Of a stretch of 64,000 bases of DNA, positions 1-64,000 are shown in pieces; the stretch's first letter is position 1, and each line of letters starts with the position of its first letter. A program made the position numbers and the translations under genes. The notes beneath the pieces are model-generated. The model was not told the origin of the DNA, made no database searches, and worked only from the letters and a program-made list of their open reading frames with translations. The stretch spans positions 3,410,001 to 3,474,000 of the forward strand of contig NZ_CP011868.1 of NCBI RefSeq assembly GCF_001294645.1, read 5' to 3'. The stretch is from Pseudonocardia sp. HH130629-09 (GTDB lineage Bacteria; Actinomycetota; Actinomycetes; Mycobacteriales; Pseudonocardiaceae).

Positions 1-1008
1 GTGTACGAGCCGGAGGGGCCCGACGGGTCGGCCCTGCGCCGGCGCGAGCTCGGGCAGACCTCCGCCCGATCGTTGCTGCTCACCGTGCTGGGCGAGTTCG
101 TCCTCCCGGCCGACGAGCCGGTCTGGACCCGGGCCCTGCTCGACGTGCTGGGCGCGCTCGGGGTGGAGGCCAAGTCGGCCCGTCAGGCACTGGCCCGCAC
201 CGCGGGCGAGGGTCTGCTCACCTCCGACCGCGACGGCCGCCGGGTCCGCTGGTCGCTCACCCCCGCCGGGTCGGAGCTGCTGTCCGACGGCGCCGCCCGC
301 ATCTACGGCTTCGGCCGCCCGACGACCGGCTGGGACGGTCGCTGGCTGGTGCTGCTCGCCTCGGTCCCGGAGTCGCGGCGACGCCTGCGGCACCGGCTGC
401 GCACCCGGCTCGCCTGGGCTGGGCTGGGCTCCCCCACCCCCGGGGTGTGGGTCAGCCCCGACCCGGGCAAGGAGGCCCGGGTCGCGGCGGTGCTCGACGA
501 GCTCGACCTCGCCGGGTCCGGCTACTCCTTCGTCGGGCACTACGGCGGCATCGGCCGCGCCGACGACATCGTCGCCCAGGCCTGGGACCTCGACGTCGTG
601 GAGCGGGCCTACTCCGAGTTCCTCGACGAGTTCGGCCCGCACCTCGGGCCCGGCGCTTCCGGCCGCTCCGAGCCCGGGCCCGCCGCATCCGGCCGCTCCG
701 AGCCGGGGCCCGCCGCAGGCGGTCGCTCCACGGTCGAGCCCGCCGCATCCGGCCACGCCCGCGCCGGCGCGGCCGCGGCCGGCCACACCGCCGCCTCCAC
801 CTCCGCCGACGGCTGCGACGTCCTCGCCCGCCAGGTCCGGCTGGTCCACGCCTGGCGGCGGTTCCCGTTCCTGGACCCCGAGCTGCCCGCCGAGCTACTG
901 CCCGAGCAATGGGCCGGGTCCCGCGCCGCGGAGCTGTTCACCACGCTGCACGAGCGCTGGGACGCCCCCGCCCGCGCCGCCTGGGCCGACCTGGCCCACC
1001 GGGCCTGA
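1..1008 (+). CDS. PaaX-family transcriptional regulator with repeat insertion
   Basis: Likely DNA-binding repressor of the PaaX family (phenylacetyl-CoA-responsive in characterised members; the ligand here is unknown). Residues about 20-100 form the winged-helix region (ARSLLLTVLGEFVLP, then SARQALARTAGEGLL). Residues about 110-210 match the middle domain, with the family-like stretch GVWVSPDPG. The C-terminal part (RLVHAWRRFPFLDPELP) is also typical. Between these parts, residues about 216-267 are a Ser/Gly/Pro/Ala-rich insertion built from tandem decapeptides, so the protein (335 aa) is longer than the usual 270-300. The GTG start is the first base of the window, so an upstream start cannot be excluded. 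It converges with dnaE, and no phenylacetate catabolic genes are visible on this side. Confidence 0.8.
   Translation: MYEPEGPDGSALRRRELGQTSARSLLLTVLGEFVLPADEPVWTRALLDVLGALGVEAKSARQALARTAGEGLLTSDRDGRRVRWSLTPAGSELLSDGAARIYGFGRPTTGWDGRWLVLLASVPESRRRLRHRLRTRLAWAGLGSPTPGVWVSPDPGKEARVAAVLDELDLAGSGYSFVGHYGGIGRADDIVAQAWDLDVVERAYSEFLDEFGPHLGPGASGRSEPGPAASGRSEPGPAAGGRSTVEPAASGHARAGAAAAGHTAASTSADGCDVLARQVRLVHAWRRFPFLDPELPAELLPEQWAGSRAAELFTTLHERWDAPARAAWADLAHRA
655..750 (+). repeat. 30-bp tandem repeat inside the PaaX-like gene
   Basis: Three consecutive 30-base units start at 655, 685 and 715, and a partial fourth starts at 745. The units encode ASGRSEPGPA-like decapeptides in frame. The unit length is a multiple of three, so copy-number change would keep the reading frame. 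The repeat separates the middle and C-terminal parts of the regulator. Confidence 0.85.
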
Positions 1009-1069
1009 CCACCTCGCGCCCACCACCTGTAGCGACGGGTCCGGACGCGCCAGGGACGGGTGTGCCCGG

Positions 1070-4000
1070 TCAGCCGCCGAGGCAGCCGGGGCCGAGCAGG
1101 GCCTTCAGGTCCCCCATCAGGGCCGAGGTGTGCGTGACCTTGAGCGAGTCGTCCAGCCGCAGGGCGGTCATCTTGCTGCCGTAGACCAGCGTCAGGTGCA
1201 CCTCGGAGGTGCCGGGGTGGTGGGTCAGCACCTCCTTGAGCTTGGCCACGCGCTCGGGCGTGCACTGGTCGGTGCGCAGGCTGACCCGAATCGGCAGCCC
1301 GGCCTCACCGGTGGCGAGCTCGGGCACCGCGAGGTCGTTCGCGATCAGCGAGACGCGGTCGTCGCGCTTGTTGACCCGCCCCTTGACCAGCACGATCGCG
1401 TCCTCGGCGACGTCGACGCCCACCACCTGGTAGGCCCGCGGGAAGAACAGCACCTCGATGCCACCGGCGAGGTCCTCGATCTGCGCCGAGGCCCAGGGCT
1501 CGCCGTTCTTGTTCACCCGGCGGTTGACGTTGGCAAGGATGCCGCCGACGGTGACCTGCGCGCCCTCGGCGACCGAGCCCTCGACGATGTCGGCGATCGA
1601 GGTGTCGGACTTCGCGGCGAGCGCCTGCTCGAGACCCTGCAGCGGGTGCCCGGACACGTAGAGGCCGAGCATCTCCCGCTCAACGGCGAGCTTGTGCTTG
1701 GAGTCCCACTCCTCGTCGGGCACCTTCACGTCGAAGATGCCACCGAGGCCGCCGTCGTCGCCCTCGCCGGGGCCGTCCAGGGACCCGAACAGGTCGAACT
1801 GGCCCATCGAGGCGGCCTTCTTGGTGCTCATCACCGCGTCGATGGCGTCGGCGTGCACGAGCAGCAGGCCCTTGCGGGAGTGCCCGAGCGAGTCGAAGGC
1901 TCCCGCCTTGATCAGCGACTCGACGACCTTCTTGTTGCAGACGACCGCGTCGACCTTGCGCAGGAAGTCGGAGAAGTCGACGAAGTTCCCCTTCTCCCGT
2001 CGTGCGGCGACGATCGCGTCGACGACGTTGTGCCCGACGTTGCGGATGCCGCCGAGGCCGAAGCGGATGTCGTCGCCGACCGGGGCGAAGTTGCGCACCG
2101 AGTCGTTGACGTCCGGCGGGAGGACCGTGATGCCCATCCGGCGGCACTCCGCCAGGTAGACCGCGGCCTTGTCCTTGTCGTCGCGCACCGAGGTGAGCAC
2201 GCCGGCCATGTACTCGGCCGGGTAGTTCGCCTTGAGGTAGGCCGTCCAGTAGGACACCACCCCGTAGGCGGCGGAGTGGGCACGGTTGAAGGCGTAGTCG
2301 GAGAACGGGAGCAGGATGTCCCAGAGCGTCTTGACCGCGGCCGCGGAGTAGCCGTTGTCCTTCATGCCCTGGGCGAAGCCGGCGTACTCCTTGTCCAGGA
2401 TCTCCTTCTTCTTCTTGCCCATCGCGCGGCGGAGCAGGTCCGCCTGGCCGAGCGTGTAGCCCGCCAGCACCTGCGCGATGGACATGACCTGTTCCTGGTA
2501 CACGATCAGGCCGAAGGTCTCACCGAGGACGTCCTTGAGCGGCTCGGCCAGCTCCGGGTGGATCGGCGTGATCTCCTGCCGGCCGTTCTTGCGGTCGGCG
2601 TAGTCGTTGTGCGCGTTCGCACCCATCGGGCCCGGGCGGTACAGCGCGCCGACCGCGGAGATGTGCTCGAACTCGCTGGGCGCCATGCGGCGCAGCAGGT
2701 CCCGCATCGGACCACCGTCGAGCTGGAACACCCCCAGGGTGTCACCGCGGGAGAGCAGCTCGTAGGTCTTGCGGTCGTCGAGCTCGACCTTGTCCAGGTC
2801 GACGGCGGGCTTGCCGTTGAGCTCGATGTTCTCCAGGGCGTCGTCGAGGATGGTGAGGTTGCGCAGCCCCAGGAAGTCCATCTTCAGCAGACCGATGGTC
2901 TCGCAGACGCCCATGTCGAACTGGGTGATGATCGCGCCGTCGGACTCGCGGCGCTGGATCGGGATCACGTCGATCAGCGGCGTCGAGGACATGATCACGC
3001 CTGCGGCGTGCACACCCCACTGGCGCTTGAGGCCCTCCAGGCCCCGCGCGGTGTCGACGATCTCCTTGACCTGCGGGTCGACCTCGTAGAGGGCGCGGAC
3101 CTCGGTCGCCTCGGAGTACCGCTTGTGCGACGGGTCGAAGATGCCCGACAGCGGGATGTCCTTGCCCATCACCGCGGGCGGCATCGCCTTGGAGATGCGG
3201 TCGGCGACCGAGTAGCCGGGCTGGCCGAAGAGCACCCGCGCCGAGTCCTTGATCGCGGCCTTCGCCTTGATCGTGGAGTAGGTGATGATCTGGGCGATCC
3301 GGTCCTCGCCGTACTTCTCGGTGACGTAGCGGATCATCTCGCCGCGGCGGCGCTCGTCGAAGTCCATGTCGATGTCGGGCATCGAGACACGGTCGGGGTT
3401 GAGGAACCGCTCGAAGATCAGCTTGTGCCGGATCGGGTCGAGGTCGGTGATGCCCAGGACGTAGGCGACCAGCGAGCCCGCCGCCGAGCCTCGGCCGGGG
3501 CCGCACCGGATGCCGACCGACTTGGCGTGCTGGATGAGGTCCGCGGTCACCAGGAAGTAGCCGGGGTAGCCCATCTTGATGATGACGCCGACCTCGTAGT
3601 TGGCCTGCTGGCGGTAGCGCTCGGTGACGCCGTCGGGGAACCGCATGTGCAGTCCCCGCTCGACCTCCTTGATCAGCCAGGACTCCTCGGTCTCCCCCTC
3701 CGGGACGGGGGCCTTGGGCTGGAGGTCCTGGCCGGTGGTGAAGTCGATGTTGCAGCGCTCGGCGACGAGCAGCGTGTTGTCACAGGCCTCGGGGTGGATC
3801 GGGTCCCACAGCTGGCGCATCTCGGCGGCGGACTTGAGGTAGAAGTCCTGCGCATCGAACTTGAACCGGTTCGGGTCAGCGAGGGTCTTGCCGGTCTGGA
3901 CGCACAGCAGCACCTCGTGCGCCTTGGTGTCGTCGGGATAGGTGTAGTGCAGGTCGTTCGTCGCGAGACCGGGCAGGTCGAGCTTGTCCTTGAGGCGGAA

Positions 4001-4618
4001 CAGGTCCTCCTGGACCCGCTTCTCGATCTCGATGCCGTGATCCATCAGCTCCAGGAAGAAGTTGTCCTTCCCGAAGATGTCGCGGTAGTCGCTCGCGGCC
4101 TGGCAGGCGGCGGCGAAGTCGTGCTGCTGGAGCAGCCGGGCGACCTCGCCGGACGGGCAGCCCGTCGTCGCGATCAGGCCCTTGCCGTACTTCTCGAGCA
4201 GCTCGCGGTCCATACGCGGCTTGTAGTAGTACCCCTCGAGGCTGGCCAGCGAGGAGAGCCGGAAGAGGTTGTGCATCCCCTCCGTGTTCTCCGCGAGCAG
4301 CGTCATGTGGGTGTACATGAGGTCGGGGTTGTTCTCGCTGCCGTTGCCCAGCGCGGTGCGCTTGCGCTCGTGGCGCGACCCGGGCGCGAGGTAGCCCTCC
4401 ATGCCGATGATCGGCTTGACGTCGTGCGCCTTCGCCTTGCGCCAGAACTCGAAGGCGCCGTACACGTTGCCGTGGTCGGTCATCGCGATGGCCGGCATCT
4501 CGTGCTTGGCGGCCTCGGAGAACAGGTCGTCGAGCCGCGCGGCCCCGTCGAGCATCGAGAACTCGGTGTGCGTGTGCAGATGGACGAAGGAGCGATTCCC
4601 GGATCCGGCACTGCCCAT
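1070..4618 (-). CDS. dnaE: DNA polymerase III alpha subunit
   Basis: Replicative polymerase subunit (1182 aa, normal for DnaE1). The N-terminal PHP domain begins at about residue 10 with the [11 protein letters not shown] motif. The polymerase active-site motif PDIDMDFD lies near residue 414. The finger motif [10 protein letters not shown], the [10 protein letters not shown] motif and a C-terminal OB-fold region follow in the usual order. The ATG at 4618 was chosen because a GAGAGGAG Shine-Dalgarno lies about 11 bases upstream and the protein there begins [11 protein letters not shown], just before the PHP domain; an upstream in-frame extension to 4720 has no such signal. The gene stands alone, converging with the PaaX gene. 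It is the housekeeping type: no ImuA/ImuB partners are adjacent. Confidence 0.97.
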
Positions 4619-4964
4619 GTGTGTCCCGCGCTCCTCTCCCGCGCCGCTGGGACGGCGCGGACCTGACGATGGTGCGCACGCCCGTCGGGGCGGACGTGCC
4701 CGACACCGGGCCGGCGGCACGGCCGGGCAGGGACGACGGCGCCGGGTGCGCGGGCCTGGCGGGGCCCGCTCGCCGGAGCCGGTGGACCCTGCGGGTCCGG
4801 ACCGACCGGGTCGGTGAGGGCCTCAGCGTAACGGTGGGGTCCGACGGTTCCGGCGACGGCGGGCGGGCACGATCGGGCCCCGCGTGTCGCTCCAGCTCAG
4901 CCCCCGTCCACCCCGGACGACGGCGTGTCGCGGACCCCCGGCGGCGGGTCAGGGTCGGGCCACG
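4619..4964. other. Intergenic region upstream of dnaE
   Basis: No convincing gene was found in this stretch of about 346 bases. It holds the dnaE ribosome binding site next to 4619 and presumably its promoter, but no clear -35/-10 pair was recognised. Confidence 0.5.
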
Positions 4965-5165
4965 ATGCCCGCCACCCCCGAGCCGCCGCAGACGCCGACG
5001 CCGCCGACGACACTGCCGCCGATGCCGAGGACGGTCGTGTTCGACCTCGGTGAGGTGCTCGTCCCCTCCGCGGGGCTCGAACGCCGTCTGGCCGCGGTGC
5101 TCGGGGTGTCCGAGCCTGCGCTGCGCGAGGCGTACTGGCGCCACCGGGCCCGGGCAGATCGCGGG
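4965..5165 (+). pseudogene. Truncated HAD-superfamily hydrolase remnant
   Basis: From 5022 the plus-strand frame encodes MPRTVVFDLGEVLVPSAGLE and then RRLAAVLGVSEPALREAYWRHR. This is the N-terminus of a HAD-IA hydrolase: the motif I aspartate sits in VVFDLGEVL and the start of the helical cap follows. After about 5160 the frame becomes Arg/Gly-rich and similarity ends: motifs II, III and IV are missing. An extended start at 4965 adds a Pro/Thr-rich lead. I read it as a decayed gene fragment of about 65 codons. A full-length homologue of this type would be around 200 residues. No transposon or repeat marks the break. Confidence 0.6.
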
Positions 5166-5342
5166 CCGGACCGCGGCTCAGAGCCCGGGCGCCGCATGAT
5201 CACCACCGAGGCAGCGGTCGGTGCCGGATCCGGCACCGATCGGCTCGGTCGTCGCGATCATGACCGGGCAGCCGGTGGGCGGCGGCGCCGGGCCACCGTC
5301 GTCACCGGCGGCTCGCAGCGGTGGGTGGACCGGGAGGACTGC

Positions 5343-6068
5343 TCAGGGGACGGGGCCGTCGTCGGGGGGCGGGCTCGCGCTGGTGGTCTGCTCGGGCAGC
5401 AGCGGCGACAGCGCCAGCTCCGGTGCGGTGGTCCCGGGCGGTGCGGCCTGCACGGCACGCACCCCCCGGCGCGCGGCGAGCGCCTCGAGCCCGGCCCGGT
5501 CCGCGGTCACGACCAGCGCGACCACGCAGGCGCAGCCCGGGTCGCCGAGGGCGCGGCCCTCGGCGGCGGCCACCGCGGCCCGCCGGGCGAGCGCGGCGCG
5601 GGCCTCCGGGGTGCCCGCTCCCCCGCCGTCGTGGGCGGCCCGGTCGGCGTCGGCACCGGCGGCGTACGCGGCCCGCTCGCGGGCGACGCCGAGCGCGCTG
5701 GCGGCGTCCCCGGTGCCGGTGACCGGCTCGAACCGCAGCGCGGTCTGCACCCGGTCGATCGGCACCCGGAACACCGCGGTCCCGACCGGGCCGACCCCGG
5801 CGGGCACGGCGGCCGCGGCGTCGACCGTCAGCGGCCGGGCGAGCTGGACGAGCGCGGGCACGGCGGGGCCGGGCGGAGGCAGGGTCGCGGGCAGCCCGGC
5901 GAGGTAGCCGGCGACGTCCTGGCCGGGGTCGGGGCCCAGCCGCACCGACCCGGTCGCCGCCGGGGGCCCGGCCGACGGTCCGGACCCGGCCGCCCAGACG
6001 GCACCGAGGAACACCACCGCCATCGCCGCGGCGATCCACCCCAGCGCCCGGGTGCTCAGACCGGTCAC
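5343..6068 (-). CDS. Membrane-anchored hypothetical protein
   Basis: 241 aa, not recognised as a named family. Residues about 8-28 (RALGWIAAAMAVVFLGAVWA) form one hydrophobic segment that could be a signal anchor, so the rest would lie outside the membrane. The remainder is Ala/Pro-rich, with a conserved-looking region FRVPIDRVQTALRFEPVTG and two cysteines in GDPGCACVVALVV. It starts 3 bases after the stop of the pseudouridine synthase, so it is probably the last gene of that operon. Function unknown. Confidence 0.65.
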   Translation of the reverse strand: MTGLSTRALGWIAAAMAVVFLGAVWAAGSGPSAGPPAATGSVRLGPDPGQDVAGYLAGLPATLPPPGPAVPALVQLARPLTVDAAAAVPAGVGPVGTAVFRVPIDRVQTALRFEPVTGTGDAASALGVARERAAYAAGADADRAAHDGGGAGTPEARAALARRAAVAAAEGRALGDPGCACVVALVVTADRAGLEALAARRGVRAVQAAPPGTTAPELALSPLLPEQTTSASPPPDDGPVP

Positions 6069-6071
6069 GCG

Positions 6072-7001
6072 TCAGTCCCGCAGGACGTCCAGCGCCGCGT
6101 CGAGGTCGGCCGGGTAGGGGCTGGTGAACTCGACGTGCCGGCCGTCGGCGGGGTGGGCGAACCCGAGCGTGCGGGCGTGCAGCCACTGCCGGGACAGCCC
6201 GACCCGCTTGGCCAGCGTCGGGTCGGCGCCGTAGGTGATGTCGCCGACGCAGGGGTGGCGCAGCGCGGAGAAGTGCACCCGGATCTGGTGGGTGCGGCCG
6301 GTCTCCAGGTGCACGTCGAGCAGGCTGGCCGAGCGGAACGCCTCGATGGTGTCGTAGTGGGTGACGCTGGGCTTGCCGCTCTGCATCACCGCGAACCGGT
6401 AGTCGTGGCGCGGGTGCCGGTCGATCGGGGCGTCGATCGTGCCCGACGACGGGTCCGGGTGTCCCTGCACGACGGCGTGGTAGCGCTTGTCGACGGTGCG
6501 TTCCTTGAAGGCCCGCTTGAGCTCGGTGTAGGCGTGCTCGGAGGTGGCTACGACCATCACCCCGGTGGTGCCGACGTCGAGCCGGTGCACGATGCCCTGC
6601 CGCTCGGCGGCGCCGGAGGTGGACAGCCGGAACCCGAGCGCGGCGAGCCCGCCGGTCACGGTCGGCCCGGTCCAGCCCGGGGAGGGGTGCGCGGCGACCC
6701 CGACCGGCTTGTCGACGACGACGATGTCGTCGTCGGAGTGCAGCACCGTCAGGCCCGCGACGACCTCGGCCGGGCCCTCGATGACCGCGGGCGCGGGCGC
6801 GTCGGGCAGCTCGACCTCCAGCCAGGACCCACCCGGCAGCCGGTCGGACTTGCCGGCCTCACGACCGTCGACCGAGATCCGGCCGGACTCGGCCAGCGTG
6901 GCGACGACGGTCCGCGACAGCCCCAGCAGCCGGGACAGCCCGGCGTCGATCCGCATGCCGTCCAGCCCGTCAGGCACCGGCATGCTCCGTACCTCACCCA
7001 C
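6072..7001 (-). CDS. rluD: RluA-family 23S rRNA pseudouridine synthase
   Basis: Converts specific uridines in rRNA to pseudouridine; RluD-like assignment is by family. Residues about 15-70 form an S4 RNA-binding domain ([18 protein letters not shown]). The catalytic domain follows: [16 protein letters not shown], then HRLDVGTTG, which contains the catalytic aspartate (Asp142), then [17 protein letters not shown]. Length 309 aa is normal. The start overlaps the 3' end of lspA by 8 bases, the lspA-rluD arrangement common in actinobacteria and firmicutes. A second ATG at 6983 is also possible. Exact target uridines cannot be read from sequence. Confidence 0.92.
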
Positions 7002-7542
7002 GGTCGCGACTCCCGTCGATCTCGATGCCCCGCACGGCCATCAGCACCAGCAGGATCCCGCCGCACACGATGCCGGTGTCGGCGAGGTTGAACACGGGGA
7101 AGACGCTCCCGTCCGGGGAGAAGAAGGCCAGCATGTCCACGACGTGCCCGCGCATCGGTCCGGGCGCGCGGAAGAACCGGTCGACCAGATTGCCGAGCGC
7201 GCCGCCGAGGACCAGGCCGAGACCGATGGCCCACCCGGTCGAGGCGAGCCGCCGCGCGATCCGGATGATCACGCCGACGACGACCACGGCGACGATCGTC
7301 AGCACCCAGGTGTAGCCGGTGGCAATGGACCAGGCGGCGCCCGGGTTGCGCAGCAGCGTGAGGTAGAAGAACCCGTCGATCACGGTGACCGGCCGCTCCC
7401 CCTCCAGCGCGGCGACGGCGGCGATCTTGGTGACGAGGTCGAGCGCCAGCCACACCGCGGCGATGCCCGCCAGCAGCGCCACACCGCGCCGTCGTACGGC
7501 GGGGTCGATCGGCACGGTGGGGGGTGGGGGGTCGGCACTCAC
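6994..7542 (-). CDS. lspA: Signal peptidase II (prolipoprotein signal peptidase)
   Basis: Membrane aspartyl protease that removes the signal peptide from diacylglyceryl-modified prolipoproteins. The protein is 182 aa with four hydrophobic segments. The two conserved catalytic motifs are present: [12 protein letters not shown] (Asp121) and [12 protein letters not shown] (Asp155). The start is the GTG at 7542 that gives [13 protein letters not shown], followed by the first membrane helix; longer versions of the frame run into the antiporter gene in another frame. One plausible substrate in the window is the LppM-like lipoprotein at 49.5 kb. Confidence 0.95.
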
Positions 7543-7585
7543 ACCCGTGATTATGCGGGTCGCCCCGACACCGCCGACCGGCCGG

Positions 7586-9079
7586 TCAGCCGGTCCGCCC
7601 GCCCGGCCGGCCCCCGCCCTCGTGCCAGCGGACCAGCTTGCCGCCGCGGTCGACGTCGCGGATCCGCTTCTCGGTGTCCTCCCGGTTGTCCCGGGTGCTG
7701 ACGACGAGGAACTGGTCGCCCTCGCGCAGCCGGGTGTCGGTGCCCGGGGAGAACGCCTCGGCGTCGCGCACGACCAGACTGACCGTGGCTCCGCGGGGCA
7801 GCCGCAGCTCGCGCAGGTAGACGCCGTGCAGCCGGGACCCGGGGGGCACCTTGACCTGCAGGAGCTCGGCGTCGACCTCGTCGAGCGGGGCGGCGTCGAC
7901 CTCGACGCCGCGGGTGTCGGTGCGCGAGACCACCCCGAGCAGGCGCGCCACCCAGGGCAGAGTGGTGCCCTGGACCAGGGTGAGCAGCACGACCAGCACG
8001 AACACGACGTCGACCAGCCGTTGGTTCTGCCCGCCGCCCTCGGTGACCGCGATGAGGGCGAGCACGATCGGCACGGCACCGCGCAGCCCCGCCCAGGACA
8101 GGAACGCCTGCTCCCGCCAGGGCACCCGGAACGGCAGGGCGGCGGCGGCCACCGACAGCGGCCGCGCGGCGAGCAGGACGACGGCGGCGCAGACCAGCGC
8201 GGGCACCACCGCGGCGGGCAGCCGCGCGGGCACCGCGTACAGGCCGAGCAGCACGAACAGCCCGATCTGGGCGATCCAGCCGGTGCCCTCGGCGAAGGAG
8301 ACGACGCCGCCGCGGTGCGGGAGCCGGGAGTTGCCCAGCACCAGCGCGGCGCAGTAGGTGGCGAGCAGCCCGGAGGCGTGCACCCCCTGCCCGGCAGCGA
8401 AGGCGAGCAGACAGAACGCGATCGCCGCCAGCGGGTACAGGCCGGTCGACGGCAGCGCGGCGCGGCGCAGTGCCCAGGCCGCGCCCAGCCCGAGCAGCAC
8501 ACCGATGACGGCGCCGGCGACGAGCTCGTAGACGATCAGCAGCGGCGTCGTCCAGCTGATGGCCTCGGTCCCGGCCAGGACGACGACGGCGATCACCACC
8601 GGCGCGTCGTTCATGCCGGACTCGAGCTCCAGGGTCCCGGCCAGGCGTTGCGGGACGGCGACGCCGCGCAGCACGGAGAACACCGCGGCGGCGTCGGTGG
8701 AGGACAGCACCGCGCCCCACAGCAGCGCGGTGCGCCACTCCAGGTCGAGCAGCAGGTGCAGCAGCCCGCCCGTGACCGCGATCGACACCAGCACCGACAG
8801 CGTCGACAGCAGCAGCCCGAGCCCGAGCGCGGGCCGCACCGCCGACCAGCGGGTGGTGAGCCCGCCCTCGGTGAGGATCAGCACGAGCGCGGTGAGGCCG
8901 AGGGACTCGGTGAGGCCGGTGTCGTCGAACCGGATGCCGAGCACGGACTCGCCGAGCAGCACCCCGATGCCCAGGTAGAGCAGCAGCGACGGCAGGCCGA
9001 GTCGCACCGACACCCGCACCGCGAGCACGCCGAGCAGCAATACCCCCGCGGAGATGCCGAGCAGCAGTTCCAGACTCAC
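7586..9079 (-). CDS. CPA1-family cation/proton antiporter with TrkA-C domain
   Basis: Membrane transporter that exchanges Na+ or K+ for protons. The protein (497 aa) has about 12 hydrophobic segments from residue 5 to about 385. The conserved transport core is seen in AVLSSTDAAAVFSVLRG and ELESGMNDAPVVIAVV, which hold the Asp/Asn-Asp residues of the CPA1/NhaP2 (CvrA) group. The C-terminal 110 residues (KVPPGSRLHGVYLRELRLP ... VVSTRDNRED) form a cytoplasmic TrkA-C (RCK_C) domain, which in relatives binds a nucleotide ligand to gate activity. It lies 13 bases downstream of the methyltransferase gene and 43 bases upstream of lspA. Ion specificity is not decided by sequence. Confidence 0.9.
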   Translation of the reverse strand: MSLELLLGISAGVLLLGVLAVRVSVRLGLPSLLLYLGIGVLLGESVLGIRFDDTGLTESLGLTALVLILTEGGLTTRWSAVRPALGLGLLLSTLSVLVSIAVTGGLLHLLLDLEWRTALLWGAVLSSTDAAAVFSVLRGVAVPQRLAGTLELESGMNDAPVVIAVVVLAGTEAISWTTPLLIVYELVAGAVIGVLLGLGAAWALRRAALPSTGLYPLAAIAFCLLAFAAGQGVHASGLLATYCAALVLGNSRLPHRGGVVSFAEGTGWIAQIGLFVLLGLYAVPARLPAAVVPALVCAAVVLLAARPLSVAAAALPFRVPWREQAFLSWAGLRGAVPIVLALIAVTEGGGQNQRLVDVVFVLVVLLTLVQGTTLPWVARLLGVVSRTDTRGVEVDAAPLDEVDAELLQVKVPPGSRLHGVYLRELRLPRGATVSLVVRDAEAFSPGTDTRLREGDQFLVVSTRDNREDTEKRIRDVDRGGKLVRWHEGGGRPGGRTG

Positions 9080-9092
9080 CGGGGCCCCCTGC

Positions 9093-9902
9093 TCAGGGCG
9101 ACCAGGTCAGGGTGACGGCGTCGGTGCGTCGCGGCGGGAGGTCCACCAGTGCAGCGGCGACCTCCTCGACACGGTCGGCAGGCAGGCAGAGCCTGCGGGT
9201 GACCCAGGCGGCGTCGTGCGGCAGGCGTGCCGTGCGGGTCCAGGTCAGGACCTCCGGGTCGACGCCCTGCTGCTCGCGCAGCACCGCGACGGCGTCGTCA
9301 TGGGTGGCCGACGGCGGCCGGACCACGTCGTGGAAGCGCTCCCACAGCGGGTCCAGCCAGGCCAGCGGGTGCTCGGTCAGCATCTCGACCACGACACCGC
9401 CGATCCCGCCCCCGGCGCGGACGGTACCGGTCAGCGCGGCGAGGAACGGGGGCAGGTCGACGACGTTGTGCAGCACGTGGTGACAGACGACGACGTCGTG
9501 CCGCCCGGCGTCCCCGGCCGCCTCGGGCCAGCTGCCGTGCACGGTGGCGTGCGGGAGTCCCCGGGCGCGGGCGGCCTCGGCGAACACCGCGAGCATGTCG
9601 GCCTGCCGGTCGACGCCGACCACCCGCGCCACCGGCGACGGCTCCGGCCACGCCGCGCCGAACGCGGCGTCCCCGCCGCCGCAGCCGACGTCGAGCACGC
9701 TCGCCCCGGCGCAGGTCCACGCGGCGGCGCGCTCGGCGATCGCCCGTGCGGCCCGGTGCGACGGCGTGTCGGCAGGTTGGCCGGGCGGGGTGAAGTCGGC
9801 GGGGTCGTGGGTCCACGGGTCGGCGGGGGCCCGGCGGAGGACGTGGTCGGGGATCCCGCGGGCGGTCTGGCGTTCCCGCCACCGTTCCGCCGCGTCACCC
9901 AT
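9093..9902 (-). CDS. Class I SAM-dependent methyltransferase
   Basis: 269 aa from the ATG at 9902 (MGDAAERWRERQTARGIPDH). The SAM-binding motif I is VLDVGCGGGD, preceded by AAAWTCAGA; motif II acidic residue is in VVGVDRQADML; DVVVCHHVLHNV follows as motif IV. The C-terminal half contains a region specific to this subfamily with no clear substrate clue. An in-frame start at 9935 exists but has no ribosome binding site and adds a Pro-rich lead. It reads toward the antiporter gene 13 bases away, so the two may be co-transcribed. Substrate unknown. Confidence 0.85.
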   Translation of the reverse strand: MGDAAERWRERQTARGIPDHVLRRAPADPWTHDPADFTPPGQPADTPSHRAARAIAERAAAWTCAGASVLDVGCGGGDAAFGAAWPEPSPVARVVGVDRQADMLAVFAEAARARGLPHATVHGSWPEAAGDAGRHDVVVCHHVLHNVVDLPPFLAALTGTVRAGGGIGGVVVEMLTEHPLAWLDPLWERFHDVVRPPSATHDDAVAVLREQQGVDPEVLTWTRTARLPHDAAWVTRRLCLPADRVEEVAAALVDLPPRRTDAVTLTWSP

Positions 9903-9955
9903 GGGGGTGAGGATAGGGCCCGGTGGGGCCCGCACCCCGGACCGGTGGTTCCGGA

Positions 9956-9986
9956 GATCCCGGCGACGCCCGGGTCGCCCGGGATC
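9956..9986. repeat. Inverted repeat downstream of ileS
   Basis: GATCCCGGCGAC at 9956-9967 pairs with GTCGCCCGGGATC at 9974-9986, with one bulged base and a 6-base loop. It lies between the start of the methyltransferase gene and the larger ileS hairpin and could add to termination or act on the methyltransferase transcript. Confidence 0.6.
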
Positions 9987-9988
9987 CC

Positions 9989-10048
9989 GGCGCCGACCAC
10001 CGCGTCCGTCCCGCGGGGACGCCCCGCCGGTGAGCGGTGGTCGGCGCC
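9989..10048 (-). terminator. Strong hairpin after ileS
   Basis: A perfect 15-bp inverted repeat, GGCGCCGACCACCGC at 9989-10003 and its complement at 10034-10048, encloses a 30-base GC-rich loop that can itself fold. It begins 7 bases past the ileS stop. There is no U tract, which is common for actinobacterial terminators. Confidence 0.75.
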
Positions 10049-10055
10049 GGGCCGG

Positions 10056-13000
10056 TCAGGCGCGGGCGACCGCGGCCGACAGCGTGACCGACGCGCCGTC
10101 GGGACCGACGACCTGCCCGCTCGACGCGCCGGCCCCGGTGGGGCCGTAGGCGACCGAGGTCGCCAGCACCTCACCGGCGACGAACGCCTCGTGGGTCCGG
10201 ACGGCGTCGAGCACCGCGTCGGGCCCGTCGAGGGTCAGCGCGATCCGGTCGGACACGTCGAGGCCGGCGTCGCGGCGGGCCTGCTGCACGACGCGCACGA
10301 CGTCGCGGGCGGTGCCCTCCGCCGCCAGCTCCGGCGTCACCGTGGTGTCGAGGACGACGAGCCCCGCGTTCCCGGGCAGGGCCTGGGTGCGCTCCGGGTC
10401 GGCGGCGACGAGCTTCTCGGTGAACTCGCCCGGCTGCAGCGTGATGCCGGCGGCGACGACGGTGTCGCCCTCCTGGGTCCACTCCCCCGTCTTGACCGCG
10501 CGGATGCAGGTCTGGACGTCCTTGCCCAGGCGCGGGCCGGCGACCCGGGCGTTGACGGCGACCTCGAACCGGCCGTGGGTGGCGACGTCCTCGGTCAGCT
10601 CGACCGAGCGGACGTTGACCTCGTCGGCGAGCAGCCCGGTGAAGTCCTCCAGCGCCTTGGCGTCGGTCGCCGCGACGGTGAGCGCGGGCAGCGGCTGGCG
10701 CACCCGGACCTTCGCCGACTTGCGCAGCGACAGCGCCGCGCTCGCGACCTGCCGGATCCGGTCCATCCCGGCGACGAGGTCGGTGTCGTGCGGCAGCCCG
10801 GCGCCGGCCTGGTGGTGCGAGACCGACGGGTCGGATCCCCCGGGCCAGTCGGTCAGGTGCACCGACCGCCCCCCGGTGAGCCCTCGCCAGATCGCCTCGG
10901 CGGTCAGTGGCAGCAGCGGCGCCGCGACCCGGCAGGTCACCTCCAGCACGGTGTGCAGGGTGTCGACGGCGTCGCGGCGCACGGTGCGGCCGCCTTCGGT
11001 GGAGTCGGAGGACCAGAACCGCTCACGGGACCGGCGGACGTACCAGTTGGTGAGGGTCTCGGCGTGGTCGCGGATCCGGTCGCAGGCCCCGGCGATGTCG
11101 TAGGCGTCCATGGCCGCGGTGACGCCGTCGACGAGGTCGGCGGTCTTGGCCAGCACGTACCGGTCGAGCACGTGGGGTGAGTCGGTGCGGAACGTGCCGC
11201 GCTCGTCGCCGGCGTAGAGCGACAGGAAGTACCAGGTGTTCCACAGCGGCAGGATCGCCTGGCGGACGCCCTCGCGGATCCCCTGCTCGGTGACGACGAG
11301 GTTGCCGCCGCGCAGGACCGGGCTCGACATGAGGAACCACCGCATGGCGTCGCTGCCGTCGCGGTCGAAGACCTCGTTGACGTCGGGGTAGTTCTTGCGC
11401 GACTTGGACATCTTCGCGCCGTCGTCGCCCAGGACGATGCCGTGCGCGACGCAGTTGCGGAACGCGGGCCGGTCGAACAGGGCGGTGGCCAGCACGTGCA
11501 GCGTGTAGAACCAGCCACGGGTCTGGCCGTTGTACTCGACGATGAAGTCGCCCGGGTAGTGGTCCTCGAACCAGTCGCGGTTCTCGAACGGGTAGTGGAC
11601 CTGCGCGAACGGCATCGAGCCGGACTCGAACCAGCAGTCGAGGACCTCCGGCACCCGGCGCATGGTCGAGTTGCCGGTGGGGTCGTCGGGGTTGGGCCGG
11701 GTCAGCTGGTCGACGTACGGCCGGTGCAGGTCGGTCGGGCGCACGCCGAAGTCGCGCTCGATCTCGTCGAGCGAGCCGTAGACGTCGGTGCGCGGGTAGC
11801 GCGGGTCGTCGGACTGCCACACCGGGATCGGGCTGCCCCAGTAGCGGTTGCGGGAGATGCCCCAGTCGCGGGCACCCTCCAGCCACTTGCCGAACTGCCC
11901 GTCGCGCACGTGCGCCGGGGTCCAGTCGATCTGCTGGTTGAGCTCGACCATGCGGTCCCGGAACTGCGTGACGCGCACGAACCAGGAGTCGACGGCGCGC
12001 TGGATGAGCGCGTTGCCGCAGCGCCAGCAGTGCGGGTAGGGGTGGTCGTAGGTCTCGTGGCGCAGCAGGACGCCCTGGGCGTGTGCGTTGCCGTCCTTGA
12101 GGTCGCGGATGACCTGCGGGTTCGCGTCGAAGACCTGCATGCCGGCGTAGGGGGGGACCTCGGTGGTGAACTCGCCGCGGGAATCGACCGGGTTGACGAC
12201 CTCGATGCCGGCCGCGTCGGTGACCTCCTTGTCCTCCTCACCGAAGGCGGGGGCGATGTGGACCAGCCCGGTGCCGTCGTCGGTGGTGACGTAGTCCGCG
12301 GCCAGCACCCGGTGGGCGTTCTCGCGGCCGGTGAAGAAGTCGAACGGCGGGGTGTAGCTGGCGCCGAGCAGGTCGGAGCCCTTCACCCGCGCCAGGACCG
12401 GCGGCTCCTCCCCCAGCTCGCGGGCGTACGCGGCGACCCGGGCCTCCGCGAGCAGCCAGCGCTCGGAGTCCGCCTCCACCACCACGTAGTCGACGTCGGG
12501 GTGCACGGCCATCGCGAGGTTGGACGGCAGGGTCCACGGGGTGGTCGTCCAGACCAGGGCGAGGACGCCGTCGGTCTCCGGACGGCCCGGCGTCGACAGG
12601 CGCAGCCCGACGGTGACGGCCGGATCCTGCCGGTCGGTGTAGACGTCGTCCATCTTGGTCTCGGTGGCGCTCAGCGGCGTCTCGCAACGCCAGCAGTACC
12701 AGAGCACCCGGAAGCCGGAGTAGACCAGACCCTTGTCCCACAACGACTTGAAGGCCCACATGACGGACTCCATGTAGTCCAGGTCGAGGGTCTTGTAGTC
12801 GTCGTCGAAGTCGACCCAGCGGGCCTGGCGGGTCACGTAGTCGCGCCACTCGCCGGTGTAGCGCAGCACGGAGGTCCGGCACGCCTCGTTGAACGCGGCG
12901 ACGCCCATCTCGTCGATCTCGGACTTGTGCTTGATGCCGAGCTGGTTCTCGGTCTCGACCTCGGCGGGAAGACCGTGGGTGTCCCACCCGAAACGGCGCT

Positions 13001-13256
13001 CGACCCGGTGGCCGCGCAGGGTGCGGTTCCGCGGGACGACGTCCTTGACGTAGCCGGTCAGCAGGTGGCCGTAGTGGGGCAGGCCGTTGGCGAAGGGCGG
13101 GCCGTCGTAGAAGACGTACTCGTCCGCGCCGTTCTCGCCGGCGGGCCGCTGGTCGACCGAGGCGCGGAACGTCTCGTCGGTGTCCCACGACGCGAGCACG
13201 TCCTGCTCGAGCGTCGGGAACGACGGGTGCGCCGGGACGTCGGGATAGCCGCTCAC
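10056..13256 (-). CDS. ileS: Isoleucyl-tRNA synthetase (IleS2 type)
   Basis: Charges tRNA-Ile. The protein is 1066 aa, the length of the longer, eukaryotic-like IleS2 class. The class I signatures are present: [15 protein letters not shown] (HYGH form of HIGH, about residue 60) and [12 protein letters not shown] (KMSKS, about residue 615). Between them lies the CP1 editing domain; [10 protein letters not shown] and [11 protein letters not shown]-like Cys motifs are visible. The C-terminal anticodon-binding domain follows RFWSS. The GTG at 13256 was chosen because GAGGAG lies 8 bases upstream and the T-box leader ends here. IleS2 enzymes are often intrinsically resistant to mupirocin, which is family knowledge, not shown here. 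Expression is probably controlled by the T-box upstream. Confidence 0.97.
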
Positions 13257-13261
13257 GTGTG

Positions 13262-13484
13262 TCGCTCCTCGTGCGTGCTCGCGCTTCGCACGGGGACGAC
13301 GACGGCTCTGGCGAGCCGGGCCGCGGTACCACCCCGTTTGCCCGTGCACGGGTGCACGAGCCTCTCGTTCGACGGCGATGACGGGCCGCACCCGTCCGGT
13401 TCTACTCCGGCCGGTGGATCACGTGGCCGTTTCTTCCGGAGGCTCCCCGGTGATGGCCGGATCGATGCCTGTGGAACCAGGGTA
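13262..13484 (-). promoter_or_regulatory. T-box leader of ileS with promoter -10
   Basis: Read on the minus strand, this leader contains the T-box signature GGGGTGGTACCGCGG (complement of 13321-13335), whose UGGU bulge pairs with the ACCA end of uncharged tRNA. Upstream is GATCCGGCCATCACCGG followed by GGAGCCTCCGGAAGAA, the compact stem I typical of actinobacterial ileS T-boxes, with ATC (complement of 13452-13454) as the isoleucine specifier codon. TACCCT (complement of 13479-13484) fits a -10 box, placing the transcript start near 13472. The T-box is close to the ribosome binding site GAGGAG, so regulation is probably translational, as in mycobacterial ileS: uncharged tRNA-Ile frees the ribosome binding site. 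Confidence 0.9.
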
Positions 13485-13531
13485 GCGCGGATGCGCACCC
13501 CGTTATTCCGCGGGGCACGTCCCGCCGCTGG

Positions 13532-15184
13532 TCAGCGTGCCTGGGCGGGGTGCCGCTCGCCGAGGGTCCGGTTCGGCGCGCACCAGCCGCACGGGGTGAA
13601 CCCGAGCTCGACGGCCTCGCTGACGGGCAGCGGGATCACCGGGCGTCCGGTGAGGGCCCGGCAGGTCTGCACGTGGTAGCGGGGGTGTTCATCGATCACG
13701 AGCACCTCGTCGGGCAGGCGCGCGGCGAGTGCGGCGAGGGTGGGCTCGTGCGGCTCCTCCGGGGAGTCGCCGTCCGCGCCGGCGGCCCCGTCGGTCCCGG
13801 CCGCGTCGGCCGGACCGCCGCCGGTGTCCGTGCCGGCCCCGGCGGGCGCGCCCGCGGGAGCCCCGCCGCGGGGGTCGTCGACCGGCGCGCCGGATCCCGC
13901 GGCCGCGGCGCCCGCGGGCACGGCGGAATCGGGAAGGCCCGCACCGGACGGGGTGTTCGCACCGGCCGGTCCGCCGGAGGCACGGTCGGTGCCCCCGCCC
14001 GGGCCACCGGGTGCGCCCGCGGCGCGGGCTGCCGTGGTGGCGTCGGCCGCTGCGGGGGTGCGGGTCGCCGTGGTCGCGTCCGCCGCTCCCGCGTCCGCCG
14101 CTCCCGTGGCCGCCGCTCCCGTGGCCGCCGCTCCCGTGGCCGCCGCTCCCGTGGCCGCCGCTCCCGGGGCACGGTCCGCCGTGGTCGGGTCCACTCCCGC
14201 GGGAGCACCGTTCGCGGTGCTCGCGTCCGCTGCTCCCGGGGCACGGGTCGCGGTGGTCGCGTCGGACGGGCCGTCCGTGGCGCCCGGGCGGTCGGGTCCG
14301 GCCGCGGCCGGGGCGCCCGGGCCGTTGTTGCTCGGACCGGTGCCACTCGGGCCGGTGCCACTCGGGCCGGTACCCGAGCCGAAGCCCGGGTCGTCGGCGC
14401 CCTCGCGGGCACCGGAGCGCGCCGCCGGGTCCGCACCCGACGTGGTGTCGCGTCCGGCGGCGGTGCCGGCGACGACCGCGCCCGCGGCTGCCGCCGTCAC
14501 CGCCGACGCCGTGCCGACGCCGCCGGATCCGGTCGGACGCGAGTCGGTCGCCCGCGCTGCCTCGGCGGGCGGTTCCGCGGTGCCGGGATCGGCGGGGCCG
14601 GACCGCGCCGGGTCGCCGCCACGACCCGCACCGTCGTCCCCGTCCGCTCCCGCCGACGCGTCCACGCCCGCCGGGGCACCCGCGTGCGGGCCCACCCCGC
14701 TCGGGTCCACCACGTCCTCGGCCCCCGAATCGGTGACCGTGCGTGACGAAAGTCCACTCGAACGAGATGCGCCGGACGGTCCCTCCGCAGAGCCGGACGG
14801 CCGGATCACCGGCATCTGGATGGTCTCGTCGGTCGCATTGTGTGCGGCCTCGGGCGAACCCGAGGTCGCGCCACCGTCCGGCCGGACGACCGGCAGGACC
14901 TGCGTCGCGGGCTCCAAGTCGGCGCCGTGGCCCGCTTCCGTCGACGCCCGGTCGGCCTGGTCCGGCCCCGCGGGGGCACCGGTGCCACGACCGGAGGCAT
15001 CGGCCTCCGCCCGGTCACCGGCCTTCACCGCGGCACGGGTCTGCCACCAGTCGTAGGCGAGCACCAGGCCCGCGATCAGACTGATGACCACCGATGTCCA
15101 CGCCAGTGCCACCACGTGCAGGAACCATCCTGCGAGCAGCAGCACCAGCGCGATGACCACGAGGATCAGGACCAGCACCAGCAT
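13532..15184 (-). CDS. Membrane protein with long disordered linker and C-terminal Cys/His motif
   Basis: 550 aa, no named family recognised. Residues 1-43 hold two hydrophobic segments (MLVLVLILVVIALVLLLAGW and a second ending VLAYDWW). Residues about 55-480 are Ala/Gly/Pro/Asp-rich low complexity, with a tandem pentapeptide run (GAAAT). The last 60 residues are ordered and look conserved: EHPRYHVQTC then EAVELGFTPCGWC. His504, Cys508, Cys532 and Cys535 could bind a metal, in a layout that resembles Ada-type or nuclease-associated zinc sites; this is inference. It is downstream of wag31 by 88 bases in the dcw run, so a role at the cell pole or in wall growth is possible but unproven. Confidence 0.75.
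   Translation of the reverse strand: MLVLVLILVVIALVLLLAGWFLHVVALAWTSVVISLIAGLVLAYDWWQTRAAVKAGDRAEADASGRGTGAPAGPDQADRASTEAGHGADLEPATQVLPVVRPDGGATSGSPEAAHNATDETIQMPVIRPSGSAEGPSGASRSSGLSSRTVTDSGAEDVVDPSGVGPHAGAPAGVDASAGADGDDGAGRGGDPARSGPADPGTAEPPAEAARATDSRPTGSGGVGTASAVTAAAAGAVVAGTAAGRDTTSGADPAARSGAREGADDPGFGSGTGPSGTGPSGTGPSNNGPGAPAAAGPDRPGATDGPSDATTATRAPGAADASTANGAPAGVDPTTADRAPGAAATGAAATGAAATGAAATGAADAGAADATTATRTPAAADATTAARAAGAPGGPGGGTDRASGGPAGANTPSGAGLPDSAVPAGAAAAGSGAPVDDPRGGAPAGAPAGAGTDTGGGPADAAGTDGAAGADGDSPEEPHEPTLAALAARLPDEVLVIDEHPRYHVQTCRALTGRPVIPLPVSEAVELGFTPCGWCAPNRTLGERHPAQAR
14085..14159. repeat. 15-bp tandem repeat (pentapeptide-coding)
   Basis: Five 15-base units of the form GCTCCCGTGGCCGCC (plus-strand reading), the last four identical (14100-14159) and the first with small changes. 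On the coding minus strand each unit encodes a GAAAT-type pentapeptide. A degenerate sixth unit follows at 14160. Confidence 0.9.
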
Positions 15185-15272
15185 CGGCGAACTCCGTCGG
15201 TCGGCAGCGGCACCTGTCCGCTACCCGGTCGTCGTCGGTCGTCCCCGGCGCCTGGGCGGCGCCGTGGGGCGG

Positions 15273-16127
15273 TCAGCTCCCGGTGTCGGCCCGCTGGCCG
15301 TACCCGGAGGCGGCGTAGCCGCCGTTCGAGCCCGACCTGGTGGCACCGGTGCCGTCCGACGGGGCAGCGGAACCGCGACCCTCCAGGTCACGCAGCTGCG
15401 ACTCCAGGTAGGTCTTCAGGCGGGTGCGGTACTCCCGCTCGAAGGTCCGGAGCTCGTCGATCTTCTTCTCCAGAACGGACTTGTCGCGCTGGATGGCGCC
15501 CATGATCTCGTTCTGCTTGCGCTCGGCCTCGCTGACCAGGCCGGACGCCTTCTCGCGCGACTGGCGCTCGAGCGTCTCGGCCCGCGTGCGGGCGTCGTTG
15601 AGCATGGTCTCGGCGCGCGACCGCGCGTCGTTGACCAGGCCGTCGGCCTTCGTCCGGGCGTCCGACAGGAGTTGCTCGGACTTGTTCCGGGCGTCCGACA
15701 ACATCGTGTCGGCCTCGTTCTTGGCCTCCGCGGTCAGGCGGTCCGCCATCTCCTGGGCGAGACCCAGGACCTTGGCGGCCTGCACGTGGTGGTCACCGCC
15801 GTCGGCATCGGCGGGTCCGGCACCGGCCAGCTGCGGAGCGGGAGCCCCCGGACCACGGCCCATCGGCGACGGCGAGGCGGCCATGACCTGGGTCTGCGCC
15901 GGAGCCGGCTGGCTCCGCGCCTCCTCCAGGTCGGCCTCGGCATCGCCGAGGCGCTGCTCCAGCTGCGCGACCTGGTCGCGCAGGTCGTCGTTCTCCCCGA
16001 TCAGCCGGGCCAGTTCGGCCTCGACCAGATCGAGGAAGGCGTCGACCTCGTCCTCGTTGTAACCCCGCTTCCCGATCGGGGGTTTGCTGAACGCGACGTT
16101 ATGAACGTCGGCGGGCGTCAGCGGCAT
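15273..16127 (-). CDS. wag31: Polar growth protein DivIVA/Wag31
   Basis: Coiled-coil scaffold that marks the poles and directs wall synthesis in actinobacteria. The N-terminal DivIVA domain is clear: [17 protein letters not shown], then [18 protein letters not shown] Pro/Ala/Gly-rich linker spans about residues 75-115, and residues about 120-240 form the long coiled coil with repeats such as [20 protein letters not shown]. The tail is Gly/Ser-rich. The protein (284 aa) is near the usual length. The ATG has a strong ribosome binding site, GAGGTGAT, 5 bases upstream. It follows yggT and sepF, the standard actinobacterial order. Confidence 0.96.
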
Positions 16128-16174
16128 CGGATCACCTCATGCGGTCCTCGGCGGCACTCCCGGGTGACTGGGGC

Positions 16175-16471
16175 TCATCCCAGGAGCTGTGATCTGACGG
16201 CGCTCATCGAGATGAACACCACCAGCAACAGAACCATAATCGACAGGTCCAGTCCTACGCCTCCGATACGGACCACGGGGATCACTCTCCGCAGCAACTT
16301 GACCGGAGGGTCGGTCACGGTGAAGACGACCTCGAGCGCCACGGCGGGCGCTCCGGCGGGTCGCCACTGGCGCGCGAACGACCGGACCATCTCGACGACG
16401 ATCCGGGCCGCGAGCAGCAACCAGAAGAAGAACAGGATGTAGTAGATCAACATCAGGATCGCGACGGCCAC
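16175..16471 (-). CDS. YggT-family membrane protein
   Basis: 98 aa with two hydrophobic segments, one at about residues 4-28 (ILMLIYYILFFFWLLLAARI) and one at about 72-95. The YggT signature is seen in the loop TDPPVKLLRRVIP between them. Members of this family sit next to sepF and wag31 in actinobacteria and are thought to assist division or osmotic tolerance. It lies 3 bases after the sepF stop, so it should be co-translated with sepF. Confidence 0.93.
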   Translation of the reverse strand: MAVAILMLIYYILFFFWLLLAARIVVEMVRSFARQWRPAGAPAVALEVVFTVTDPPVKLLRRVIPVVRIGGVGLDLSIMVLLLVVFISMSAVRSQLLG

Positions 16472-16474
16472 GAC

Positions 16475-17224
16475 TCAATCTTGTCGGAAAGCTCCGCGCT
16501 CGGCGAGTCTCCGCGCGTCGTCCGCGGACACTTCGACGTCGGCCGGAGTGAGCAGGAACACCCGGTCGGTGACCTTGTCGATGCTCCCGCGCAGGGCGAA
16601 CGCGAGGCCCGCGGCGAAGTCCACCAGGCGTTTCGCGGCCGCGCCGTCCAGATCCGTGAGGTTCATGATGACGGGCACACCGTCGCGGTAGCGCTCGCCG
16701 ATGGTGCGGGCCTCGTTGTAGCTGCGGGGGTGCAGCGTCGTGATCGACGCCGGTCCCGCGGCGGCCCGGTCGCGCTGCTCCGGCACCGGCGCCGGGGCGA
16801 CGACGGGCTCGCTCCGCTCCTCGCGTGCCGGGCCCCGGAGGCTCTCCGGGTCCATCGCCAGCGCCCCGCGGACGGCCGCTCCGGCACCCCCTCCGAGGGG
16901 TGTCGGAAGGCTCCCGCGCTCCGGGACCAACCCGAGCGTCTCCCGCTCGCCGCGTGGATCCTGCCGCACGGCGCGCGCCGGGCGGAGGGTCTCCCGCGCC
17001 GGGCGGGCTCCCCATCCGTCCTCGTAGCGCACCGCGGGCTCGTAGCGGTCGTCATCGTAGGACGCCTGGTCGGCGAACCGACCGGCCCCGGCGGACCAAC
17101 GGTCACCGCGCGGGCCGGCGTGGTGCTCGTGGCCGCCCCGGTAGTGATCCGGTTCGTCCACATAGTCCATCTCGTCGGCCGGGACCATGCCGAAGTACGC
17201 CTTCAGCCGGTACATCGCGCTCAT
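16475..17224 (-). CDS. sepF: Cell division protein SepF
   Basis: FtsZ-binding membrane anchor of the septum. The N-terminus MYRLKAYFGMVPADE (from residue 4) is the conserved amphipathic membrane-targeting segment. Residues about 45-155 are a charged, low-complexity linker. The SepF core runs from about residue 160: LHPRSYNEARTIGERYRDGV, MNLTDLDGAAAKRLVDFAAG, then RGSIDKVTDRVFLLTPADVEV. ATG at 17224 or 17215 are both possible starts. At 249 aa it is within the range for actinobacterial SepF. Confidence 0.95.
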   Translation of the reverse strand: MSAMYRLKAYFGMVPADEMDYVDEPDHYRGGHEHHAGPRGDRWSAGAGRFADQASYDDDRYEPAVRYEDGWGARPARETLRPARAVRQDPRGERETLGLVPERGSLPTPLGGGAGAAVRGALAMDPESLRGPAREERSEPVVAPAPVPEQRDRAAAGPASITTLHPRSYNEARTIGERYRDGVPVIMNLTDLDGAAAKRLVDFAAGLAFALRGSIDKVTDRVFLLTPADVEVSADDARRLAERGAFRQD

Positions 17225-17352
17225 CCGCTGTCCCCTCGCAGTACTGCTCGACTCCGTACGCGTCCCAACCGCACGCGCACCCCGCGTTCTGGCGACGGTC
17301 TCGCCGGCGGCGCGGTGTCCGCCTCGTGCTCAGTACCCACACCCACCAGCGA

Positions 17353-18123
17353 TTACTCGGAGGCTATCCGCCGATCCCCCACAAGGGCCGTACCGACACG
17401 CACCACCGTCGATCCGTGACCGATCGCCGACTCCAGGTCCCCGCTCATCCCGGCCGACAGAACCGTGGCGCCGGGGTGCCGCCCGACGGTCTCCCGGTGC
17501 GCCTGCGCGATCCCCTCGAACGCCGCGTCGGGCTCCCAGCCCAGCGGCGCGACGGCCATCAGCCCGGCCAGTTCCAGCCCCGGCAGCTCCGTGACCAGGT
17601 CGGTCAGCTCGACGAGCCCGTCCGGGGCGACGCCGCCGCGGTCGGGGTCGCCGTCCACGCTGTACTGCACGAGCACCGGCAGCGGGCCACCGCGAGCCCC
17701 GGCGTCACGGGCCTTCGCGACCTCCTTGTCGATGGCGCGGGCCAGCCGGGGCGAGTCGACGGAGTCGATCCGTGTCACCCACGGGAGCACCGTCCGTACC
17801 TTGTTCCGCTGCAGCCCGCCGACGAAGAACCAGTCCGGGGCGGCGGCCGGGCGTAGAGCCCCGACCTCGTCCACCTTGGACGCGGCCTCCTGCGCGCGGT
17901 TCTCGGCGAAGGCGTCCAGCCCGAGGTCCAGCAGCGCGGCCACGTCGACGGCCGGGATCGTCTTGGTGACGGCGAGCAGGTCGACCTCGGAGGGGTCGCG
18001 GCCGGCGGCGCGGCAGGCCGCGGCCACCCGCTCGCGGACGGCGGCCAGTCGGTCGGTCAGTTCACCGACACGGTCGGCGGCGGGGGTACGAAGATCGGAC
18101 ACGGGATCGGGCACGGCGCCCAT
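17353..18123 (-). CDS. yggS: YggS-family PLP homeostasis protein
   Basis: PLP-binding protein with an alanine-racemase-like fold but no racemase activity in characterised members; helps to keep the PLP pool in balance. The PLP lysine is in LLAVTKTIP (about residue 51). Other conserved parts are FAENRAQEAASK, FVGGLQRNKVR, RIDSVDS and GMSGDLESAIGHGSTVVRVG. The ATG at 18123 gives 256 aa, a family-typical size; a longer upstream frame is low complexity and overlaps pgeF. It lies 64 bases downstream of pgeF. Confidence 0.94.
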   Translation of the reverse strand: MGAVPDPVSDLRTPAADRVGELTDRLAAVRERVAAACRAAGRDPSEVDLLAVTKTIPAVDVAALLDLGLDAFAENRAQEAASKVDEVGALRPAAAPDWFFVGGLQRNKVRTVLPWVTRIDSVDSPRLARAIDKEVAKARDAGARGGPLPVLVQYSVDGDPDRGGVAPDGLVELTDLVTELPGLELAGLMAVAPLGWEPDAAFEGIAQAHRETVGRHPGATVLSAGMSGDLESAIGHGSTVVRVGTALVGDRRIASE

Positions 18124-18187
18124 GGTTCCCGCCCGCGGGAGCGCCCGCGAGCCCCGCGTGGTGAGAATCGCCGGGCCGAGGTGCCGG

Positions 18188-18982
18188 TCAGCGCGGGTCG
18201 AGCCAGGTGACCGCGGCCTGGCGGCCGCAGCGGCCGTCGCGGCGGTGGCTGAACAGGTCCGGGTCCTCGACGGTGCAGCGCGGGTCGGTCGCGACCTTGG
18301 TGACGCCGAGGTCGGCGAGGCGGCGGACGAGACCGGCCCGCAGGTCCAGCCCGGCCGTGCCGGTGCGGGTGGTGGACGCGCTGCCCGGCAGCACGGCGTC
18401 GACCTCGGCACGCATGGCCGGGGGCACCTCGTAGCAGCGGCCGCAGACCGACGGCCCGAGCAGGACCTCCAGCCGTGCGGGCTCCGCGCCCAGCGCGGTC
18501 ATATCGGTCACGACGGCGTCGACGACGCCCGCGGCCGCGCCGACGCGACCCGCGTGGGCGGCCCCGACGACGCCGGCGACCGGGTCGCCGAGCAGCACCG
18601 GCACACAGTCGGCGGCGAGCACGGCGACACCGAGCAGCGGCACGTCGGTGACCACGGCGTCGACGTCGGCGATGTCCGGGGCGACGCCGCCCGTGCCGGG
18701 GCGGGCCCGCGGGGGCTCGCGCAGCACCGCGACGTCACGGCCGTGGACCTGGTTCAGGAAGACCAGACCGGACAGGGCGAGCTCACGCACGACCCGGGCC
18801 CGGTTCCCGGCCACCGCGGCCGGGTCGTCCCCGACCCCCGCCGACAGGTTGAACGAGGTGAACGGGCCCTCGGACCGGCCACCGGCGCGGGTGGTGGTGA
18901 CCCGGCGGATCCGCGCGCGGCGGGTGGTGCCGGCGCGGGCCGCCGTGGCCGGGGTCCGGGCCGGGCCTGCTGAGTCCGGCAC
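18188..18982 (-). CDS. pgeF: PgeF/YfiH-family purine nucleoside-peptidoglycan editing protein
   Basis: Member of the LACC1/YfiH family, described as a peptidoglycan-editing hydrolase (PgeF) and as a purine nucleoside phosphorylase/adenosine deaminase in different studies. The metal/catalytic residues are visible: FLNQVHGRDV (His), LAADCVPVLLGD (Cys) and GAAHAGRVGAAAGVV (His). CGRCYEVP follows. It is 264 aa, with an Ala/Arg-rich first 25 residues. It begins 5 bases after the ftsZ stop, the usual position in actinobacteria, so it is part of the ftsZ transcript. Confidence 0.93.
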   Translation of the reverse strand: MPDSAGPARTPATAARAGTTRRARIRRVTTTRAGGRSEGPFTSFNLSAGVGDDPAAVAGNRARVVRELALSGLVFLNQVHGRDVAVLREPPRARPGTGGVAPDIADVDAVVTDVPLLGVAVLAADCVPVLLGDPVAGVVGAAHAGRVGAAAGVVDAVVTDMTALGAEPARLEVLLGPSVCGRCYEVPPAMRAEVDAVLPGSASTTRTGTAGLDLRAGLVRRLADLGVTKVATDPRCTVEDPDLFSHRRDGRCGRQAAVTWLDPR

Positions 18983-18987
18983 GCGGG

Positions 18988-20391
18988 TCAGCGCCGCATG
19001 AACGGCGGGACGTCCACCTCGTCCTCGACCGGCTCGGCCGGACGCGTCGCGGAGCTCCCACCGACCGCACCGTGCTGGGCCGGAGACGACGTCGACGAGG
19101 CCGGCGCGGACATCGGGCTGCTCGGGACGGACGCGCCGTCGCCGCAGTGCTGCTGGGTGTCGCCCTGGCGCGGGGCCGGGGCGGTGGGCCGCTCGGGCGG
19201 CAGCACGCCGGAGCGCTCGGGCGCCGGCGTGGTGGCGGGCAGGTGCGGCGCCGACGGGGTGGTCGCGGTCGTCGCGGCCCAGCGGGACTGGCCCTGCGGC
19301 TGCTGACCCTGCTGCTGGGTCTGGTGCTGCTGGGTCTGCTCGGGCTGCTGCGGGGTCGCGGGCGACGCGGCCTGCTGGGCGGACCCGGCGGGCTTCTGGC
19401 CTCCCCGAGCGAACACGGCGGGCTCGAGCTTCTTGTGGGTCGGCGTGCCGCCCTCGAAGCCGGCCGCTATCACGGTGACCCGCACCTCGTCGCCGAGCGA
19501 GTCGTCGATCACGGTGCCGAAGATGATGTTCGCCTCGGGGTGCGCGGCCTCCTGGACCAGCGACGCAGCCTCGTGGATCTCAAACAGGCCGAGGTCCGAG
19601 CCGCCCGCGATCGACAGCAGCACACCCTGGGCGCCGTCCATCGACGCCTCGAGCAGCGGCGAGTTGATCGCCTTCTCGGCGGCCTGCACCGCGCGGCCCT
19701 CGCCGCGGGCGGACCCTATTCCCATCAGCGCCGACCCGGCACCGGACATGACCGACTTGACGTCGGCGAAGTCCAGGTTGATCAGGCCGGGGGTGGTGAT
19801 CAGGTTGGTGATGCCCTGCACACCGGAGAGGAGCACCTCGTCGGCGGAGCGGAAGGCGTCCATCAGCGAGACGCCGACGTCGCCGAGCTGCAGCAGCCGG
19901 TCGTTCGGGATGACGATGAGGGTGTCGCACTCGTTGCGGAGCGCCTGGATGCCCTCCTCGGCCTGGCCGGCGCGACGGCGCCCCTCGAAGGTGAACGGGC
20001 GGGTGACGACGCCGATGGTCAGAGCACCCAGCTTGCGGGCGATCGACGCGACGACGGGCGCACCGCCGGTGCCGGTGCCGCCGCCTTCTCCCGCGGTGAC
20101 GAAGACCATGTCGGCCCCCTTGAGGACCTCCTCGATCTCCTCGGCGTGGTCCTCGGCGGCCTTGCCCCCGACCTCGGGGTTGGCGCCGGCGCCGAGGCCG
20201 CGCGTCAGCTCACGGCCGATGTCGAGCTTCACGTCGGCGTCGGACATGAGGAGGGCCTGGGCGTCGGTGTTCACCGCGATGAACTCGACGCCCTTGAGGC
20301 CGACCTCGATCATCCGGTTGACGGCGTTGACGCCGCCGCCACCGATGCCGACCACCTTGATCACTGCCAGGTAGTTGTGCGGGGGCGTCAT
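18988..20391 (-). CDS. ftsZ: Cell division GTPase FtsZ
   Basis: Tubulin homologue that forms the Z ring. The GTPase domain covers residues about 1-315 with the tubulin signature GGGTGTG at 103-109, followed by [10 protein letters not shown] and [20 protein letters not shown]. The C-terminal linker (about residues 330-455) is Gln/Pro/Ala-rich and long. The end, [11 protein letters not shown], is the conserved peptide that binds SepF and other partners. The ATG at 20391 has GGAAGG about 10 bases upstream; a GTG 9 bases earlier overlaps that signal and is less likely. 467 aa. Confidence 0.98.
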
Positions 20392-20604
20392 GCGCGGCAC
20401 CTTCCAGTCGCTCGGGGTCCGGGGTTCGGGTGGGTCAAGCTCCGGGTGCCCCGGGCCTTCGAACGCGCACGCTAAGTGGAGTGCGGTGCCCGGGTCCAGC
20501 AGGCGCGCCGCGCAACGACAACACCCTGCTCGGGTGGTTCGTCTTCTCCCCCGATGGAAACGCGCAGGGTCGTCGTCCGGTCACCCGCTGCAGCGGACGG
20601 GTGC
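20392..20604 (-). promoter_or_regulatory. ftsQ-ftsZ intergenic region, probable ftsZ promoter zone
   Basis: This 213-base gap is long compared with the rest of the dcw run. It holds the ftsZ ribosome binding site GGAAGG close to 20400. In actinobacteria ftsZ often has its own promoters here, so a promoter is likely; I could not identify a convincing -35/-10 pair. Confidence 0.4.
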
Positions 20605-21690
20605 TCAGCGTTGCCGGACGGTGACCAGCGACGGGCTGGAGACGTCGTAGACGGCGCCCGGGCGCTGCAGCACCGGCCCGAGCACCCGGGCCCGGGCGAC
20701 GGTCTGCCCGGTGTCCGCCCACGGGCCCCACAGGACCCGCCGGTCCTCGGTGAACCCCAGCTCGAAGGTGGAACCGCCCCCGCCGAGCGACAGCGTCTGC
20801 ACCTGGTCCCGGACCGGGACCGGCAGCGCCTGCAGGACGCCGACCGCGGCGAGGGTGGCGGGGTCGTCCGGGGCGATGCGCGGCAGCTGCAGCCGGGGCA
20901 GCCGCACGTCCGGCGGGGCGTCGCGGTAGACGAACCCGGTGACGTCGACGAGCTTCGGTCCGTCCGGTGTGTCGAGCACCGCGGCCGGAGTGCGTTCGGT
21001 CACGACCACGACCAGGGTGTCCGGCCAGGACCGGTCGACCTCCACCGCGGCGACGCCCGGGATGGCCGACACCCGGGCGGCGACGCCGTCGGTGTCCACC
21101 GCCGCGAGCGGGACCCCGGTCTGGTCGCCGGCGGCGTCCTCGACGTCGCGGACGGGGATCTGGCGGGTGCCGTCGACCTGCACGGTGGCCACCGGCGGGC
21201 CGTACTCCCCCAGCGCCCACCAGCCGGCCGCGGACACCCCGAGGAGCACGACGGCGGCGGTGGCCAGCAGGGCGACGAGGCGGCGGCGCCGGTAGCGGGG
21301 GTCGCGGCTGCGCGACCGTTCGGCCGCACGGGCCGCCGTGCGCTCCCGGACGGCGGCGGCCGCGCCGCGTCCGCTCCCCCGGCCCGCCGTCCCGGCCCGG
21401 TCGGTGCCGGCCGCCCCGTCGTCGGTCGACCCGTCGTCGGTCGCCCCGTCGTCGGTCGCCCCGTCGTCGGTGTCGGCGGCGGTGTGGTCGGCGGCGGCAG
21501 TGTGATCGTCGGTGTCGGCGGGGGTCCCGGCGGTGCCACGGCGTCCGGCGCGGCGTTCGGCGGCACGGCGCTCGCGGATGCGGCGGGCACGCTCGGCGGC
21601 GCGCCGTTCCCGTTCCGGGTCACGGCGGCCCCACGAGCGGGCACCGTCCCGGGCCCGGTCGTCGCCGGTGTCCTGCTCGTCGCTGCTCAT
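20605..21690 (-). CDS. ftsQ: Cell division protein FtsQ (POTRA domain)
   Basis: Bitopic divisome protein. Residues 1-135 are a long charged cytoplasmic region with a repeated DDGAT motif and Arg/Glu-rich stretches. One membrane segment follows (LVALLATAAVVLLGVSAAGW), then the extracytoplasmic POTRA domain (VATVQVDGTRQIPVRDVEDA, VAAVEVDRSWPDTLVVVVTER) and the FtsQ domain ending LVTVRQR. The ATG at 21690 (MSSDEQDTGD) gives 361 aa, long for FtsQ because of the N-terminal region. It lies 99 bases after murC and 213 bases before ftsZ. Confidence 0.94.
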   Translation of the reverse strand: MSSDEQDTGDDRARDGARSWGRRDPERERRAAERARRIRERRAAERRAGRRGTAGTPADTDDHTAAADHTAADTDDGATDDGATDDGSTDDGAAGTDRAGTAGRGSGRGAAAAVRERTAARAAERSRSRDPRYRRRRLVALLATAAVVLLGVSAAGWWALGEYGPPVATVQVDGTRQIPVRDVEDAAGDQTGVPLAAVDTDGVAARVSAIPGVAAVEVDRSWPDTLVVVVTERTPAAVLDTPDGPKLVDVTGFVYRDAPPDVRLPRLQLPRIAPDDPATLAAVGVLQALPVPVRDQVQTLSLGGGGSTFELGFTEDRRVLWGPWADTGQTVARARVLGPVLQRPGAVYDVSSPSLVTVRQR

Positions 21691-21704
21691 CGTGCCCCCG
21701 CTGT

Positions 21705-21743
21705 GCCGCCGGTCTGCCGCCGGTCTGCCGCCGGTCTGCCGCC
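21705..21743. repeat. 11-bp tandem repeat between murC and ftsQ
   Basis: Three perfect copies of GCCGCCGGTCT occupy 21705-21737, followed by half a copy. The run sits 15 bases upstream of the ftsQ ATG, on the 5' side of its ribosome binding site, so copy number could alter spacing or mRNA folding. Confidence 0.8.
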
Positions 21744-21789
21744 GCCGTCCCACTGCCGTGGCGCTGGTGTGGCGCTGCTGCCCGCGCGC

Positions 21790-23205
21790 TCACCCCTCGC
21801 CGGCGAGCTCCCGCAGGATCTCCGGCCCGAGCGCGGTGACGTCACCGGCGCCCATGGTGATCACGACGTCTCCGTCGGTCGCGAGCGCGGCGATCGCCGC
21901 GGGTGCCCGCTCCCACGAGGGGGCACGGTGCACCCGCTCGGCCGGCAACGTCACCGCGTCGGTGATGAGCGCCGGACCGACGCCGGGTTCGGGATCCTCC
22001 CGGGCACCGTAGACGTCGAGCACCATCACCTCGTCCGCCAGCGACAGCGACGCGCCGAACTCCGCGGCGAACAGCCGGGTGCGGGAGTACAGGTGCGGCT
22101 GGAACACGACCAGGACGCGGCCGCACCGCCCGTTCCGGACCGGTGCGGCCTCGCGGGCGGCGCGCAGGGTGGCGGCGACCTCGGTGGGGTGGTGGGCGTA
22201 GTCGTCGTAGACGGACACGCCGCGGGCGCGGCCCTTGAACTCGAACCGGCGCTGCACCCCGCCGAACCCGGCGAGCCCCTCCAGCAGCACGGCGGGGTCG
22301 GCCCCGACGGCGCGGCCGGCGAGGAAGGCACCGAGCGCGTTGAGGACCATGTGCTCACCCGGGACGCCGAGGGTGAGCTCGTGCTCGGCGTCGCCGGTGC
22401 GGAACCGGGCGCGGCAGCCGGTGCCGTCCGGGGTGAACTCGAGCAGCCGGGCGTCCTGCCGGCCGGTCGCGGTGCGGCCGTAGCGCAGCACGGTGACGCC
22501 GGCCTGCTCCGCCCGCACGGCCACGGCCTCCGACCCGGGGTCGTCGGCGCAGGCGACCAGGGTGGCGCCGGCGACGAGCCGCTCCAGGAACCGCTCGAAC
22601 ACGGCCCGGTAGGCGGCCTCGTCGCCGTGGTGGTCGAGGTGGTCGGGCTCGACGTTGGTGACGATCGCGACCGACGGGGCGAACGCGGTGAACGAGCCGT
22701 CGCTCTCGTCGGCCTCGACGACGAACACGTCGCCGCTGCCGTGGTGCGCGCCCGACCCGGACACCGACAGGTCGCCGCCGATCGCGAACGAAGGGTCGGC
22801 CCCGGCGTGCTGCAGGGCGACGGTGACCATCGACGTCGTCGAGGTCTTGCCGTGCGTCCCGGCGACGGCGACCAGCCGTCGTCCCTCGGTGAGCGCGGCC
22901 AGTGCGACCGCCCGGTGGACCACGTCGTAGCCGCGCTCGCGGGCGGCGGCCAGCTCCGGGTTGGTCTCCCGGATGGCGGTGGAGACGACCACGGTCGGCG
23001 GGGACTCGCCGTCGTGCCGCAGGTGGCCGGCGTCGTGCCCGGTCTCGACGCGGGCACCGAGCGCACGCAGCGCGGTGACCGTGCGCGAGTCCCGCGCGTC
23101 GGACCCGGAGACCGTGGCCCCGCGGGCGAGCAGGATCCGTGCGATCCCGCTCATCCCGGCGCCGCCGATCCCGATGAGGTGGACGTGGTCGGAGAGCACG
23201 CTCAC
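21790..23205 (-). CDS. murC: UDP-N-acetylmuramate--L-alanine ligase
   Basis: Adds L-Ala to UDP-MurNAc, the first step of stem peptide synthesis, with ATP. The N-terminal Rossmann motif is HLIGIGGAGMSGIA. The ATP-binding P-loop is VAGTHGKTSTTSMV. VEADESDGSF, TNVEPDHLDHHG and DDYAHHPTEV are the other Mur ligase signatures. The length of 471 aa is normal. It begins with GTG inside the overlap GTGA with the murG stop, so translation is coupled. Confidence 0.97.
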   Translation of the reverse strand: MSVLSDHVHLIGIGGAGMSGIARILLARGATVSGSDARDSRTVTALRALGARVETGHDAGHLRHDGESPPTVVVSTAIRETNPELAAARERGYDVVHRAVALAALTEGRRLVAVAGTHGKTSTTSMVTVALQHAGADPSFAIGGDLSVSGSGAHHGSGDVFVVEADESDGSFTAFAPSVAIVTNVEPDHLDHHGDEAAYRAVFERFLERLVAGATLVACADDPGSEAVAVRAEQAGVTVLRYGRTATGRQDARLLEFTPDGTGCRARFRTGDAEHELTLGVPGEHMVLNALGAFLAGRAVGADPAVLLEGLAGFGGVQRRFEFKGRARGVSVYDDYAHHPTEVAATLRAAREAAPVRNGRCGRVLVVFQPHLYSRTRLFAAEFGASLSLADEVMVLDVYGAREDPEPGVGPALITDAVTLPAERVHRAPSWERAPAAIAALATDGDVVITMGAGDVTALGPEILRELAGEG

Positions 23206-26200
23206 CGGCCCGCCACCTCGAGGACGATGCGGGCGATCTTCTCGTCGGCCTCGCCGTGCCCGGCGGCGCGGGCGCGTCGGCCCATGGCCAGGGCCAGGTC
23301 GGGGTCGGTGAGCATCGGCATCAGTTCGTCGATCGCGCGGTCGCCGTTCATGTCCTCGTCCTGCACGAGCTTGCCGCCCCCGGCCTCGACGACCGGACGG
23401 GCGTTGAGCGCCTGCTCGCCGTTGCCGTGCGGCAGCGGTACGTACACCGCGGGCAGCCCGACGGCGGTCAGCTCGGCGACGGTGGTCATGCCCGAGCGGC
23501 CGAGGACGACGTCCGCGGCGGCGTAGGCGAGGTCCATCCGCTCGATGTAGGGCACCGGCACGTAGCCGGGCCGCGGGTCGGCGGGGGTGCCGCCCTTCCC
23601 GTACGCGTGCAGCACCGAGATGCCGCGCTCGGTGAACGCCGGCAGCGAGGCGGCGACCGCCTCGTTGAGCGTCCGGGAGCCCTGGGAGCCGCCGAAGACC
23701 AGCAGCACCGGGCCGTGCGGCGGCAGGTTGAAGTACGTCCGGGCCTCCGGCCTCAGCGACGCCCGGTCCAGGGAGGTGATCGAGCGGCGCAGCGGCATCC
23801 CGACCACCTCCTCGTTCGCGAGGCCGGTGCCGGGCACCGCGACGCAGACGGCGGAGGCGAACCGCGCACCGACCTTGTTCGCGAGCCCGGCGCGGGCGTT
23901 GGCCTCGTGCACGACGATCGGCACCCGGCCGCGGGCGCCCAGGTAGGCGGGCAGCGAGACGAACCCGCCGAACCCAACGACGACGTCGGCCTCGGCCGCC
24001 TCCAGCACCTCCCTGACCCGCTTCACCGCGCCGCGGACGTTGCCGGGGAGCTTGAGCAGGTCGGCGGTGGGCTTGCGGGGCAGCGGCACCGGCGGGATCA
24101 GCTCGAGCGGGTAGCCGCGGGCCGGGATCAGCTGGGTGTCGAGGCCCTTCTCGGTGCCGAGCGCGGTGATCCGGACCCCCGGGACGAGCCGGCGGATCGC
24201 GTCGGCGACGGCCAGCGCGGGCTCGATGTGCCCGGCCGAGCCACCCCCGGCGACGACGACCGACAGGCCGCCCGACACCGGGCCCGGTGCCTGTTCCCCC
24301 GCGGGACGCGTGGTGGCGGGGCCGCCGGTGCGGGTCGCGTCGGGGGTCGTGGGTCCGGGCACGCCGGGTCCCTGCACACCCTCGCCCTGCGGGCTCTGCT
24401 GCGGACCGGTCGGCTGCGGACCGGTCGGCTGCAGGCCGGGTGCCTGGGGGCCGGGTCCCTGGAAGCCCTGGGGCTGCGGGGCGCCGGGATCCTGGGGGTC
24501 CTGCGGAGCACCCGGGCCCTGCTGCCCGGGTACGCCGGGGCCCTGCCGACCGGGAGCGCCGGGTCCGCCGGGACCGTACTGGCGAGGGGCGCCGGGACCT
24601 GCCGGGCCGAACCCGCCCGGGCGGAACGGGCCGGTCCCCGCGGGACCCGGTCGTCCGGGGCCCGCGAACCCAGGCGCCGGGCGGCCGGGGCCCTGCTGTC
24701 CCGGGGCGGCCGGGCCGGGGCCCTGCCTGCCGGGGGCGTGGGGGTGGTGCGGACCGATGCCGGTCAGGGCGTTCGGCCCGGTCGGGCCGGGACGCCCGAA
24801 CTGCTGCGGGCCGGGTCCGCCGGGGACCGGGCCGGGACCCTGCGGACCGACGCCGGCACGGCCCGGCGCGTACGGGCCGGGGGCGAACCGGCCGTGCGGC
24901 GGAACCGGACCGCGGGGGCCGGTCGCCGACAGGGCGCCCGGCTCGGGCCCGCTCTGCGGACCGGTGGCGGTGACGCCGGCGTGCTCGCGCTCGTCGGGCC
25001 GGCCCGGGCGCTGCTGCGGAGCCGACGGGGGCCGGGCCTGCTGCCGCCCGGTGCCCGACGGCCCGTCCGCCGAGGCGGCGGCCGGGAGCGCTGCGGTGTC
25101 ACCGGCGGGCTGCGCGACGGTCGGCGGTTCGTCGGGGGCCGCCTGCTCGCCCCGGGCGTCGGCGACGGGCCGCTGCGGGCCGGTCCCGGCGTCGGGTCCG
25201 GACGCGTCGGCCGTATCCGGGCCGGTGCCGTTCGGGACGGCCCCGTTCGGGACGGCACCGTTCGTTCCGGTGCCCTCCGCATCGGCGCCCTGCGGGGCCG
25301 TGGTGTGCGGCGTGACGGTGGGGCCGGTGTCCGTCGCGGACCCGCCGGGGACGTCGGGTCCCGGACCGGCGGCGGGGCCGTCCTGCGCCGGGCCGGTGCG
25401 CGGCACGCCGTTCACCGGGTCGCCGGACCGGGTCGGGTCCGCGCCGTCCGCCGGGCCGCGGTCCGCCGGCGCCGATCCACCGCGTCCGGTGCTCGCGCGT
25501 GGGGTGAACAGGTCGTCGGCCGCACCGGGTCGCGCCGGCATCGCCGCGGGGGGCACCGGTCGCCCGGGCCGGCGACGCGGCAGGCCACCCGGCTGCCCTC
25601 CGGCGTCGTCGGAACGCGGGGCGCCGTTGCGGCCGCGCGGCCCACCGTCCGGGGCGCCGTCCTGGCCGCCGGTCACGGCGTTCGGGCCCTGCGGGGCGCC
25701 CTGGTCCCCGCCCCCGGCAGCACCGCGCGGAAACCCGTTGCGCGGGGCCCCGTTCAGCGGGGCCCCGTTCTGCGGAGCGCCGCTGCCCGGGGCGCCGTTG
25801 CGCGGAACGCCGTTGGAGGGGCCGTCGTTGCGCGGAGCACCGTTGAGCGGGGCCTCGTGGCGGTCGGTGCCGTCCGGCCGGGGCTCCTCGTGTGCGGCGT
25901 CGCCCACCGGCCGTGCCGCCCCGCGGTCGCCGTGCGCGACGCCGTTCGTGCCCTGCGACCCACTCCCGTTGAGCGGGCGGGCACCCGGGCGCCGGGACTG
26001 CGCGTGCGGGTCCCACCCGGTCCCGGGCAGCCGCTGCGGCCCGCGCACGCCCTGCGGCTCCCCCGGCTCCGCGGACGGCTGTCCCGAGGGGGGCTGTGGC
26101 GACGAGGGCTGCCGCGACGAGGACTGTGACGAGGGGGGCTGCGCGGGGGCGCTGAACAGGTCGGAACCCGACGGGGTCTCCGCAGGCCAGGCCGTGCACC

Positions 26201-26357
26201 CACCCGTGCCACCGGCTCCGTCGGGCCCGCCGAAGACCACGCCGTCCGGCCGGACCTCGTGGGGCCCGGGAGCACGGCCGCCCATGGTCGGACGCCGGCC
26301 GGGCTCCCGGCCCGAGCCGGTGCCGTCGTTCCCGCCGGTCTGATCCGTACCCGTCAC
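23202..26357 (-). CDS. murG: MurG lipid II synthase with ~690-residue disordered N-terminal extension
   Basis: Transfers GlcNAc from UDP-GlcNAc to lipid I on the inner face of the membrane. The catalytic core runs from about residue 690 to 1051: LSVVVAGGGSAGHIEPALAV (lipid-side G loop), VVGFGGFVSLPAYLG, VVHEANARAGLANKVGA, LLVFGGSQGSRTLNEA and GRSGMTTVAELTAVGLPA. The first 690 residues are Pro/Gly/Gln/Asn/Ala-rich, with repeated NGAPR-like and GPGAPG-like motifs and no membrane segment. The GTG at 26357 has GAGGGG 10 bases upstream and lies 57 bases after ftsW, which supports the long form. A GTG at 24278 would give a standard 358-aa MurG, but has a poor ribosome binding site and would leave a 2.1-kb gap in a tightly packed operon. 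Confidence 0.9.
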   Translation of the reverse strand: MTGTDQTGGNDGTGSGREPGRRPTMGGRAPGPHEVRPDGVVFGGPDGAGGTGGCTAWPAETPSGSDLFSAPAQPPSSQSSSRQPSSPQPPSGQPSAEPGEPQGVRGPQRLPGTGWDPHAQSRRPGARPLNGSGSQGTNGVAHGDRGAARPVGDAAHEEPRPDGTDRHEAPLNGAPRNDGPSNGVPRNGAPGSGAPQNGAPLNGAPRNGFPRGAAGGGDQGAPQGPNAVTGGQDGAPDGGPRGRNGAPRSDDAGGQPGGLPRRRPGRPVPPAAMPARPGAADDLFTPRASTGRGGSAPADRGPADGADPTRSGDPVNGVPRTGPAQDGPAAGPGPDVPGGSATDTGPTVTPHTTAPQGADAEGTGTNGAVPNGAVPNGTGPDTADASGPDAGTGPQRPVADARGEQAAPDEPPTVAQPAGDTAALPAAASADGPSGTGRQQARPPSAPQQRPGRPDEREHAGVTATGPQSGPEPGALSATGPRGPVPPHGRFAPGPYAPGRAGVGPQGPGPVPGGPGPQQFGRPGPTGPNALTGIGPHHPHAPGRQGPGPAAPGQQGPGRPAPGFAGPGRPGPAGTGPFRPGGFGPAGPGAPRQYGPGGPGAPGRQGPGVPGQQGPGAPQDPQDPGAPQPQGFQGPGPQAPGLQPTGPQPTGPQQSPQGEGVQGPGVPGPTTPDATRTGGPATTRPAGEQAPGPVSGGLSVVVAGGGSAGHIEPALAVADAIRRLVPGVRITALGTEKGLDTQLIPARGYPLELIPPVPLPRKPTADLLKLPGNVRGAVKRVREVLEAAEADVVVGFGGFVSLPAYLGARGRVPIVVHEANARAGLANKVGARFASAVCVAVPGTGLANEEVVGMPLRRSITSLDRASLRPEARTYFNLPPHGPVLLVFGGSQGSRTLNEAVAASLPAFTERGISVLHAYGKGGTPADPRPGYVPVPYIERMDLAYAAADVVLGRSGMTTVAELTAVGLPAVYVPLPHGNGEQALNARPVVEAGGGKLVQDEDMNGDRAIDELMPMLTDPDLALAMGRRARAAGHGEADEKIARIVLEVAGR

Positions 26358-26414
26358 GCTCTCGTGCCCCTCGCGTCGTCCGTCGTGTCCGCTTCCACCC
26401 GGAGTGGGAGCGCC

Positions 26415-27695
26415 CTAACGCGCCGCCCACCGCGACACCGGGACCGGTGCGCGGTAGGGCTGCGGCAACGGCAGGCGCAGCAGCTTCGCCAGCCGCCCCT
26501 GCCCGTCCTTCCGGAGCGCGGCGACCGCCTCCGGCTCGTGCCGGGCCGCGTTCGTGAGCAGCCCGAACAGGAACATGGTCACCACCAGCGAGGTACCGCC
26601 GGAGGAGATCAGCGGGAGCTGCAGCCCGGTCACCGGCAGCAGTCCCACGACGTACCCGATGTTGATCGAGGCCTGGACAACCAGGCCCGCCGTCGACGTC
26701 GCGACGACGATCCGCAGCCACGGGTCGGTGTTGCGGGCGGCGATCCGCATGCCGGTGTAGGCCAGCGTCGCGAACAGTGCGAGCACCGCTCCGGCCCCGA
26801 CGAGCCCCAGCTCCTCGCCGATGATCGCGAAGATGAAGTCGTTGTGGGCGTTGGGCAGGTAGTCCCACTTCGCCCGGCCCTGGCCGAGCCCGACGCCGAA
26901 CAGGCCGCCGTCGGCGAGCGCGTACAGCGCCTGCGTCGCCTGGTACGCCGGACCCAGCGGGTCCGCCGACGGCGACAGGAACGCCGTGATCCGGCTGGCC
27001 CGGTAGCCGGCGGTCAGCCCGAGGATCACCGCACCGGCCAGGCCGCCGCCCGCGATCAGCGCGAGCAGCTTCACCGGGGCACCGCCGAAGTACAGCAGCG
27101 CGAGCATGATGATCCCGACCGAGATCGTCATGCCCAGGTCGGGCTCCAGCACGAGCAGCGTGAAGATCACCAGCGTCACCGGCACGACCGGGTTCAGCGC
27201 GTGCTTCCAGCGGTGCATCACCGCGCGGCGGGCGGCCAGCACGTGCGCGCCCCACAGCGTCAGCGCGATCTTCGTGCCCTCCGACGGCTGCAGCGACACC
27301 GGGCCGAACGCGAACCACGACCGGGCGCCGCCGCGCAGCACGCCGATCCCCGGGATCAGCACCAGGACCAGCGCGACCAGCCCAATGATCAGCAGCACCG
27401 GTGCCGCGGCCCGCAGGCGTCGCGGCGGCACACGCAGGCCCACGTAGAACAGCACGAGCCCGACCCCGCAGAACATCAGCTGGCGGGTGAACACCGAGTA
27501 CGACGAGCCGTCGCCGACCGACGACGCCGACAGCACCATCACCAGCCCGAACAGGGTCAGCAGCCCGAAGACGCCGAGGATCAGGTGCAGCGAGGTCAGC
27601 GGCCGGCGCAGCCAGCGCCGCAGCCGCCGCACGGCCCCGCTGGCGCCGGTGACGGCGACCTGGCCGAGCGTGCGGTCCGGCGCCGCCGGGCTCAC
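26415..27695 (-). CDS. ftsW: Septal peptidoglycan polymerase FtsW (SEDS)
   Basis: SEDS-family glycosyltransferase that polymerises lipid II at the septum together with FtsI. The protein (426 aa) has about 10 membrane segments. Family signatures are RSWFAFGPVSLQPSEGTKIA, LEPDLGMTISVG, GLGQGRAKWDYLPNAHNDF and LPLISSGGTSLV. The GTG at 27695 overlaps the murD stop by 4 bases (GTGA). The C-terminal tail after NAARHEPEAVAALRKDGQG is cytoplasmic and basic. Confidence 0.97.
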   Translation of the reverse strand: MSPAAPDRTLGQVAVTGASGAVRRLRRWLRRPLTSLHLILGVFGLLTLFGLVMVLSASSVGDGSSYSVFTRQLMFCGVGLVLFYVGLRVPPRRLRAAAPVLLIIGLVALVLVLIPGIGVLRGGARSWFAFGPVSLQPSEGTKIALTLWGAHVLAARRAVMHRWKHALNPVVPVTLVIFTLLVLEPDLGMTISVGIIMLALLYFGGAPVKLLALIAGGGLAGAVILGLTAGYRASRITAFLSPSADPLGPAYQATQALYALADGGLFGVGLGQGRAKWDYLPNAHNDFIFAIIGEELGLVGAGAVLALFATLAYTGMRIAARNTDPWLRIVVATSTAGLVVQASINIGYVVGLLPVTGLQLPLISSGGTSLVVTMFLFGLLTNAARHEPEAVAALRKDGQGRLAKLLRLPLPQPYRAPVPVSRWAAR

Positions 27696-29110
27696 CGGGA
27701 CACCCCGGCGGCGGCCAGACCGGCGACGGCGGCGGCGAACGCGTCGCCGCGGTGGGCGTAGTCGCGGAACTGGTCCATCGAGGCGGCGGCCGGGGCGAGC
27801 AGCACGACGTCGCCGGGGCGGGCCAGGCCGGACGCGCGGCGGACCGCGGCCGGCATCGGGTCCTGCAGGTCGGAGGGCGCCATCGGGCCATCGTGTCCCG
27901 GCGCGACCTCGTGCACCGGGAGGCCGGGCGCGTGTCGCGTCAGCGCCTCGACGATCGGTGTCCGATCCGTCCCGATCACGACGATCCCGGCCAGCCGCTC
28001 GGCGTGCGCGGCGGCGAGCAGGCCGAGCTCGGCCTGGTCCACACCCTTGAGCAGCCCGCCGACCACCCAGACCGCGCGGGCGCCGGGCCGGCGGGCGGCG
28101 ACGGCGGCCAGCGCGGCCCCGGCGGCGTGCGGGTTGGTCGCCTTCGAGTCGTCGAGGTAGGTGACACCGGCGTGCTCGCCCACCGGGGCGCTGCGGTGCG
28201 GGCCGGGGGTGAACGCCGCCAGGGCCGCGCCGATGTGGGTCGGGTCGACGCCGTGCGCGCGGGCCAGCGCGGCCGCGGCGAGCGCGTCGGTGATCCCGGG
28301 CGGCCCCGGAGGGACGACGGCGTCGGCCGCGAGCAGCTCCCCGCCGCCGAACGCGCGGTCGGTCAGCACCCCGTCGGCGACGCCGAGCTGGTCCGGCCCG
28401 GGGGCGGACAGCGTGACCCCGACCCGGCACGGAGCCGGGGCCCGTGCCAGCAGCCGGGCCGCGACGGCGTCGTCGACCCCGCCGACGGCGACCTCCCCGA
28501 CCAGCGCGCGGGCCTTCGCCGCGGCGTAGGCGTCCATTCCGCCGTGCCAGTCCAGGTGGTCCTCGGCCACGTTGAGCACCACGCCCGCGGCCGGGCGCAC
28601 CGACGGCGACCAGTGCAGCTGGAAGCTCGACAGCTCGACGGCGAGCACCGCGTGGCCCGCGGCGACCGCGGTGACCACCGGGTGGCCGATGTTGCCGCAG
28701 GCGACGGCGTCCACCCCGGCGCGCGCGAGGATCGCCGCGAGCATCTCGGTGGTGGTGGTCTTGCCGTTGGTGCCGGTCACCACCAGCCAGGACGGCGGCG
28801 TGTCGCGCAGCGCGCCGAGCCGCCAGGCCAGCTCCGGCTCCCCGATCACCTCGACACCGAGCCCGGCGGCCTCGGCGACCAGCGGGTGGTCGGGGCGTCT
28901 CCCCGGCGAGGTGACGACCGTACGGACCCCCTCGGGGATCCCGCCGCCGCGCCACGGCTCGATGCCGTCGGGCAACGAGGCCAGCGCCTCCTCCCGGTCG
29001 TCGGACAGCAGCACCCGGGTGCCCGCCTCCACCAGGGCCGACGCGGCCGCGAGACCGGAGACACCGGCCCCCGCGACCAGGACGGGTCCCCCGCCGAACG
29101 GGCCGCTCAT
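27692..29110 (-). CDS. murD: UDP-N-acetylmuramoylalanine--D-glutamate ligase
   Basis: Adds D-Glu to UDP-MurNAc-L-Ala. [20 protein letters not shown] is the N-terminal nucleotide-sugar domain, [15 protein letters not shown] the ATP P-loop, [20 protein letters not shown] and [17 protein letters not shown] the central and C-terminal signatures. The ATG at 29110 overlaps the mraY stop (ATGA). 472 aa, normal. Confidence 0.97.
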
Positions 29111-30177
29111 CCGGAACCCGACATGGACAGCCACTCGGAGTAGAAGATGCCCAGCCCCATCGCCGCGCAGATCGCGGCGAGCAGCCAGAACCGGATGATG
29201 ACCGTCGTCTCGGCCCATCCGGCCAGCTCGAAGTGGTGGTGGAAGGGCGCCATCCGGAACAGTCGCCGCCGCGAGGTGCGGAACACGATGATCTGCAGCG
29301 ACACCGACAGCGCCTCGACGACGAACACACCGCCGATGACGACGAGCAGCAGCTCGGTGCGGGTCACCATGGACAGGCCGGCGAGCAGGCCGCCGAGCGC
29401 CAGCGAGCCGGTGTCGCCCATGAAGATGCGGGCCGGCGCGGCGTTCCACCAGAGGAACCCGATGCAGCCGCCCATCGCGGCGGCGGCGACCAGGCCGACG
29501 TCGAGCGGGTCGCGGACCTCGTAGCAGCCGGCCGTCGCGGCGACCGCGCAGTTGTTGCGGAACTGCCAGAACGCGATGATCACGTAGGTGCCCAGCACCA
29601 TCGCGGCGGTGCCCGCGGCGAGGCCGTCGAGACCGTCGGTGAGGTTCACCGCGTTCGACCAGGCGGCGACGATCAGGTTGCACAGCAGCACGAACCCGAC
29701 GACGCCGAAGCTCAGCACCGTGATGTCGCGGACGAACGACAGGCTCTCCGAGGCCGGGGCCAGGTTGCGCTCGTTGACGAAACGCACGGCGAGGATGCCG
29801 AAGATCGAGGCGGTCAGCACCTGGCCGACGATCTTCGAAGTCTTGTTGAGGCCGAGGTTCCGCTTCCGGCGCAGCTTCAGGTAGTCGTCGAGGAACCCGA
29901 CGACGCCCAGCGCGGTGGTCAGGAACAGCACCAGCAGCGCCGAGGCGGTGATCGGCTCCCGGGTGAACGCGTGCGAGCCCAGGTAGCCGACCCAGATGGC
30001 GAGCAGGATCGCCACGCCGCCCATCGTCGGCGTACCGCGCTTGGACTGGTGGCTCTGCGGGCCCTCCTCGCGGATCTCCTGCCCGAAGCCCTGTCGCGCG
30101 AAGAAGCGGATCAGGTACGGGGTGAGCAGGATCGACACCGCGAGCGCGAGACCCGCGGCCAGGAACAGGCCTCTCAC
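29107..30177 (-). CDS. mraY: Phospho-N-acetylmuramoyl-pentapeptide transferase
   Basis: Makes lipid I from UDP-MurNAc-pentapeptide and undecaprenyl phosphate. The protein (356 aa) has about 10 membrane segments. Catalytic motifs include FLDDYLK (Asp pair), [27 protein letters not shown] and [19 protein letters not shown] in the first cytoplasmic loop is also typical. GTG start overlaps the murF stop by 4 bases. It supplies the substrate for MurG. Confidence 0.98.
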
Positions 30178-31619
30178 CGGTACACCGGTCCTTCGGTCGT
30201 CAGCAGGCCGGCGGCGAGCCGCTCCAGCCCGGCGCTGCGGGAGGCCTTGACCAGCACGACGTCGCCGGGCCGGGTCCGCTCCCGCAGCAGGGTCAGGGCG
30301 GCGGGCAGGTCGGCGACATGCTCGGCGCCGGGCCCGTAGTCGGGCGCCCCGACGGCGACCACCATGGCCCCGGCGGCGCGTGCGTACTCCGCGACCCCGG
30401 CGTGCTCGGCGGCCGCGTCGTCCCCGATCTCGGCCATCGGGCCGAGCGCCGCCCAGGACCGGCGGTCCGGACCGGCGATCTGCCCGAGCGCGTCGATCGC
30501 GGCGCGGACGGACTCGGGGTTGGCGTTGTAGGCGTCGTTGACGACGGTCACCCCGTCGGCGCGGTCGGTGACCTCCATCCGCCAGCGCGACGCCGGCGAC
30601 GCCGCGGACAGCGCCGCCGCGATCCCGTCCGGGGTGCCGCCCAGCTCCAGGGCGACCGCGGCGGCGGCGAGGGCGTTGGAGACCTGGTGCTCCCCCACCA
30701 GCCGCAGCGCGACGTCGGCCGACCCGGCCGGGGTGACCAGCCGGAACGACGCCCGACCCGAGGTCAGGGCGATGTCGGTGGCCCGCACGTGCGCGTCCGC
30801 GGCGCGTCCGAAGGTGACGACCCGGGCGGAGGTGCGGGACGCCATGGCGGAGACCAGCTCGTCGTCGGCGTTGAGGACGGCGACGCCGCCCCGGCCGCCG
30901 GGCAGGTCACCCGGGGGCAGCGCCTCGACGAGCTCGCCCTTGGCCGTGGCGATCGCGGCGCGGGACCCGAACTCGCCGAGGTGGGCGGAGCCGACGTTGA
31001 GCACGACCCCGATCCGCGGTGGCGCGATCGCGCACAGCGCGGCGATGTGGCCGATCCCGCGGGCGGAGAACTCCAGCACGAGGTTGCGGGTGCCCGCGTC
31101 GGCGCGCAGCGCGGTGTAGGGCGTGCCGAGCTCGTTGTTGAACGACTCCGGCGGCGCGACCGTCGGCCCCAGCGGGGACAGCACCGCGGCCAGCAGGTCC
31201 TTGGTGGAGGTCTTGCCCGCCGATCCGGTCACGCCGACGACGGCGAGCCCCGGCAGGGCGCCCAGCACGTGCCGGGAGAGGCGGCCGAGCCCGGCCAGGA
31301 CGGCGGCGCCGGTCCCGTCGGGGTCGATCTCACCGAGGTAGGTCTGGCTGTCGCGCCCCTCGACCGGCGGCACGACGATCGCCGGGGCGTCGACCTCGCG
31401 GCCCGCCAGCACCGCGGTCGCCCCGCGGGTGACGGCCTGCGCGGCGAAGTCGTGGCCGTCGGCCCGCTCCCCCGGCAGCGCCAGGAACAGCCCGCCCGGC
31501 CCGATCCTCCGGGAGTCGAACTCGACGGCGGTGACCGGTGCGGCGGCAGCCTCGTCGTCGATGCGGTGCAAGCGCCCGCCGGTCACGGCCGCGATCTCCG
31601 CCGGCGTCATCTCGATCAT
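30174..31619 (-). CDS. murF: UDP-MurNAc-tripeptide--D-Ala-D-Ala ligase
   Basis: Adds D-Ala-D-Ala to the UDP-MurNAc tripeptide, the last cytoplasmic step of stem synthesis. The ATP P-loop is [28 protein letters not shown] follows. [17 protein letters not shown] is the C-terminal Mur ligase signature, and the N-terminal domain shows [22 protein letters not shown]. 481 aa. It lies 94 bases after murE and overlaps mraY by 4 bases. Confidence 0.97.
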
Positions 31620-31713
31620 CGCCCGCTCGCCTCCACCGGTCCGATCCGCCCTCCTGCCCGTGCGCGGGCCGTGCCGGGTGCCGGCACGGCCTGCCGTGAT
31701 GCCCCGCGGCGCG

Positions 31714-33432
31714 TCACGTCGCCGCCCGGATCGCCGCCACCAGCTCGTCGGTGTCGTCGAACGGGTACTTGACGCCGTTGATCTCCTGGCCCGCCTCGTG
31801 GCCCTTCCCGGCGACCACCACGGCGTCGCCGGGGCGGGCGGAGCGGACCGCGTAGACGATCGCGCTGCGCCGGTCGCCGATCTCGATGACGTCGCCGCGG
31901 GCGGGCTCGGCGAACGCGCCGTCGAGCATCGCGCGGCGGATCGCGCCGGGGTCCTCGCTGCGGGGGTTGTCGTCGGTCACGACGAGCACGTCGGACCGGA
32001 TCGCGGCGGCGGCGCCCATCAGCGGGCGCTTGCCGGTGTCGCGGTCCCCGCCGCAGCCGAGCACGGTGATCACCCGCGCGTGCGGGCGGACCTGGCGGCG
32101 CAGCGCGTCGAGCAGGGCGGCGACGGCGGCGGGCTTGTGCGCGTAGTCGACCACGCCCAGCCAGGGCTGACCGGCGTCGACGCGCTGCATCCGACCCGGC
32201 ACCGACGCCCGGGCGAACCCGGCCGCGGCCGTCTCCGGGGCGATCCCGTCGGCGTCGAGCACGGCCAGCGCGACGAGCGCGTTCGCGACGTTGTAGCGGC
32301 CGGGCAGGCTCAGGGTGACCGGCACGGCGAGCCCGCCGGGGCCGACCGCGGTGAAGGTCTGGGTGCCGTCGGGGTGGGCGGTGAGGTCGCGGACCGTCCA
32401 GGTGGCGTGCGGGCCGCGCGGTTCGGAGGAGACGGTGACCGCGTCCCGGTGGCGGGCCGCCAGCCGACGGCCCCACTCGTCGTCGACGCAGACGACCGCG
32501 TGCCGCGCGGCCTCCACACCCGCCCCGCCACCGCCGAACAGCCGGGCCTTGGCCTCGAAGTAGTCGGTCATCGTGGGGTGGAAGTCCAGGTGGTCCTGCG
32601 ACAGGTTGGTGAAGGCCCCTGCGGTGAACCGGGAGCCGCCGACCCGGCCGAGCTCGAGCGCGTGGCTGGAGACCTCCATGGCCACGTCGGTCACACCGGC
32701 CTCGACCATGACCGCGAACAGTGCCTGCAGGTCCGGCGCCTCGGGGGTGGTGAACGCGCTGGGGAGCGCCCTGGCCGGGCTGCCGGGCACCTGCACCCGG
32801 GTCCGCACGGTGCCGAGCAGGCCGGTGGCCCGCCCGGCGGCGGTCAGGCCCGTCTCCAGCAGGTGCGCGACGGTCGTCTTGCCCGAGGTGCCGGTCACCC
32901 CGAGCACCCGAAGCCGGGCGGTGGGCTCGCCGTAGACGGCGGCCGATACCGGCCCGAGGACCTCGCGCGGGTTCGGGTGCACCAGCACCGGGAGCCGGGA
33001 GTGCCGGATCTCGGCGCGGTCCGCGCCGGCGGCGTCGGTGAGGATCGCGCCGGCGCCGGCGGCAATGGCCTGCGCGGCGAAGTCGGCGCCGTGCGCCCGA
33101 GCACCGGGCAGCGCCGCGAACAGGTCGCCGGGGCGCACCGAGCCCGCCCGCAGGGTCGCGCCGGTGACGGTGTGCGGCCCGGCCGCGGGGTCGAGCAGGG
33201 GGCCGGGCCCGCTGCCCGCGGTGCGCGGGTTCAGCTCGGCACCGGCGAGCCGCCCGAGCAGCGCGACGTCGACCGGGCGCACCTGCGAGGGGCGCTCCGG
33301 CAGCGACTCGAGCGGTCCCGCCACGTCACCCGTCCCCGTCCGGTCGCCGACCACGCCATCCGGCCCGCCGTCGTGCGCGGTTCCGCCGGTGCTCCGTGAG
33401 CGGGCGGTGGCTGCGGTGTGGAGGTCGGGCAC
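31714..33432 (-). CDS. murE: UDP-MurNAc-dipeptide--meso-diaminopimelate ligase
   Basis: Adds meso-DAP to UDP-MurNAc-L-Ala-D-Glu. Motifs: GVTGTSGKTTVAHLLE (P-loop), SAFTTPEAPDLQ, EVSSHALELGRVGG, NLSQDHLDFHPTM and VTDDNPRSEDP. The DNPR motif is the meso-DAP-specific form, which fits a DAP-type wall. The GTG at 33432 gives 572 aa, with about 60 Gly/Thr/Ser-rich residues before the conserved part; a start at or near 33352 is also possible, since no strong ribosome binding site settles the matter. A 260-base gap separates it from ftsI. Confidence 0.93.
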   Translation of the reverse strand: MPDLHTAATARSRSTGGTAHDGGPDGVVGDRTGTGDVAGPLESLPERPSQVRPVDVALLGRLAGAELNPRTAGSGPGPLLDPAAGPHTVTGATLRAGSVRPGDLFAALPGARAHGADFAAQAIAAGAGAILTDAAGADRAEIRHSRLPVLVHPNPREVLGPVSAAVYGEPTARLRVLGVTGTSGKTTVAHLLETGLTAAGRATGLLGTVRTRVQVPGSPARALPSAFTTPEAPDLQALFAVMVEAGVTDVAMEVSSHALELGRVGGSRFTAGAFTNLSQDHLDFHPTMTDYFEAKARLFGGGGAGVEAARHAVVCVDDEWGRRLAARHRDAVTVSSEPRGPHATWTVRDLTAHPDGTQTFTAVGPGGLAVPVTLSLPGRYNVANALVALAVLDADGIAPETAAAGFARASVPGRMQRVDAGQPWLGVVDYAHKPAAVAALLDALRRQVRPHARVITVLGCGGDRDTGKRPLMGAAAAIRSDVLVVTDDNPRSEDPGAIRRAMLDGAFAEPARGDVIEIGDRRSAIVYAVRSARPGDAVVVAGKGHEAGQEINGVKYPFDDTDELVAAIRAAT

Positions 33433-33692
33433 AGGGCCGGAGGTTACCGACCGGCACGGGCCGCCCCTCCCCCCGGTCGGACGCCCCCGACCGCTCGCGG
33501 AGGCGGTCACGGCGGGCGGCGGACAGACGACCGGCACCCGGCCGTCCGACCAGCCGGATACGGCCATCCGGCGCAGGTTCCGGTCCGGTGGGCGGGCCGC
33601 CGGGCAGGGCGCACGGCGGCCCGGCCGGCACCCGTAGGGGTGGGCAGCGGCCGGGACCGCCCGACGCAGCCGGACCGCACCCGGCCGCGCCG
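33433..33692. other. Intergenic region between ftsI and murE
   Basis: A 260-base gap with no supported gene. In a cluster where most gaps are under 100 bases, a promoter for the murE-murG half is possible here, but I saw no clear promoter or hairpin. Confidence 0.4.
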
Positions 33693-35519
33693 TCACCTGA
33701 TCTGCAGGGTCTGCACCGGGGCGGGCGTCGTCTGCACCGGCACCGCGTTGCGCTGGGCCAGGTAGGAGGCGATGTCGTGGAACAGCGGGGCCGCGCTCGT
33801 CCCGCCCTTCGGGGCGTCGAGCATGATCCCGATCACGAACCGCGGATCCTGGGCCGGGAGCATCCCGGCGAAGGTGATCCAGTACTGGGAGCGCGAGTAC
33901 GCCCCGGTCGCCGGGTCCACCTGCTGGGCGGTGCCGGTCTTGCCCGCCACCTCGTAGCCGGGCACCGCGGCGGCGGGCCCGGTGCCGGACTGGCCGTGCG
34001 CCTTCTGGGTGACGGCGGTGAGCATCGTCCGCAGCGTCTGCGCGGTCTGTGGCGACATCACCTGCACCGGCTCGGGTGCCTCGGTCGGCACCCGGACGCC
34101 GTCCGGGCCCGTCGTCGCGGCGACGATCCGCGGCGGGATCCGGACGCCGTCGTTGGCGATGGCCTGGTACATCCCGGCCATCTGCAGCACGGTCATCGAC
34201 AGCCCCTGCCCGATCGGCAGGTTGCCGAAGGTGGAGCCGGACCAGGTCGCGCGGGCCGGGACGCGCCCACCGCTCTCGCCGGGCAGCCCGACACCGGTCT
34301 TCTGCCCGATGCCCATCTTCGCGAGCATGTCCGAGAAGCGGTCCTCGCCGACCTTCTGCGCGGTCATCAGCGTGCCGACGTTGGAGGACTTCGCCAGCAC
34401 ACCGGTCATCGTGTAGTGGTCGAGGCCGTGCTCCCAGGCGTCCTTGATCGTCCGGTCGGCGACCTCGATGCTGCCGGGCACGGCCAGCACGTCGTCGGGC
34501 TTGGCGACGCCGGCCTCCAGCGCGGCGGCCATGGTGACCACCTTGTTGACCGAGCCGGGCTCGAACGGCGTGGTGACGCCCTTGTTGCCCAGCGTGTTCG
34601 GGTCCGCGGACAGCAGCTGCGCCGGGTCGAACGAGGTGTTGTCGGCGAGCGCGAGCACCTGCCCGGTCGCCCGGTCGAGGACGACGGCCGACCCGCTGCG
34701 CGCCTCGGCGCGGCCCGCGTAGTCGGCCAGCATCCGCTGCACCTGGAACTGCAGGTCGGAGTCGATGGTGAGCTGCACGTCGGAGCCGGACACCGCGGCC
34801 TGTTCGGAGCGCACGCTGCCGGGGATGACGGTGCCGCTGCCCTCGGCGGTGTCGGCGATCTGGAAGCCGTCGCGCCCGGCGAGCAGGGCGTCGTCGGAGG
34901 ACTCCAGGCCGATCCGGCCGATGAGCTTCTGCGCGTCGGCGCCCCACGTCGCGGCGCCGATGATGTTCGAGGCGAGCGTCCCGTTCGGGTACTGGCGCGC
35001 CTCGCGGCTCTCCTCGGCGATCTCCGGGAACTGCCTGCGCAGGTCACGGGCGGGCCCGGGGTCGACCGCGGTGGCCATCACGACGTAGCCGCGGTCGCTG
35101 TTCAGCGCCCGCTTCAGCTCCTCGGGGTCGCCGTGGGTCACCGCGGCGACGGCCTCGGCCATCCGGTTCTTGTAGGCGACCGCGTCCGCGCCCTTGGTCG
35201 AGTTGATCAGACGCGGGTTGGTGACGAGCGCCTTGGACTCGGTGGAGAAGGCCAGGACGGCGCCGTTGCGGTCGGTGATGGATCCGCGCTCGGCCGGAAC
35301 GACGATCCGGCTGGCGCGCTGCTTCTCCGCGTCCGCGGTCAACGTGCCCGCCTGCACCGTCTGGACGACGACGAGCTTCGCCCCGGACACCAGCAGCAGA
35401 GCGGCCAGCGCCACCCAGGCCAGGCGCAGCCGGAACCGCGGGTCGTCGGCCGGGGACCGGCGCCGTCCGCCCCGTGGACCCTGCCCCCGCGGCCGGGGGC
35501 GCGGCGGCGCGTAGACCAT
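33693..35519 (-). CDS. ftsI: Septal transpeptidase FtsI (class B penicillin-binding protein)
   Basis: Cross-links septal peptidoglycan. A basic, Pro-rich cytoplasmic tail (residues 1-32) precedes one membrane helix (LAWVALAALLLVSGAKLVVV). The dimerisation domain begins with VVPAERGSITDRNGAVLA. The penicillin-binding motifs are SVNK (Ser323 nucleophile, Lys326), SSN (378-380) and KTG (527-529). 608 aa, normal for actinobacterial PbpB/FtsI. Its ATG overlaps the ftsL stop by 1 base, so the two are translationally coupled and the proteins work with FtsW. Confidence 0.97.
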   Translation of the reverse strand: MVYAPPRPRPRGQGPRGGRRRSPADDPRFRLRLAWVALAALLLVSGAKLVVVQTVQAGTLTADAEKQRASRIVVPAERGSITDRNGAVLAFSTESKALVTNPRLINSTKGADAVAYKNRMAEAVAAVTHGDPEELKRALNSDRGYVVMATAVDPGPARDLRRQFPEIAEESREARQYPNGTLASNIIGAATWGADAQKLIGRIGLESSDDALLAGRDGFQIADTAEGSGTVIPGSVRSEQAAVSGSDVQLTIDSDLQFQVQRMLADYAGRAEARSGSAVVLDRATGQVLALADNTSFDPAQLLSADPNTLGNKGVTTPFEPGSVNKVVTMAAALEAGVAKPDDVLAVPGSIEVADRTIKDAWEHGLDHYTMTGVLAKSSNVGTLMTAQKVGEDRFSDMLAKMGIGQKTGVGLPGESGGRVPARATWSGSTFGNLPIGQGLSMTVLQMAGMYQAIANDGVRIPPRIVAATTGPDGVRVPTEAPEPVQVMSPQTAQTLRTMLTAVTQKAHGQSGTGPAAAVPGYEVAGKTGTAQQVDPATGAYSRSQYWITFAGMLPAQDPRFVIGIMLDAPKGGTSAAPLFHDIASYLAQRNAVPVQTTPAPVQTLQIR

Positions 35520-36196
35520 CAGTTCCCGCCCGCCGCCCGGGTGTCGGCCGGGACCTCGCGCTCGGTGCCCTCACCGGCGCCCTGACCGGCGCCCGCGGCC
35601 CCGCCCGGGGCGGCGTCGCCGCCCTCGGCGGCCGGGTCGGAGGTGGCGGCGCCCGGCTGGCCCGCCGTCGGCGCGTGCGGGGTCTGCGGTGCCGGTGCGT
35701 CGGCGGCGGGCGGCGCCGCGGCGACGGCGGCCATCGGCTCCCCGACGACGTCCACTCGTCCGTCCGGGGCGACGACCAGGCGCGCCGGGTCGGTCACCCG
35801 GACCATGCCCTGGGCCGCGGCGCGGTCGGCGAGCGAGCCGGGGCTCTGCAGCACCGTGACCTCCTTGCGGAGCGCCTCGGACTGCTCGGTGAGCGCCGCG
35901 GTCCGCTCCCGGGCCGCCTGCAGCGAGTAGGAGTCGGCCGCCGCGGCGGTCGACAGCCACAGCGTCGCGATCAGACCCGAGACCAGCAGCACCATCACGA
36001 CCAGCACGAACTTCGCGCGGCCGGTGTTCTCCCTGGCCGCGGTGCGGCGGCGCTGGTCGGCCACCCGGCGGGCGTCGCCGGGGCCGCGCTGGGCCGGGAT
36101 CCGCGGGGGCGCCGCGGTGCGACGGCTCTGGCGGGTGTCGGGCCGTGCCCGGCCACCGCCCGGGGTGCCCGGGCGCTCGATGACGGGTGTGCTCAT
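35519..36196 (-). CDS. ftsL: FtsL-like division protein
   Basis: Small bitopic divisome protein placed between rsmH and ftsI. Residues 1-60 are basic, residues about 62-82 form one membrane helix (KFVLVVMVLLVSGLIATLWL), and about 90-140 can form the periplasmic coiled coil (LQAARERTAALTEQSEALRK) followed by SPGSLADRAAAQGMVRV, which is typical for FtsL/DivIC. The last 70 residues are Ala/Gly/Pro-rich and longer than in most FtsL proteins (225 aa in total). Sequence conservation in this family is low, so the call rests on position and topology. Confidence 0.85.
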   Translation of the reverse strand: MSTPVIERPGTPGGGRARPDTRQSRRTAAPPRIPAQRGPGDARRVADQRRRTAARENTGRAKFVLVVMVLLVSGLIATLWLSTAAAADSYSLQAARERTAALTEQSEALRKEVTVLQSPGSLADRAAAQGMVRVTDPARLVVAPDGRVDVVGEPMAAVAAAPPAADAPAPQTPHAPTAGQPGAATSDPAAEGGDAAPGGAAGAGQGAGEGTEREVPADTRAAGGN

Positions 36197-36260
36197 CGGG
36201 GGTTCCTGCCTCTCCGCCGTGCCGGTACTGCCTGCGTGCTCGGGGCCGTGCCACGGGTGC

Positions 36261-37259
36261 TCACGGCCCGTCCTCCACGCGCTGGGCCGCGCGCAGCCGT
36301 ACCGGGGCGGCCCGCGGGTTGCGGGCGACCTCGGAGTCGGACGCCTGTTCGGAGCCCCGGGTCAGCAGCCGGAACTCCGGTCCGTGTCCGGGGAGCTCCA
36401 CCGGCAGGTCCACCGGGGTACGCGAGCGGACGCGCTCGGCGAACACGCGTTTGGTGATCCGGTCCTCCAGCGAGTGGTAGGACAGGACGACGATCCGCCC
36501 GCCCGGGGCGAGCGCGTCCAGCGCCGAGGGCAGCGCGTCGCGCAGGACCTCGAGCTCGCGGTTCACCTCGATGCGCAGGGCCTGGAAGGTCCGCTTCGCC
36601 GGGTGCCCGCCGGTGCGCCGGGACGCGGCCGGGACCACGCCGTAGAGCAGCTCGACGAGCTCGGTGCTGCGGGTGAAGGGGCGCTTCTCCCGGGTCCGGA
36701 CGATCGCGTTCGCGATCGGGCCCGCGAACCGCTCCTCGCCGTACTCCCGCAGGATCCGGCGCAGCTCACCGGCGGTGTAGGAGTTCAGGACGTCGGCGGC
36801 GGTCGGCCCGGTGGTCGGGTCCATCCGCATGTCGAGGTCGGCGTCGCGGGAGTAGGAGAAGCCACGGGCGTCCTCGTCGAGCTGGAGCGAGGACACGCCC
36901 AGGTCGAACAGGATGCCGTCGGCGGCGGGTACCCCCGCCTGCTCCAGTGCGCCGGCGACGTCGTCGTAGACGGTGTGCACCCGGTGCAGCCGGTCGGCGT
37001 AGGCGGTGAGCCTGCGGCCGGCGAGCTCCAGGGCCTGCGGGTCCCGGTCCATGCCGACGACGGTCAGCCCGGGGTGCGCGGCCAGCAGCGCGGCCGCGTG
37101 GCCGCCCATGCCGAGGGTGGCGTCCACGTAGACCGCGTGCCGGTCGCGCAGGGCGGGGTCGAGCAGCTCGGTCACCCGCTCCAGCAGGACCGGGGTGTGC
37201 CGGTCACCGGGCGCGCGCTCGTCGCGCGGGGTGGCGCCGTCGCCGGAAGTTCCGTCCAC
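36261..37259 (-). CDS. rsmH: 16S rRNA m4C1402 methyltransferase
   Basis: Methylates N4 of C1402 in 16S rRNA with [19 protein letters not shown] opens the conserved part, followed by [17 protein letters not shown] (SAM binding), [29 protein letters not shown] and [28 protein letters not shown] closes the active site. The GTG at 37259 gives 332 aa and has GGGGGGTGG as a ribosome binding site. It is 64 bases upstream of ftsL, with a 387-base leader behind mraZ. Confidence 0.97.
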
Positions 37260-37646
37260 GTGCCACCCCCCGGTGCGCCGTCCGTCCCCGTGGTGTGTGC
37301 GTGTGTGTCGTGCCGGCCGGCGTCCGTCCCCGGTCCCGGCCACGGGGCCGGGACCGGGGACGGTCGATGTCCGTGGGTGTGGCGTGCCGGCTCCCACAAC
37401 CGGTCCGCTCCACGCCCGAAGACGCGCGGGCTCCACCGTGCCACCCGAACTCCCCAGTCGGGGTGGGCGCCGGCGCCGTCCCCACCCGGGGGCCGTGCCG
37501 AGACGGACCTGGCACCGGGGAAGGTGTGCCAGGGCCATCTCGATCACGGCGCCCGGGTCGGGGCGGCGACGGTGGTGTCGTCCGCTGTCGGTCGTGCTGT
37601 CCTGCTCGGTACTGCCGCCGTCCGTCGTCCCGCCCGCCAGCGGGAC
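37260..37646. other. mraZ-rsmH intergenic region
   Basis: A 387-base gap without a supported gene. It is notable for a long perfect inverted repeat at 37325-37362 and for several GTGGG motifs on the minus strand. It may hold a terminator or attenuator for mraZ and a second promoter for rsmH; no promoter was identified. Confidence 0.5.
37325..37362 (-). terminator. 17-bp perfect hairpin between mraZ and rsmH
   Basis: CGTCCCCGGTCCCGGCC at 37325-37341 pairs perfectly with its complement at 37346-37362 around a 4-base loop ACGG. No T-rich tail follows. On the minus strand it comes 285 bases after the mraZ stop and 66 bases before the rsmH start, so it could stop mraZ transcripts or reduce read-through into rsmH. 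Confidence 0.7.
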
Positions 37647-38078
37647 TCAGAACAGCCCGGGCAGAACCTCCTCCTGGGCCTTGGCGAACTCGTCCTCGTG
37701 CCGCTCCTGGTACTCCTGCCAGGCCTGCGCGTCCCAGATCTCGGCACGCGTGAACGCGCCGATCACCACGCAGTCCTTGGACAGTCCGGCGTACCGGCGC
37801 AGCTCGGACTGGATCGCGATCCGGCCCTGGCCGTCGGGGTTCTGCTCGTCGGTGCCCGAGAAGAGGTTCCGCTGGAACACCCGCGCCGACTCGTTCGTCA
37901 GCGGGCCCGCGGCGATCTTGCGCGCCATCTCGGTGAAGGCGTCACGGGTGAACACGTAGAGGCAGTGGTCCTGCCCTTTCGTGATCATGCAGCCGCCTCG
38001 CAACTCGTCGCGGAACTTTGCGGGCAGCGTGAGCCGCCCTTTGTCGTCCAACTTCGGGGTGTAGGTGCCGAGGAACAC
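37647..38078 (-). CDS. mraZ: Transcriptional regulator MraZ
   Basis: DNA-binding regulator of the dcw cluster. It has two SpoVT/AbrB-like repeats: [24 protein letters not shown] near the N-terminus gives the first (key residues Asp-Lys-Gly-Arg) and [19 protein letters not shown] the second. At 143 aa it is the family's normal length. The start is GTG at 38078 with GGAGGTGG just upstream. It opens the cluster, and its own promoter region carries the predicted binding sites, consistent with autoregulation. Confidence 0.97.
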
Positions 38079-38109
38079 CGACCCACCTCCACCTGGGACC
38101 CCTGTTCGC

Positions 38110-38150
38110 CCCAGCGATCACCACACTACCCCACACTCACCCACCGTCAA
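38110..38150 (-). promoter_or_regulatory. mraZ promoter with four MraZ boxes
   Basis: Read on the minus strand, TTGACG (complement of 38145-38150) and TAGTGT (complement of 38123-38128) form a promoter with a 16-base spacer. Four direct repeats lie over and just downstream of it at exact 10-base spacing: GTGGG (38140-38144), GTGGG (38130-38134), GTGGT (38120-38124) and CTGGG (38110-38114). This is the known layout of MraZ operators, in which an MraZ oligomer contacts several boxes. They would block or modulate the promoter by direct overlap. Confidence 0.88.
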
Positions 38151-38205
38151 CCCGAGACGGAGGGATCTTCCGCCGTTCATCGAATGTTTCCGCAGGTCAG
38201 AAGCG

Positions 38206-38497
38206 GTGGGGGACGGTGGGGGCGCGCGCCGCGCCACCCGGTCGCGCGACGTCCGGAGGCCGTGTCGGACCCGTCGCGCCCGTCCGGGGCGCCATCGCTC
38301 CCCCACCGACGTCGTGGCTGGTCGGAGGCGGTTCGAGGGCCGATCGGGCCGTCCGGGGTGGGGACGGGTGGGGAGATGGTGGGGCGACCGTGGGGAGGCC
38401 GGGTGGGGGCGGTGGGGAGCCCGACGGACGCGTGGTGGGGCGGTGTGGGGAACCACGGTGGGGCGGGGTGGGGGAACCACCGTGGAGTGCCGTGGGG
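38206..38497 (+). repeat. Array of GTGGG motifs upstream of the moxR operon
   Basis: On the plus strand GTGGG starts at 38206, 38216, 38358, 38368, 38379, 38390, 38403, 38412, 38435, 38445, 38458, 38468 and 38492, with GTGGA at 38482. Many neighbours are 10 or 11 bases apart, the same spacing as the MraZ boxes upstream of mraZ but in the opposite orientation. The same run is also rich in G4 tracts. It fills most of the 500-base gap between mraZ and moxR, which has no supported gene. Confidence 0.75.
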
Positions 38498-38657
38498 CGC
38501 CGCGGCGGAGGTGCCCGACGGCGCCGGCGGGGGCGCTGCGGGGCCCGCCGCGTTCGGCCGTACGGAGCAGCGTTGCGGGGCGGGTGGCGGCGCCCGGTCC
38601 CGATCGGGGGACGTTTGACAGACTGGGGTCATCCGAGCCGTCTCCTGAGGAGGCCCG

Positions 38658-39725
38658 TTGTCGTCGAGCGCGCCGTCCGCGCCCTCCGTACCGCCCGTCC
38701 CGTCGCCGTCCGGTGGTCCCGTCCGCCGGGCCGAGGCCAGCGGTGCGCACCCCGGTTACGCGCCCGAGCCGATGGACGCCGTCGCCGTCGCCGACGCGGC
38801 GGGCCGGATCGCCGCCGCGATGGCCCGGATCATCGTCGGCAAGCCCGACACCATCCGGCTCGCCCTGGTCGCGATGCTCGCCGAGGGGCACCTGCTCGTC
38901 GAGGACGTGCCGGGCGTCGGCAAGACCACGCTGGCCAAGGCGCTCGCCCGCGCCGTCGACGGGGCGGTGAGCCGGGTGCAGTTCACCCCGGACCTGCTGC
39001 CCGGCGACATCACCGGCTCGTCGGTCTACAACCGCCAGACCGCGGAGTTCGAGTTCCGGCCCGGCCCGGTGTTCGCGAACGTCGTGATCGCCGACGAGAT
39101 CAACCGCGCGTCGCCCAAGACCCAGTCGGCGCTGCTGGAGTGCATGGCCGAGCACCAGGTCACCGTGGACGGCGGCACCTACCCGCTGGGTGACCCGTTC
39201 ATGGTCGTCGCCACCCAGAACCCGGTGGAGATGGACGGCACCTACCCGCTGCCCGAGGCCCAGCAGGACCGGTTCACGATCCGCGTCTCGGTCGGCTACC
39301 CGGACCCGGCGGCCGAGCTGGCGATGCTCGAGGAGCACGGCTCGACCGACCCGCTGGAGCGGCTGCGGCCGGTGACCGACCTGCGCACGCTGCGGTCGAT
39401 GATCGCCGGGGTCCGTGGTCTGCACACCGCGGCGGAGGTGCGCCGCTACTGCGTCGAGGTCGTCGGTGCGACGCGGCGGCTGCCCGAGGTCCGCCTCGGG
39501 GCGTCGCCGCGCGCGACCCTGCACCTGCTGCGCGCCGCCCGGGCCTGGGCGGCGACGGCCGGGCGCGGGTACGTCGTGCCCGACGACGTCCAGGCCGTCG
39601 CCGTACCCGTCCTCGCGCACCGGCTGATGCTGGGGCCCGAGGGGGTCGCGGCCCGCCGCACGCCGGCGGACCTGGTGCGGGCCGCCGTCGCGCGGGTCGC
39701 GGTGCCGTCCCCGCCGCGGGGCTGA
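38658..39725 (+). CDS. MoxR-family AAA+ ATPase
   Basis: Chaperone-like ATPase. Residues 1-38 are a low-complexity lead. Walker A is GVGKTT (86-91), Walker B is VVIADEINRA (Asp146, Glu147), and TQNPVEMDGTYPLPEAQQDRF carries sensor 1 and following motifs. The lid domain ends the protein (355 aa). The TTG start at 38658 is backed by TGAGGAGG 6 bases upstream. It is followed by a DUF58 gene after 1 base and by a transglutaminase gene, the common MoxR-DUF58-TgpA operon that is associated with envelope protein maturation. Confidence 0.92.
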   Translation: MSSSAPSAPSVPPVPSPSGGPVRRAEASGAHPGYAPEPMDAVAVADAAGRIAAAMARIIVGKPDTIRLALVAMLAEGHLLVEDVPGVGKTTLAKALARAVDGAVSRVQFTPDLLPGDITGSSVYNRQTAEFEFRPGPVFANVVIADEINRASPKTQSALLECMAEHQVTVDGGTYPLGDPFMVVATQNPVEMDGTYPLPEAQQDRFTIRVSVGYPDPAAELAMLEEHGSTDPLERLRPVTDLRTLRSMIAGVRGLHTAAEVRRYCVEVVGATRRLPEVRLGASPRATLHLLRAARAWAATAGRGYVVPDDVQAVAVPVLAHRLMLGPEGVAARRTPADLVRAAVARVAVPSPPRG

Positions 39726-39726
39726 G

Positions 39727-41079
39727 ATGGCGCCGACCGCGCCGCCGCCGCGGACACCGGCTCCCGCCGAGCCCGGCGCCCCGGCCGCGTCCGGGTCGTC
39801 GGCGCCGCTCGCGGCCGGCGGCGCACCGCGCCGGGAACGGCCGGCGGGGCTGACCGTGCGCGGGCGCTGCCTGCTCGGCGGCGGCGCCGCGATGGTCCTC
39901 TCGGCGATCGCGCTCGACGAGCGCGACCTCGTCCGGATCGGGGCGTTCGTGCTGCTCCTGCCGCTGCTCGCGCTCGTCGTCGCGCTGCGGTCGCGCCGCT
40001 CGCTGCAGGTCGCGCGCACCCTGGAGCCGGCCCGGCTGGAGGCGGGCGACGGCGGCACGGTGCTGCTGCGGATCGCCGGCGGCGCCCTGCTGGGCGCGTT
40101 GCGGATCGCCGACCACGTGCCCGACGCCGCCGGTCCCGCCGACCGCTACCCGCCACGGTTCACCGTGCACCGGCTCGGCCGCCGCGGCGCCCGGGTCGGT
40201 TACCCGGTGCGGCCCGCGGTCCGCGGCGCGTACCGGATCGGCCCGCTGCGCGGCCGTGGGACCGACGCGCTCGGCCTCGCCGAGTTCCGCCACGACCTGC
40301 TGCCCGCGGACCGGCTGCTGGTCCTCCCCCGGGTCACCCCGCTCACCGGGCGGCCCGCCCTGACCTCCACCGCCGCCGGGCGTGGTGCCGAGGGCGGCAG
40401 CCGCCCCGGCCCCGGCACCCCGGACGTGCTGATCCGCCCCTACCGCCACGGCGACGAGCTGCGCCGCGTGCACTGGCGCTCCAGCGCCCGGCGTGACGAG
40501 CTGATGGTCCGCCTCGACGACCGGCCCGACCCGTCCGGCGTGACCCTGCTGATCGACCGACGCGACAGCGTCCACCGCGGCCACGGACCCGCGTCCAGCC
40601 TGGAGTGGGCGGTGGCGTTCACCGCCAGCGCCGCGGTGCACCTGCTCCAGCGCGGCGAGGCCGTCGCGCTCGTCGACGAGTCCGGCGAGACCGTCGGCGA
40701 CGTGCCGCCCGGTGTGACCGGCGCGGACGCCGTGCCCCCGCGGCTGGAGTCGCTCGCGGTGCTGCGGCCCTCGGCGAGCACCGGGATCACCGCACCCGGC
40801 CCCGGGCCCGGGCATCCGGAGGGGGTGCTCGCGGTGCTCGGCGGGACCGCGCCGCAGGACGTCACCGCGCTGGTCTCGGCCTGGCCGCGCGGCGGGCACG
40901 CCGTCCTCCTCGACGTCGACACCTGGTCGGCGGCGACGCGGGCCCGCCCGGCGTCGGTCGCGGCGGCCGCGCTGCGCCGTGCCGGATGGCACGCCACCGT
41001 CGTCACCTCCGACATGACCGTCCAGCGGGCCTGGGCCGACGCCTGCGGCTCGCCCGGCACCGCGGGAGCGACCGGATGA
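39727..41079 (+). CDS. DUF58-domain membrane protein
   Basis: 450 aa. Residues 1-38 are Pro/Ala-rich. Two hydrophobic segments lie at about 46-85 (CLLGGGAAMVLSAIA; FVLLLPLLALVVAL). The DUF58 signature is RPYRHGDELRRVHWRSSARR, followed by LMVRLDDRP and a von Willebrand A-like continuation. Members partner with MoxR ATPases. Its stop overlaps the start of the transglutaminase gene (ATGA), so it belongs to the same operon. Confidence 0.92.
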   Translation: MAPTAPPPRTPAPAEPGAPAASGSSAPLAAGGAPRRERPAGLTVRGRCLLGGGAAMVLSAIALDERDLVRIGAFVLLLPLLALVVALRSRRSLQVARTLEPARLEAGDGGTVLLRIAGGALLGALRIADHVPDAAGPADRYPPRFTVHRLGRRGARVGYPVRPAVRGAYRIGPLRGRGTDALGLAEFRHDLLPADRLLVLPRVTPLTGRPALTSTAAGRGAEGGSRPGPGTPDVLIRPYRHGDELRRVHWRSSARRDELMVRLDDRPDPSGVTLLIDRRDSVHRGHGPASSLEWAVAFTASAAVHLLQRGEAVALVDESGETVGDVPPGVTGADAVPPRLESLAVLRPSASTGITAPGPGPGHPEGVLAVLGGTAPQDVTALVSAWPRGGHAVLLDVDTWSAATRARPASVAAAALRRAGWHATVVTSDMTVQRAWADACGSPGTAGATG

Positions 41080-43442
41080 GCGCGCCGACCCGGCCCCCCG
41101 TGCGGCCCGCGCCGCCACCCGCCGCGCCCGTCGCCGAGACGGGGCCGGCGGGCCGGACGCCGGGCGCACCGGCCTGGACGGTGGTGCTGGGACCGGTCGC
41201 GACCGTCGTCGCGGTGCTGCTCGCCGGGACGGCCATGGGCTCGGTCGTGCAGGGCGCGGCCTGGTTCGCCCACGCCGCCGTCGCCGTCGTGCTGGTCGCC
41301 CTGGTCGGCGGCCTGCTGCTGCCGCTGCGGGCCTGGCTGGTCGCGCCCGGGCAGCTGCTGACCCTGATCCTGCTGGTGACGGCGTGGTTCACCGGCAGCG
41401 GTGTGCTCGGGGTGCTCCCGGGCCCCACGGCGTTCGGCGAGCTGTCGGGCCTGCTCGGCGGTGCCGGGCAGCAGATCGACAGCGGCCTGCCGCCGGTGTC
41501 GGCGAGCCCGGAGATCCTGCTGCTGGTCACCCTCGGGTTCGGCACGATCGCGATCGCGGTGTTCGGTCTCGCGGTGACCGTCGCCGCCCCCGCCGCGGCC
41601 GGGGTGCCGCTGCTCGTGGTGTTCGCGGTGCCGACCGCGCTGCAGCCGGACCTGCTGCCCTGGTGGACCGTCGTCGCCGCGACGCTCGGCTACGGCGTGC
41701 TGCTGCTCCTGCGCCCGGACCGGCTGCGACAGATCCCGGCCGGGGCCGCGGTCGTCGCGGTCGCCGTCGTGGGCTCGCTGCTGGTGGGGCTGCTGGCGTC
41801 GTCGGTGGGGACCTCGGGTCGCTTCGACGCCACCGGCGGGACCGGGGGCAACGCCGACGGCTCGATCGGGCTGAACCCGTTCACCTCGCTGCGCGGACAG
41901 CTGACCCGCAGCGAGCCGCGACCGCTGTTCAGCGTCCGGGGTCTGGAGACCCCGACCTACCTGCGTGCGCTCACCCTGCAGACCTACGTGCCGCAGGAGG
42001 GCTGGAAGGCGGGGCGTCCACTGCCGGGGGTGCCGCTGACCGGGCCGCTGCCGCCGTCGACGTCCGGGCCGGCCGCCGCGCAGGACGTGCAGGTCGAGAA
42101 CCTCGGCTTCCGCGACTACTGGCTGCCGGTGTTCGGCGACCCCACCCGGATCGCGGTCGCCTCGCCGAGCTGGGCCTACGACGCCGCCGGCGGCATCGTC
42201 TACAGCGAACGCGCGCAGTCCGAGGACGGCTGGACCCAGTCGATGCGGCTGCCGGAGCCCTCGGCCGACCAGCTGCGTGCGGCGTCCGGCCCGACCACGG
42301 TCGACCGGGCCTACCTCGACACCGACGGGGTCGACCCGCGGGTCACTGCGATCGCCCGCGAGGTGACCGCCGGTGCCGCGACGCCGTTCGACCGGGCGAT
42401 GGCGCTGGAGAACCACTTCACCGGGCCCGGCTCTCCCTTCACCTACAGCCTGGCGACCGCGCCGGGCAGCAACGGCGACGCCCTGGTCGATTTCCTGACC
42501 CGCGGCCGCACCGGCTACTGCGAGCAGTACGCCTCGGCCATGGCGGTCATGCTGCGCGCCGTCGACGTCCCGGCCCGGGTGGCGGTCGGTTTCACCGCGG
42601 GCGACGCCGACGGCTCCGGGGCCCGGACGATCACGACCGAGGACGCGCACGCCTGGGTCGAGGCGTGGTTCCCCGGGTACGGCTGGCTGACCTTCGACCC
42701 GACCCCGCTCGCCGACGGCCGCACCATCGACCCGGCCTACGTCCAGCAGGCCCGGGAGCAGGAGAGCGGCACGCCCGCCGCCGAGCAGACCCCGCAGCCC
42801 GAGCCGTCCGCGACACCCCTGCCCCCGGAGGCCGCCGGTCCCACCCCGGAGCCCCCGCCCACCGAGGAGCAGGCGGCGGACCGGCCGACGGCCGCGACCG
42901 GGTCGTGGTGGCCGCTGGTCGTGGTGCTGCTGCTTGCGGCCGCGGTGCTCGCCGTCGTGCTGACCCCGGGCCTGTGGCGCCGGCACCAGTACTCCCGACG
43001 GGCCGGGCTCGCCCGGGCCGGCGGCGACGGTGCGGCGACCGCGGCGTGGGACGAGGTCCTGGCCGCCTCCCGCGACCACGGGGTCCCGGTGCCGCCCGGG
43101 GACACCGTCCGCGCGGCCGCCGACCGCATCATCGAGCGGCACGGTCTGTCCGGGCGGCCCGCGGAGGCGCTGCGCGAGCTGGCGGGCCGGGTCGAGGCGA
43201 GCTGGTACGGCGGGATGCTGCCCGGGCCCGGCACGCTCGACGGCCTGGTGGACGAGGTGCGGACGGCGATCGCGGCCGGCGGGACGCCGTTGCGGGCCCG
43301 GGTGCTGCCGGCCTCGGTCGTGCCGGAGGCGGTCCGGCGCGGGCGTCGTCCGGCCGACGACGACGCGCCGGCCGACGACGACGCGCCGGCCGACGACCTG
43401 GACGAGGTCCGCACGTCTCGGCCCGACGGCGACGTACACTGA
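41076..43442 (+). CDS. TgpA-type transglutaminase membrane protein
   Basis: 788 aa. The N-terminal region (about residues 27-245) has about six membrane helices (DUF3488). The periplasmic transglutaminase-like core has the Cys-His-Asp triad: Cys482 in GYCEQYASAMAVML, His525 in DAHAWVEAWFPGYGW and Asp541 in FDPTP. A Pro/Glu-rich linker and one more helix (WWPLVVVLLLAAAVLAVVL) come next, then a cytoplasmic DUF4129-like tail. The tail ends with a duplicated ADDDAP motif. Relatives act on cell-envelope proteins; the substrate is unknown. The stop codon overlaps the TetR operator. Confidence 0.9.
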   Translation: MSAPTRPPVRPAPPPAAPVAETGPAGRTPGAPAWTVVLGPVATVVAVLLAGTAMGSVVQGAAWFAHAAVAVVLVALVGGLLLPLRAWLVAPGQLLTLILLVTAWFTGSGVLGVLPGPTAFGELSGLLGGAGQQIDSGLPPVSASPEILLLVTLGFGTIAIAVFGLAVTVAAPAAAGVPLLVVFAVPTALQPDLLPWWTVVAATLGYGVLLLLRPDRLRQIPAGAAVVAVAVVGSLLVGLLASSVGTSGRFDATGGTGGNADGSIGLNPFTSLRGQLTRSEPRPLFSVRGLETPTYLRALTLQTYVPQEGWKAGRPLPGVPLTGPLPPSTSGPAAAQDVQVENLGFRDYWLPVFGDPTRIAVASPSWAYDAAGGIVYSERAQSEDGWTQSMRLPEPSADQLRAASGPTTVDRAYLDTDGVDPRVTAIAREVTAGAATPFDRAMALENHFTGPGSPFTYSLATAPGSNGDALVDFLTRGRTGYCEQYASAMAVMLRAVDVPARVAVGFTAGDADGSGARTITTEDAHAWVEAWFPGYGWLTFDPTPLADGRTIDPAYVQQAREQESGTPAAEQTPQPEPSATPLPPEAAGPTPEPPPTEEQAADRPTAATGSWWPLVVVLLLAAAVLAVVLTPGLWRRHQYSRRAGLARAGGDGAATAAWDEVLAASRDHGVPVPPGDTVRAAADRIIERHGLSGRPAEALRELAGRVEASWYGGMLPGPGTLDGLVDEVRTAIAAGGTPLRARVLPASVVPEAVRRGRRPADDDAPADDDAPADDLDEVRTSRPDGDVH

Positions 43443-43450
43443 TCGGTGAA
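43435..43450 (+). promoter_or_regulatory. Operator-like palindrome upstream of the TetR gene
   Basis: TACACTGATCGGTGAA is a degenerate version of the near-palindrome TTCACAGATCAGTGAA found at 44479-44494; both are followed by or preceded by similar bases (GTGAAGTC also occurs at 44526-44533). It lies 36 bases before the tetR start codon and overlaps the stop codon of the transglutaminase gene, the position expected for autorepression. Confidence 0.65.
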
Positions 43451-43486
43451 GTCAGGAGCACGGCGACACGGGGAGGAGGGTCCGCA

Positions 43487-44089
43487 ATGTCGAGCGCGGA
43501 GGATCACGAGGCGCTGCGTGCGCCGACGCTGACCGCGGGCGCGCGCCGAATCCTGGACGTGGCGTCGGAGCTCTTCTACCGGTGCGGGATCCACGCCGTC
43601 GGGGTCGACACCATCGCGGCCGAGTCCGGCATCACCAAGCGCACGCTCTACAACCGGTTCGGCTCGAAGGACCGCCTGGTCGAGGCCTACCTGCAGGCTC
43701 GGCACCACGCGTGGTGGGAGCTGATGGAGCAGAGGGTGGCCGCGAGTCCGGGCTCGGGAGTGCTGGCGCTCTGGGACTCCTACACCGAGAACGTCGACTT
43801 CTCCGAGCGTGGCTGCGCCTTCATCAACGCCGCGGGAGAGCTTCCCGCGGACCATCCCGCCCATAGCGTCGTCCGCGCCCACAAGCGTGCGGTGCGCCGG
43901 CACCTCGAAGCGCTCGTCCGGGCCGACCACCCCGGGATCGCCGGTCCCGAAGCGGCGGCGAACCTGGTGTTCCTGCTCCTCGAAGGCGCGATCACCCACC
44001 ACGGCATCAGCGACGACCCCGACCTCCTGCGCAGAGCCCGAGAGGCGGCCGAGCGCCTGCTGCGGGACGAACGAGCGGCACTGCACTGA
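43487..44089 (+). CDS. TetR/AcrR-family transcriptional regulator
   Basis: 200 aa. The N-terminal helix-turn-helix is GARRILDVASELFYRCG, then GVDTIAAESGITKRTLYNRF and GSKDRLVEAYLQ. The ligand domain includes ERGCAFINAAGELP and a Cys in that stretch, with the rest helical. The ATG at 43487 has GGGAGGAGGG 6 bases upstream. It probably regulates itself and the divergent small ORF at 44202-44468, because matching palindromes lie at both places. Ligand unknown. Confidence 0.92.
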   Translation: MSSAEDHEALRAPTLTAGARRILDVASELFYRCGIHAVGVDTIAAESGITKRTLYNRFGSKDRLVEAYLQARHHAWWELMEQRVAASPGSGVLALWDSYTENVDFSERGCAFINAAGELPADHPAHSVVRAHKRAVRRHLEALVRADHPGIAGPEAAANLVFLLLEGAITHHGISDDPDLLRRAREAAERLLRDERAALH

Positions 44090-44201
44090 GCAGGCGGGTC
44101 GCACTCTGGCCACGCGCCGTACCCGCTCGCACCCGACCCAGAGGACCCGGGGGCGACCGCATCGCCTCGCGGCTCCGACGGCGCGTGGGCCGGCCTCCGC
44201 G

Positions 44202-44468
44202 TCAGCGCGTGACGGGGTCCGGGCCCGCCCCGGGGAGCGTGCCGCCGGCCGGGCGAAGTCCCCCACGGGCATCGACCGTCCAGCGCAGAGGGTGCGCCTG
44301 GCCCCGGTCGACCTCCCGACCTCCGATCGCGTCGCCGCCGTACTCCCGGACGGGCCGGGCACGCCGTGGGGCAGGCGGTGGGGCGCCGTGTCGGATCGCG
44401 CTGCCGGCGTTGACCCCCCACGCGACGTCCCGCAGGAACTCCATGACCACGTGCAGAACCTGACGCAT
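44202..44468 (-). CDS. Small ORF under a TetR-type operator
   Basis: 88 aa, no recognised family. It begins MRQVLHVVMEFLRDVAWGVN, which could form an amphipathic or membrane-seeking helix, and the rest is Arg/Pro/Gly-rich. It could be a short gene that has lost its original end. GAAGGGG lies 7 bases before the ATG. A well-formed promoter (TTGACT, 17 bases, TAGCGT) with two palindromic operators lies just upstream, so the region is probably transcribed in this direction under TetR control. An earlier start at 44483 is also possible. Treat the protein as hypothetical. Confidence 0.45.
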   Translation of the reverse strand: MRQVLHVVMEFLRDVAWGVNAGSAIRHGAPPPAPRRARPVREYGGDAIGGREVDRGQAHPLRWTVDARGGLRPAGGTLPGAGPDPVTR

Positions 44469-44478
44469 CCGAGACCCC

Positions 44479-44535
44479 TTCACAGATCAGTGAACCCCTG
44501 GAGTCGACGCTAGGTAAACAGATCTGTGAAGTCAA
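44479..44535 (-). promoter_or_regulatory. Promoter with paired TetR-type operators
   Basis: Minus-strand TTGACT (complement of 44530-44535) and TAGCGT (complement of 44507-44512) are separated by 17 bases. ACAGATCTGT, a perfect 10-bp palindrome at 44518-44527, lies in the spacer. The near-palindrome TTCACAGATCAGTGAA at 44479-44494 lies between the -10 and the ribosome binding site. The centres are 36 bases apart. The site upstream of tetR at 43435 shares the core. Confidence 0.75.
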
Positions 44536-44695
44536 GTCCGGATCCCACTCGCCGGCGACACCGGCGCAGCTCAGCGGGCCTCCTGGCGACGCGACAGCCG
44601 GACCGCGGTCGCCGAGCCGGTGACCCGGGGGCAGCCGCGGGCGGCGCGCCCCCTACCCGACCGTCAGGCACCCAGCGACGGTGCCGGACACACGA
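44536..44695. other. Intergenic region between the TetR-type promoter and the DUF3040 terminator
   Basis: No supported gene in these 160 bases. Frames here are Arg/Pro-rich with no recognisable domain. Confidence 0.4.
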
Positions 44696-44734
44696 CGGCG
44701 GGGCGGGTCACCGAGTCGGTGTCCCGCCCCGCCG
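44696..44734 (-). terminator. 18-bp terminator hairpin after the DUF3040 gene
   Basis: CGGCGGGGCGGGTCACCG at 44696-44713 pairs with 44717-44734 with one mismatch and a 3-base loop AGT. It lies 35 bases past the DUF3040 stop. No U tract is present. Confidence 0.8.
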
Positions 44735-44769
44735 GGCGTCACGCGGGCAGTCGCCTGGGGCGCCCGGTG

Positions 44770-45180
44770 TCACTCCTGTTCGAAGCGACGCCGGAAGCGC
44801 TCCTCCATCCGGCCGGTGAAGCCACCGCCGCTCTCGCCGGACTGCTTGTCCTTGGGGGCGGATCCGCCCTGGCCGGTCGTCTCCTCGCCGCCACGACGGG
44901 CTCCGATCGAGGTGACCGCCAGCAGCGCGCCACCGAGCATGGCGAGGAAGCCGACGATGCTGAGGATCGGCAGGTCGCCGAGCCAGAGCGCCCGGAAGGG
45001 GATCCCGGCGACGAGCAGCACGAGGCCCACCACGAACAGGACGGCGCCCTGGATCCGGCGGCGCCGGGCGGGCTTGCTCCGCCGGCTACCGCTGACCGAG
45101 GACGCGAACTTGGGGTCCTCCTGGTAGAGGGCGCGTTCGATCTGTTCGAGCAGGCGCTGCTCGTGCTCGGAGAGCGGCAT
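44770..45180 (-). CDS. DUF3040 membrane protein
   Basis: 136 aa. The N-terminus MPLSEHEQRLLEQIERALYQ and EDPKFASSVSG is the DUF3040 signature. Two membrane segments follow (GAVLFVVGLVLLVAGIPF and LSIVGFLAMLGGALLAV). The tail is Gly/Lys/Glu-rich and ends with the basic RMEERFRRRFEQE. The ribosome binding site is GGAGGTGAAGGC directly before the ATG. In mycobacteria a DUF3040 gene lies near the dcw cluster, next to a GNAT gene and LppM, which matches the gene set here although the order is spread out. Function unknown. Confidence 0.9.
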   Translation of the reverse strand: MPLSEHEQRLLEQIERALYQEDPKFASSVSGSRRSKPARRRRIQGAVLFVVGLVLLVAGIPFRALWLGDLPILSIVGFLAMLGGALLAVTSIGARRGGEETTGQGGSAPKDKQSGESGGGFTGRMEERFRRRFEQE

Positions 45181-45492
45181 GCCTTCACCTCCGGCACACG
45201 TAATCGGACGGTAGGCCGCATTCGGCCCGGGCTTCCTGCCCCGACCGGTACGACGGGCGCCCCAACCTGGGCGTCTGAGGACAAGAGTACGAGGCGAATC
45301 GTGCCGCGACCACCCGGACCGTCCAACCCGCTCGGCTGATCGTCGAGCGGACGGTCTTGCGCGGCGTGTCGTCGGTCACCCGGACCGTCGCGGACCCACC
45401 CGGACGAGGGTGGGCGGACGAGTGAACGCCGGTCGTCCGATCACCGACGGCAGCCGGACGACGACCGTCGGACACCGGCGGCGGGACGGGCG
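45181..45492. other. Intergenic region upstream of the DUF3040 gene
   Basis: No supported gene in about 312 bases. The DUF3040 ribosome binding site is at its left end. TACTCT on the minus strand (complement of 45284-45289) could be a -10, but no matching -35 was clear. Frames here lack recognisable domains. Confidence 0.4.
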
Positions 45493-46251
45493 TCAGTACC
45501 GCCGGGCGAGCAGATGCAACCGCGGGGCGACCTCGGCGAGAGCGCCGACCTGCGACGCGAGCGCGTCCAGTTCGTCACGTTCCTCGCGGCCCGCCGCCTC
45601 GCCCTCCTGACCGGGACCGGGCAGCCACGCCTCGAGGGTGCCGTCGCCCTGGAGGATCTCGGTCTGCAGGCGTCCGGTCCCGGCGGCGAGCTCCTGCAGC
45701 CGGTGCGCGTCGAACCGGCGCAGCAGCCGGTCGTCGGAACCGGTGCGCCCCTCGGGATCGGTGAGCAGGGCACGGGCCTCGGCCAGCCGGCCGCTGGCCA
45801 GGCGCCCGATGAACGCGCCGTAGCGCCCCACCGTCAGCACCGACACCGCTCCGCCCGGGGCGGCGGCCGCGGCGAGCGCGGCGAGCACCCGGTCCGGGCC
45901 GTCGACGACCTCGAGCAGCCCGTGACCCAGCACGAGGTCGGCGCCGTCGGCCGGGGCGACCTCGGCGAGGGTGTCGACGTCGCCGTTCACCGGGGTGACC
46001 CGGTCGGTGACCCCGGCCTCACCGGCGCGTCGGGCCAGCGTCGCCAGCGCGTTGGGGCTGGTGTCGACGACGGTCACCGCGCAGCCGGCGATCGCCAGCG
46101 GCACCGCCCAGGTGCCGCTGCCCCCGCCGACGTCGAGCACCTGGGGCGCGGCCCCGGTGTCCCGGCGGACACGGTCGATCTCCCTGTCCAGCACCCGGAA
46201 CACGGCAGCCCCGCGCGCTGCTCCGGCCTGCTCGCGTGTCGGCGATCCCAC
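45493..46251 (-). CDS. Class I SAM-dependent methyltransferase
   Basis: 252 aa. SAM-binding motifs are VLDVGGGSGTWAVPLA (motif I), VTVVDTSPNALATL (motif II), VTPVNGDVDTL and DLVLGHGLLEVVDGPD (motif IV). The N-terminus AAVFRVLDREIDRVRRDTG is shared with actinobacterial methyltransferases that sit beside the dcw region and resemble SmtA/BioC-like enzymes. GTG start at 46251. It is divergent from the ParA-like gene with a 127-base gap. Substrate unknown. Confidence 0.87.
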   Translation of the reverse strand: MGSPTREQAGAARGAAVFRVLDREIDRVRRDTGAAPQVLDVGGGSGTWAVPLAIAGCAVTVVDTSPNALATLARRAGEAGVTDRVTPVNGDVDTLAEVAPADGADLVLGHGLLEVVDGPDRVLAALAAAAAPGGAVSVLTVGRYGAFIGRLASGRLAEARALLTDPEGRTGSDDRLLRRFDAHRLQELAAGTGRLQTEILQGDGTLEAWLPGPGQEGEAAGREERDELDALASQVGALAEVAPRLHLLARRY

Positions 46252-46378
46252 GGCACCGAGACTAGTGGCCCCTGCCGGTGCCCGGCCCGCCCGCCCGCCG
46301 CGTCGCCCACGGCGGGGCGCCGACGATCATGTGGACTCCGCCCGGCGACCGTGCCGGACCGCACGGTAGGTTGGGTGG

Positions 46379-47209
46379 GTGCAGGTCGTCGCCACGCTCA
46401 GTCTCAAGGGTGGCGTCGGCAAGACCACGGTCGCACTGGGTCTGGCCGGCGCGGCGCAGCGTCACGGCGTCTCCACTCTCGTGGTGGATCTCGACCCGCA
46501 GGCCAATGCCACCACCGCACTCGACCCGGAGCCGACCACGGCCACCGTCGCCGACGTGCTGGACGAGCCGCGCCGCGCGGTCGTCGAGCGGGCCATCGCG
46601 CCGTCGGCGTGGGGCGAGGGCCTCGACGTGCTGGTCGGTGCGGAGCAGACCGAGCGGCACAACCACCCCGACCCGGGGGCGGCGCAGCTGTACCGGCTCG
46701 ACCGCGCCCTGCAGCGGCTGGCGGGTGAGCTGATCACCGACGACTCCGGCGGCTCCGAGCCCGCCGAGGAGCGCTACCGGCTGGTGATCGTGGACTGCCC
46801 GCCGTCGCTGGGGCAGCTGACCCGCAGCGCGCTGTCGGCCGCGGACCGGGCGATCCTGGTGACCGACCCGACGATGTTCTCGGTGTCCGGCGTGCAGCGC
46901 GCGTTCGACGCGGTCCAGACCGAGCGCGAGCGGTCCAACGACCGCCTGCAGCCGTTGGGCGTGCTGGTCAACCGGGTGCGGCCGCGCAACACCGAGCACG
47001 AGTTCCGGATCTCCGAGCTGCGCGAGCTGTTCGGCCCACTGGTGTTCAACAGCGTCCTGCCCGACCGCTCGGCGGTCCAGCAGGCCCAGGGCGCCTGCCT
47101 GCCGATCCAGGCCTGGGACACCCCGGGCGCCCGGGAGATCTCCGCGGTGTTCACCGCGCTGCTGGGCCGGGTGCTGCGCAGTGCCTCGCGCCCGACCGCC
47201 TCGGCCTGA
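46379..47209 (+). CDS. ParA/MinD-family ATPase
   Basis: 276 aa. The deviant Walker A motif is LKGGVGKTTVAL (residues 9-20), the switch I region is VDLDPQANATTAL and Walker B is LVIVDCPPSLGQLT. NRVRPRNTEHEFRISELRELF and an ending helix are typical of the ParA core. No ParB or parS lies near, so it is probably an orphan ParA rather than the chromosome-partition pair. A -10-like TAGGTT at 46367-46372 lies 6 bases before the GTG, so the transcript could be leaderless. Confidence 0.9.
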   Translation: MQVVATLSLKGGVGKTTVALGLAGAAQRHGVSTLVVDLDPQANATTALDPEPTTATVADVLDEPRRAVVERAIAPSAWGEGLDVLVGAEQTERHNHPDPGAAQLYRLDRALQRLAGELITDDSGGSEPAEERYRLVIVDCPPSLGQLTRSALSAADRAILVTDPTMFSVSGVQRAFDAVQTERERSNDRLQPLGVLVNRVRPRNTEHEFRISELRELFGPLVFNSVLPDRSAVQQAQGACLPIQAWDTPGAREISAVFTALLGRVLRSASRPTASA

Positions 47210-47294
47210 CCGACCTGCTCCCGGATCTGCTCGCCGCGCCCGATCCCAGCGGCCCGACCTGCCCCGGCGCCGTCCGCCGCTCCGGCCGGGGTCC

Positions 47295-48197
47295 TCACCG
47301 GGGCAGCAGCAGCTGCACCCGGGTCACGAACTGCTCGGCCTGGCGCAGCAGGTCGTCGGCGGCGCGCCGGTCGACGTGCCGCCCGATCCCGGCCTCGGCC
47401 TCGATCCGCAGCCGCGAGCAGCCGGCGAAGAACGCCGCCCACTCCTCCAGCTCCGGGGCGACCTCGGCGAGGAGCCGCCAGACGTCGCGCGGGGCTCCCC
47501 GGCGGGTCCTGGGGCGGGCCCGCATGGCCAGCACCGCCGCCCCGGCACGGAGCGCGGCGAGGTAGGCCGCCGGGTAGCGACGCAGCGGCTCGGTCTCCCG
47601 GTGCGCCTCGGCGAGCTGCTCGGCAGCCTGGCGCAGCAGCCCGAGCGCGTCCCGCGACGGCGGAGCGGGCGCGGGCGACCGGAGCGGCACGGCCGGCCGC
47701 GCGGTCTCGCCGGCCGGTCGTACGGCGCCCCCGCCCGGTCGTGCAGGGCCCCCGTCCGGTCGTGCGGGGCCTCCGGGCACGACGGTGCTGCCCACCGTCG
47801 GTCGTGCCGGACCTCCGGTCGGTCGGGCGGCGCCGCCCTCCGCCGGCGCGGATGTGCCCGGCAGGGGGATCATCTGCCCGGACCGGCCGGCGGCTCCGGT
47901 CGACCCGGGCCGACCCGGCCGGCCGGTGCACCCGGCCCCCGCCGGGTCCGTACCGGTCCGGCCGCTCCCCCGCCGGGACGGCGCCGCCCCGGACGCGGAC
48001 TCCGTACGGTCGGCAGCGGCCCGTGCCGAGCCCCGCCCCGAGCCCCGTGCCGCGCTGCAGTCCAGCGGCCACAGCCCGTCGGCGACCGGCCGCACCCGGG
48101 CGGACCGCCGCGCCGGTGGGGCGGCGGCCACCGGGGCGTCGCCCGGCCGTCGCGTCCCGGCGGACCGCGGCGCCGGCAGCGCCAGGTCCAGTTCCAT
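47295..48197 (-). CDS. SAV_6107-like HEPN-domain protein
   Basis: 300 aa. The C-terminal 130 residues match the SAV_6107-type HEPN family: GLLRQAAEQLAEAHRETEPL, RRYPAAYLAALRAGAAVLAM, and VWRLLAEVAPELEEWAAFFAG with a final helix AADDLLRQAEQFVTRV. The first 170 residues are Arg/Pro/Gly-rich with ARPTGG-like repeats. The ATG at 48197 (MELDLALPAP) follows GGAGCAGG; an earlier GTG at 48239 is possible. It follows the DUF6504 gene and shares its SOS-type promoter region. HEPN folds occur in RNases and toxins, but no activity is known for this subfamily. Confidence 0.82.
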   Translation of the reverse strand: MELDLALPAPRSAGTRRPGDAPVAAAPPARRSARVRPVADGLWPLDCSAARGSGRGSARAAADRTESASGAAPSRRGSGRTGTDPAGAGCTGRPGRPGSTGAAGRSGQMIPLPGTSAPAEGGAARPTGGPARPTVGSTVVPGGPARPDGGPARPGGGAVRPAGETARPAVPLRSPAPAPPSRDALGLLRQAAEQLAEAHRETEPLRRYPAAYLAALRAGAAVLAMRARPRTRRGAPRDVWRLLAEVAPELEEWAAFFAGCSRLRIEAEAGIGRHVDRRAADDLLRQAEQFVTRVQLLLPR

Positions 48198-48239
48198 CGT
48201 CCTGCTCCGCACGTGCACCTCCCGCACCTCCCGCACCAC

Positions 48240-48560
48240 TCAGTCGACCTTCACCAGGTCCCACACGCCCGGACCGGACCGCATCCGCAGCACCACCTCA
48301 CGCGGCGGCTCCTGCGGGTCCTGCACCGACCGGGCGAGCACCCGCCAACAACTCAACCGGTCCCCGCCCACCGGCATGGGCGATGGGAACGGCCACGGGG
48401 ACTCCTCGATCCACTGGTCTCGAACCCCGGTGACCAGAAAATGTTCCCCGCGGCGCGACGGACGCCGGGAGAACTCGACCGGCTCACCGTTCTGCCAGCG
48501 CACGTCGATCGCCGCCGGCTGGCGGGACCGGAACAAACGCGAGAAGCCGCCCACTGGCAT
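48240..48560 (-). CDS. DUF6504-family protein
   Basis: 106 aa. The pattern fits DUF6504: AIDVRWQNGEPVEFSRRPS, then GEHFLVTGVRDQWIEESPWPF, DRLSCWRVLARS and ending VWDLVKVD. The ATG at 48560 has GGAGGG 7 bases upstream. In other actinobacteria this family is found beside ImuB-type Y-family polymerases; that partner is absent here. The two LexA-type boxes 110-150 bases upstream suggest damage-inducible expression together with the HEPN gene. Confidence 0.8.
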   Translation of the reverse strand: MPVGGFSRLFRSRQPAAIDVRWQNGEPVEFSRRPSRRGEHFLVTGVRDQWIEESPWPFPSPMPVGGDRLSCWRVLARSVQDPQEPPREVVLRMRSGPGVWDLVKVD

Positions 48561-48671
48561 CACCACGCCCTCCACCCGGTGGCAGGGCCTCGGTTCCCAC
48601 CACCGGAATCGGTCTCCGGGACGCCCGGCGACGGGGTGCTTCCCCCACTCCGCACACCGGACGCCCCGGCA

Positions 48672-48713
48672 TCGAACGCATGTTCGACGTATGACAGTAG
48701 AACGCGTGTTCGA
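48672..48713 (-). promoter_or_regulatory. Two LexA SOS boxes
   Basis: TCGAACGCATGTTCGA at 48672-48687 is a perfect match to the actinobacterial LexA consensus TCGAAC-N4-GTTCGA. TAGAACGCGTGTTCGA at 48698-48713 matches with one change. The centres are 26 bases apart. On the minus strand a TTGACG lies just upstream (complement of 48718-48723), so the boxes probably cover the promoter of the DUF6504-HEPN pair. The plus-strand GNAT gene starts about 170 bases away and is the less likely target. Confidence 0.88.
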
Positions 48714-48886
48714 TCGTCGCGTCAAGTCGGGTGCCCGGGTGGCACCACTCACCCACCGGCTCCGTGGCGGGGCGCCCGGTCCGGACCCGCCGCAACCGGC
48801 CGGGCGTGGTGTGATGGGGACATGCACCCCGACACCGACCCCGCCCCCGCGCGGGCGTGCGGTCCCCACCGGGGCCGGTGGTCGCG

Positions 48887-49498
48887 GTGACCGCAGCGCC
48901 GTCGCGGGCGCGTCTGGTCGGTCTCGGCCGCAGCGAGTTCGCCGACCGGCTGGGCGAGGCGATCGACGTCTACGTGACCGCGATGGGCTACCCGCGGCCG
49001 ACCACACGGCAGCGCCGCTCGCTGTGGCTCGAGCACTCCTACCGGCCGGGCTGGCGCTCGGTCGGCTGGCTCGACGAGCAGGACCGGCTCACCGGCATCG
49101 GCTACGGCTACTGGGGCGGCCCCGGGCAGTGGTGGTTCGAGGAGGTCCGCCGCGGACTGCGAGCCCGGCGCGGGGAGCCGGACGCCGTGAGCGCCGACTG
49201 GCTGACCGACTACTTCGAGCTGACCGAGCTGCACGTCCATCCGCAGGCCCAGGGCTCGGGCATCGGTGAGGCGCTGCTGCGGGCGCTGGCCCGCGACGCC
49301 GCCCGGAGCCGGATGCTGCTGTCCACCCCCGAGTACGGCCGCGCCAGGCCCGGCCGGGCCTGGCGGCTCTACCGTCGCGCCGGGTTCGTCGACGTGCTGC
49401 GCGAGCACCTGTTCACCGGCGACCCGCGCCCCTTCGCCGTCCTCGGGCGCGAGCTTCCCCTGCTCCCCACGGATCACCCGACACACGCCCCCGAGTGA
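48887..49498 (+). CDS. GNAT-family N-acetyltransferase
   Basis: Probable acetyl-CoA-dependent acetyltransferase of 203 aa. The acetyl-CoA binding motif is ELHVHPQAQGSGIGEALLRA; RAWRLYRRAGFVDV closes the domain. The N-terminal part includes YRPGWRSVGWLDEQDRLTGIGYGYWGG. GTG at 48887, 48878 or 48857 are possible starts. It precedes the LppM-like lipoprotein by 37 bases, as in mycobacteria (the Rv2170-Rv2171 pair by synteny). Substrate not predictable. Confidence 0.88.
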   Translation: MTAAPSRARLVGLGRSEFADRLGEAIDVYVTAMGYPRPTTRQRRSLWLEHSYRPGWRSVGWLDEQDRLTGIGYGYWGGPGQWWFEEVRRGLRARRGEPDAVSADWLTDYFELTELHVHPQAQGSGIGEALLRALARDAARSRMLLSTPEYGRARPGRAWRLYRRAGFVDVLREHLFTGDPRPFAVLGRELPLLPTDHPTHAPE

Positions 49499-49535
49499 CA
49501 CCGGGACCGTCGTACCCGGGTGGCACGATGACGCC

Positions 49536-50216
49536 ATGCCGTCGCACCACACCGCGCCACCCGCACGCCGTCGATCCCGGACGCGTGCGCTCGTGCTGCT
49601 CGCGGTGCTGGCCCTGCTCGCACTGACCGGCTGTGCCCGGGTCCAGGTGGCCCTCGCCGTCCAGCCGGACGACACCGTCGACGGCACGATCGTCGTCGCG
49701 ACGCCCGCGGGCGCGCCGGACGGTCGCGGCCCGCAGCTGGCGGTCCCGGCCGACCTCACCGACGAGGTCGAGCTGTCGCCGTACGACCAGGACGGCTTCG
49801 TCGGCACCCGCGCGGCCTTCGACAACCTCACGTTCGCGCAGGTCTCGCAGCTGAACCTGCTCGGCGGGAACGCGTCGGGCCGGGCGAACCTGGAGCTGCG
49901 CCGGGTCGGGGAGCGGATCGCCGTGCAGGGCCGGGCCGACCTGACCACGATGCCGGTGGACCGGGCCGACGTGCGGCTCGCGATGAGCTTCCCGGGCGAG
50001 GTCGTCGAGTCCGACGGCGAGACCGACGGCGGCACCGTCATCTGGGAGTTCGTCCCCGGTGAGGTCTCACAGATCAACGCCTCGGTGATCTCGACCGATC
50101 CGAACGCGCCGTCGATCCTGGGCTGGTCGCTGCTGCTGGCCGGACTCGTCGTCGTCGCGGCGGGGGCCGCTGTGCTGCTGGCCCGGCGCGACCGGAACCC
50201 GCCGATCCGGCGCTGA
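49536..50216 (+). CDS. lppM: LppM-like lipoprotein
   Basis: 226 aa. The signal peptide ends with the lipobox LALTGC (residue about 33), so the cysteine should be diacylated and cleaved by LspA. The LppM domain (DUF3153) contains VQVALAVQPDDTVDGTIVVA and later RADVRLAMSFPGEVVESDG. A C-terminal membrane helix (LGWSLLLAGLVVVAAGAAVLL) and basic tail anchor it. Mycobacterial LppM is involved in phagocytosis-related surface functions, but that is not implied here. Confidence 0.88.
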   Translation: MPSHHTAPPARRRSRTRALVLLAVLALLALTGCARVQVALAVQPDDTVDGTIVVATPAGAPDGRGPQLAVPADLTDEVELSPYDQDGFVGTRAAFDNLTFAQVSQLNLLGGNASGRANLELRRVGERIAVQGRADLTTMPVDRADVRLAMSFPGEVVESDGETDGGTVIWEFVPGEVSQINASVISTDPNAPSILGWSLLLAGLVVVAAGAAVLLARRDRNPPIRR

Positions 50217-50234
50217 GGGCGCGCCCGTCCGGTC

Positions 50235-50903
50235 TCAGGCGGCGTCGCGGCGCTCGTCGGCGAGCACGGCGACGGTCCCGCGGGCGGCGGCCCGGCGGGC
50301 CTGCGCACGACGACGCCGCACCCGCCATCCGACGACGCCGGCGACGACCACCACCGCGAGGACCACCCAGCCGGCGATCCCGAAGGCCTTCTCGAACTGC
50401 TCGGCGGCCTCGCGCAGCAGGAACCCTGCGGTCACGTGCACGGCCGACCAGATCGTCGCCCCGACGACGACGGCGGGCAGGAACCGCCGCAGCGGCAGTC
50501 CGGACGCGCCCGCCGCGGCCGGGGTCATCGTCCGCACCACCGGCAGGAACCGGGCGCCGAGCACCGCCCACGGACCCCAGCGGCGCAGGGTGCGGGCGGC
50601 GTCGTCCCAGGCGTCGCGGCCCATCCGGCCGATGATCCGGGACTCGCGCAGCCGCGGGCCGAAACGGCGGCCGATCGCGTAGCCGATCGAGTCGCCGCAG
50701 GCCGCGGCGACCGCGACCACCGCGGTGACCAGCACCGCGGCCGGGACGTCCGGGACGGCCATCGCGGCGCCGATGAGCACGGTCTCGCCGGGCAGGACGA
50801 GCCCGACGCCGATCGTGGTCTCGCCGAGGGTGACCAGCCCCGCGACGAGCACCACCACCCACAACGGGACGGAGGTCAGGAAGTCGATGATCTCGGTGAT
50901 GAT
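50235..50903 (-). CDS. DedA-family membrane protein
   Basis: DedA/VTT-domain protein, members of which act as undecaprenyl-phosphate or phospholipid flippases. About 215-222 aa with four or five helices. TLGETTIGVGLVLPGETVL, GDSIGYAIGRRFG and GARFLPVVRTMTPAAAGASG are conserved motifs (Glu/Asp and Arg residues). The frame continues upstream of its first TTG (50864) to an ATC codon at 50903 that lies 6 bases after a GAGGAG ribosome binding site; the extra residues IITEIIDFLTSVPL match the N-terminus usual in this family. No ATG or GTG is available at that position, so a non-standard start is suspected. Confidence 0.85.
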   Translation of the reverse strand: MITEIIDFLTSVPLWVVVLVAGLVTLGETTIGVGLVLPGETVLIGAAMAVPDVPAAVLVTAVVAVAAACGDSIGYAIGRRFGPRLRESRIIGRMGRDAWDDAARTLRRWGPWAVLGARFLPVVRTMTPAAAGASGLPLRRFLPAVVVGATIWSAVHVTAGFLLREAAEQFEKAFGIAGWVVLAVVVVAGVVGWRVRRRRAQARRAAARGTVAVLADERRDAA

Positions 50904-50936
50904 GGGAGGCTCCTCGGCCGGGGAGGCGGGGCCGCG

Positions 50937-52394
50937 TCAGTCGACGCAGGGCACCCCGTCGGCGGTCAACTCGGGCTGGGTGTCGACGGCCGGGGTCGGG
51001 TCACCCCGGGGCGCCGCGGCCCGTCCGGCCCTGTTCTCCGTGGTGACCGGGGCCGTGGCCGGTGTCGGCGCGGCGGTGTCCGCGTCGTCGCCGGCCCCGG
51101 GGTCGGCCGGCGCCCCGGGCGCGGTCAGCCCGGCGAAGAACGCGGTGACCTGCGCCGGGTCGACCTTCACCGCGACACCCTCGCTGCCGGTCCGGTAGTC
51201 GGTCCGGCCGGTGGGGATGGTGCGGAAGGTGACCCGGTCCCCGCGCAGCTGCGAGGCGTGGGCCAGCATCGAGGTGAGGTCCCAGCCCTGGTCGAGCACG
51301 ACCGCCCCGTTGATCGCCTGCATCAGGTCGGCGACGGCCGTCGGGTCGGTGAGGGTGCCCGCCGACAGCAGCCGATGGGTCAGCCCCGCGAGGAACGCCT
51401 GCTGGCGGCGGACCCGGTCGAGGTCACCCTCGGGCAGGCCGTGGCGTTGGCGGACGAACTGGAGCGCCCGGGCGCCCTGCACGGTCTGCGGGCCCGCGGC
51501 GAAGTCGGCGCCCGAGTAGCTGTCGTGCACCGGCGCCTTGAGGCACACCGGGACGCTGCCGAGCGCGCGGGTGATGTCGGCGAACCCGGCCAGGTTGACC
51601 TGGGCGTAGTGGTCGATCGAGACGCCGGTGAACTCCTCGACGGTGCGCACGAGCAGCCTGCTGCCCGCGGCGTTGGCCGCCCGCTCCAGGTCCGGCCCGC
51701 TCAGGCCCTGGCGGACCAGGTCCGGCCGGGCCATCGCCGCGCCGCGCGCCAGCGCAGAGTTGATCTTGTGCATGCCGAGACCGGGGACGTCGACCCAGGA
51801 GTCGCGCGGGATCGACACCGCGGACGCGCCGAGGTCGGGGTCGTCCGGGATGCGGACCAGCATCAGGGTGTCGGTGTTGTCCTGGCCGTCGGCGTCGCCG
51901 GCGTCCAGGGCGTCCAGGACCTCGCGCGGGAGCGGGTTGCCGCGGGCGTCGACCCGGGAGTCGCTGCCGACCAGCAGGATGTCGGTCGCGCCGTCGGCGA
52001 CATGCGGGCCGGTGACGTCGGCGGTGGTCAGGCCGCCGGTGCCGCCGACCATCGCCCAGCCGGCGCCGGTGGCGAGGAAGACCGCGACCGACAGCGCCGC
52101 GACGAGGCCGCGGACGCGGTGCCACCGCGGGGCCGGTGTGCGCTCCTCGGCGCGGGGCCAGGGGGCGACCGGGCGCATCGGCGTGGTGGGACGGGCACCG
52201 GGGTCGGCGGGCCGGGACCGCGGACCGGCCGACGCACCGCCGGGGACCGCCGGTGACGACCGGGGTCCGGCGGGTCCGCCGGAGCGGGGCCACCCCCGCA
52301 GCGCCCGGGTGTCGCGCCGGGGCGTCGGGGCGCCGGGCGGACGGGGCGTGCCGGCACGGTCCGGTCGCGGACGGCCCGGGGGCGGCGGCGTCAC
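50937..52394 (-). CDS. LytR-CpsA-Psr (LCP) family protein
   Basis: 485 aa. A Pro/Arg-rich cytoplasmic tail (residues 1-90) is followed by one membrane helix (VAALSVAVFLATGAGWAMV). The LCP domain has DILLVGSDSR, NTDTLMLVRIP, VSIPRDSWVDVPG (Arg and Asp of the pyrophosphate site), KINSALARG and ALQFVRQRHGLPEGDLDRV. The C-terminal 70 residues are Ala/Pro/Asp-rich. Members transfer glycopolymers such as arabinogalactan or teichoic acid to peptidoglycan. The GTG start overlaps the ArsR frame stop by 4 bases. Confidence 0.93.
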   Translation of the reverse strand: MTPPPPGRPRPDRAGTPRPPGAPTPRRDTRALRGWPRSGGPAGPRSSPAVPGGASAGPRSRPADPGARPTTPMRPVAPWPRAEERTPAPRWHRVRGLVAALSVAVFLATGAGWAMVGGTGGLTTADVTGPHVADGATDILLVGSDSRVDARGNPLPREVLDALDAGDADGQDNTDTLMLVRIPDDPDLGASAVSIPRDSWVDVPGLGMHKINSALARGAAMARPDLVRQGLSGPDLERAANAAGSRLLVRTVEEFTGVSIDHYAQVNLAGFADITRALGSVPVCLKAPVHDSYSGADFAAGPQTVQGARALQFVRQRHGLPEGDLDRVRRQQAFLAGLTHRLLSAGTLTDPTAVADLMQAINGAVVLDQGWDLTSMLAHASQLRGDRVTFRTIPTGRTDYRTGSEGVAVKVDPAQVTAFFAGLTAPGAPADPGAGDDADTAAPTPATAPVTTENRAGRAAAPRGDPTPAVDTQPELTADGVPCVD

Positions 52395-52764
52395 GCGCTC
52401 CCCCGGTCGCGGACGGCGTCCGGCCCACGCCGGCGGTCCTGCACGGCCACCACGGTGCGGACCACCTCGACCATGCCGGCGTCGGCGATGACGTAGATCT
52501 GGTGGCGGCCCTCGCGACGGGCCCGCACCAGCCCGGCGAGCTTGAGCTTCGCCAGGTGCTGGCTCACCGCCGCCACCGGCTGGCCGAGGACCGCGGCGAG
52601 CGGCCGACGTCGCGCGGGCCGTCGGCGAGCAGCCAGACGATCTGCAGCCGCGAGGTCGCGGCGAGCATCCCGAACGCCGCGGCCGCGTCGGCCAGCAGCT
52701 CGGGGTCGAGGGGCTGCGGGCCCTCGGGGGCGGTCTCCACCGGACCTCCAGACAGTTGGATCAC
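52391..52764 (-). pseudogene. ArsR-family regulator with frameshift
   Basis: The two halves of an ArsR protein lie in different frames. The first frame starts with GTG at 52764 (MIQLSGGPVETAPEG ... AATSRLQIVWLLADGPRDVG) and runs into a stop at 52564. The second frame continues the domain from near 52600: LAAVLGQPVAAVSQHLAKLK, then LAGLVRARREGRHQIYVIAD and the final helix. One missing base near 52600 would explain it. The break falls just before the recognition helix, so the protein would not bind DNA unless the frame is restored. It is divergent from a P-type ATPase, its likely target. A sequencing error cannot be excluded. Confidence 0.82.
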
Positions 52765-52776
52765 TTACGCAACTGT
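52752..52776. promoter_or_regulatory. Palindromic operator between the ArsR and P-type ATPase genes
   Basis: ACAGTTG (52752-52758) and CAACTGT (52770-52776) are perfect inverted arms with an 11-base spacer. The site covers the GTG of the ArsR frame and lies 50 bases upstream of the ATPase start, as expected for an ArsR operator in a divergent promoter. Confidence 0.7.
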
Positions 52777-52826
52777 TACCGTACCGGGCGGTGCCGGACG
52801 CGGTGCCGGGGACCGGAGGAGCACCG

Positions 52827-55562
52827 TTGGACCGGGCGATCGGACGCGACGGTGCCGCGGCGCGGCCACCACCCGCACCCGCCGGTCCGCCCGCCACGCC
52901 CGGCGAGCCCGCGCTGCGGCGCTGGGCGGACGCCGACGCGTTCGCGCTGTTCCGGGGCCTGGAGTCCTCGCGCCGCGGACTCTGTGAGGACACCGCCGCG
53001 CTGCGGCTGCACGTCCACGGCGACAACGCCACCGACGCCGTCCGGCGTACGGGCGCGGCCGCCCGCGCCCGCCGCGCGCTCGCCGGCCCGTTCTCCGGCC
53101 TGATGACGGTGCTCGGGGTGCTGCTCGCCGTCGCCGGCAGCCCCGGCAGCGCGACGCTGGTGCTCGTGGTCGCCGCGCTCGGCGTCGGGCTGTGCCTGTG
53201 GCACGCCGTCCGCAGCGACCGGCTCTCGCGGGAGCTGCGGGCGCACGCCGCGACCACGGTGACGGTCCGCCGCCGCCCTGCCCCCGGGACGACACCGCGG
53301 GGCAGCGAGGTGCCGCCGGAGGACCTGGTGCCCGGCGACGTCGTGCTGCTCGGCGCAGGCGACCCCGTCCCGGCCGACGCGCGGCTGCTGCGCGCCCGGG
53401 ACCTGCTGGTCGACCAGTCGTCGCTGTCCGGGGAGCTGCTGCCGGTGGCGAAGGCTCCGCCGTCGTCACGGGCGCCGTCGTCACGGGGGCCGCGCCCGGC
53501 GCCGCGGCGACGGCCGTCGCGGGCCGGGTCCGACGACGGGCCGGTCACCGCGCACCCGGCGCTGCTGTTCGCCGGGAGCACCGTGGTGCGCGGCACCGCG
53601 ACGGCGGTCGTGCTGGCCACCGGCGCGCACACCCACACCGAGGAGCTCGCCGGGCGCGGCCGCCGTCCCCGGCCGGAGTCGGAGGTGGACCGGGGCCTGC
53701 GGTCGGTGCGCCGGGCACTGGTGCGCTGCATGCTGCTCGCGGCGCCGCTGGTGCTGCTGGTGAACGTCGAGGTGTCCGGCGACGTGCGGCAGGCGCTGCT
53801 GTTCGCCGTCGTCGTCACGGTGGGGCTGGCCCCCGAGCTGCTGCCGCTGATCGTCGGGACCACGCTGCTGCGCGGCACCACCCGGCTGCGCGAGTCCGGG
53901 GTGCTGGTGACCCGTCCGGAGGCCATCCACGACCTCGGGTCGATCGACGTCGCCTGTCTGGACAAGACCGGCACGCTCACCGAGGACCGGGTGGTGTTCA
54001 CCCACTCCGTCGACGTCGACGGCCGTCCCGACCCCGCCCCGGCGGACGCGGCGGCGGTCGCGGTGCGTTTCCAGACCACCCCGCGCGACGGCCTCGACGA
54101 CGCCATGGCCGCCGCCGACCGGGACGGGTCGGCGCTGCTGGCCCACGGCCTGCTCACCCGGGTCGAGGAACTGCCGTTCGACCACGCCCGTCGCCGCTCC
54201 GCGGTGGTGCTGCGCGACGCGCACGACCCCGGTGAGCTGGTGATCGTGCGCGGTGACCCGGACACCGTGCTCCCCCGCTGCACCCGGGTCGCGCGCGCGG
54301 GCGGGCCCGTCGAGCTGACCGCGTCGCTGCGGGTCGCGGCCGCCGACGCGGTGGCCGGACACCGCGCGACCGGGCTGCGGGTCGTCGCCGTCGCCACCCG
54401 CCGGACACCCCTGCTGCGCCCGCTCGGCGCCGGTGACGACGACGATCCCGAGCGCGACCTGCTGCTGCTGGGCTTCGTCGGGATGGTCGACCCGGTGCGG
54501 GAGTCCGCGGCCCGTGCGGTGGAGCGCTTCGCCGAGCAGGGCGTCGCGGTGAAGGTCCTGACCGGCGACGACACCGCGGTCGCCGAGCAGGTGTGCGCGC
54601 GGGCCGGGATCGCCGTCACCGGGGTCCTCGACGGGGCCGCGCTCGACGCGCTGGGCGAGGTCGCGCTGGCCCGCGCGGTGGAGCGCACCACCTTGTTCAC
54701 CCGGCTCGGACCGCTGCAGAAGGAGCGGGTCGTCGCCGCGCTGCAGGCCCGCGGGCACACCGTCGGGTTCCTCGGCGACGGCCTCAACGACGTCGGCGCG
54801 CTGCGGATCGCCGACGTCGGGATCGGCGTCGACGGGGCGGTGCCCGCCGCGCGGGCGGCCGCGGACATCGTGCTGACCGACCGCAGCCCCGACGTCGTCG
54901 TCTCCGCGGTCGAGGAGGGCAGGCGGACCCTGGGCCGCGCCACCCGCTACCTGACCGTGACCGCCGCGCTGAACGTCGGCAACACGCTGTCGGTGCTGGT
55001 CGCCTCCGCGGTGCTGCCGTTCCTGCCGCTGTTGCCCGCGCAGCTGCTGCTGCAGGGCGTGCTGTTCGGCGTGGCCGCGCTCTCGCTGTCGTTCGACCGA
55101 GTGGAGCCGGGGTGGACGGCGCGGCCCCGGCGCTGGGACACCCGCGGGATGCTCTGGTTCATGGCGGTCCTGGGGCCGCTGGCCTCGGCGTTCGACCTGG
55201 TCACGTTCTGGGCGGTGTGGCGCTTCCTGGGCCTGGACACCCCGCAGGAGCAGGCGGTGTTCCAGGCCGTCTGGTTCTCCGAGGGCATGCTGTCCCAGGT
55301 CCTGGTGCTGCTCCTGCTGCGGACCAGGGCGGGACGCGCGTCGCGGCCGGTGGTGGCGACGGTGTGCGCCGTCGTGCTCGCCGGGCTCGCGGTGCCCTAC
55401 ACCCCGCTCGCCCCCCTGTTCGGGATGGCGGCGCCGCCCGCGGTGTGGCCGCTGCTGGCGGCCGTCGTGCTGCCGTTCCTGGCCTGCGTGGCCGCGATCC
55501 GGCCGCTGTACCTGCGTCATGTGCTGGGGATCGACGCCGCGGACCTCCGCCGGGAGCGCTGA
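52827..55562 (+). CDS. P-type ATPase, MgtA-like
   Basis: Divalent cation transporter of the P-IIIB type by similarity; Mg2+ is the likely substrate. Asp379 in DKTGTLT is the phosphorylated residue. The TM4 motif is VGLAPELLPLIV, near the Mg-type VGLTPEMLPMIV. MLTGDD-like VLTGDDTAVAEQ, LGDGLNDVGAL and the following helices are typical. The variable loop after SLSGELLPVAKAP is Arg/Ser/Pro-rich. The protein is about 911 aa. The TTG at 52827 has GGAGGA 6 bases upstream; a GTG at 52791 is an alternative. It is divergent from the ArsR gene. Confidence 0.9.
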   Translation: MDRAIGRDGAAARPPPAPAGPPATPGEPALRRWADADAFALFRGLESSRRGLCEDTAALRLHVHGDNATDAVRRTGAAARARRALAGPFSGLMTVLGVLLAVAGSPGSATLVLVVAALGVGLCLWHAVRSDRLSRELRAHAATTVTVRRRPAPGTTPRGSEVPPEDLVPGDVVLLGAGDPVPADARLLRARDLLVDQSSLSGELLPVAKAPPSSRAPSSRGPRPAPRRRPSRAGSDDGPVTAHPALLFAGSTVVRGTATAVVLATGAHTHTEELAGRGRRPRPESEVDRGLRSVRRALVRCMLLAAPLVLLVNVEVSGDVRQALLFAVVVTVGLAPELLPLIVGTTLLRGTTRLRESGVLVTRPEAIHDLGSIDVACLDKTGTLTEDRVVFTHSVDVDGRPDPAPADAAAVAVRFQTTPRDGLDDAMAAADRDGSALLAHGLLTRVEELPFDHARRRSAVVLRDAHDPGELVIVRGDPDTVLPRCTRVARAGGPVELTASLRVAAADAVAGHRATGLRVVAVATRRTPLLRPLGAGDDDDPERDLLLLGFVGMVDPVRESAARAVERFAEQGVAVKVLTGDDTAVAEQVCARAGIAVTGVLDGAALDALGEVALARAVERTTLFTRLGPLQKERVVAALQARGHTVGFLGDGLNDVGALRIADVGIGVDGAVPAARAAADIVLTDRSPDVVVSAVEEGRRTLGRATRYLTVTAALNVGNTLSVLVASAVLPFLPLLPAQLLLQGVLFGVAALSLSFDRVEPGWTARPRRWDTRGMLWFMAVLGPLASAFDLVTFWAVWRFLGLDTPQEQAVFQAVWFSEGMLSQVLVLLLLRTRAGRASRPVVATVCAVVLAGLAVPYTPLAPLFGMAAPPAVWPLLAAVVLPFLACVAAIRPLYLRHVLGIDAADLRRER

Positions 55563-55566
55563 CCGT

Positions 55567-55600
55567 CGCGGGGCCGGGGACGTGTGTCCCCGGCCCCGCG
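55567..55600 (+). terminator. 15-bp perfect hairpin after the P-type ATPase
   Basis: CGCGGGGCCGGGGAC at 55567-55581 pairs with 55586-55600 around a 4-base loop GTGT. It begins 4 bases after the stop and lies between two convergent genes, so it could serve both directions. Confidence 0.85.
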
Positions 55601-55610
55601 GACCGGTTCA

Positions 55611-55680
55611 GAGCGACCCAGAGCAGCTCGGAGCAACGCAGAACGGCTCAGAGCAGCTCAGAGCAGCGAGGACCAGTAGG
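55611..55680. repeat. Degenerate 10-bp tandem repeat at the VKOR 3' end
   Basis: Seven 10-base blocks in register, each beginning GAGC, GAAC or GACC, with the form GAGCAGCTCA. The run begins just after the ATPase terminator and crosses the stop codon of the VKOR gene (55658), so its last two to three blocks are coding. Confidence 0.75.
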
Positions 55681-56311
55681 TCCAGAATCGCTGCAGGATC
55701 AGCGCCGCGATCACCAGGAACCACAGCACGACCGGCACCGCGTGGTAGCCGGCGATCCGGGCGTGCAGCGCACGCGCGCCGCCGCCGAGGGCGTCCAGGG
55801 TCGCGAGCAGCGAGTACCAGAAGATCGGGATCGTCACGACCCATACGACCATGCAGTACGGGCAGAGCGCGCCGATCCGGTACAGGCTCTGGACGATCAG
55901 GTAGTGCACGAACACGACGCCGAGCGCGGACCCGACGGTCAGCCCCACCCACCACCAGCGCGGGAAGCGGGCCCCGGCCAGCAGGGCAACACCCGTCGTC
56001 ACCACGACCGCGAACGCCCCGATCCCGAGCAGCGGGTTCGGGAACCCGAAGAACGCCGCCTGCGGGGTCGTCATGACCGACCCGCAGGACAGCACCGGGT
56101 TGATGCTGCACGACGGCGTGTAGCTCGGGTCCATCAGCAGTTCGATGCGCTCGACGGTCAGTGTGAACGCCGAGACCGACCCCAGCACGCCGCCGACGAC
56201 GAGCAGCCACGGCAGGAACCGCGGCACCGGCCCCGGCACGGCCGGGGCGTCGGGGGTGACGCGGGAGAACTCCTCGGTCCGTGCCGCGGAGGGCGCCGAC
56301 GGGACGCTCAT
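55658..56311 (-). CDS. Vitamin K epoxide reductase (VKOR) family protein
   Basis: Membrane oxidase that regenerates DsbA by passing electrons to quinone. 217 aa with about five helices. The redox motif is CPYC (Cys150, Cys153) at the end of a helix; loop cysteines are Cys68 (PSYTPSCSIN) and Cys76 (VLSCGSVM). The ATG overlaps the DsbA-like stop by 4 bases, so the pair forms a complete disulfide-forming system. Confidence 0.93.
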   Translation of the reverse strand: MSVPSAPSAARTEEFSRVTPDAPAVPGPVPRFLPWLLVVGGVLGSVSAFTLTVERIELLMDPSYTPSCSINPVLSCGSVMTTPQAAFFGFPNPLLGIGAFAVVVTTGVALLAGARFPRWWWVGLTVGSALGVVFVHYLIVQSLYRIGALCPYCMVVWVVTIPIFWYSLLATLDALGGGARALHARIAGYHAVPVVLWFLVIAALILQRFWTYWSSLL

Positions 56312-56955
56312 CGGTTCACCGCGGCGTCGAGGGCGTCGGTGATGTCCTGTACCGAGCGGAGCTGCACCTTCTCGCCGTTGACGAAGATCGTCGGGGTGCC
56401 CTCGACGCCCGCGGCGGTCCCGGCGTCCTTGTCGGCCTGGATCTTCGCGGCGGTCGCCGGGTCGGCGATCGCGGCGTCGTAGGCGTTCAGGTCGAGGCCG
56501 AGGTCCTGGGCGTAGCCGCGGAACACCGTCGCCGCGTCCGTGGACTCGGACCAGTCGCGCTGGGTCTGGAACAGCCGCTCGTACATCGGGTGGAACGCGC
56601 CCTGGGCGCGGGCGGCCTCACCGGCGAGTGCGGCCGCCTCGGCGTTCTGGTGCATCGGCAGCGGGAAGTTGCGGAACACGAACTGCACGCGGTCGCCGTA
56701 CTGCGCCACCAGCTGGTCCATGATCGGCTGGACCTGGCCGCAGGCGGGGCACTGGAAGTCGGCGAACTCGACCAGGGTGGCCGAGGCGTTCGGGGCGTCG
56801 TTGAGGCGGGCGGCGTCGGCGGTGACGAGGCTGTCGGGCGTGCCGGCGGCGGCGCCGGTCTCCGGGGCGTCGGGACGCGTCGCGAACAGCAGGGCGGCCA
56901 CGATCAGCGCGAACGCGCCGAGGGCGGCCAGGGAGATCTTCACGTTGCGGGTCAT
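56308..56955 (-). CDS. DsbA-family thiol oxidase
   Basis: 215 aa with an N-terminal membrane anchor (VKISLAALGAFALIVAALLF) and an extracytoplasmic thioredoxin-fold domain. The active site is CPAC (Cys69, Cys72) in FADFQCPACGQVQP. The cis-Pro loop is VEGTPTIFVNG. The ATG at 56955 is followed by MTRNVK. It introduces disulfides in exported proteins; VKOR is its likely reoxidant. The third gene upstream encodes a small Cys-containing protein. Confidence 0.93.
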   Translation of the reverse strand: MTRNVKISLAALGAFALIVAALLFATRPDAPETGAAAGTPDSLVTADAARLNDAPNASATLVEFADFQCPACGQVQPIMDQLVAQYGDRVQFVFRNFPLPMHQNAEAAALAGEAARAQGAFHPMYERLFQTQRDWSESTDAATVFRGYAQDLGLDLNAYDAAIADPATAAKIQADKDAGTAAGVEGTPTIFVNGEKVQLRSVQDITDALDAAVNR

Positions 56956-57036
56956 CGGGAGTCTTCCTCCACGGGCCCGGCACGGTGGCCGGGTCGGAAC
57001 GGGTGCGGGGACACGGTGGCGGGGTGACCGCACGCC

Positions 57037-57375
57037 TCAGTTGCGGTCCACGCAGAGGTGCTCCACCGGCGACGGCGCGCACAGGGTCCGTTCCGGTGCG
57101 GTGGGTGGCGCGACGCCCGCGTGCCCGGAGGGCAGGACGGAGACGACGGCGACCGGGACCAGCGTGGGGACCGGCACGTCGTCGTCGCGGCGGGGGGCCT
57201 GCTCGCAGTCCCCCGGGTGCAGCAGCGTGAGCGGGTGCTGCGAGCAGTCCGAGCCGACGACGACCGCCGGCGCGGCGCCGTGGCCGCCCGAGGCGGTGGC
57301 GACGGCGGGTCCCGCGCAGAGCACCAGGGCCAGGACCAGCAACGTCAGCGGGGCGAGAACGCGCACGTGCCTCAC
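57037..57375 (-). CDS. Small secreted protein with cysteines
   Basis: 112 aa from the GTG at 57375, with GGAGAGG 3 bases upstream; a GTG at 57396 is less likely. Residues about 1-28 form a signal peptide (VLAPLTLLVLALVLCAGPAVA). The mature part is Pro/Val-rich and contains four cysteines (GSDCSQHP, HPGDCEQAP, TLCAPSP, EHLCVDRN). It is 81 bases upstream of the DsbA gene in the same direction, so it may be a substrate or partner. No family recognised. Confidence 0.6.
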   Translation of the reverse strand: MRHVRVLAPLTLLVLALVLCAGPAVATASGGHGAAPAVVVGSDCSQHPLTLLHPGDCEQAPRRDDDVPVPTLVPVAVVSVLPSGHAGVAPPTAPERTLCAPSPVEHLCVDRN

Positions 57376-57532
57376 CCACCTCTCCGCTCCGGCCACGGCC
57401 GGACGCCTCCGGCAGCGCCGGTGACGATACCGAGGGGCGCTCGCCGCCCCGGCGCTCCCCCACGGCCCCCGCGCGGGCGGTGACCGGCCGCAGCGCCGGG
57501 ACGCCCGGTCACCGGTCCGCTACGTTCGGTGC

Positions 57533-58018
57533 GTGAGCTTTCCCGAGCCCGGCGCGGTGTGGCGCCCCGCCGCGACCACCGAGCGCGCCGTGACCTCCCC
57601 GACCGGCTCGTGGACCCGGTTCGCCGCCCCCGGCACGGAGGTCGGTGGCGGGTTCGGTCTGTTCGAGTCGTGGATCCCGGCGGACTCCCCCGGCGCGCTG
57701 CCGCACCTGCACACCGGGTTCACCGAGAGCTTCTACGTCCTCGACGGCGCGCTGCGGATCATGACCGGCGAGACCCGGACCGAGGCCGTGCCGGGTGACC
57801 TGGTGCACGTCCCGCACCGGGGCGTGCACGCGTTCCGCACCGGCCCGGACAGCGACGCGCGGTTCCTCATCCTGTTCGTGCCCGGCGCGCCGCGGGAACG
57901 CTACTTCCGGGGGCTGGCGGAGTTCGCCGCACGGGCGACACCGCCGTCGCCGGAGGAGGTCGACGCGTTCGCGCTGACCTGCGACCAGGTCAACCTGCGC
58001 GACTACCCGGGCTTCTGA
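57533..58018 (+). CDS. Cupin-domain protein
   Basis: 161 aa. The two cupin motifs are present: PHLHTGFTESFYVLDGALRI (motif 1 with His, His, Glu) and PGDLVHVPHRGVHAFRTG (motif 2 with His). FLILFVPGAPRERYF follows. A metal-binding single-domain cupin of unknown substrate. GTG start. It lies 15 bases from the convergent response regulator stop. Confidence 0.88.
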   Translation: MSFPEPGAVWRPAATTERAVTSPTGSWTRFAAPGTEVGGGFGLFESWIPADSPGALPHLHTGFTESFYVLDGALRIMTGETRTEAVPGDLVHVPHRGVHAFRTGPDSDARFLILFVPGAPRERYFRGLAEFAARATPPSPEEVDAFALTCDQVNLRDYPGF

Positions 58019-58035
58019 GCGGGGCGGCCGGTACT

Positions 58036-58713
58036 TCAGCTGACCAGACCTGCCCGGAACGCCAGCGCGACGAGCTGGACGCGGTCACGCGACTGCGTCT
58101 TGGCGAGCAGGTGCCCGATGTGGGTCTTCACCGTCGCCTCGGAGACGACGAGGTCGGCCCGGATCTCGGCGTTCGACCGGCCGTTGCCGACGAGGACGAG
58201 CACCTCCCGCTCCCGCGGGGTCAGCTCGGCGAGCGCGGCGACGGCGTCCACCGACGGCTCCGCGGCGGCCGGCTCGGGCGCGGTGAGCAGCGGCCGGGTG
58301 GCGCGCAGCAGCCGCCGGGTGGAGACGGGGTCGACGACCGAGTCGCCGCGGTGCACGGTGCGGACGGCCTCGATGAGATCCTGCGGGGACACGTCCTTGA
58401 GCAGGAAGCCGCTGGCACCGGCGGCGATGGCCTCGGTGACGGACTCGTCGAGGTCGAAGGTGGTCAGCACCAGGACCCGCACCCCGGGGTGCTCGGCGAC
58501 GACCCGGTGGGTGGCGGCGATGCCGTCGAGGCGGGGCATCCGCACGTCCATCAGCACGACGTCGACCTCGGTGCGGTCCAGCTCGGCGAGTGCGGCCTCG
58601 CCGTCGCCGGCCTGGGCGACGACGGCGAGGTCGTCGCAGGAGTCGAGCACCATCGCGAAGCCGGTACGGACCAGCTCCTGGTCGTCGACGAGCATCAGTC
58701 GTACGGGGTTCAC
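58036..58713 (-). CDS. NarL/LuxR-family response regulator
   Basis: 225 aa. The receiver domain has the acidic pair DDQELVR and the phosphorylation site Asp56 in VVLMDVRMPRLDGIAATH; the conserved Lys is in FLLKDVSPQDL. The LuxR-type helix-turn-helix is LTPREREVLVLVGNGRSNAEI then VVSEATVKTHIGHLLAK. The start is the GTG at 58713 that overlaps the original TGA of the kinase gene (GTGA). Because of a frameshift in the kinase gene, this protein is also in frame with it. Confidence 0.94.
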   Translation of the reverse strand: MNPVRLMLVDDQELVRTGFAMVLDSCDDLAVVAQAGDGEAALAELDRTEVDVVLMDVRMPRLDGIAATHRVVAEHPGVRVLVLTTFDLDESVTEAIAAGASGFLLKDVSPQDLIEAVRTVHRGDSVVDPVSTRRLLRATRPLLTAPEPAAAEPSVDAVAALAELTPREREVLVLVGNGRSNAEIRADLVVSEATVKTHIGHLLAKTQSRDRVQLVALAFRAGLVS

Positions 58714-60012
58714 CGTTCTCCTCGGGCCGGGGGTGTCAGGGGCAGGCGCAGCCGGACCGTCCAGCCGCCGTCGGCGCGCGGTCCGGCCTCGACCGAGCTG
58801 CAGGGCGGCGCGCTCCCGCATGCCGGTCAGGCCGTGCCCGCCGCGCGGCGGGGTGGGGACGGGGCCGCGGGCGCCCTCGTCGTGGACGCGCACGGTCAGC
58901 TCGTCGGGGGTCCACCGCAGCTCGACGTGGGTGGGCACGCCGGTCCCCGCGTGCTTGATGACGTTGGTCAGCGACTCCTGCACGATCCGGTAGACGCTCA
59001 GACCGGGGCCGGTCGGGAGCTCCCGCGGGGTGCCGACGGTCCGCAGGTCCACCGGCAGCCCGCCGGTGCGGACCTGCTCGACGAGTGCGGGGACGTCGCC
59101 GACGCCGGGCTGAGGACGCGCGGGGTCGGTGTCGGTGCCGTCGTCCGGGCCGGTGTCGCGCAGCATCGACAGCAGACCGCGGACGTCGGACAGCGCGGAA
59201 CGGCCGGTCGTCGCGATGCCGGCGAGCACCTCGACGGCCTTCGCCGGGTCGCGCTGCGCGGCGAACTGGCCGCCGTCGGCCTGGGCAATGATCCCGGACA
59301 GCGAGTGGGCGACGACGTCGTGCACCTCGCGGGAGATCCGCGACCGCTCGGCCAGCAGCTCGAGGCGGACCTCCTGGCGGCGGCTCTCCTCCAGCAGCCG
59401 GTTGCGTTCGCGCAGGTCGAGGGTGCGGCGGTGGGCGGCGCGGCGGAGCGACCCGAGCAGCCACACCAGCAGCGGGACCGTCGCCATCGCCCCGATCAGG
59501 GCCAGCGCCACCAGCGGTGTCATGTCCGGGGAGGCGAACAGGGACGCCGGGCCGCGGGCCACGAACGGTCCGAACACCCCCACCATGAGCACGACCAGCG
59601 CCAGCCAGCCCGCCCAGCGGGGCCCGTAGGCCACGGCCGAGTACCCCATGACCAGCGACGGCAGCAGGTACGCGGCCATCGTGCCGGGCAGCCCGAAGGT
59701 ACAGACCAGCGCGACGACCGCGGTCGCGATCGCGGCCGGCATCGGGTACACCCGGCGCAGCGGGACGGGCAGCGACGCCAGCACGGAGACGACCAGCGCC
59801 TCGATCCGCATGTCCGAGCGGACGCCCTTGCCCTCCAGTGTCCAGCTGACCGCGACCCAGATGAGCAGGGCGGCCAGCACGGCGTCGACGACGACGGGGT
59901 TGCGCCGGCCGAGTGCCACCGCACGTTCGACGAGGGTCGGGGCCTCCGAGGGCGACGAGCGCAGCGCGGGCAGCCGGCGCACGGCGTCCCGCAGCCGTGT
60001 CGCGGTGCTCAT
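58710..60012 (-). CDS. Sensor histidine kinase, 3' end frameshifted
   Basis: NarL-type kinase (HisKA_3). Five or six membrane helices lie in residues about 40-190. The H-box is SREVHDVVAHSLSGIIAQ with His231; the N-box is IVQESLTNVIKHAG and the G-box is RGGHGLTGMRERAAL. After that the frame becomes LGRGRTARRRR, while another frame starting near 58793 reads VEAGPRADGGWTVRLRLPL and stops at 58710, exactly the expected kinase end. One extra base (or two missing) near 58795 explains it. As sequenced, the kinase frame runs on through the response regulator. ATG at 60012. Confidence 0.85.
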
Positions 60013-61463
60013 CGCGTCTCCTCCCGGCCGGGACGGGCCTGTGGCACCTGTCGCGCCGGCCGTGCCGACCCCGTGGTCGATGATCGCCGATACCCGATCG
60101 TGTCGGCCCCCCGGCCCGCCGTCGTCCTGTCCATGTCCCCAGCCTCGCGCGGGGCGGCCGCGCGAGGCATCGGAGCGGGGTCCGATCCCCGGTCTCCGAC
60201 CGTGGGCGGAGACCCGGCGGCGCGGACGGAGACGCCGTGTACCAGTGCCTCCAGCGGACCGCGCCCGACGAGCCGGCGCCAGGTCCACGCCGTGACCACC
60301 GCCAGGCCCGCGACCAGCGCCGTTGCCGCCCACGGCGCGTCCTGCGGCCACCCGCCGAGTGCGGCGAGCAGCGCGATGTGCCCGGCGTACAGGGTCAGCG
60401 CGAGCGCGCCGGTCGCGGTGAGCGGGTCGAGCAGCCGTCCCCCGTACCGCGCGGCGAGCAGGCACAGGCCGAGCACCGCGACGGCGACCCCGGCCGCCCC
60501 GACGACGTCGAACGGGCTGCCGCTGTGCGGGGTCGCGGCGAGCAGCCAGGCGGGTGTGGTGGTGGCGACCGTGCCCAGGGCGGTGCCGCCGAGCAGCTGC
60601 AACGCGAGCTCGGCCGGGACGCCGAGCCGGTCGGCGACGGGCGCGACCGACGCCAGGAGCGCGTCGCGCCCACCCAGGACGTCCAGCGCCAGCCAGGACC
60701 CGCCGTAGCCGAGCACCGCGCCGGCGGCCCCGCCGGCGACCAGCCGGGGGCCCGCGGTGCGCAGGTCGAGCCGGCCGAGCGCCATCCCGAGCAGCAGGAA
60801 CGGCATCCAGGTCAGGACGGGGTAGGCGCCGCTGAGCAGCACCGTGTCGAGCGCGTGGAGCAGGCCGGCGGGCGAGGTGAGGTCGGACAGCTGCACGGTC
60901 GCGCCGAGCACCGTCCGGCCGTCGGCGTCGGGGGTGGACCCGAACCGGGCACGCAGCAACCAGGACAGCAGCGGCCCGGCGACGGCCCAGACCGCGGCGG
61001 CGACCGCGAGCACCAGGGCCGGCGCGAACAGCACCGGCAGGAGCAGCCAGAACAGCACCCCGTAGACGACGAGGATGACCATCGGTCCACTGCTGATCTC
61101 GGCCAGGAGCAGCCCGAGGGCCACCAGCAGCAGTCCCCGCACCGCGATCCGGCGGCGCAGCCACGCTCGGTTCCGCGCGGTCGGCGCGGCGAGGACGGGC
61201 GCGGCCATCATGGTCAGCGACACCCCGCCGAGCACCGCGAACAGCACCGCGGCGCGCCCGGTGACCGCCTGCACCAGCCAGCTCGGCCCCGCGGCGACGG
61301 CGACGTGCGCGACGATCATGCCGAGGACCGCGAGACCGCGGGCGGCGTCGAGGCCGGCCACCCGGGTCCGTCCGGGACGGTGCCGGCCGCGCGGCCACGA
61401 CCCGCTGTCCGGTCGTGCGGGTGGCACCTGCGGTGGGCCGGGGATCCGGTCTGTCGTACTCAT
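60009..61463 (-). CDS. DUF418/acyltransferase-like multi-pass membrane protein
   Basis: 484 aa with about 10 membrane helices. The start of the hydrophobic part, RVAGLDAARGLAVLGMIVAH, is typical of the DUF418/DUF1624 (heparan-alpha-glucosaminide acetyltransferase-like) group; LFAVLGGVSLTMM and GRGPLEALVHGVSV also fit. The last 70 residues are Arg/Ala-rich and cytoplasmic. The ATG at 61463 gives MSTTDRIPGPPQ. Its stop overlaps the kinase start (ATGA), so it leads the operon and could supply or respond to the signal of the kinase. Confidence 0.82.
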   Translation of the reverse strand: MSTTDRIPGPPQVPPARPDSGSWPRGRHRPGRTRVAGLDAARGLAVLGMIVAHVAVAAGPSWLVQAVTGRAAVLFAVLGGVSLTMMAAPVLAAPTARNRAWLRRRIAVRGLLLVALGLLLAEISSGPMVILVVYGVLFWLLLPVLFAPALVLAVAAAVWAVAGPLLSWLLRARFGSTPDADGRTVLGATVQLSDLTSPAGLLHALDTVLLSGAYPVLTWMPFLLLGMALGRLDLRTAGPRLVAGGAAGAVLGYGGSWLALDVLGGRDALLASVAPVADRLGVPAELALQLLGGTALGTVATTTPAWLLAATPHSGSPFDVVGAAGVAVAVLGLCLLAARYGGRLLDPLTATGALALTLYAGHIALLAALGGWPQDAPWAATALVAGLAVVTAWTWRRLVGRGPLEALVHGVSVRAAGSPPTVGDRGSDPAPMPRAAAPREAGDMDRTTAGRGADTIGYRRSSTTGSARPARQVPQARPGREETR

Positions 61464-61550
61464 GCTGCAACGATGCGGGCCCGGGCCGGCCGGACGCGTC
61501 GGAGCGGGGAACGATATGCGCCGTCCGACCACGGTCGTACGGTCGCTCCC

Positions 61551-62033
61551 ATGAGCGATCCCTTCGCGGTGATGGTCGGCGACGAGCGGACCCAGCTGAC
61601 GGCGTTCGTCGAGGAGTACCGGACGCTGATCGCCGGCCTTCTCGACGGGCTGACCGAGGAGCAGGCGCGACGGCGGCTGGTCCCATCGGCGACGACGCTG
61701 CTGGGGCTGGTCCGGCACGCCGCGTTCATGGAGACGGTGTGGTTCGGCATCGGGGTCCACGGCGCGACGCGCGCGGAGCTCGGCATTCCCGAGACCGTGG
61801 AGGAGTCGTTCCTGCCCCGTGACGACGAGACCATCGACTCGGTCCGGGACCACTACCTGCGGGTGTGCGAGCGTTCCCGGGACGCCGTGGCCGGGCTGGC
61901 GCTCGACGACACCGTGACCGGACGCGGGTACCCGATCACGGTCCGCTGGCTGCTGCTGCAGGTCCTGCGGGAGCTGGCCCACCACTGCGGGCACGCCGAC
62001 ATCCTGCGGGAGCAGATCCTGGCGGCGGGCTGA
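61551..62033 (+). CDS. DinB/DUF664-family protein
   Basis: 160 aa. DinB-like four-helix fold with metal-binding histidines: LVRHAAFMETVWFG and ELAHHCGHADILREQ. LLDGLTEEQARRRLVPSATT is the usual lead. Actinobacterial relatives may use mycothiol as a cofactor. ATG at 61551. It is divergent from the membrane protein gene, with an 87-base gap. Confidence 0.9.
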   Translation: MSDPFAVMVGDERTQLTAFVEEYRTLIAGLLDGLTEEQARRRLVPSATTLLGLVRHAAFMETVWFGIGVHGATRAELGIPETVEESFLPRDDETIDSVRDHYLRVCERSRDAVAGLALDDTVTGRGYPITVRWLLLQVLRELAHHCGHADILREQILAAG

Positions 62034-62068
62034 GTCGCCCGCCGCCACGTCCGTCGGTCCCGGGCGGG

Positions 62069-63685
62069 TCAGGCCCCGGGGCCGGCCGGGGCCGTCGGTG
62101 CGGTGCCGCCACCCGCAGCGCCGCCACCCGCAGCGCCGCCACCCGCAGCGCCGCCACCCGCAGCGCCGCCTCCTGCAGGGCCGCCTCCTGCAGGGCCGCC
62201 GCCTGCGGTGCCGGCCGCCGGCGGGTGTCCGGTCGACGGGCCGCCGGTGCCACCGCCGGATCCGGGGCCGGTCGCGTCCGGGACCCCGTTCCCGGTCCCC
62301 GTGCCGGATCCCGTCCCTGCTCCCGGTCCCGGGCCCGACGCGGGCCCGGCTCCCGCCGGGGGCGCCGGGACCGGTGCGGCTCCGGTACCGGAGGGCTGTC
62401 CCGTGCCAGCGCCGACGGAGCCCGACGGGGTCGTCCCCCCGGCGGGCGCGCCCGGAGCCGCCGGACCGGTCCCGCCCGGAGCCGGAGCGGCCGCTCCGCC
62501 CGGAGCCGGGGCAGCCGGTGCCACCCGGCCACCCGCCGCCGGTCCGCCCGGAGCCGGCGGAGCGGAGGGCGCCGCCGGTGCGCGGCCGCCGCCCGGTGCC
62601 GGGCTCGGTGCCGGGCGCTGTGCCGCGCTCGATGCCGGGAGCTGTGTCGCGGGACCGCCCCGCCGCTCGTCCGGGCCCGCGGCCGGGTCCGGGCGGGACG
62701 CGCGGTCGGGACCCGGGTCGGCCCGGTACCGACCCGGCGAGGCGAACCGATCAGGCGCCCCGTCACCGGAGGAGACCCCGGGCATCGGGACCATGGGTCC
62801 CGGCCCCCCGGGGAGACCCGCGGTCACCCCGTCCGGGCGGGTCACCGCCGTCGGGTCGGTCGCGCCGGGCCAGCCTCCGCCGTCGCTCTGCTCCGACACC
62901 AGCGCGACCGCGCCCGCGGCCGCACCGGCGGCCGCCAGCAGGGATCCGACCAGCACCGCTGCCGTGAGCCGGGGCGTCGCGCGCGACCCGACCGCGGGGA
63001 CACCGGGCAGGGCCGGGTGAGGGCCGGTCGGCGGTGGCAGCGAGCGGGCGCCGTCGGGCGGTGGGACGGGCGGCGCTCCGGGCACGCTCGGCCCGGCGAT
63101 GCCCGGCGCAGCGGCAGCGGGCGCCGTGGATCCCGGTCCCGCGGCAGCCGTCGACGCAGCGGCCGTCGACGCAGCGGCCGTCGACGCAGCGGCCGTCGCC
63201 CCAGCAGGGGTCGACGTGGCCGGGGTCGACGCAGCAGCGGTCGCTTCGACGGAGGCGGGCGCGGCGGAGGCCGGGCCCGGCTCTACGGTGCTCTCCCGAT
63301 CACGGTCGGACGTGCCGGAATCCGGCGCAGCACCCGTCGCGGCGGGCACCTCGGCGGTGAGCACCGGATCCGCGGTTGCGGGGTCGTCGGAGGACGGTGC
63401 AGCGGCATCCGGCACCACACGGAGCGGCGTCACGCCGGCCCCGAACGCCTCGATGCCCGGAGGACCGGGCTGGTCCGCGGGCGGGGCGACGAGCGGCGCC
63501 ACCCCCAGGAAGGGCGACGTCGGCCGCAGCGGGGGCCGTGGAGGCGGCGGGCGGAAGGGCCGGCGCACCGGCCGGTCCACTCGGTCACCGGCGACGGGGT
63601 CGGCGCCGGTGTCTGGACGCCGCACCGCCCCTGCGTCGTCCGCGACCTCACCATCGGTGTGGTCGGCGTCCCCCTGCCTCGACAC
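62069..63685 (-). CDS. Repeat-rich single-pass membrane protein
   Basis: 538 aa from the GTG at 63685, supported by GGAGAGGGG just upstream. Not recognised. Residues 1-220 are Pro/Ala/Thr/Ser-rich and would be cytoplasmic. One hydrophobic segment follows (LTAAVLVGSLLAAAGAAAGA), then about 290 residues of Pro/Ala/Gly-rich low complexity outside. ASTAA-type and GGAAG-type pentapeptide repeats mark both halves. No catalytic motif is visible. It could be a wall-spanning or anti-sigma-like protein, but neither is supported by a domain. Confidence 0.6.
   Translation of the reverse strand: MSRQGDADHTDGEVADDAGAVRRPDTGADPVAGDRVDRPVRRPFRPPPPRPPLRPTSPFLGVAPLVAPPADQPGPPGIEAFGAGVTPLRVVPDAAAPSSDDPATADPVLTAEVPAATGAAPDSGTSDRDRESTVEPGPASAAPASVEATAAASTPATSTPAGATAAASTAAASTAAASTAAAGPGSTAPAAAAPGIAGPSVPGAPPVPPPDGARSLPPPTGPHPALPGVPAVGSRATPRLTAAVLVGSLLAAAGAAAGAVALVSEQSDGGGWPGATDPTAVTRPDGVTAGLPGGPGPMVPMPGVSSGDGAPDRFASPGRYRADPGPDRASRPDPAAGPDERRGGPATQLPASSAAQRPAPSPAPGGGRAPAAPSAPPAPGGPAAGGRVAPAAPAPGGAAAPAPGGTGPAAPGAPAGGTTPSGSVGAGTGQPSGTGAAPVPAPPAGAGPASGPGPGAGTGSGTGTGNGVPDATGPGSGGGTGGPSTGHPPAAGTAGGGPAGGGPAGGGAAGGGAAGGGAAGGGAAGGGTAPTAPAGPGA
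62105..62209. repeat. 15-bp tandem repeat, seven units
   Basis: Units of GCCGCCACCCGCAGC begin at 62105, 62120, 62135 and 62150 (identical), then GCCGCCTCCTGCAGG at 62165 and 62180 and a variant at 62195. On the coding strand they give GGAAG/GGPAG pentapeptides at the protein's C-terminus. Confidence 0.9.
63150..63194. repeat. 15-bp tandem repeat, three units
   Basis: GTCGACGCAGCGGCC occurs three times without change (63150, 63165, 63180). It encodes ASTAA-like repeats in the cytoplasmic half of the membrane protein. Confidence 0.88.
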
Positions 63686-63708
63686 GACGTCCCCTCTCCG
63701 CACTGCGT

Positions 63709-63858
63709 TCACGCGATTGTCGAGCACACGGGCACCGCGCTCCAGGTGCCGCGACGGCCGTGCACCCGTTCGGGGTCGCCGACCGCACGGCCGGGTGGCC
63801 CACGGACGGTCCGCGCGCTCGCTGTCACACAAAGTGACGAAAGAACGAGTCTCTTCAT
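63709..63858 (-). CDS. Short upstream ORF
   Basis: 49 aa beginning MKRLVLSSLCVTASARTVRG. GGAGGGG lies 6 bases before the ATG, one of the best ribosome binding sites in the region. The stop is 23 bases upstream of the GTG of the large membrane protein gene. No family recognised; it may be a leader peptide or a small secreted/inner-membrane peptide. Confidence 0.4.
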   Translation of the reverse strand: MKRLVLSSLCVTASARTVRGPPGRAVGDPERVHGRRGTWSAVPVCSTIA

Positions 63859-63969
63859 CGAACACCCCTCCGAGGTGCGCGTTGTTCCCCCTAACAAGTA
63901 CGCTCCGTTACTAGCGGGTGGGCCGTTCGAGTGATCGCGGCTCGTTCTCGGAGTATGGAGGGGGTCGGG
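63859..63969. other. Divergent intergenic region
   Basis: Probable divergent promoter region for the minus-strand short ORF/membrane protein genes and a plus-strand gene that begins at the window end. No convincing -35/-10 pair was identified. Confidence 0.4.
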
Positions 63970-64000
63970 TTGTCCATGACCGAGCGGAGGGTTCTCGCCC
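63970..64000 (+). CDS. Start of a gene cut by the window end
   Basis: TTG at 63970 lies 5 bases after GGAGGGGG and begins (L)SMTERRVLA; an ATG at 63976 is in the same frame. Only ten codons are present, so no function can be given. Confidence 0.4.
   Translation, partial: MSMTERRVLA

Follow-up and report, generated by a model that had tools for sequence, protein, structure and literature searches.

The murG gene of Pseudonocardia sp. HH130629-09 runs as one very long open frame, of which the enzyme core takes up the last third. Is the stretch ahead of the core a genuine part of the protein or a chance frame in GC-rich DNA and, if it is genuine, what might it do? Lipid II, the last cytoplasmic precursor of the wall, is the product of MurG, an essential enzyme that is usually small and conserved. 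A sequence-only reading of the window (the whole stretch of 64,000 nucleotides analysed here) had described a single frame of 1051 codons starting at a GTG with a GAGGGG ribosome binding site, and this description proved exact. Clade restriction and a conserved motif set, both missing from that reading, are added here by comparison with relatives.

An intact MurG core behind a long extension

The genes and gene parts concerned are the following:

23202-26357, minus strand: full-length murG gene, GTG start at 26357, 1051 codons (1051 aa), start conserved in nine species
24264-26357, minus strand: N-terminal extension, predicted to be disordered, residues 1-698 of MurG
23202-24263, minus strand: MurG catalytic core (Glyco_transf_28 and Glyco_tran_28_C), residues 699-1051, from the alignment to E. 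coli MurG 1f0k
21790-23205, minus strand: murC, overlapping the end of murG by 4 nt
26415-27692, minus strand: ftsW, neighbour upstream of murG

The gene lies in the dcw cluster, in the order ftsW-murG-murC-ftsQ-ftsZ. Both MurG glycosyltransferase domains, N and C, were recognized by Pfam from residue 700 onward (108.4 and 101.5 bits; cut-offs 26.2 and 22), and the core aligned over its full length with E. coli MurG (PDB 1f0k; E 7.2e-50, query residues 4-356), with the GGGSAGH, HExNxxxGxxN and GGSQG segments inside the alignment. With the NCBIfam murG equivalog model, TIGR01133, the core alone (23202-24278, minus strand) scored 248.1 bits against a cut-off of 250.25; the MurG of a tail-less sister species was also below it (247.1 bits), so that the low score stems from the core and not from the tail. 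Automatic naming may miss the core, given a score just below the cut-off. Judged by the Pfam domains, the alignment to 1f0k and the gene order, the 1051-aa protein is MurG, the predicted lipid II synthase, with an intact and normal core, and it resembles E. coli MurG (PDB 1f0k/1nlm; family TIGR01133) in that core, in having both Pfam domains in order and in its dcw place between ftsW and murC. The difference lies at the N-terminus, since solved MurG chains have about 365 aa and begin at the catalytic domain, whereas the protein of Pseudonocardia sp. HH130629-09 has 698 residues ahead of it.

Neither Pfam nor NCBIfam searches gave a match in the first 693 residues, and AlphaFold2 left residues 1-698 without any predicted helix or strand (pLDDT ~30-45), although with a shallow alignment of ten sequences this low confidence is consistent with disorder as support and not as proof. 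For the core the model returned the MurG-like alternation, at a confidence that was modest given the same shallow alignment. On these predictions the extension is most likely intrinsically disordered, and its earlier description as long, disordered and devoid of an enzyme domain stands. It had also been called Pro/Gly/Gln/Asn-rich, which holds for Gly (22.5%), Pro (20.5%) and Gln (6.9%), while Asn is outside the nine commonest residues and Ala (12.6%) and Arg (7.4%) had been omitted; Thr accounts for 6.3%. A tandem-repeat finder located an array within the extension:

25734-25862, no strand assigned: 15-nt tandem array encoding a five-residue repeat of NGAPR type, from which length changes probably arise

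The extension is constrained as protein

Local GC is 83%, and antisense frames of 957 and 735 codons are open over the same DNA as murG. Long chance frames being common at such a GC content, the open murG frame alone is weak evidence, and coding has to be shown by comparing relatives. Open-frame length as a proof of coding was dropped, in view of the two opposite-strand frames and of a doubtful murE frame in the same window. The latter (31714-34947, minus strand) has 1077 codons but no Mur_ligase match before residue 597, and its upstream part, which overlaps ftsI, is likely a chance frame that calls for caution in annotation.

Besides the window, the MurG frame is open from the same start in eight further Pseudonocardia species, with extensions of 681-981 aa and no stop in any of the nine. 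The sequence-only reading had named stops or an unrelated gene upstream of the core in relatives as what would speak against it; none was found within the clade. When the three closest species are aligned, 49 of the 51 gaps have a length divisible by three and the other two sum to 45, a count that is weaker than it seems and is partly explained by the repeats, since many of their units also have such lengths (often 15 nt). The frame-specific pN/pS is free of this weakness: for close pairs it was 0.45-0.56 in the MurG frame versus 1.24-1.73 in the shifted frames. In the MurG frame, dN/dS was 0.40-0.50 in the extension versus 0.10-0.18 in the core. Taken together, both ratios argue for a protein under moderate constraint.

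The start itself is shared. The Shine-Dalgarno sequence directly ahead of the GTG reads RAGGGGCACGAGAGC in the extension-clade species, with a near variant, CACACGAGC, in one of the nine, and the same GTG followed by MTGTD(Q/H)(T/S)GG is common to all of them. In the nine species, leader indels upstream of the GTG break the frame, while downstream of it the frame is kept. The extension had been said to occupy the whole gap between ftsW and the core; it takes up nearly all of it, and what remains is a leader of 57 nt that comes first and contains these elements:

26367-26372, minus strand: Shine-Dalgarno GAGGGG, 9 nt upstream of the GTG; RAGGGGCA conserved in nine species
26390-26412, minus strand: stem-loop just past the ftsW stop

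Stems scoring at least 7 pairs occur at the latter place in eight of the nine species, with differing sequences; the copy in the window is imperfect, with one mismatch, and the folding energy was no better than that of shuffles in most of the nine. It is a possible RNA stability or attenuation element, to be taken as a lead only. By the comparison of relatives, the extension is translated in the MurG frame from the shared GTG and fused to an intact core.

A feature of one clade

MurG was searched in 62 Pseudonocardia genomes and the gap between ftsW and the MurG core was then measured. Most Pseudonocardia have a MurG without a tail. The gap measures 2102-3001 nt in the species of the window and in eight others (G042, G066, G058, G054, G044, G059, G043 and G013); these nine form one clade with an SH-aLRT support of 100, so that a single gain of the extension suffices. 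P. endophytica (G001) has a gap of 744 nt and an extension of 239 aa, and in the two nearest sisters the gap measures 60 nt (G057) and 9 nt (G074). In the remaining Pseudonocardia measured, where the gap ranges from -9 to +259 nt, the extension is absent. A search for MurG was also made in 150 genomes of the order, with gaps measured only in those fetched; no comparable tail was found in the fetched genomes outside the genus, the largest gaps being 681 and 438 nt, both in one genus. These two were rejected as long tails, for they open just 101-130 codons and hold no like sequence. In the literature that was searched, a MurG tail of this kind was not described.

Two other origins were considered and set aside. 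An assembly error is contradicted by the same arrangement in nine genomes. Fusion with a gene from elsewhere in the genome was rejected because the extension, searched against its own genome, matches itself only, the murG start region is unique there, and the DNA pattern of one motif (M4, below) is confined to the extension clade. On this comparative evidence, the extension is a real, single-clade, protein-level feature of MurG, and the case shows how, at a very high GC content, a real low-complexity extension can be distinguished from a frame that is open by chance.

Conserved motifs between variable linkers

The alignment of the nine species contains islands of conservation in a fixed order:

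26331-26357, minus strand: M1, MTGTDQTGG, residues 1-9; nine of nine species, mean pairwise identity 0.95
26280-26294, minus strand: M2, RPTMG, residues 22-26; nine of nine, identity 0.96
26229-26255, minus strand: M3, VxPDGVVFG, residues 35-43; nine of nine by degenerate pattern, identity 0.79
26004-26045, minus strand: M4, RGPQRLPGTGWDP(H/Y), residues 105-118; nine of nine, identity 0.90
25497-25562, minus strand: M5, PxPP(G/A)(A/S)M ... LFTP, residues 266-287; identity 0.82
24957-24977, minus strand: M6, GVTATGP (weaker), residues 461-467; pattern in seven of nine, identity 0.64
24264-24338, minus strand: M7, PATTRPAGE with the core junction, residues 674-698; nine of nine, identity 0.76

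The islands are 64-96% identical, the linkers 42% with 26% gaps, and the identity expected by chance from composition is 0.14; seven patterns were present in all nine species, with a shuffle expectation of 0-0.003 per sequence, but the patterns and island limits were picked after viewing the alignment, so these figures are descriptive and do not amount to a test. Evolution of the linkers is fast, and 15-nt tandem repeats occur in them, as expected of loosely constrained sequence. The M4 DNA pattern occurs once in each of eight clade genomes, at the murG locus, while the ninth carries a Ser variant, and it is absent from all other genomes among the 62 Pseudonocardia. GPVPPxAM, within M5, is also found in the tail of P. 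endophytica (shuffle frequency 0.0002), so that the two tails may be related.

What the extension may do

The reading that we favour, with a probability of roughly 0.5, is that the MurG tail is a long flexible tether with short putative binding motifs that positions lipid II synthesis. Fast-changing Gly/Pro linkers connect motifs at set places (the N-terminus, around residues 22-43, 105-118 and 266-287, and the core junction), and these motifs would bind at least one partner in the growth or division machinery; docking would hold lipid II synthesis near the site of wall building, and the catalytic core would work unchanged at the membrane, the linkers letting it reach its lipid substrate. Partner binding, tethering and the identity of any partner are inferred; the anatomy of folded enzyme, variable linkers and fixed motifs fits a tether. 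The conserved motifs could be used as bait for finding partners. A more tentative possibility is that this MurG has been turned into a multi-motif scaffold, whose tail would, in one clade, assemble several partners in wall growth where lipid II is made; if so, the clade would control where the wall precursor is made in a way that other MurG proteins lack.

Known systems offer partial likenesses. The C-terminal disordered linker of FtsZ and other divisome tethers also join a disordered stretch of variable length to short conserved motifs, a likeness of anatomy only, and the FtsZ of the same cluster has 154 aa after its core, ending in DVPPFMRR. However, the FtsZ linker connects a polymerising domain to a terminal peptide, whereas the MurG tail forms the N-terminus of a glycosyltransferase, has 4-6 times the length and is found in one clade. 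In mycobacteria, related actinobacteria with polar growth, MurG is enriched at the poles and in a membrane domain (PMC7864634) and Wag31 pulls it down (PMC12097788). By analogy, both reports support the idea that spatial control is a genuine theme for MurG, and wag31 and sepF belong to the same cluster; tethering of the tail to Wag31 or SepF is plausible, if putative. Unlike that of the extension clade, the MurG of the other genera measured begins beside ftsW and is tail-less; with the mycobacterial enzyme already pulled down by Wag31, the tail is probably not needed for this contact. Mur enzyme fusions and MurG scaffolds, such as Bordetella MurE-MurF with MurG (PMC6420597), share the notion that MurG may be a platform for cytoplasmic wall enzymes, while the Pseudonocardia tail holds no second enzyme and no domain.

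The main rival to a tether is a largely neutral expansion, in which slippage of GC-rich five-residue repeats would have lengthened a tolerated N-terminal leader once the ftsW/murG overlap ended, the product being kept because it was harmless. The Gly/Pro/Ala repeats with 15-nt periods are what such a history would leave, as are the variable length, the linkers just 42% identical, the intermediate form of P. endophytica and the short gaps of the sisters, and most of the extension length may be tolerated filler. Against it, the motif islands are conserved in the same order in nine species, none of which has lost the extension, purifying selection is frame-specific over the stretch as a whole, and adjacent disordered regions have not expanded. 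In our comparison, motif conservation and retention speak against a purely neutral history, and we regard neutral expansion as somewhat unlikely.

It is improbable that the tail acts through bulk Arg/Gly/Pro/Gln composition instead of specific motifs, phase-separating or crowding MurG alone or with other wall-precursor enzymes. The tail is of low complexity and nearly uncharged (net charge -2 in the window), with 7.5% order-promoting residues, and multivalency is possible since Bordetella MurG forms oligomers and binds MurE-MurF (PMC6420597). Nevertheless, aromatic residues are scarce in it (14 F/W/Y in 693), Lys is absent, and a pure effect of composition needs no conserved motifs.

Still less probable is that the working enzyme arises from an internal start or by proteolysis, the upstream stretch being a translated leader or a separate product. 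The window and four relatives do have an internal GTG 5 codons ahead of the core (SVVVAGGG), but it lacks a clear ribosome site, and the other four of the nine have no in-frame start closer to the core than 33-51 codons upstream, which makes the full-length product the consistent one; moreover, selection acts on the upstream stretch at the protein level, and its conservation extends as far as the junction. Finally, an artefact, either a chance open frame in non-coding DNA of a kind common here at 83% GC or a misassembly, is refuted by the arrangement in nine species with its conserved start and Shine-Dalgarno, in-frame indels and frame-specific pN/pS, and we give it next to no weight.

Neighbouring proteins

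The FtsZ tail (142-178 aa) is similar with and without the MurG extension, and the FtsQ N-terminal stretch and the spacing of MurC, MurF and MraY are alike in both groups of species. SepF and Wag31 show no length change and no strong divergence in the extension clade, with linkers like those of tail-less species. FtsZ, FtsQ, SepF and Wag31 not being inflated, disordered growth is specific to MurG within the cluster; a wider growth of disordered parts was rejected, being absent in these four and in one low-complexity neighbour. A matching change in Wag31 or SepF was likewise sought and none was seen in the clade, so that the sequence points to neither in particular as partner of the putative tether.

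Two further observations concern the surroundings. In L138 (G013), about 1.28 kb lie between ftsQ and the ftsZ core, versus 157-368 nt in the other species compared. Downstream of wag31, at 13532-15184 (minus strand), the window encodes a protein of 550 aa that has a hydrophobic segment at its N-terminus, a repeat-containing low-complexity linker of about 420 aa rich in Ala/Gly/Thr, and a conserved segment with CGWC at its C-terminus. The eight other Pseudonocardia checked have both ends, joined by linkers of 292-450 aa.
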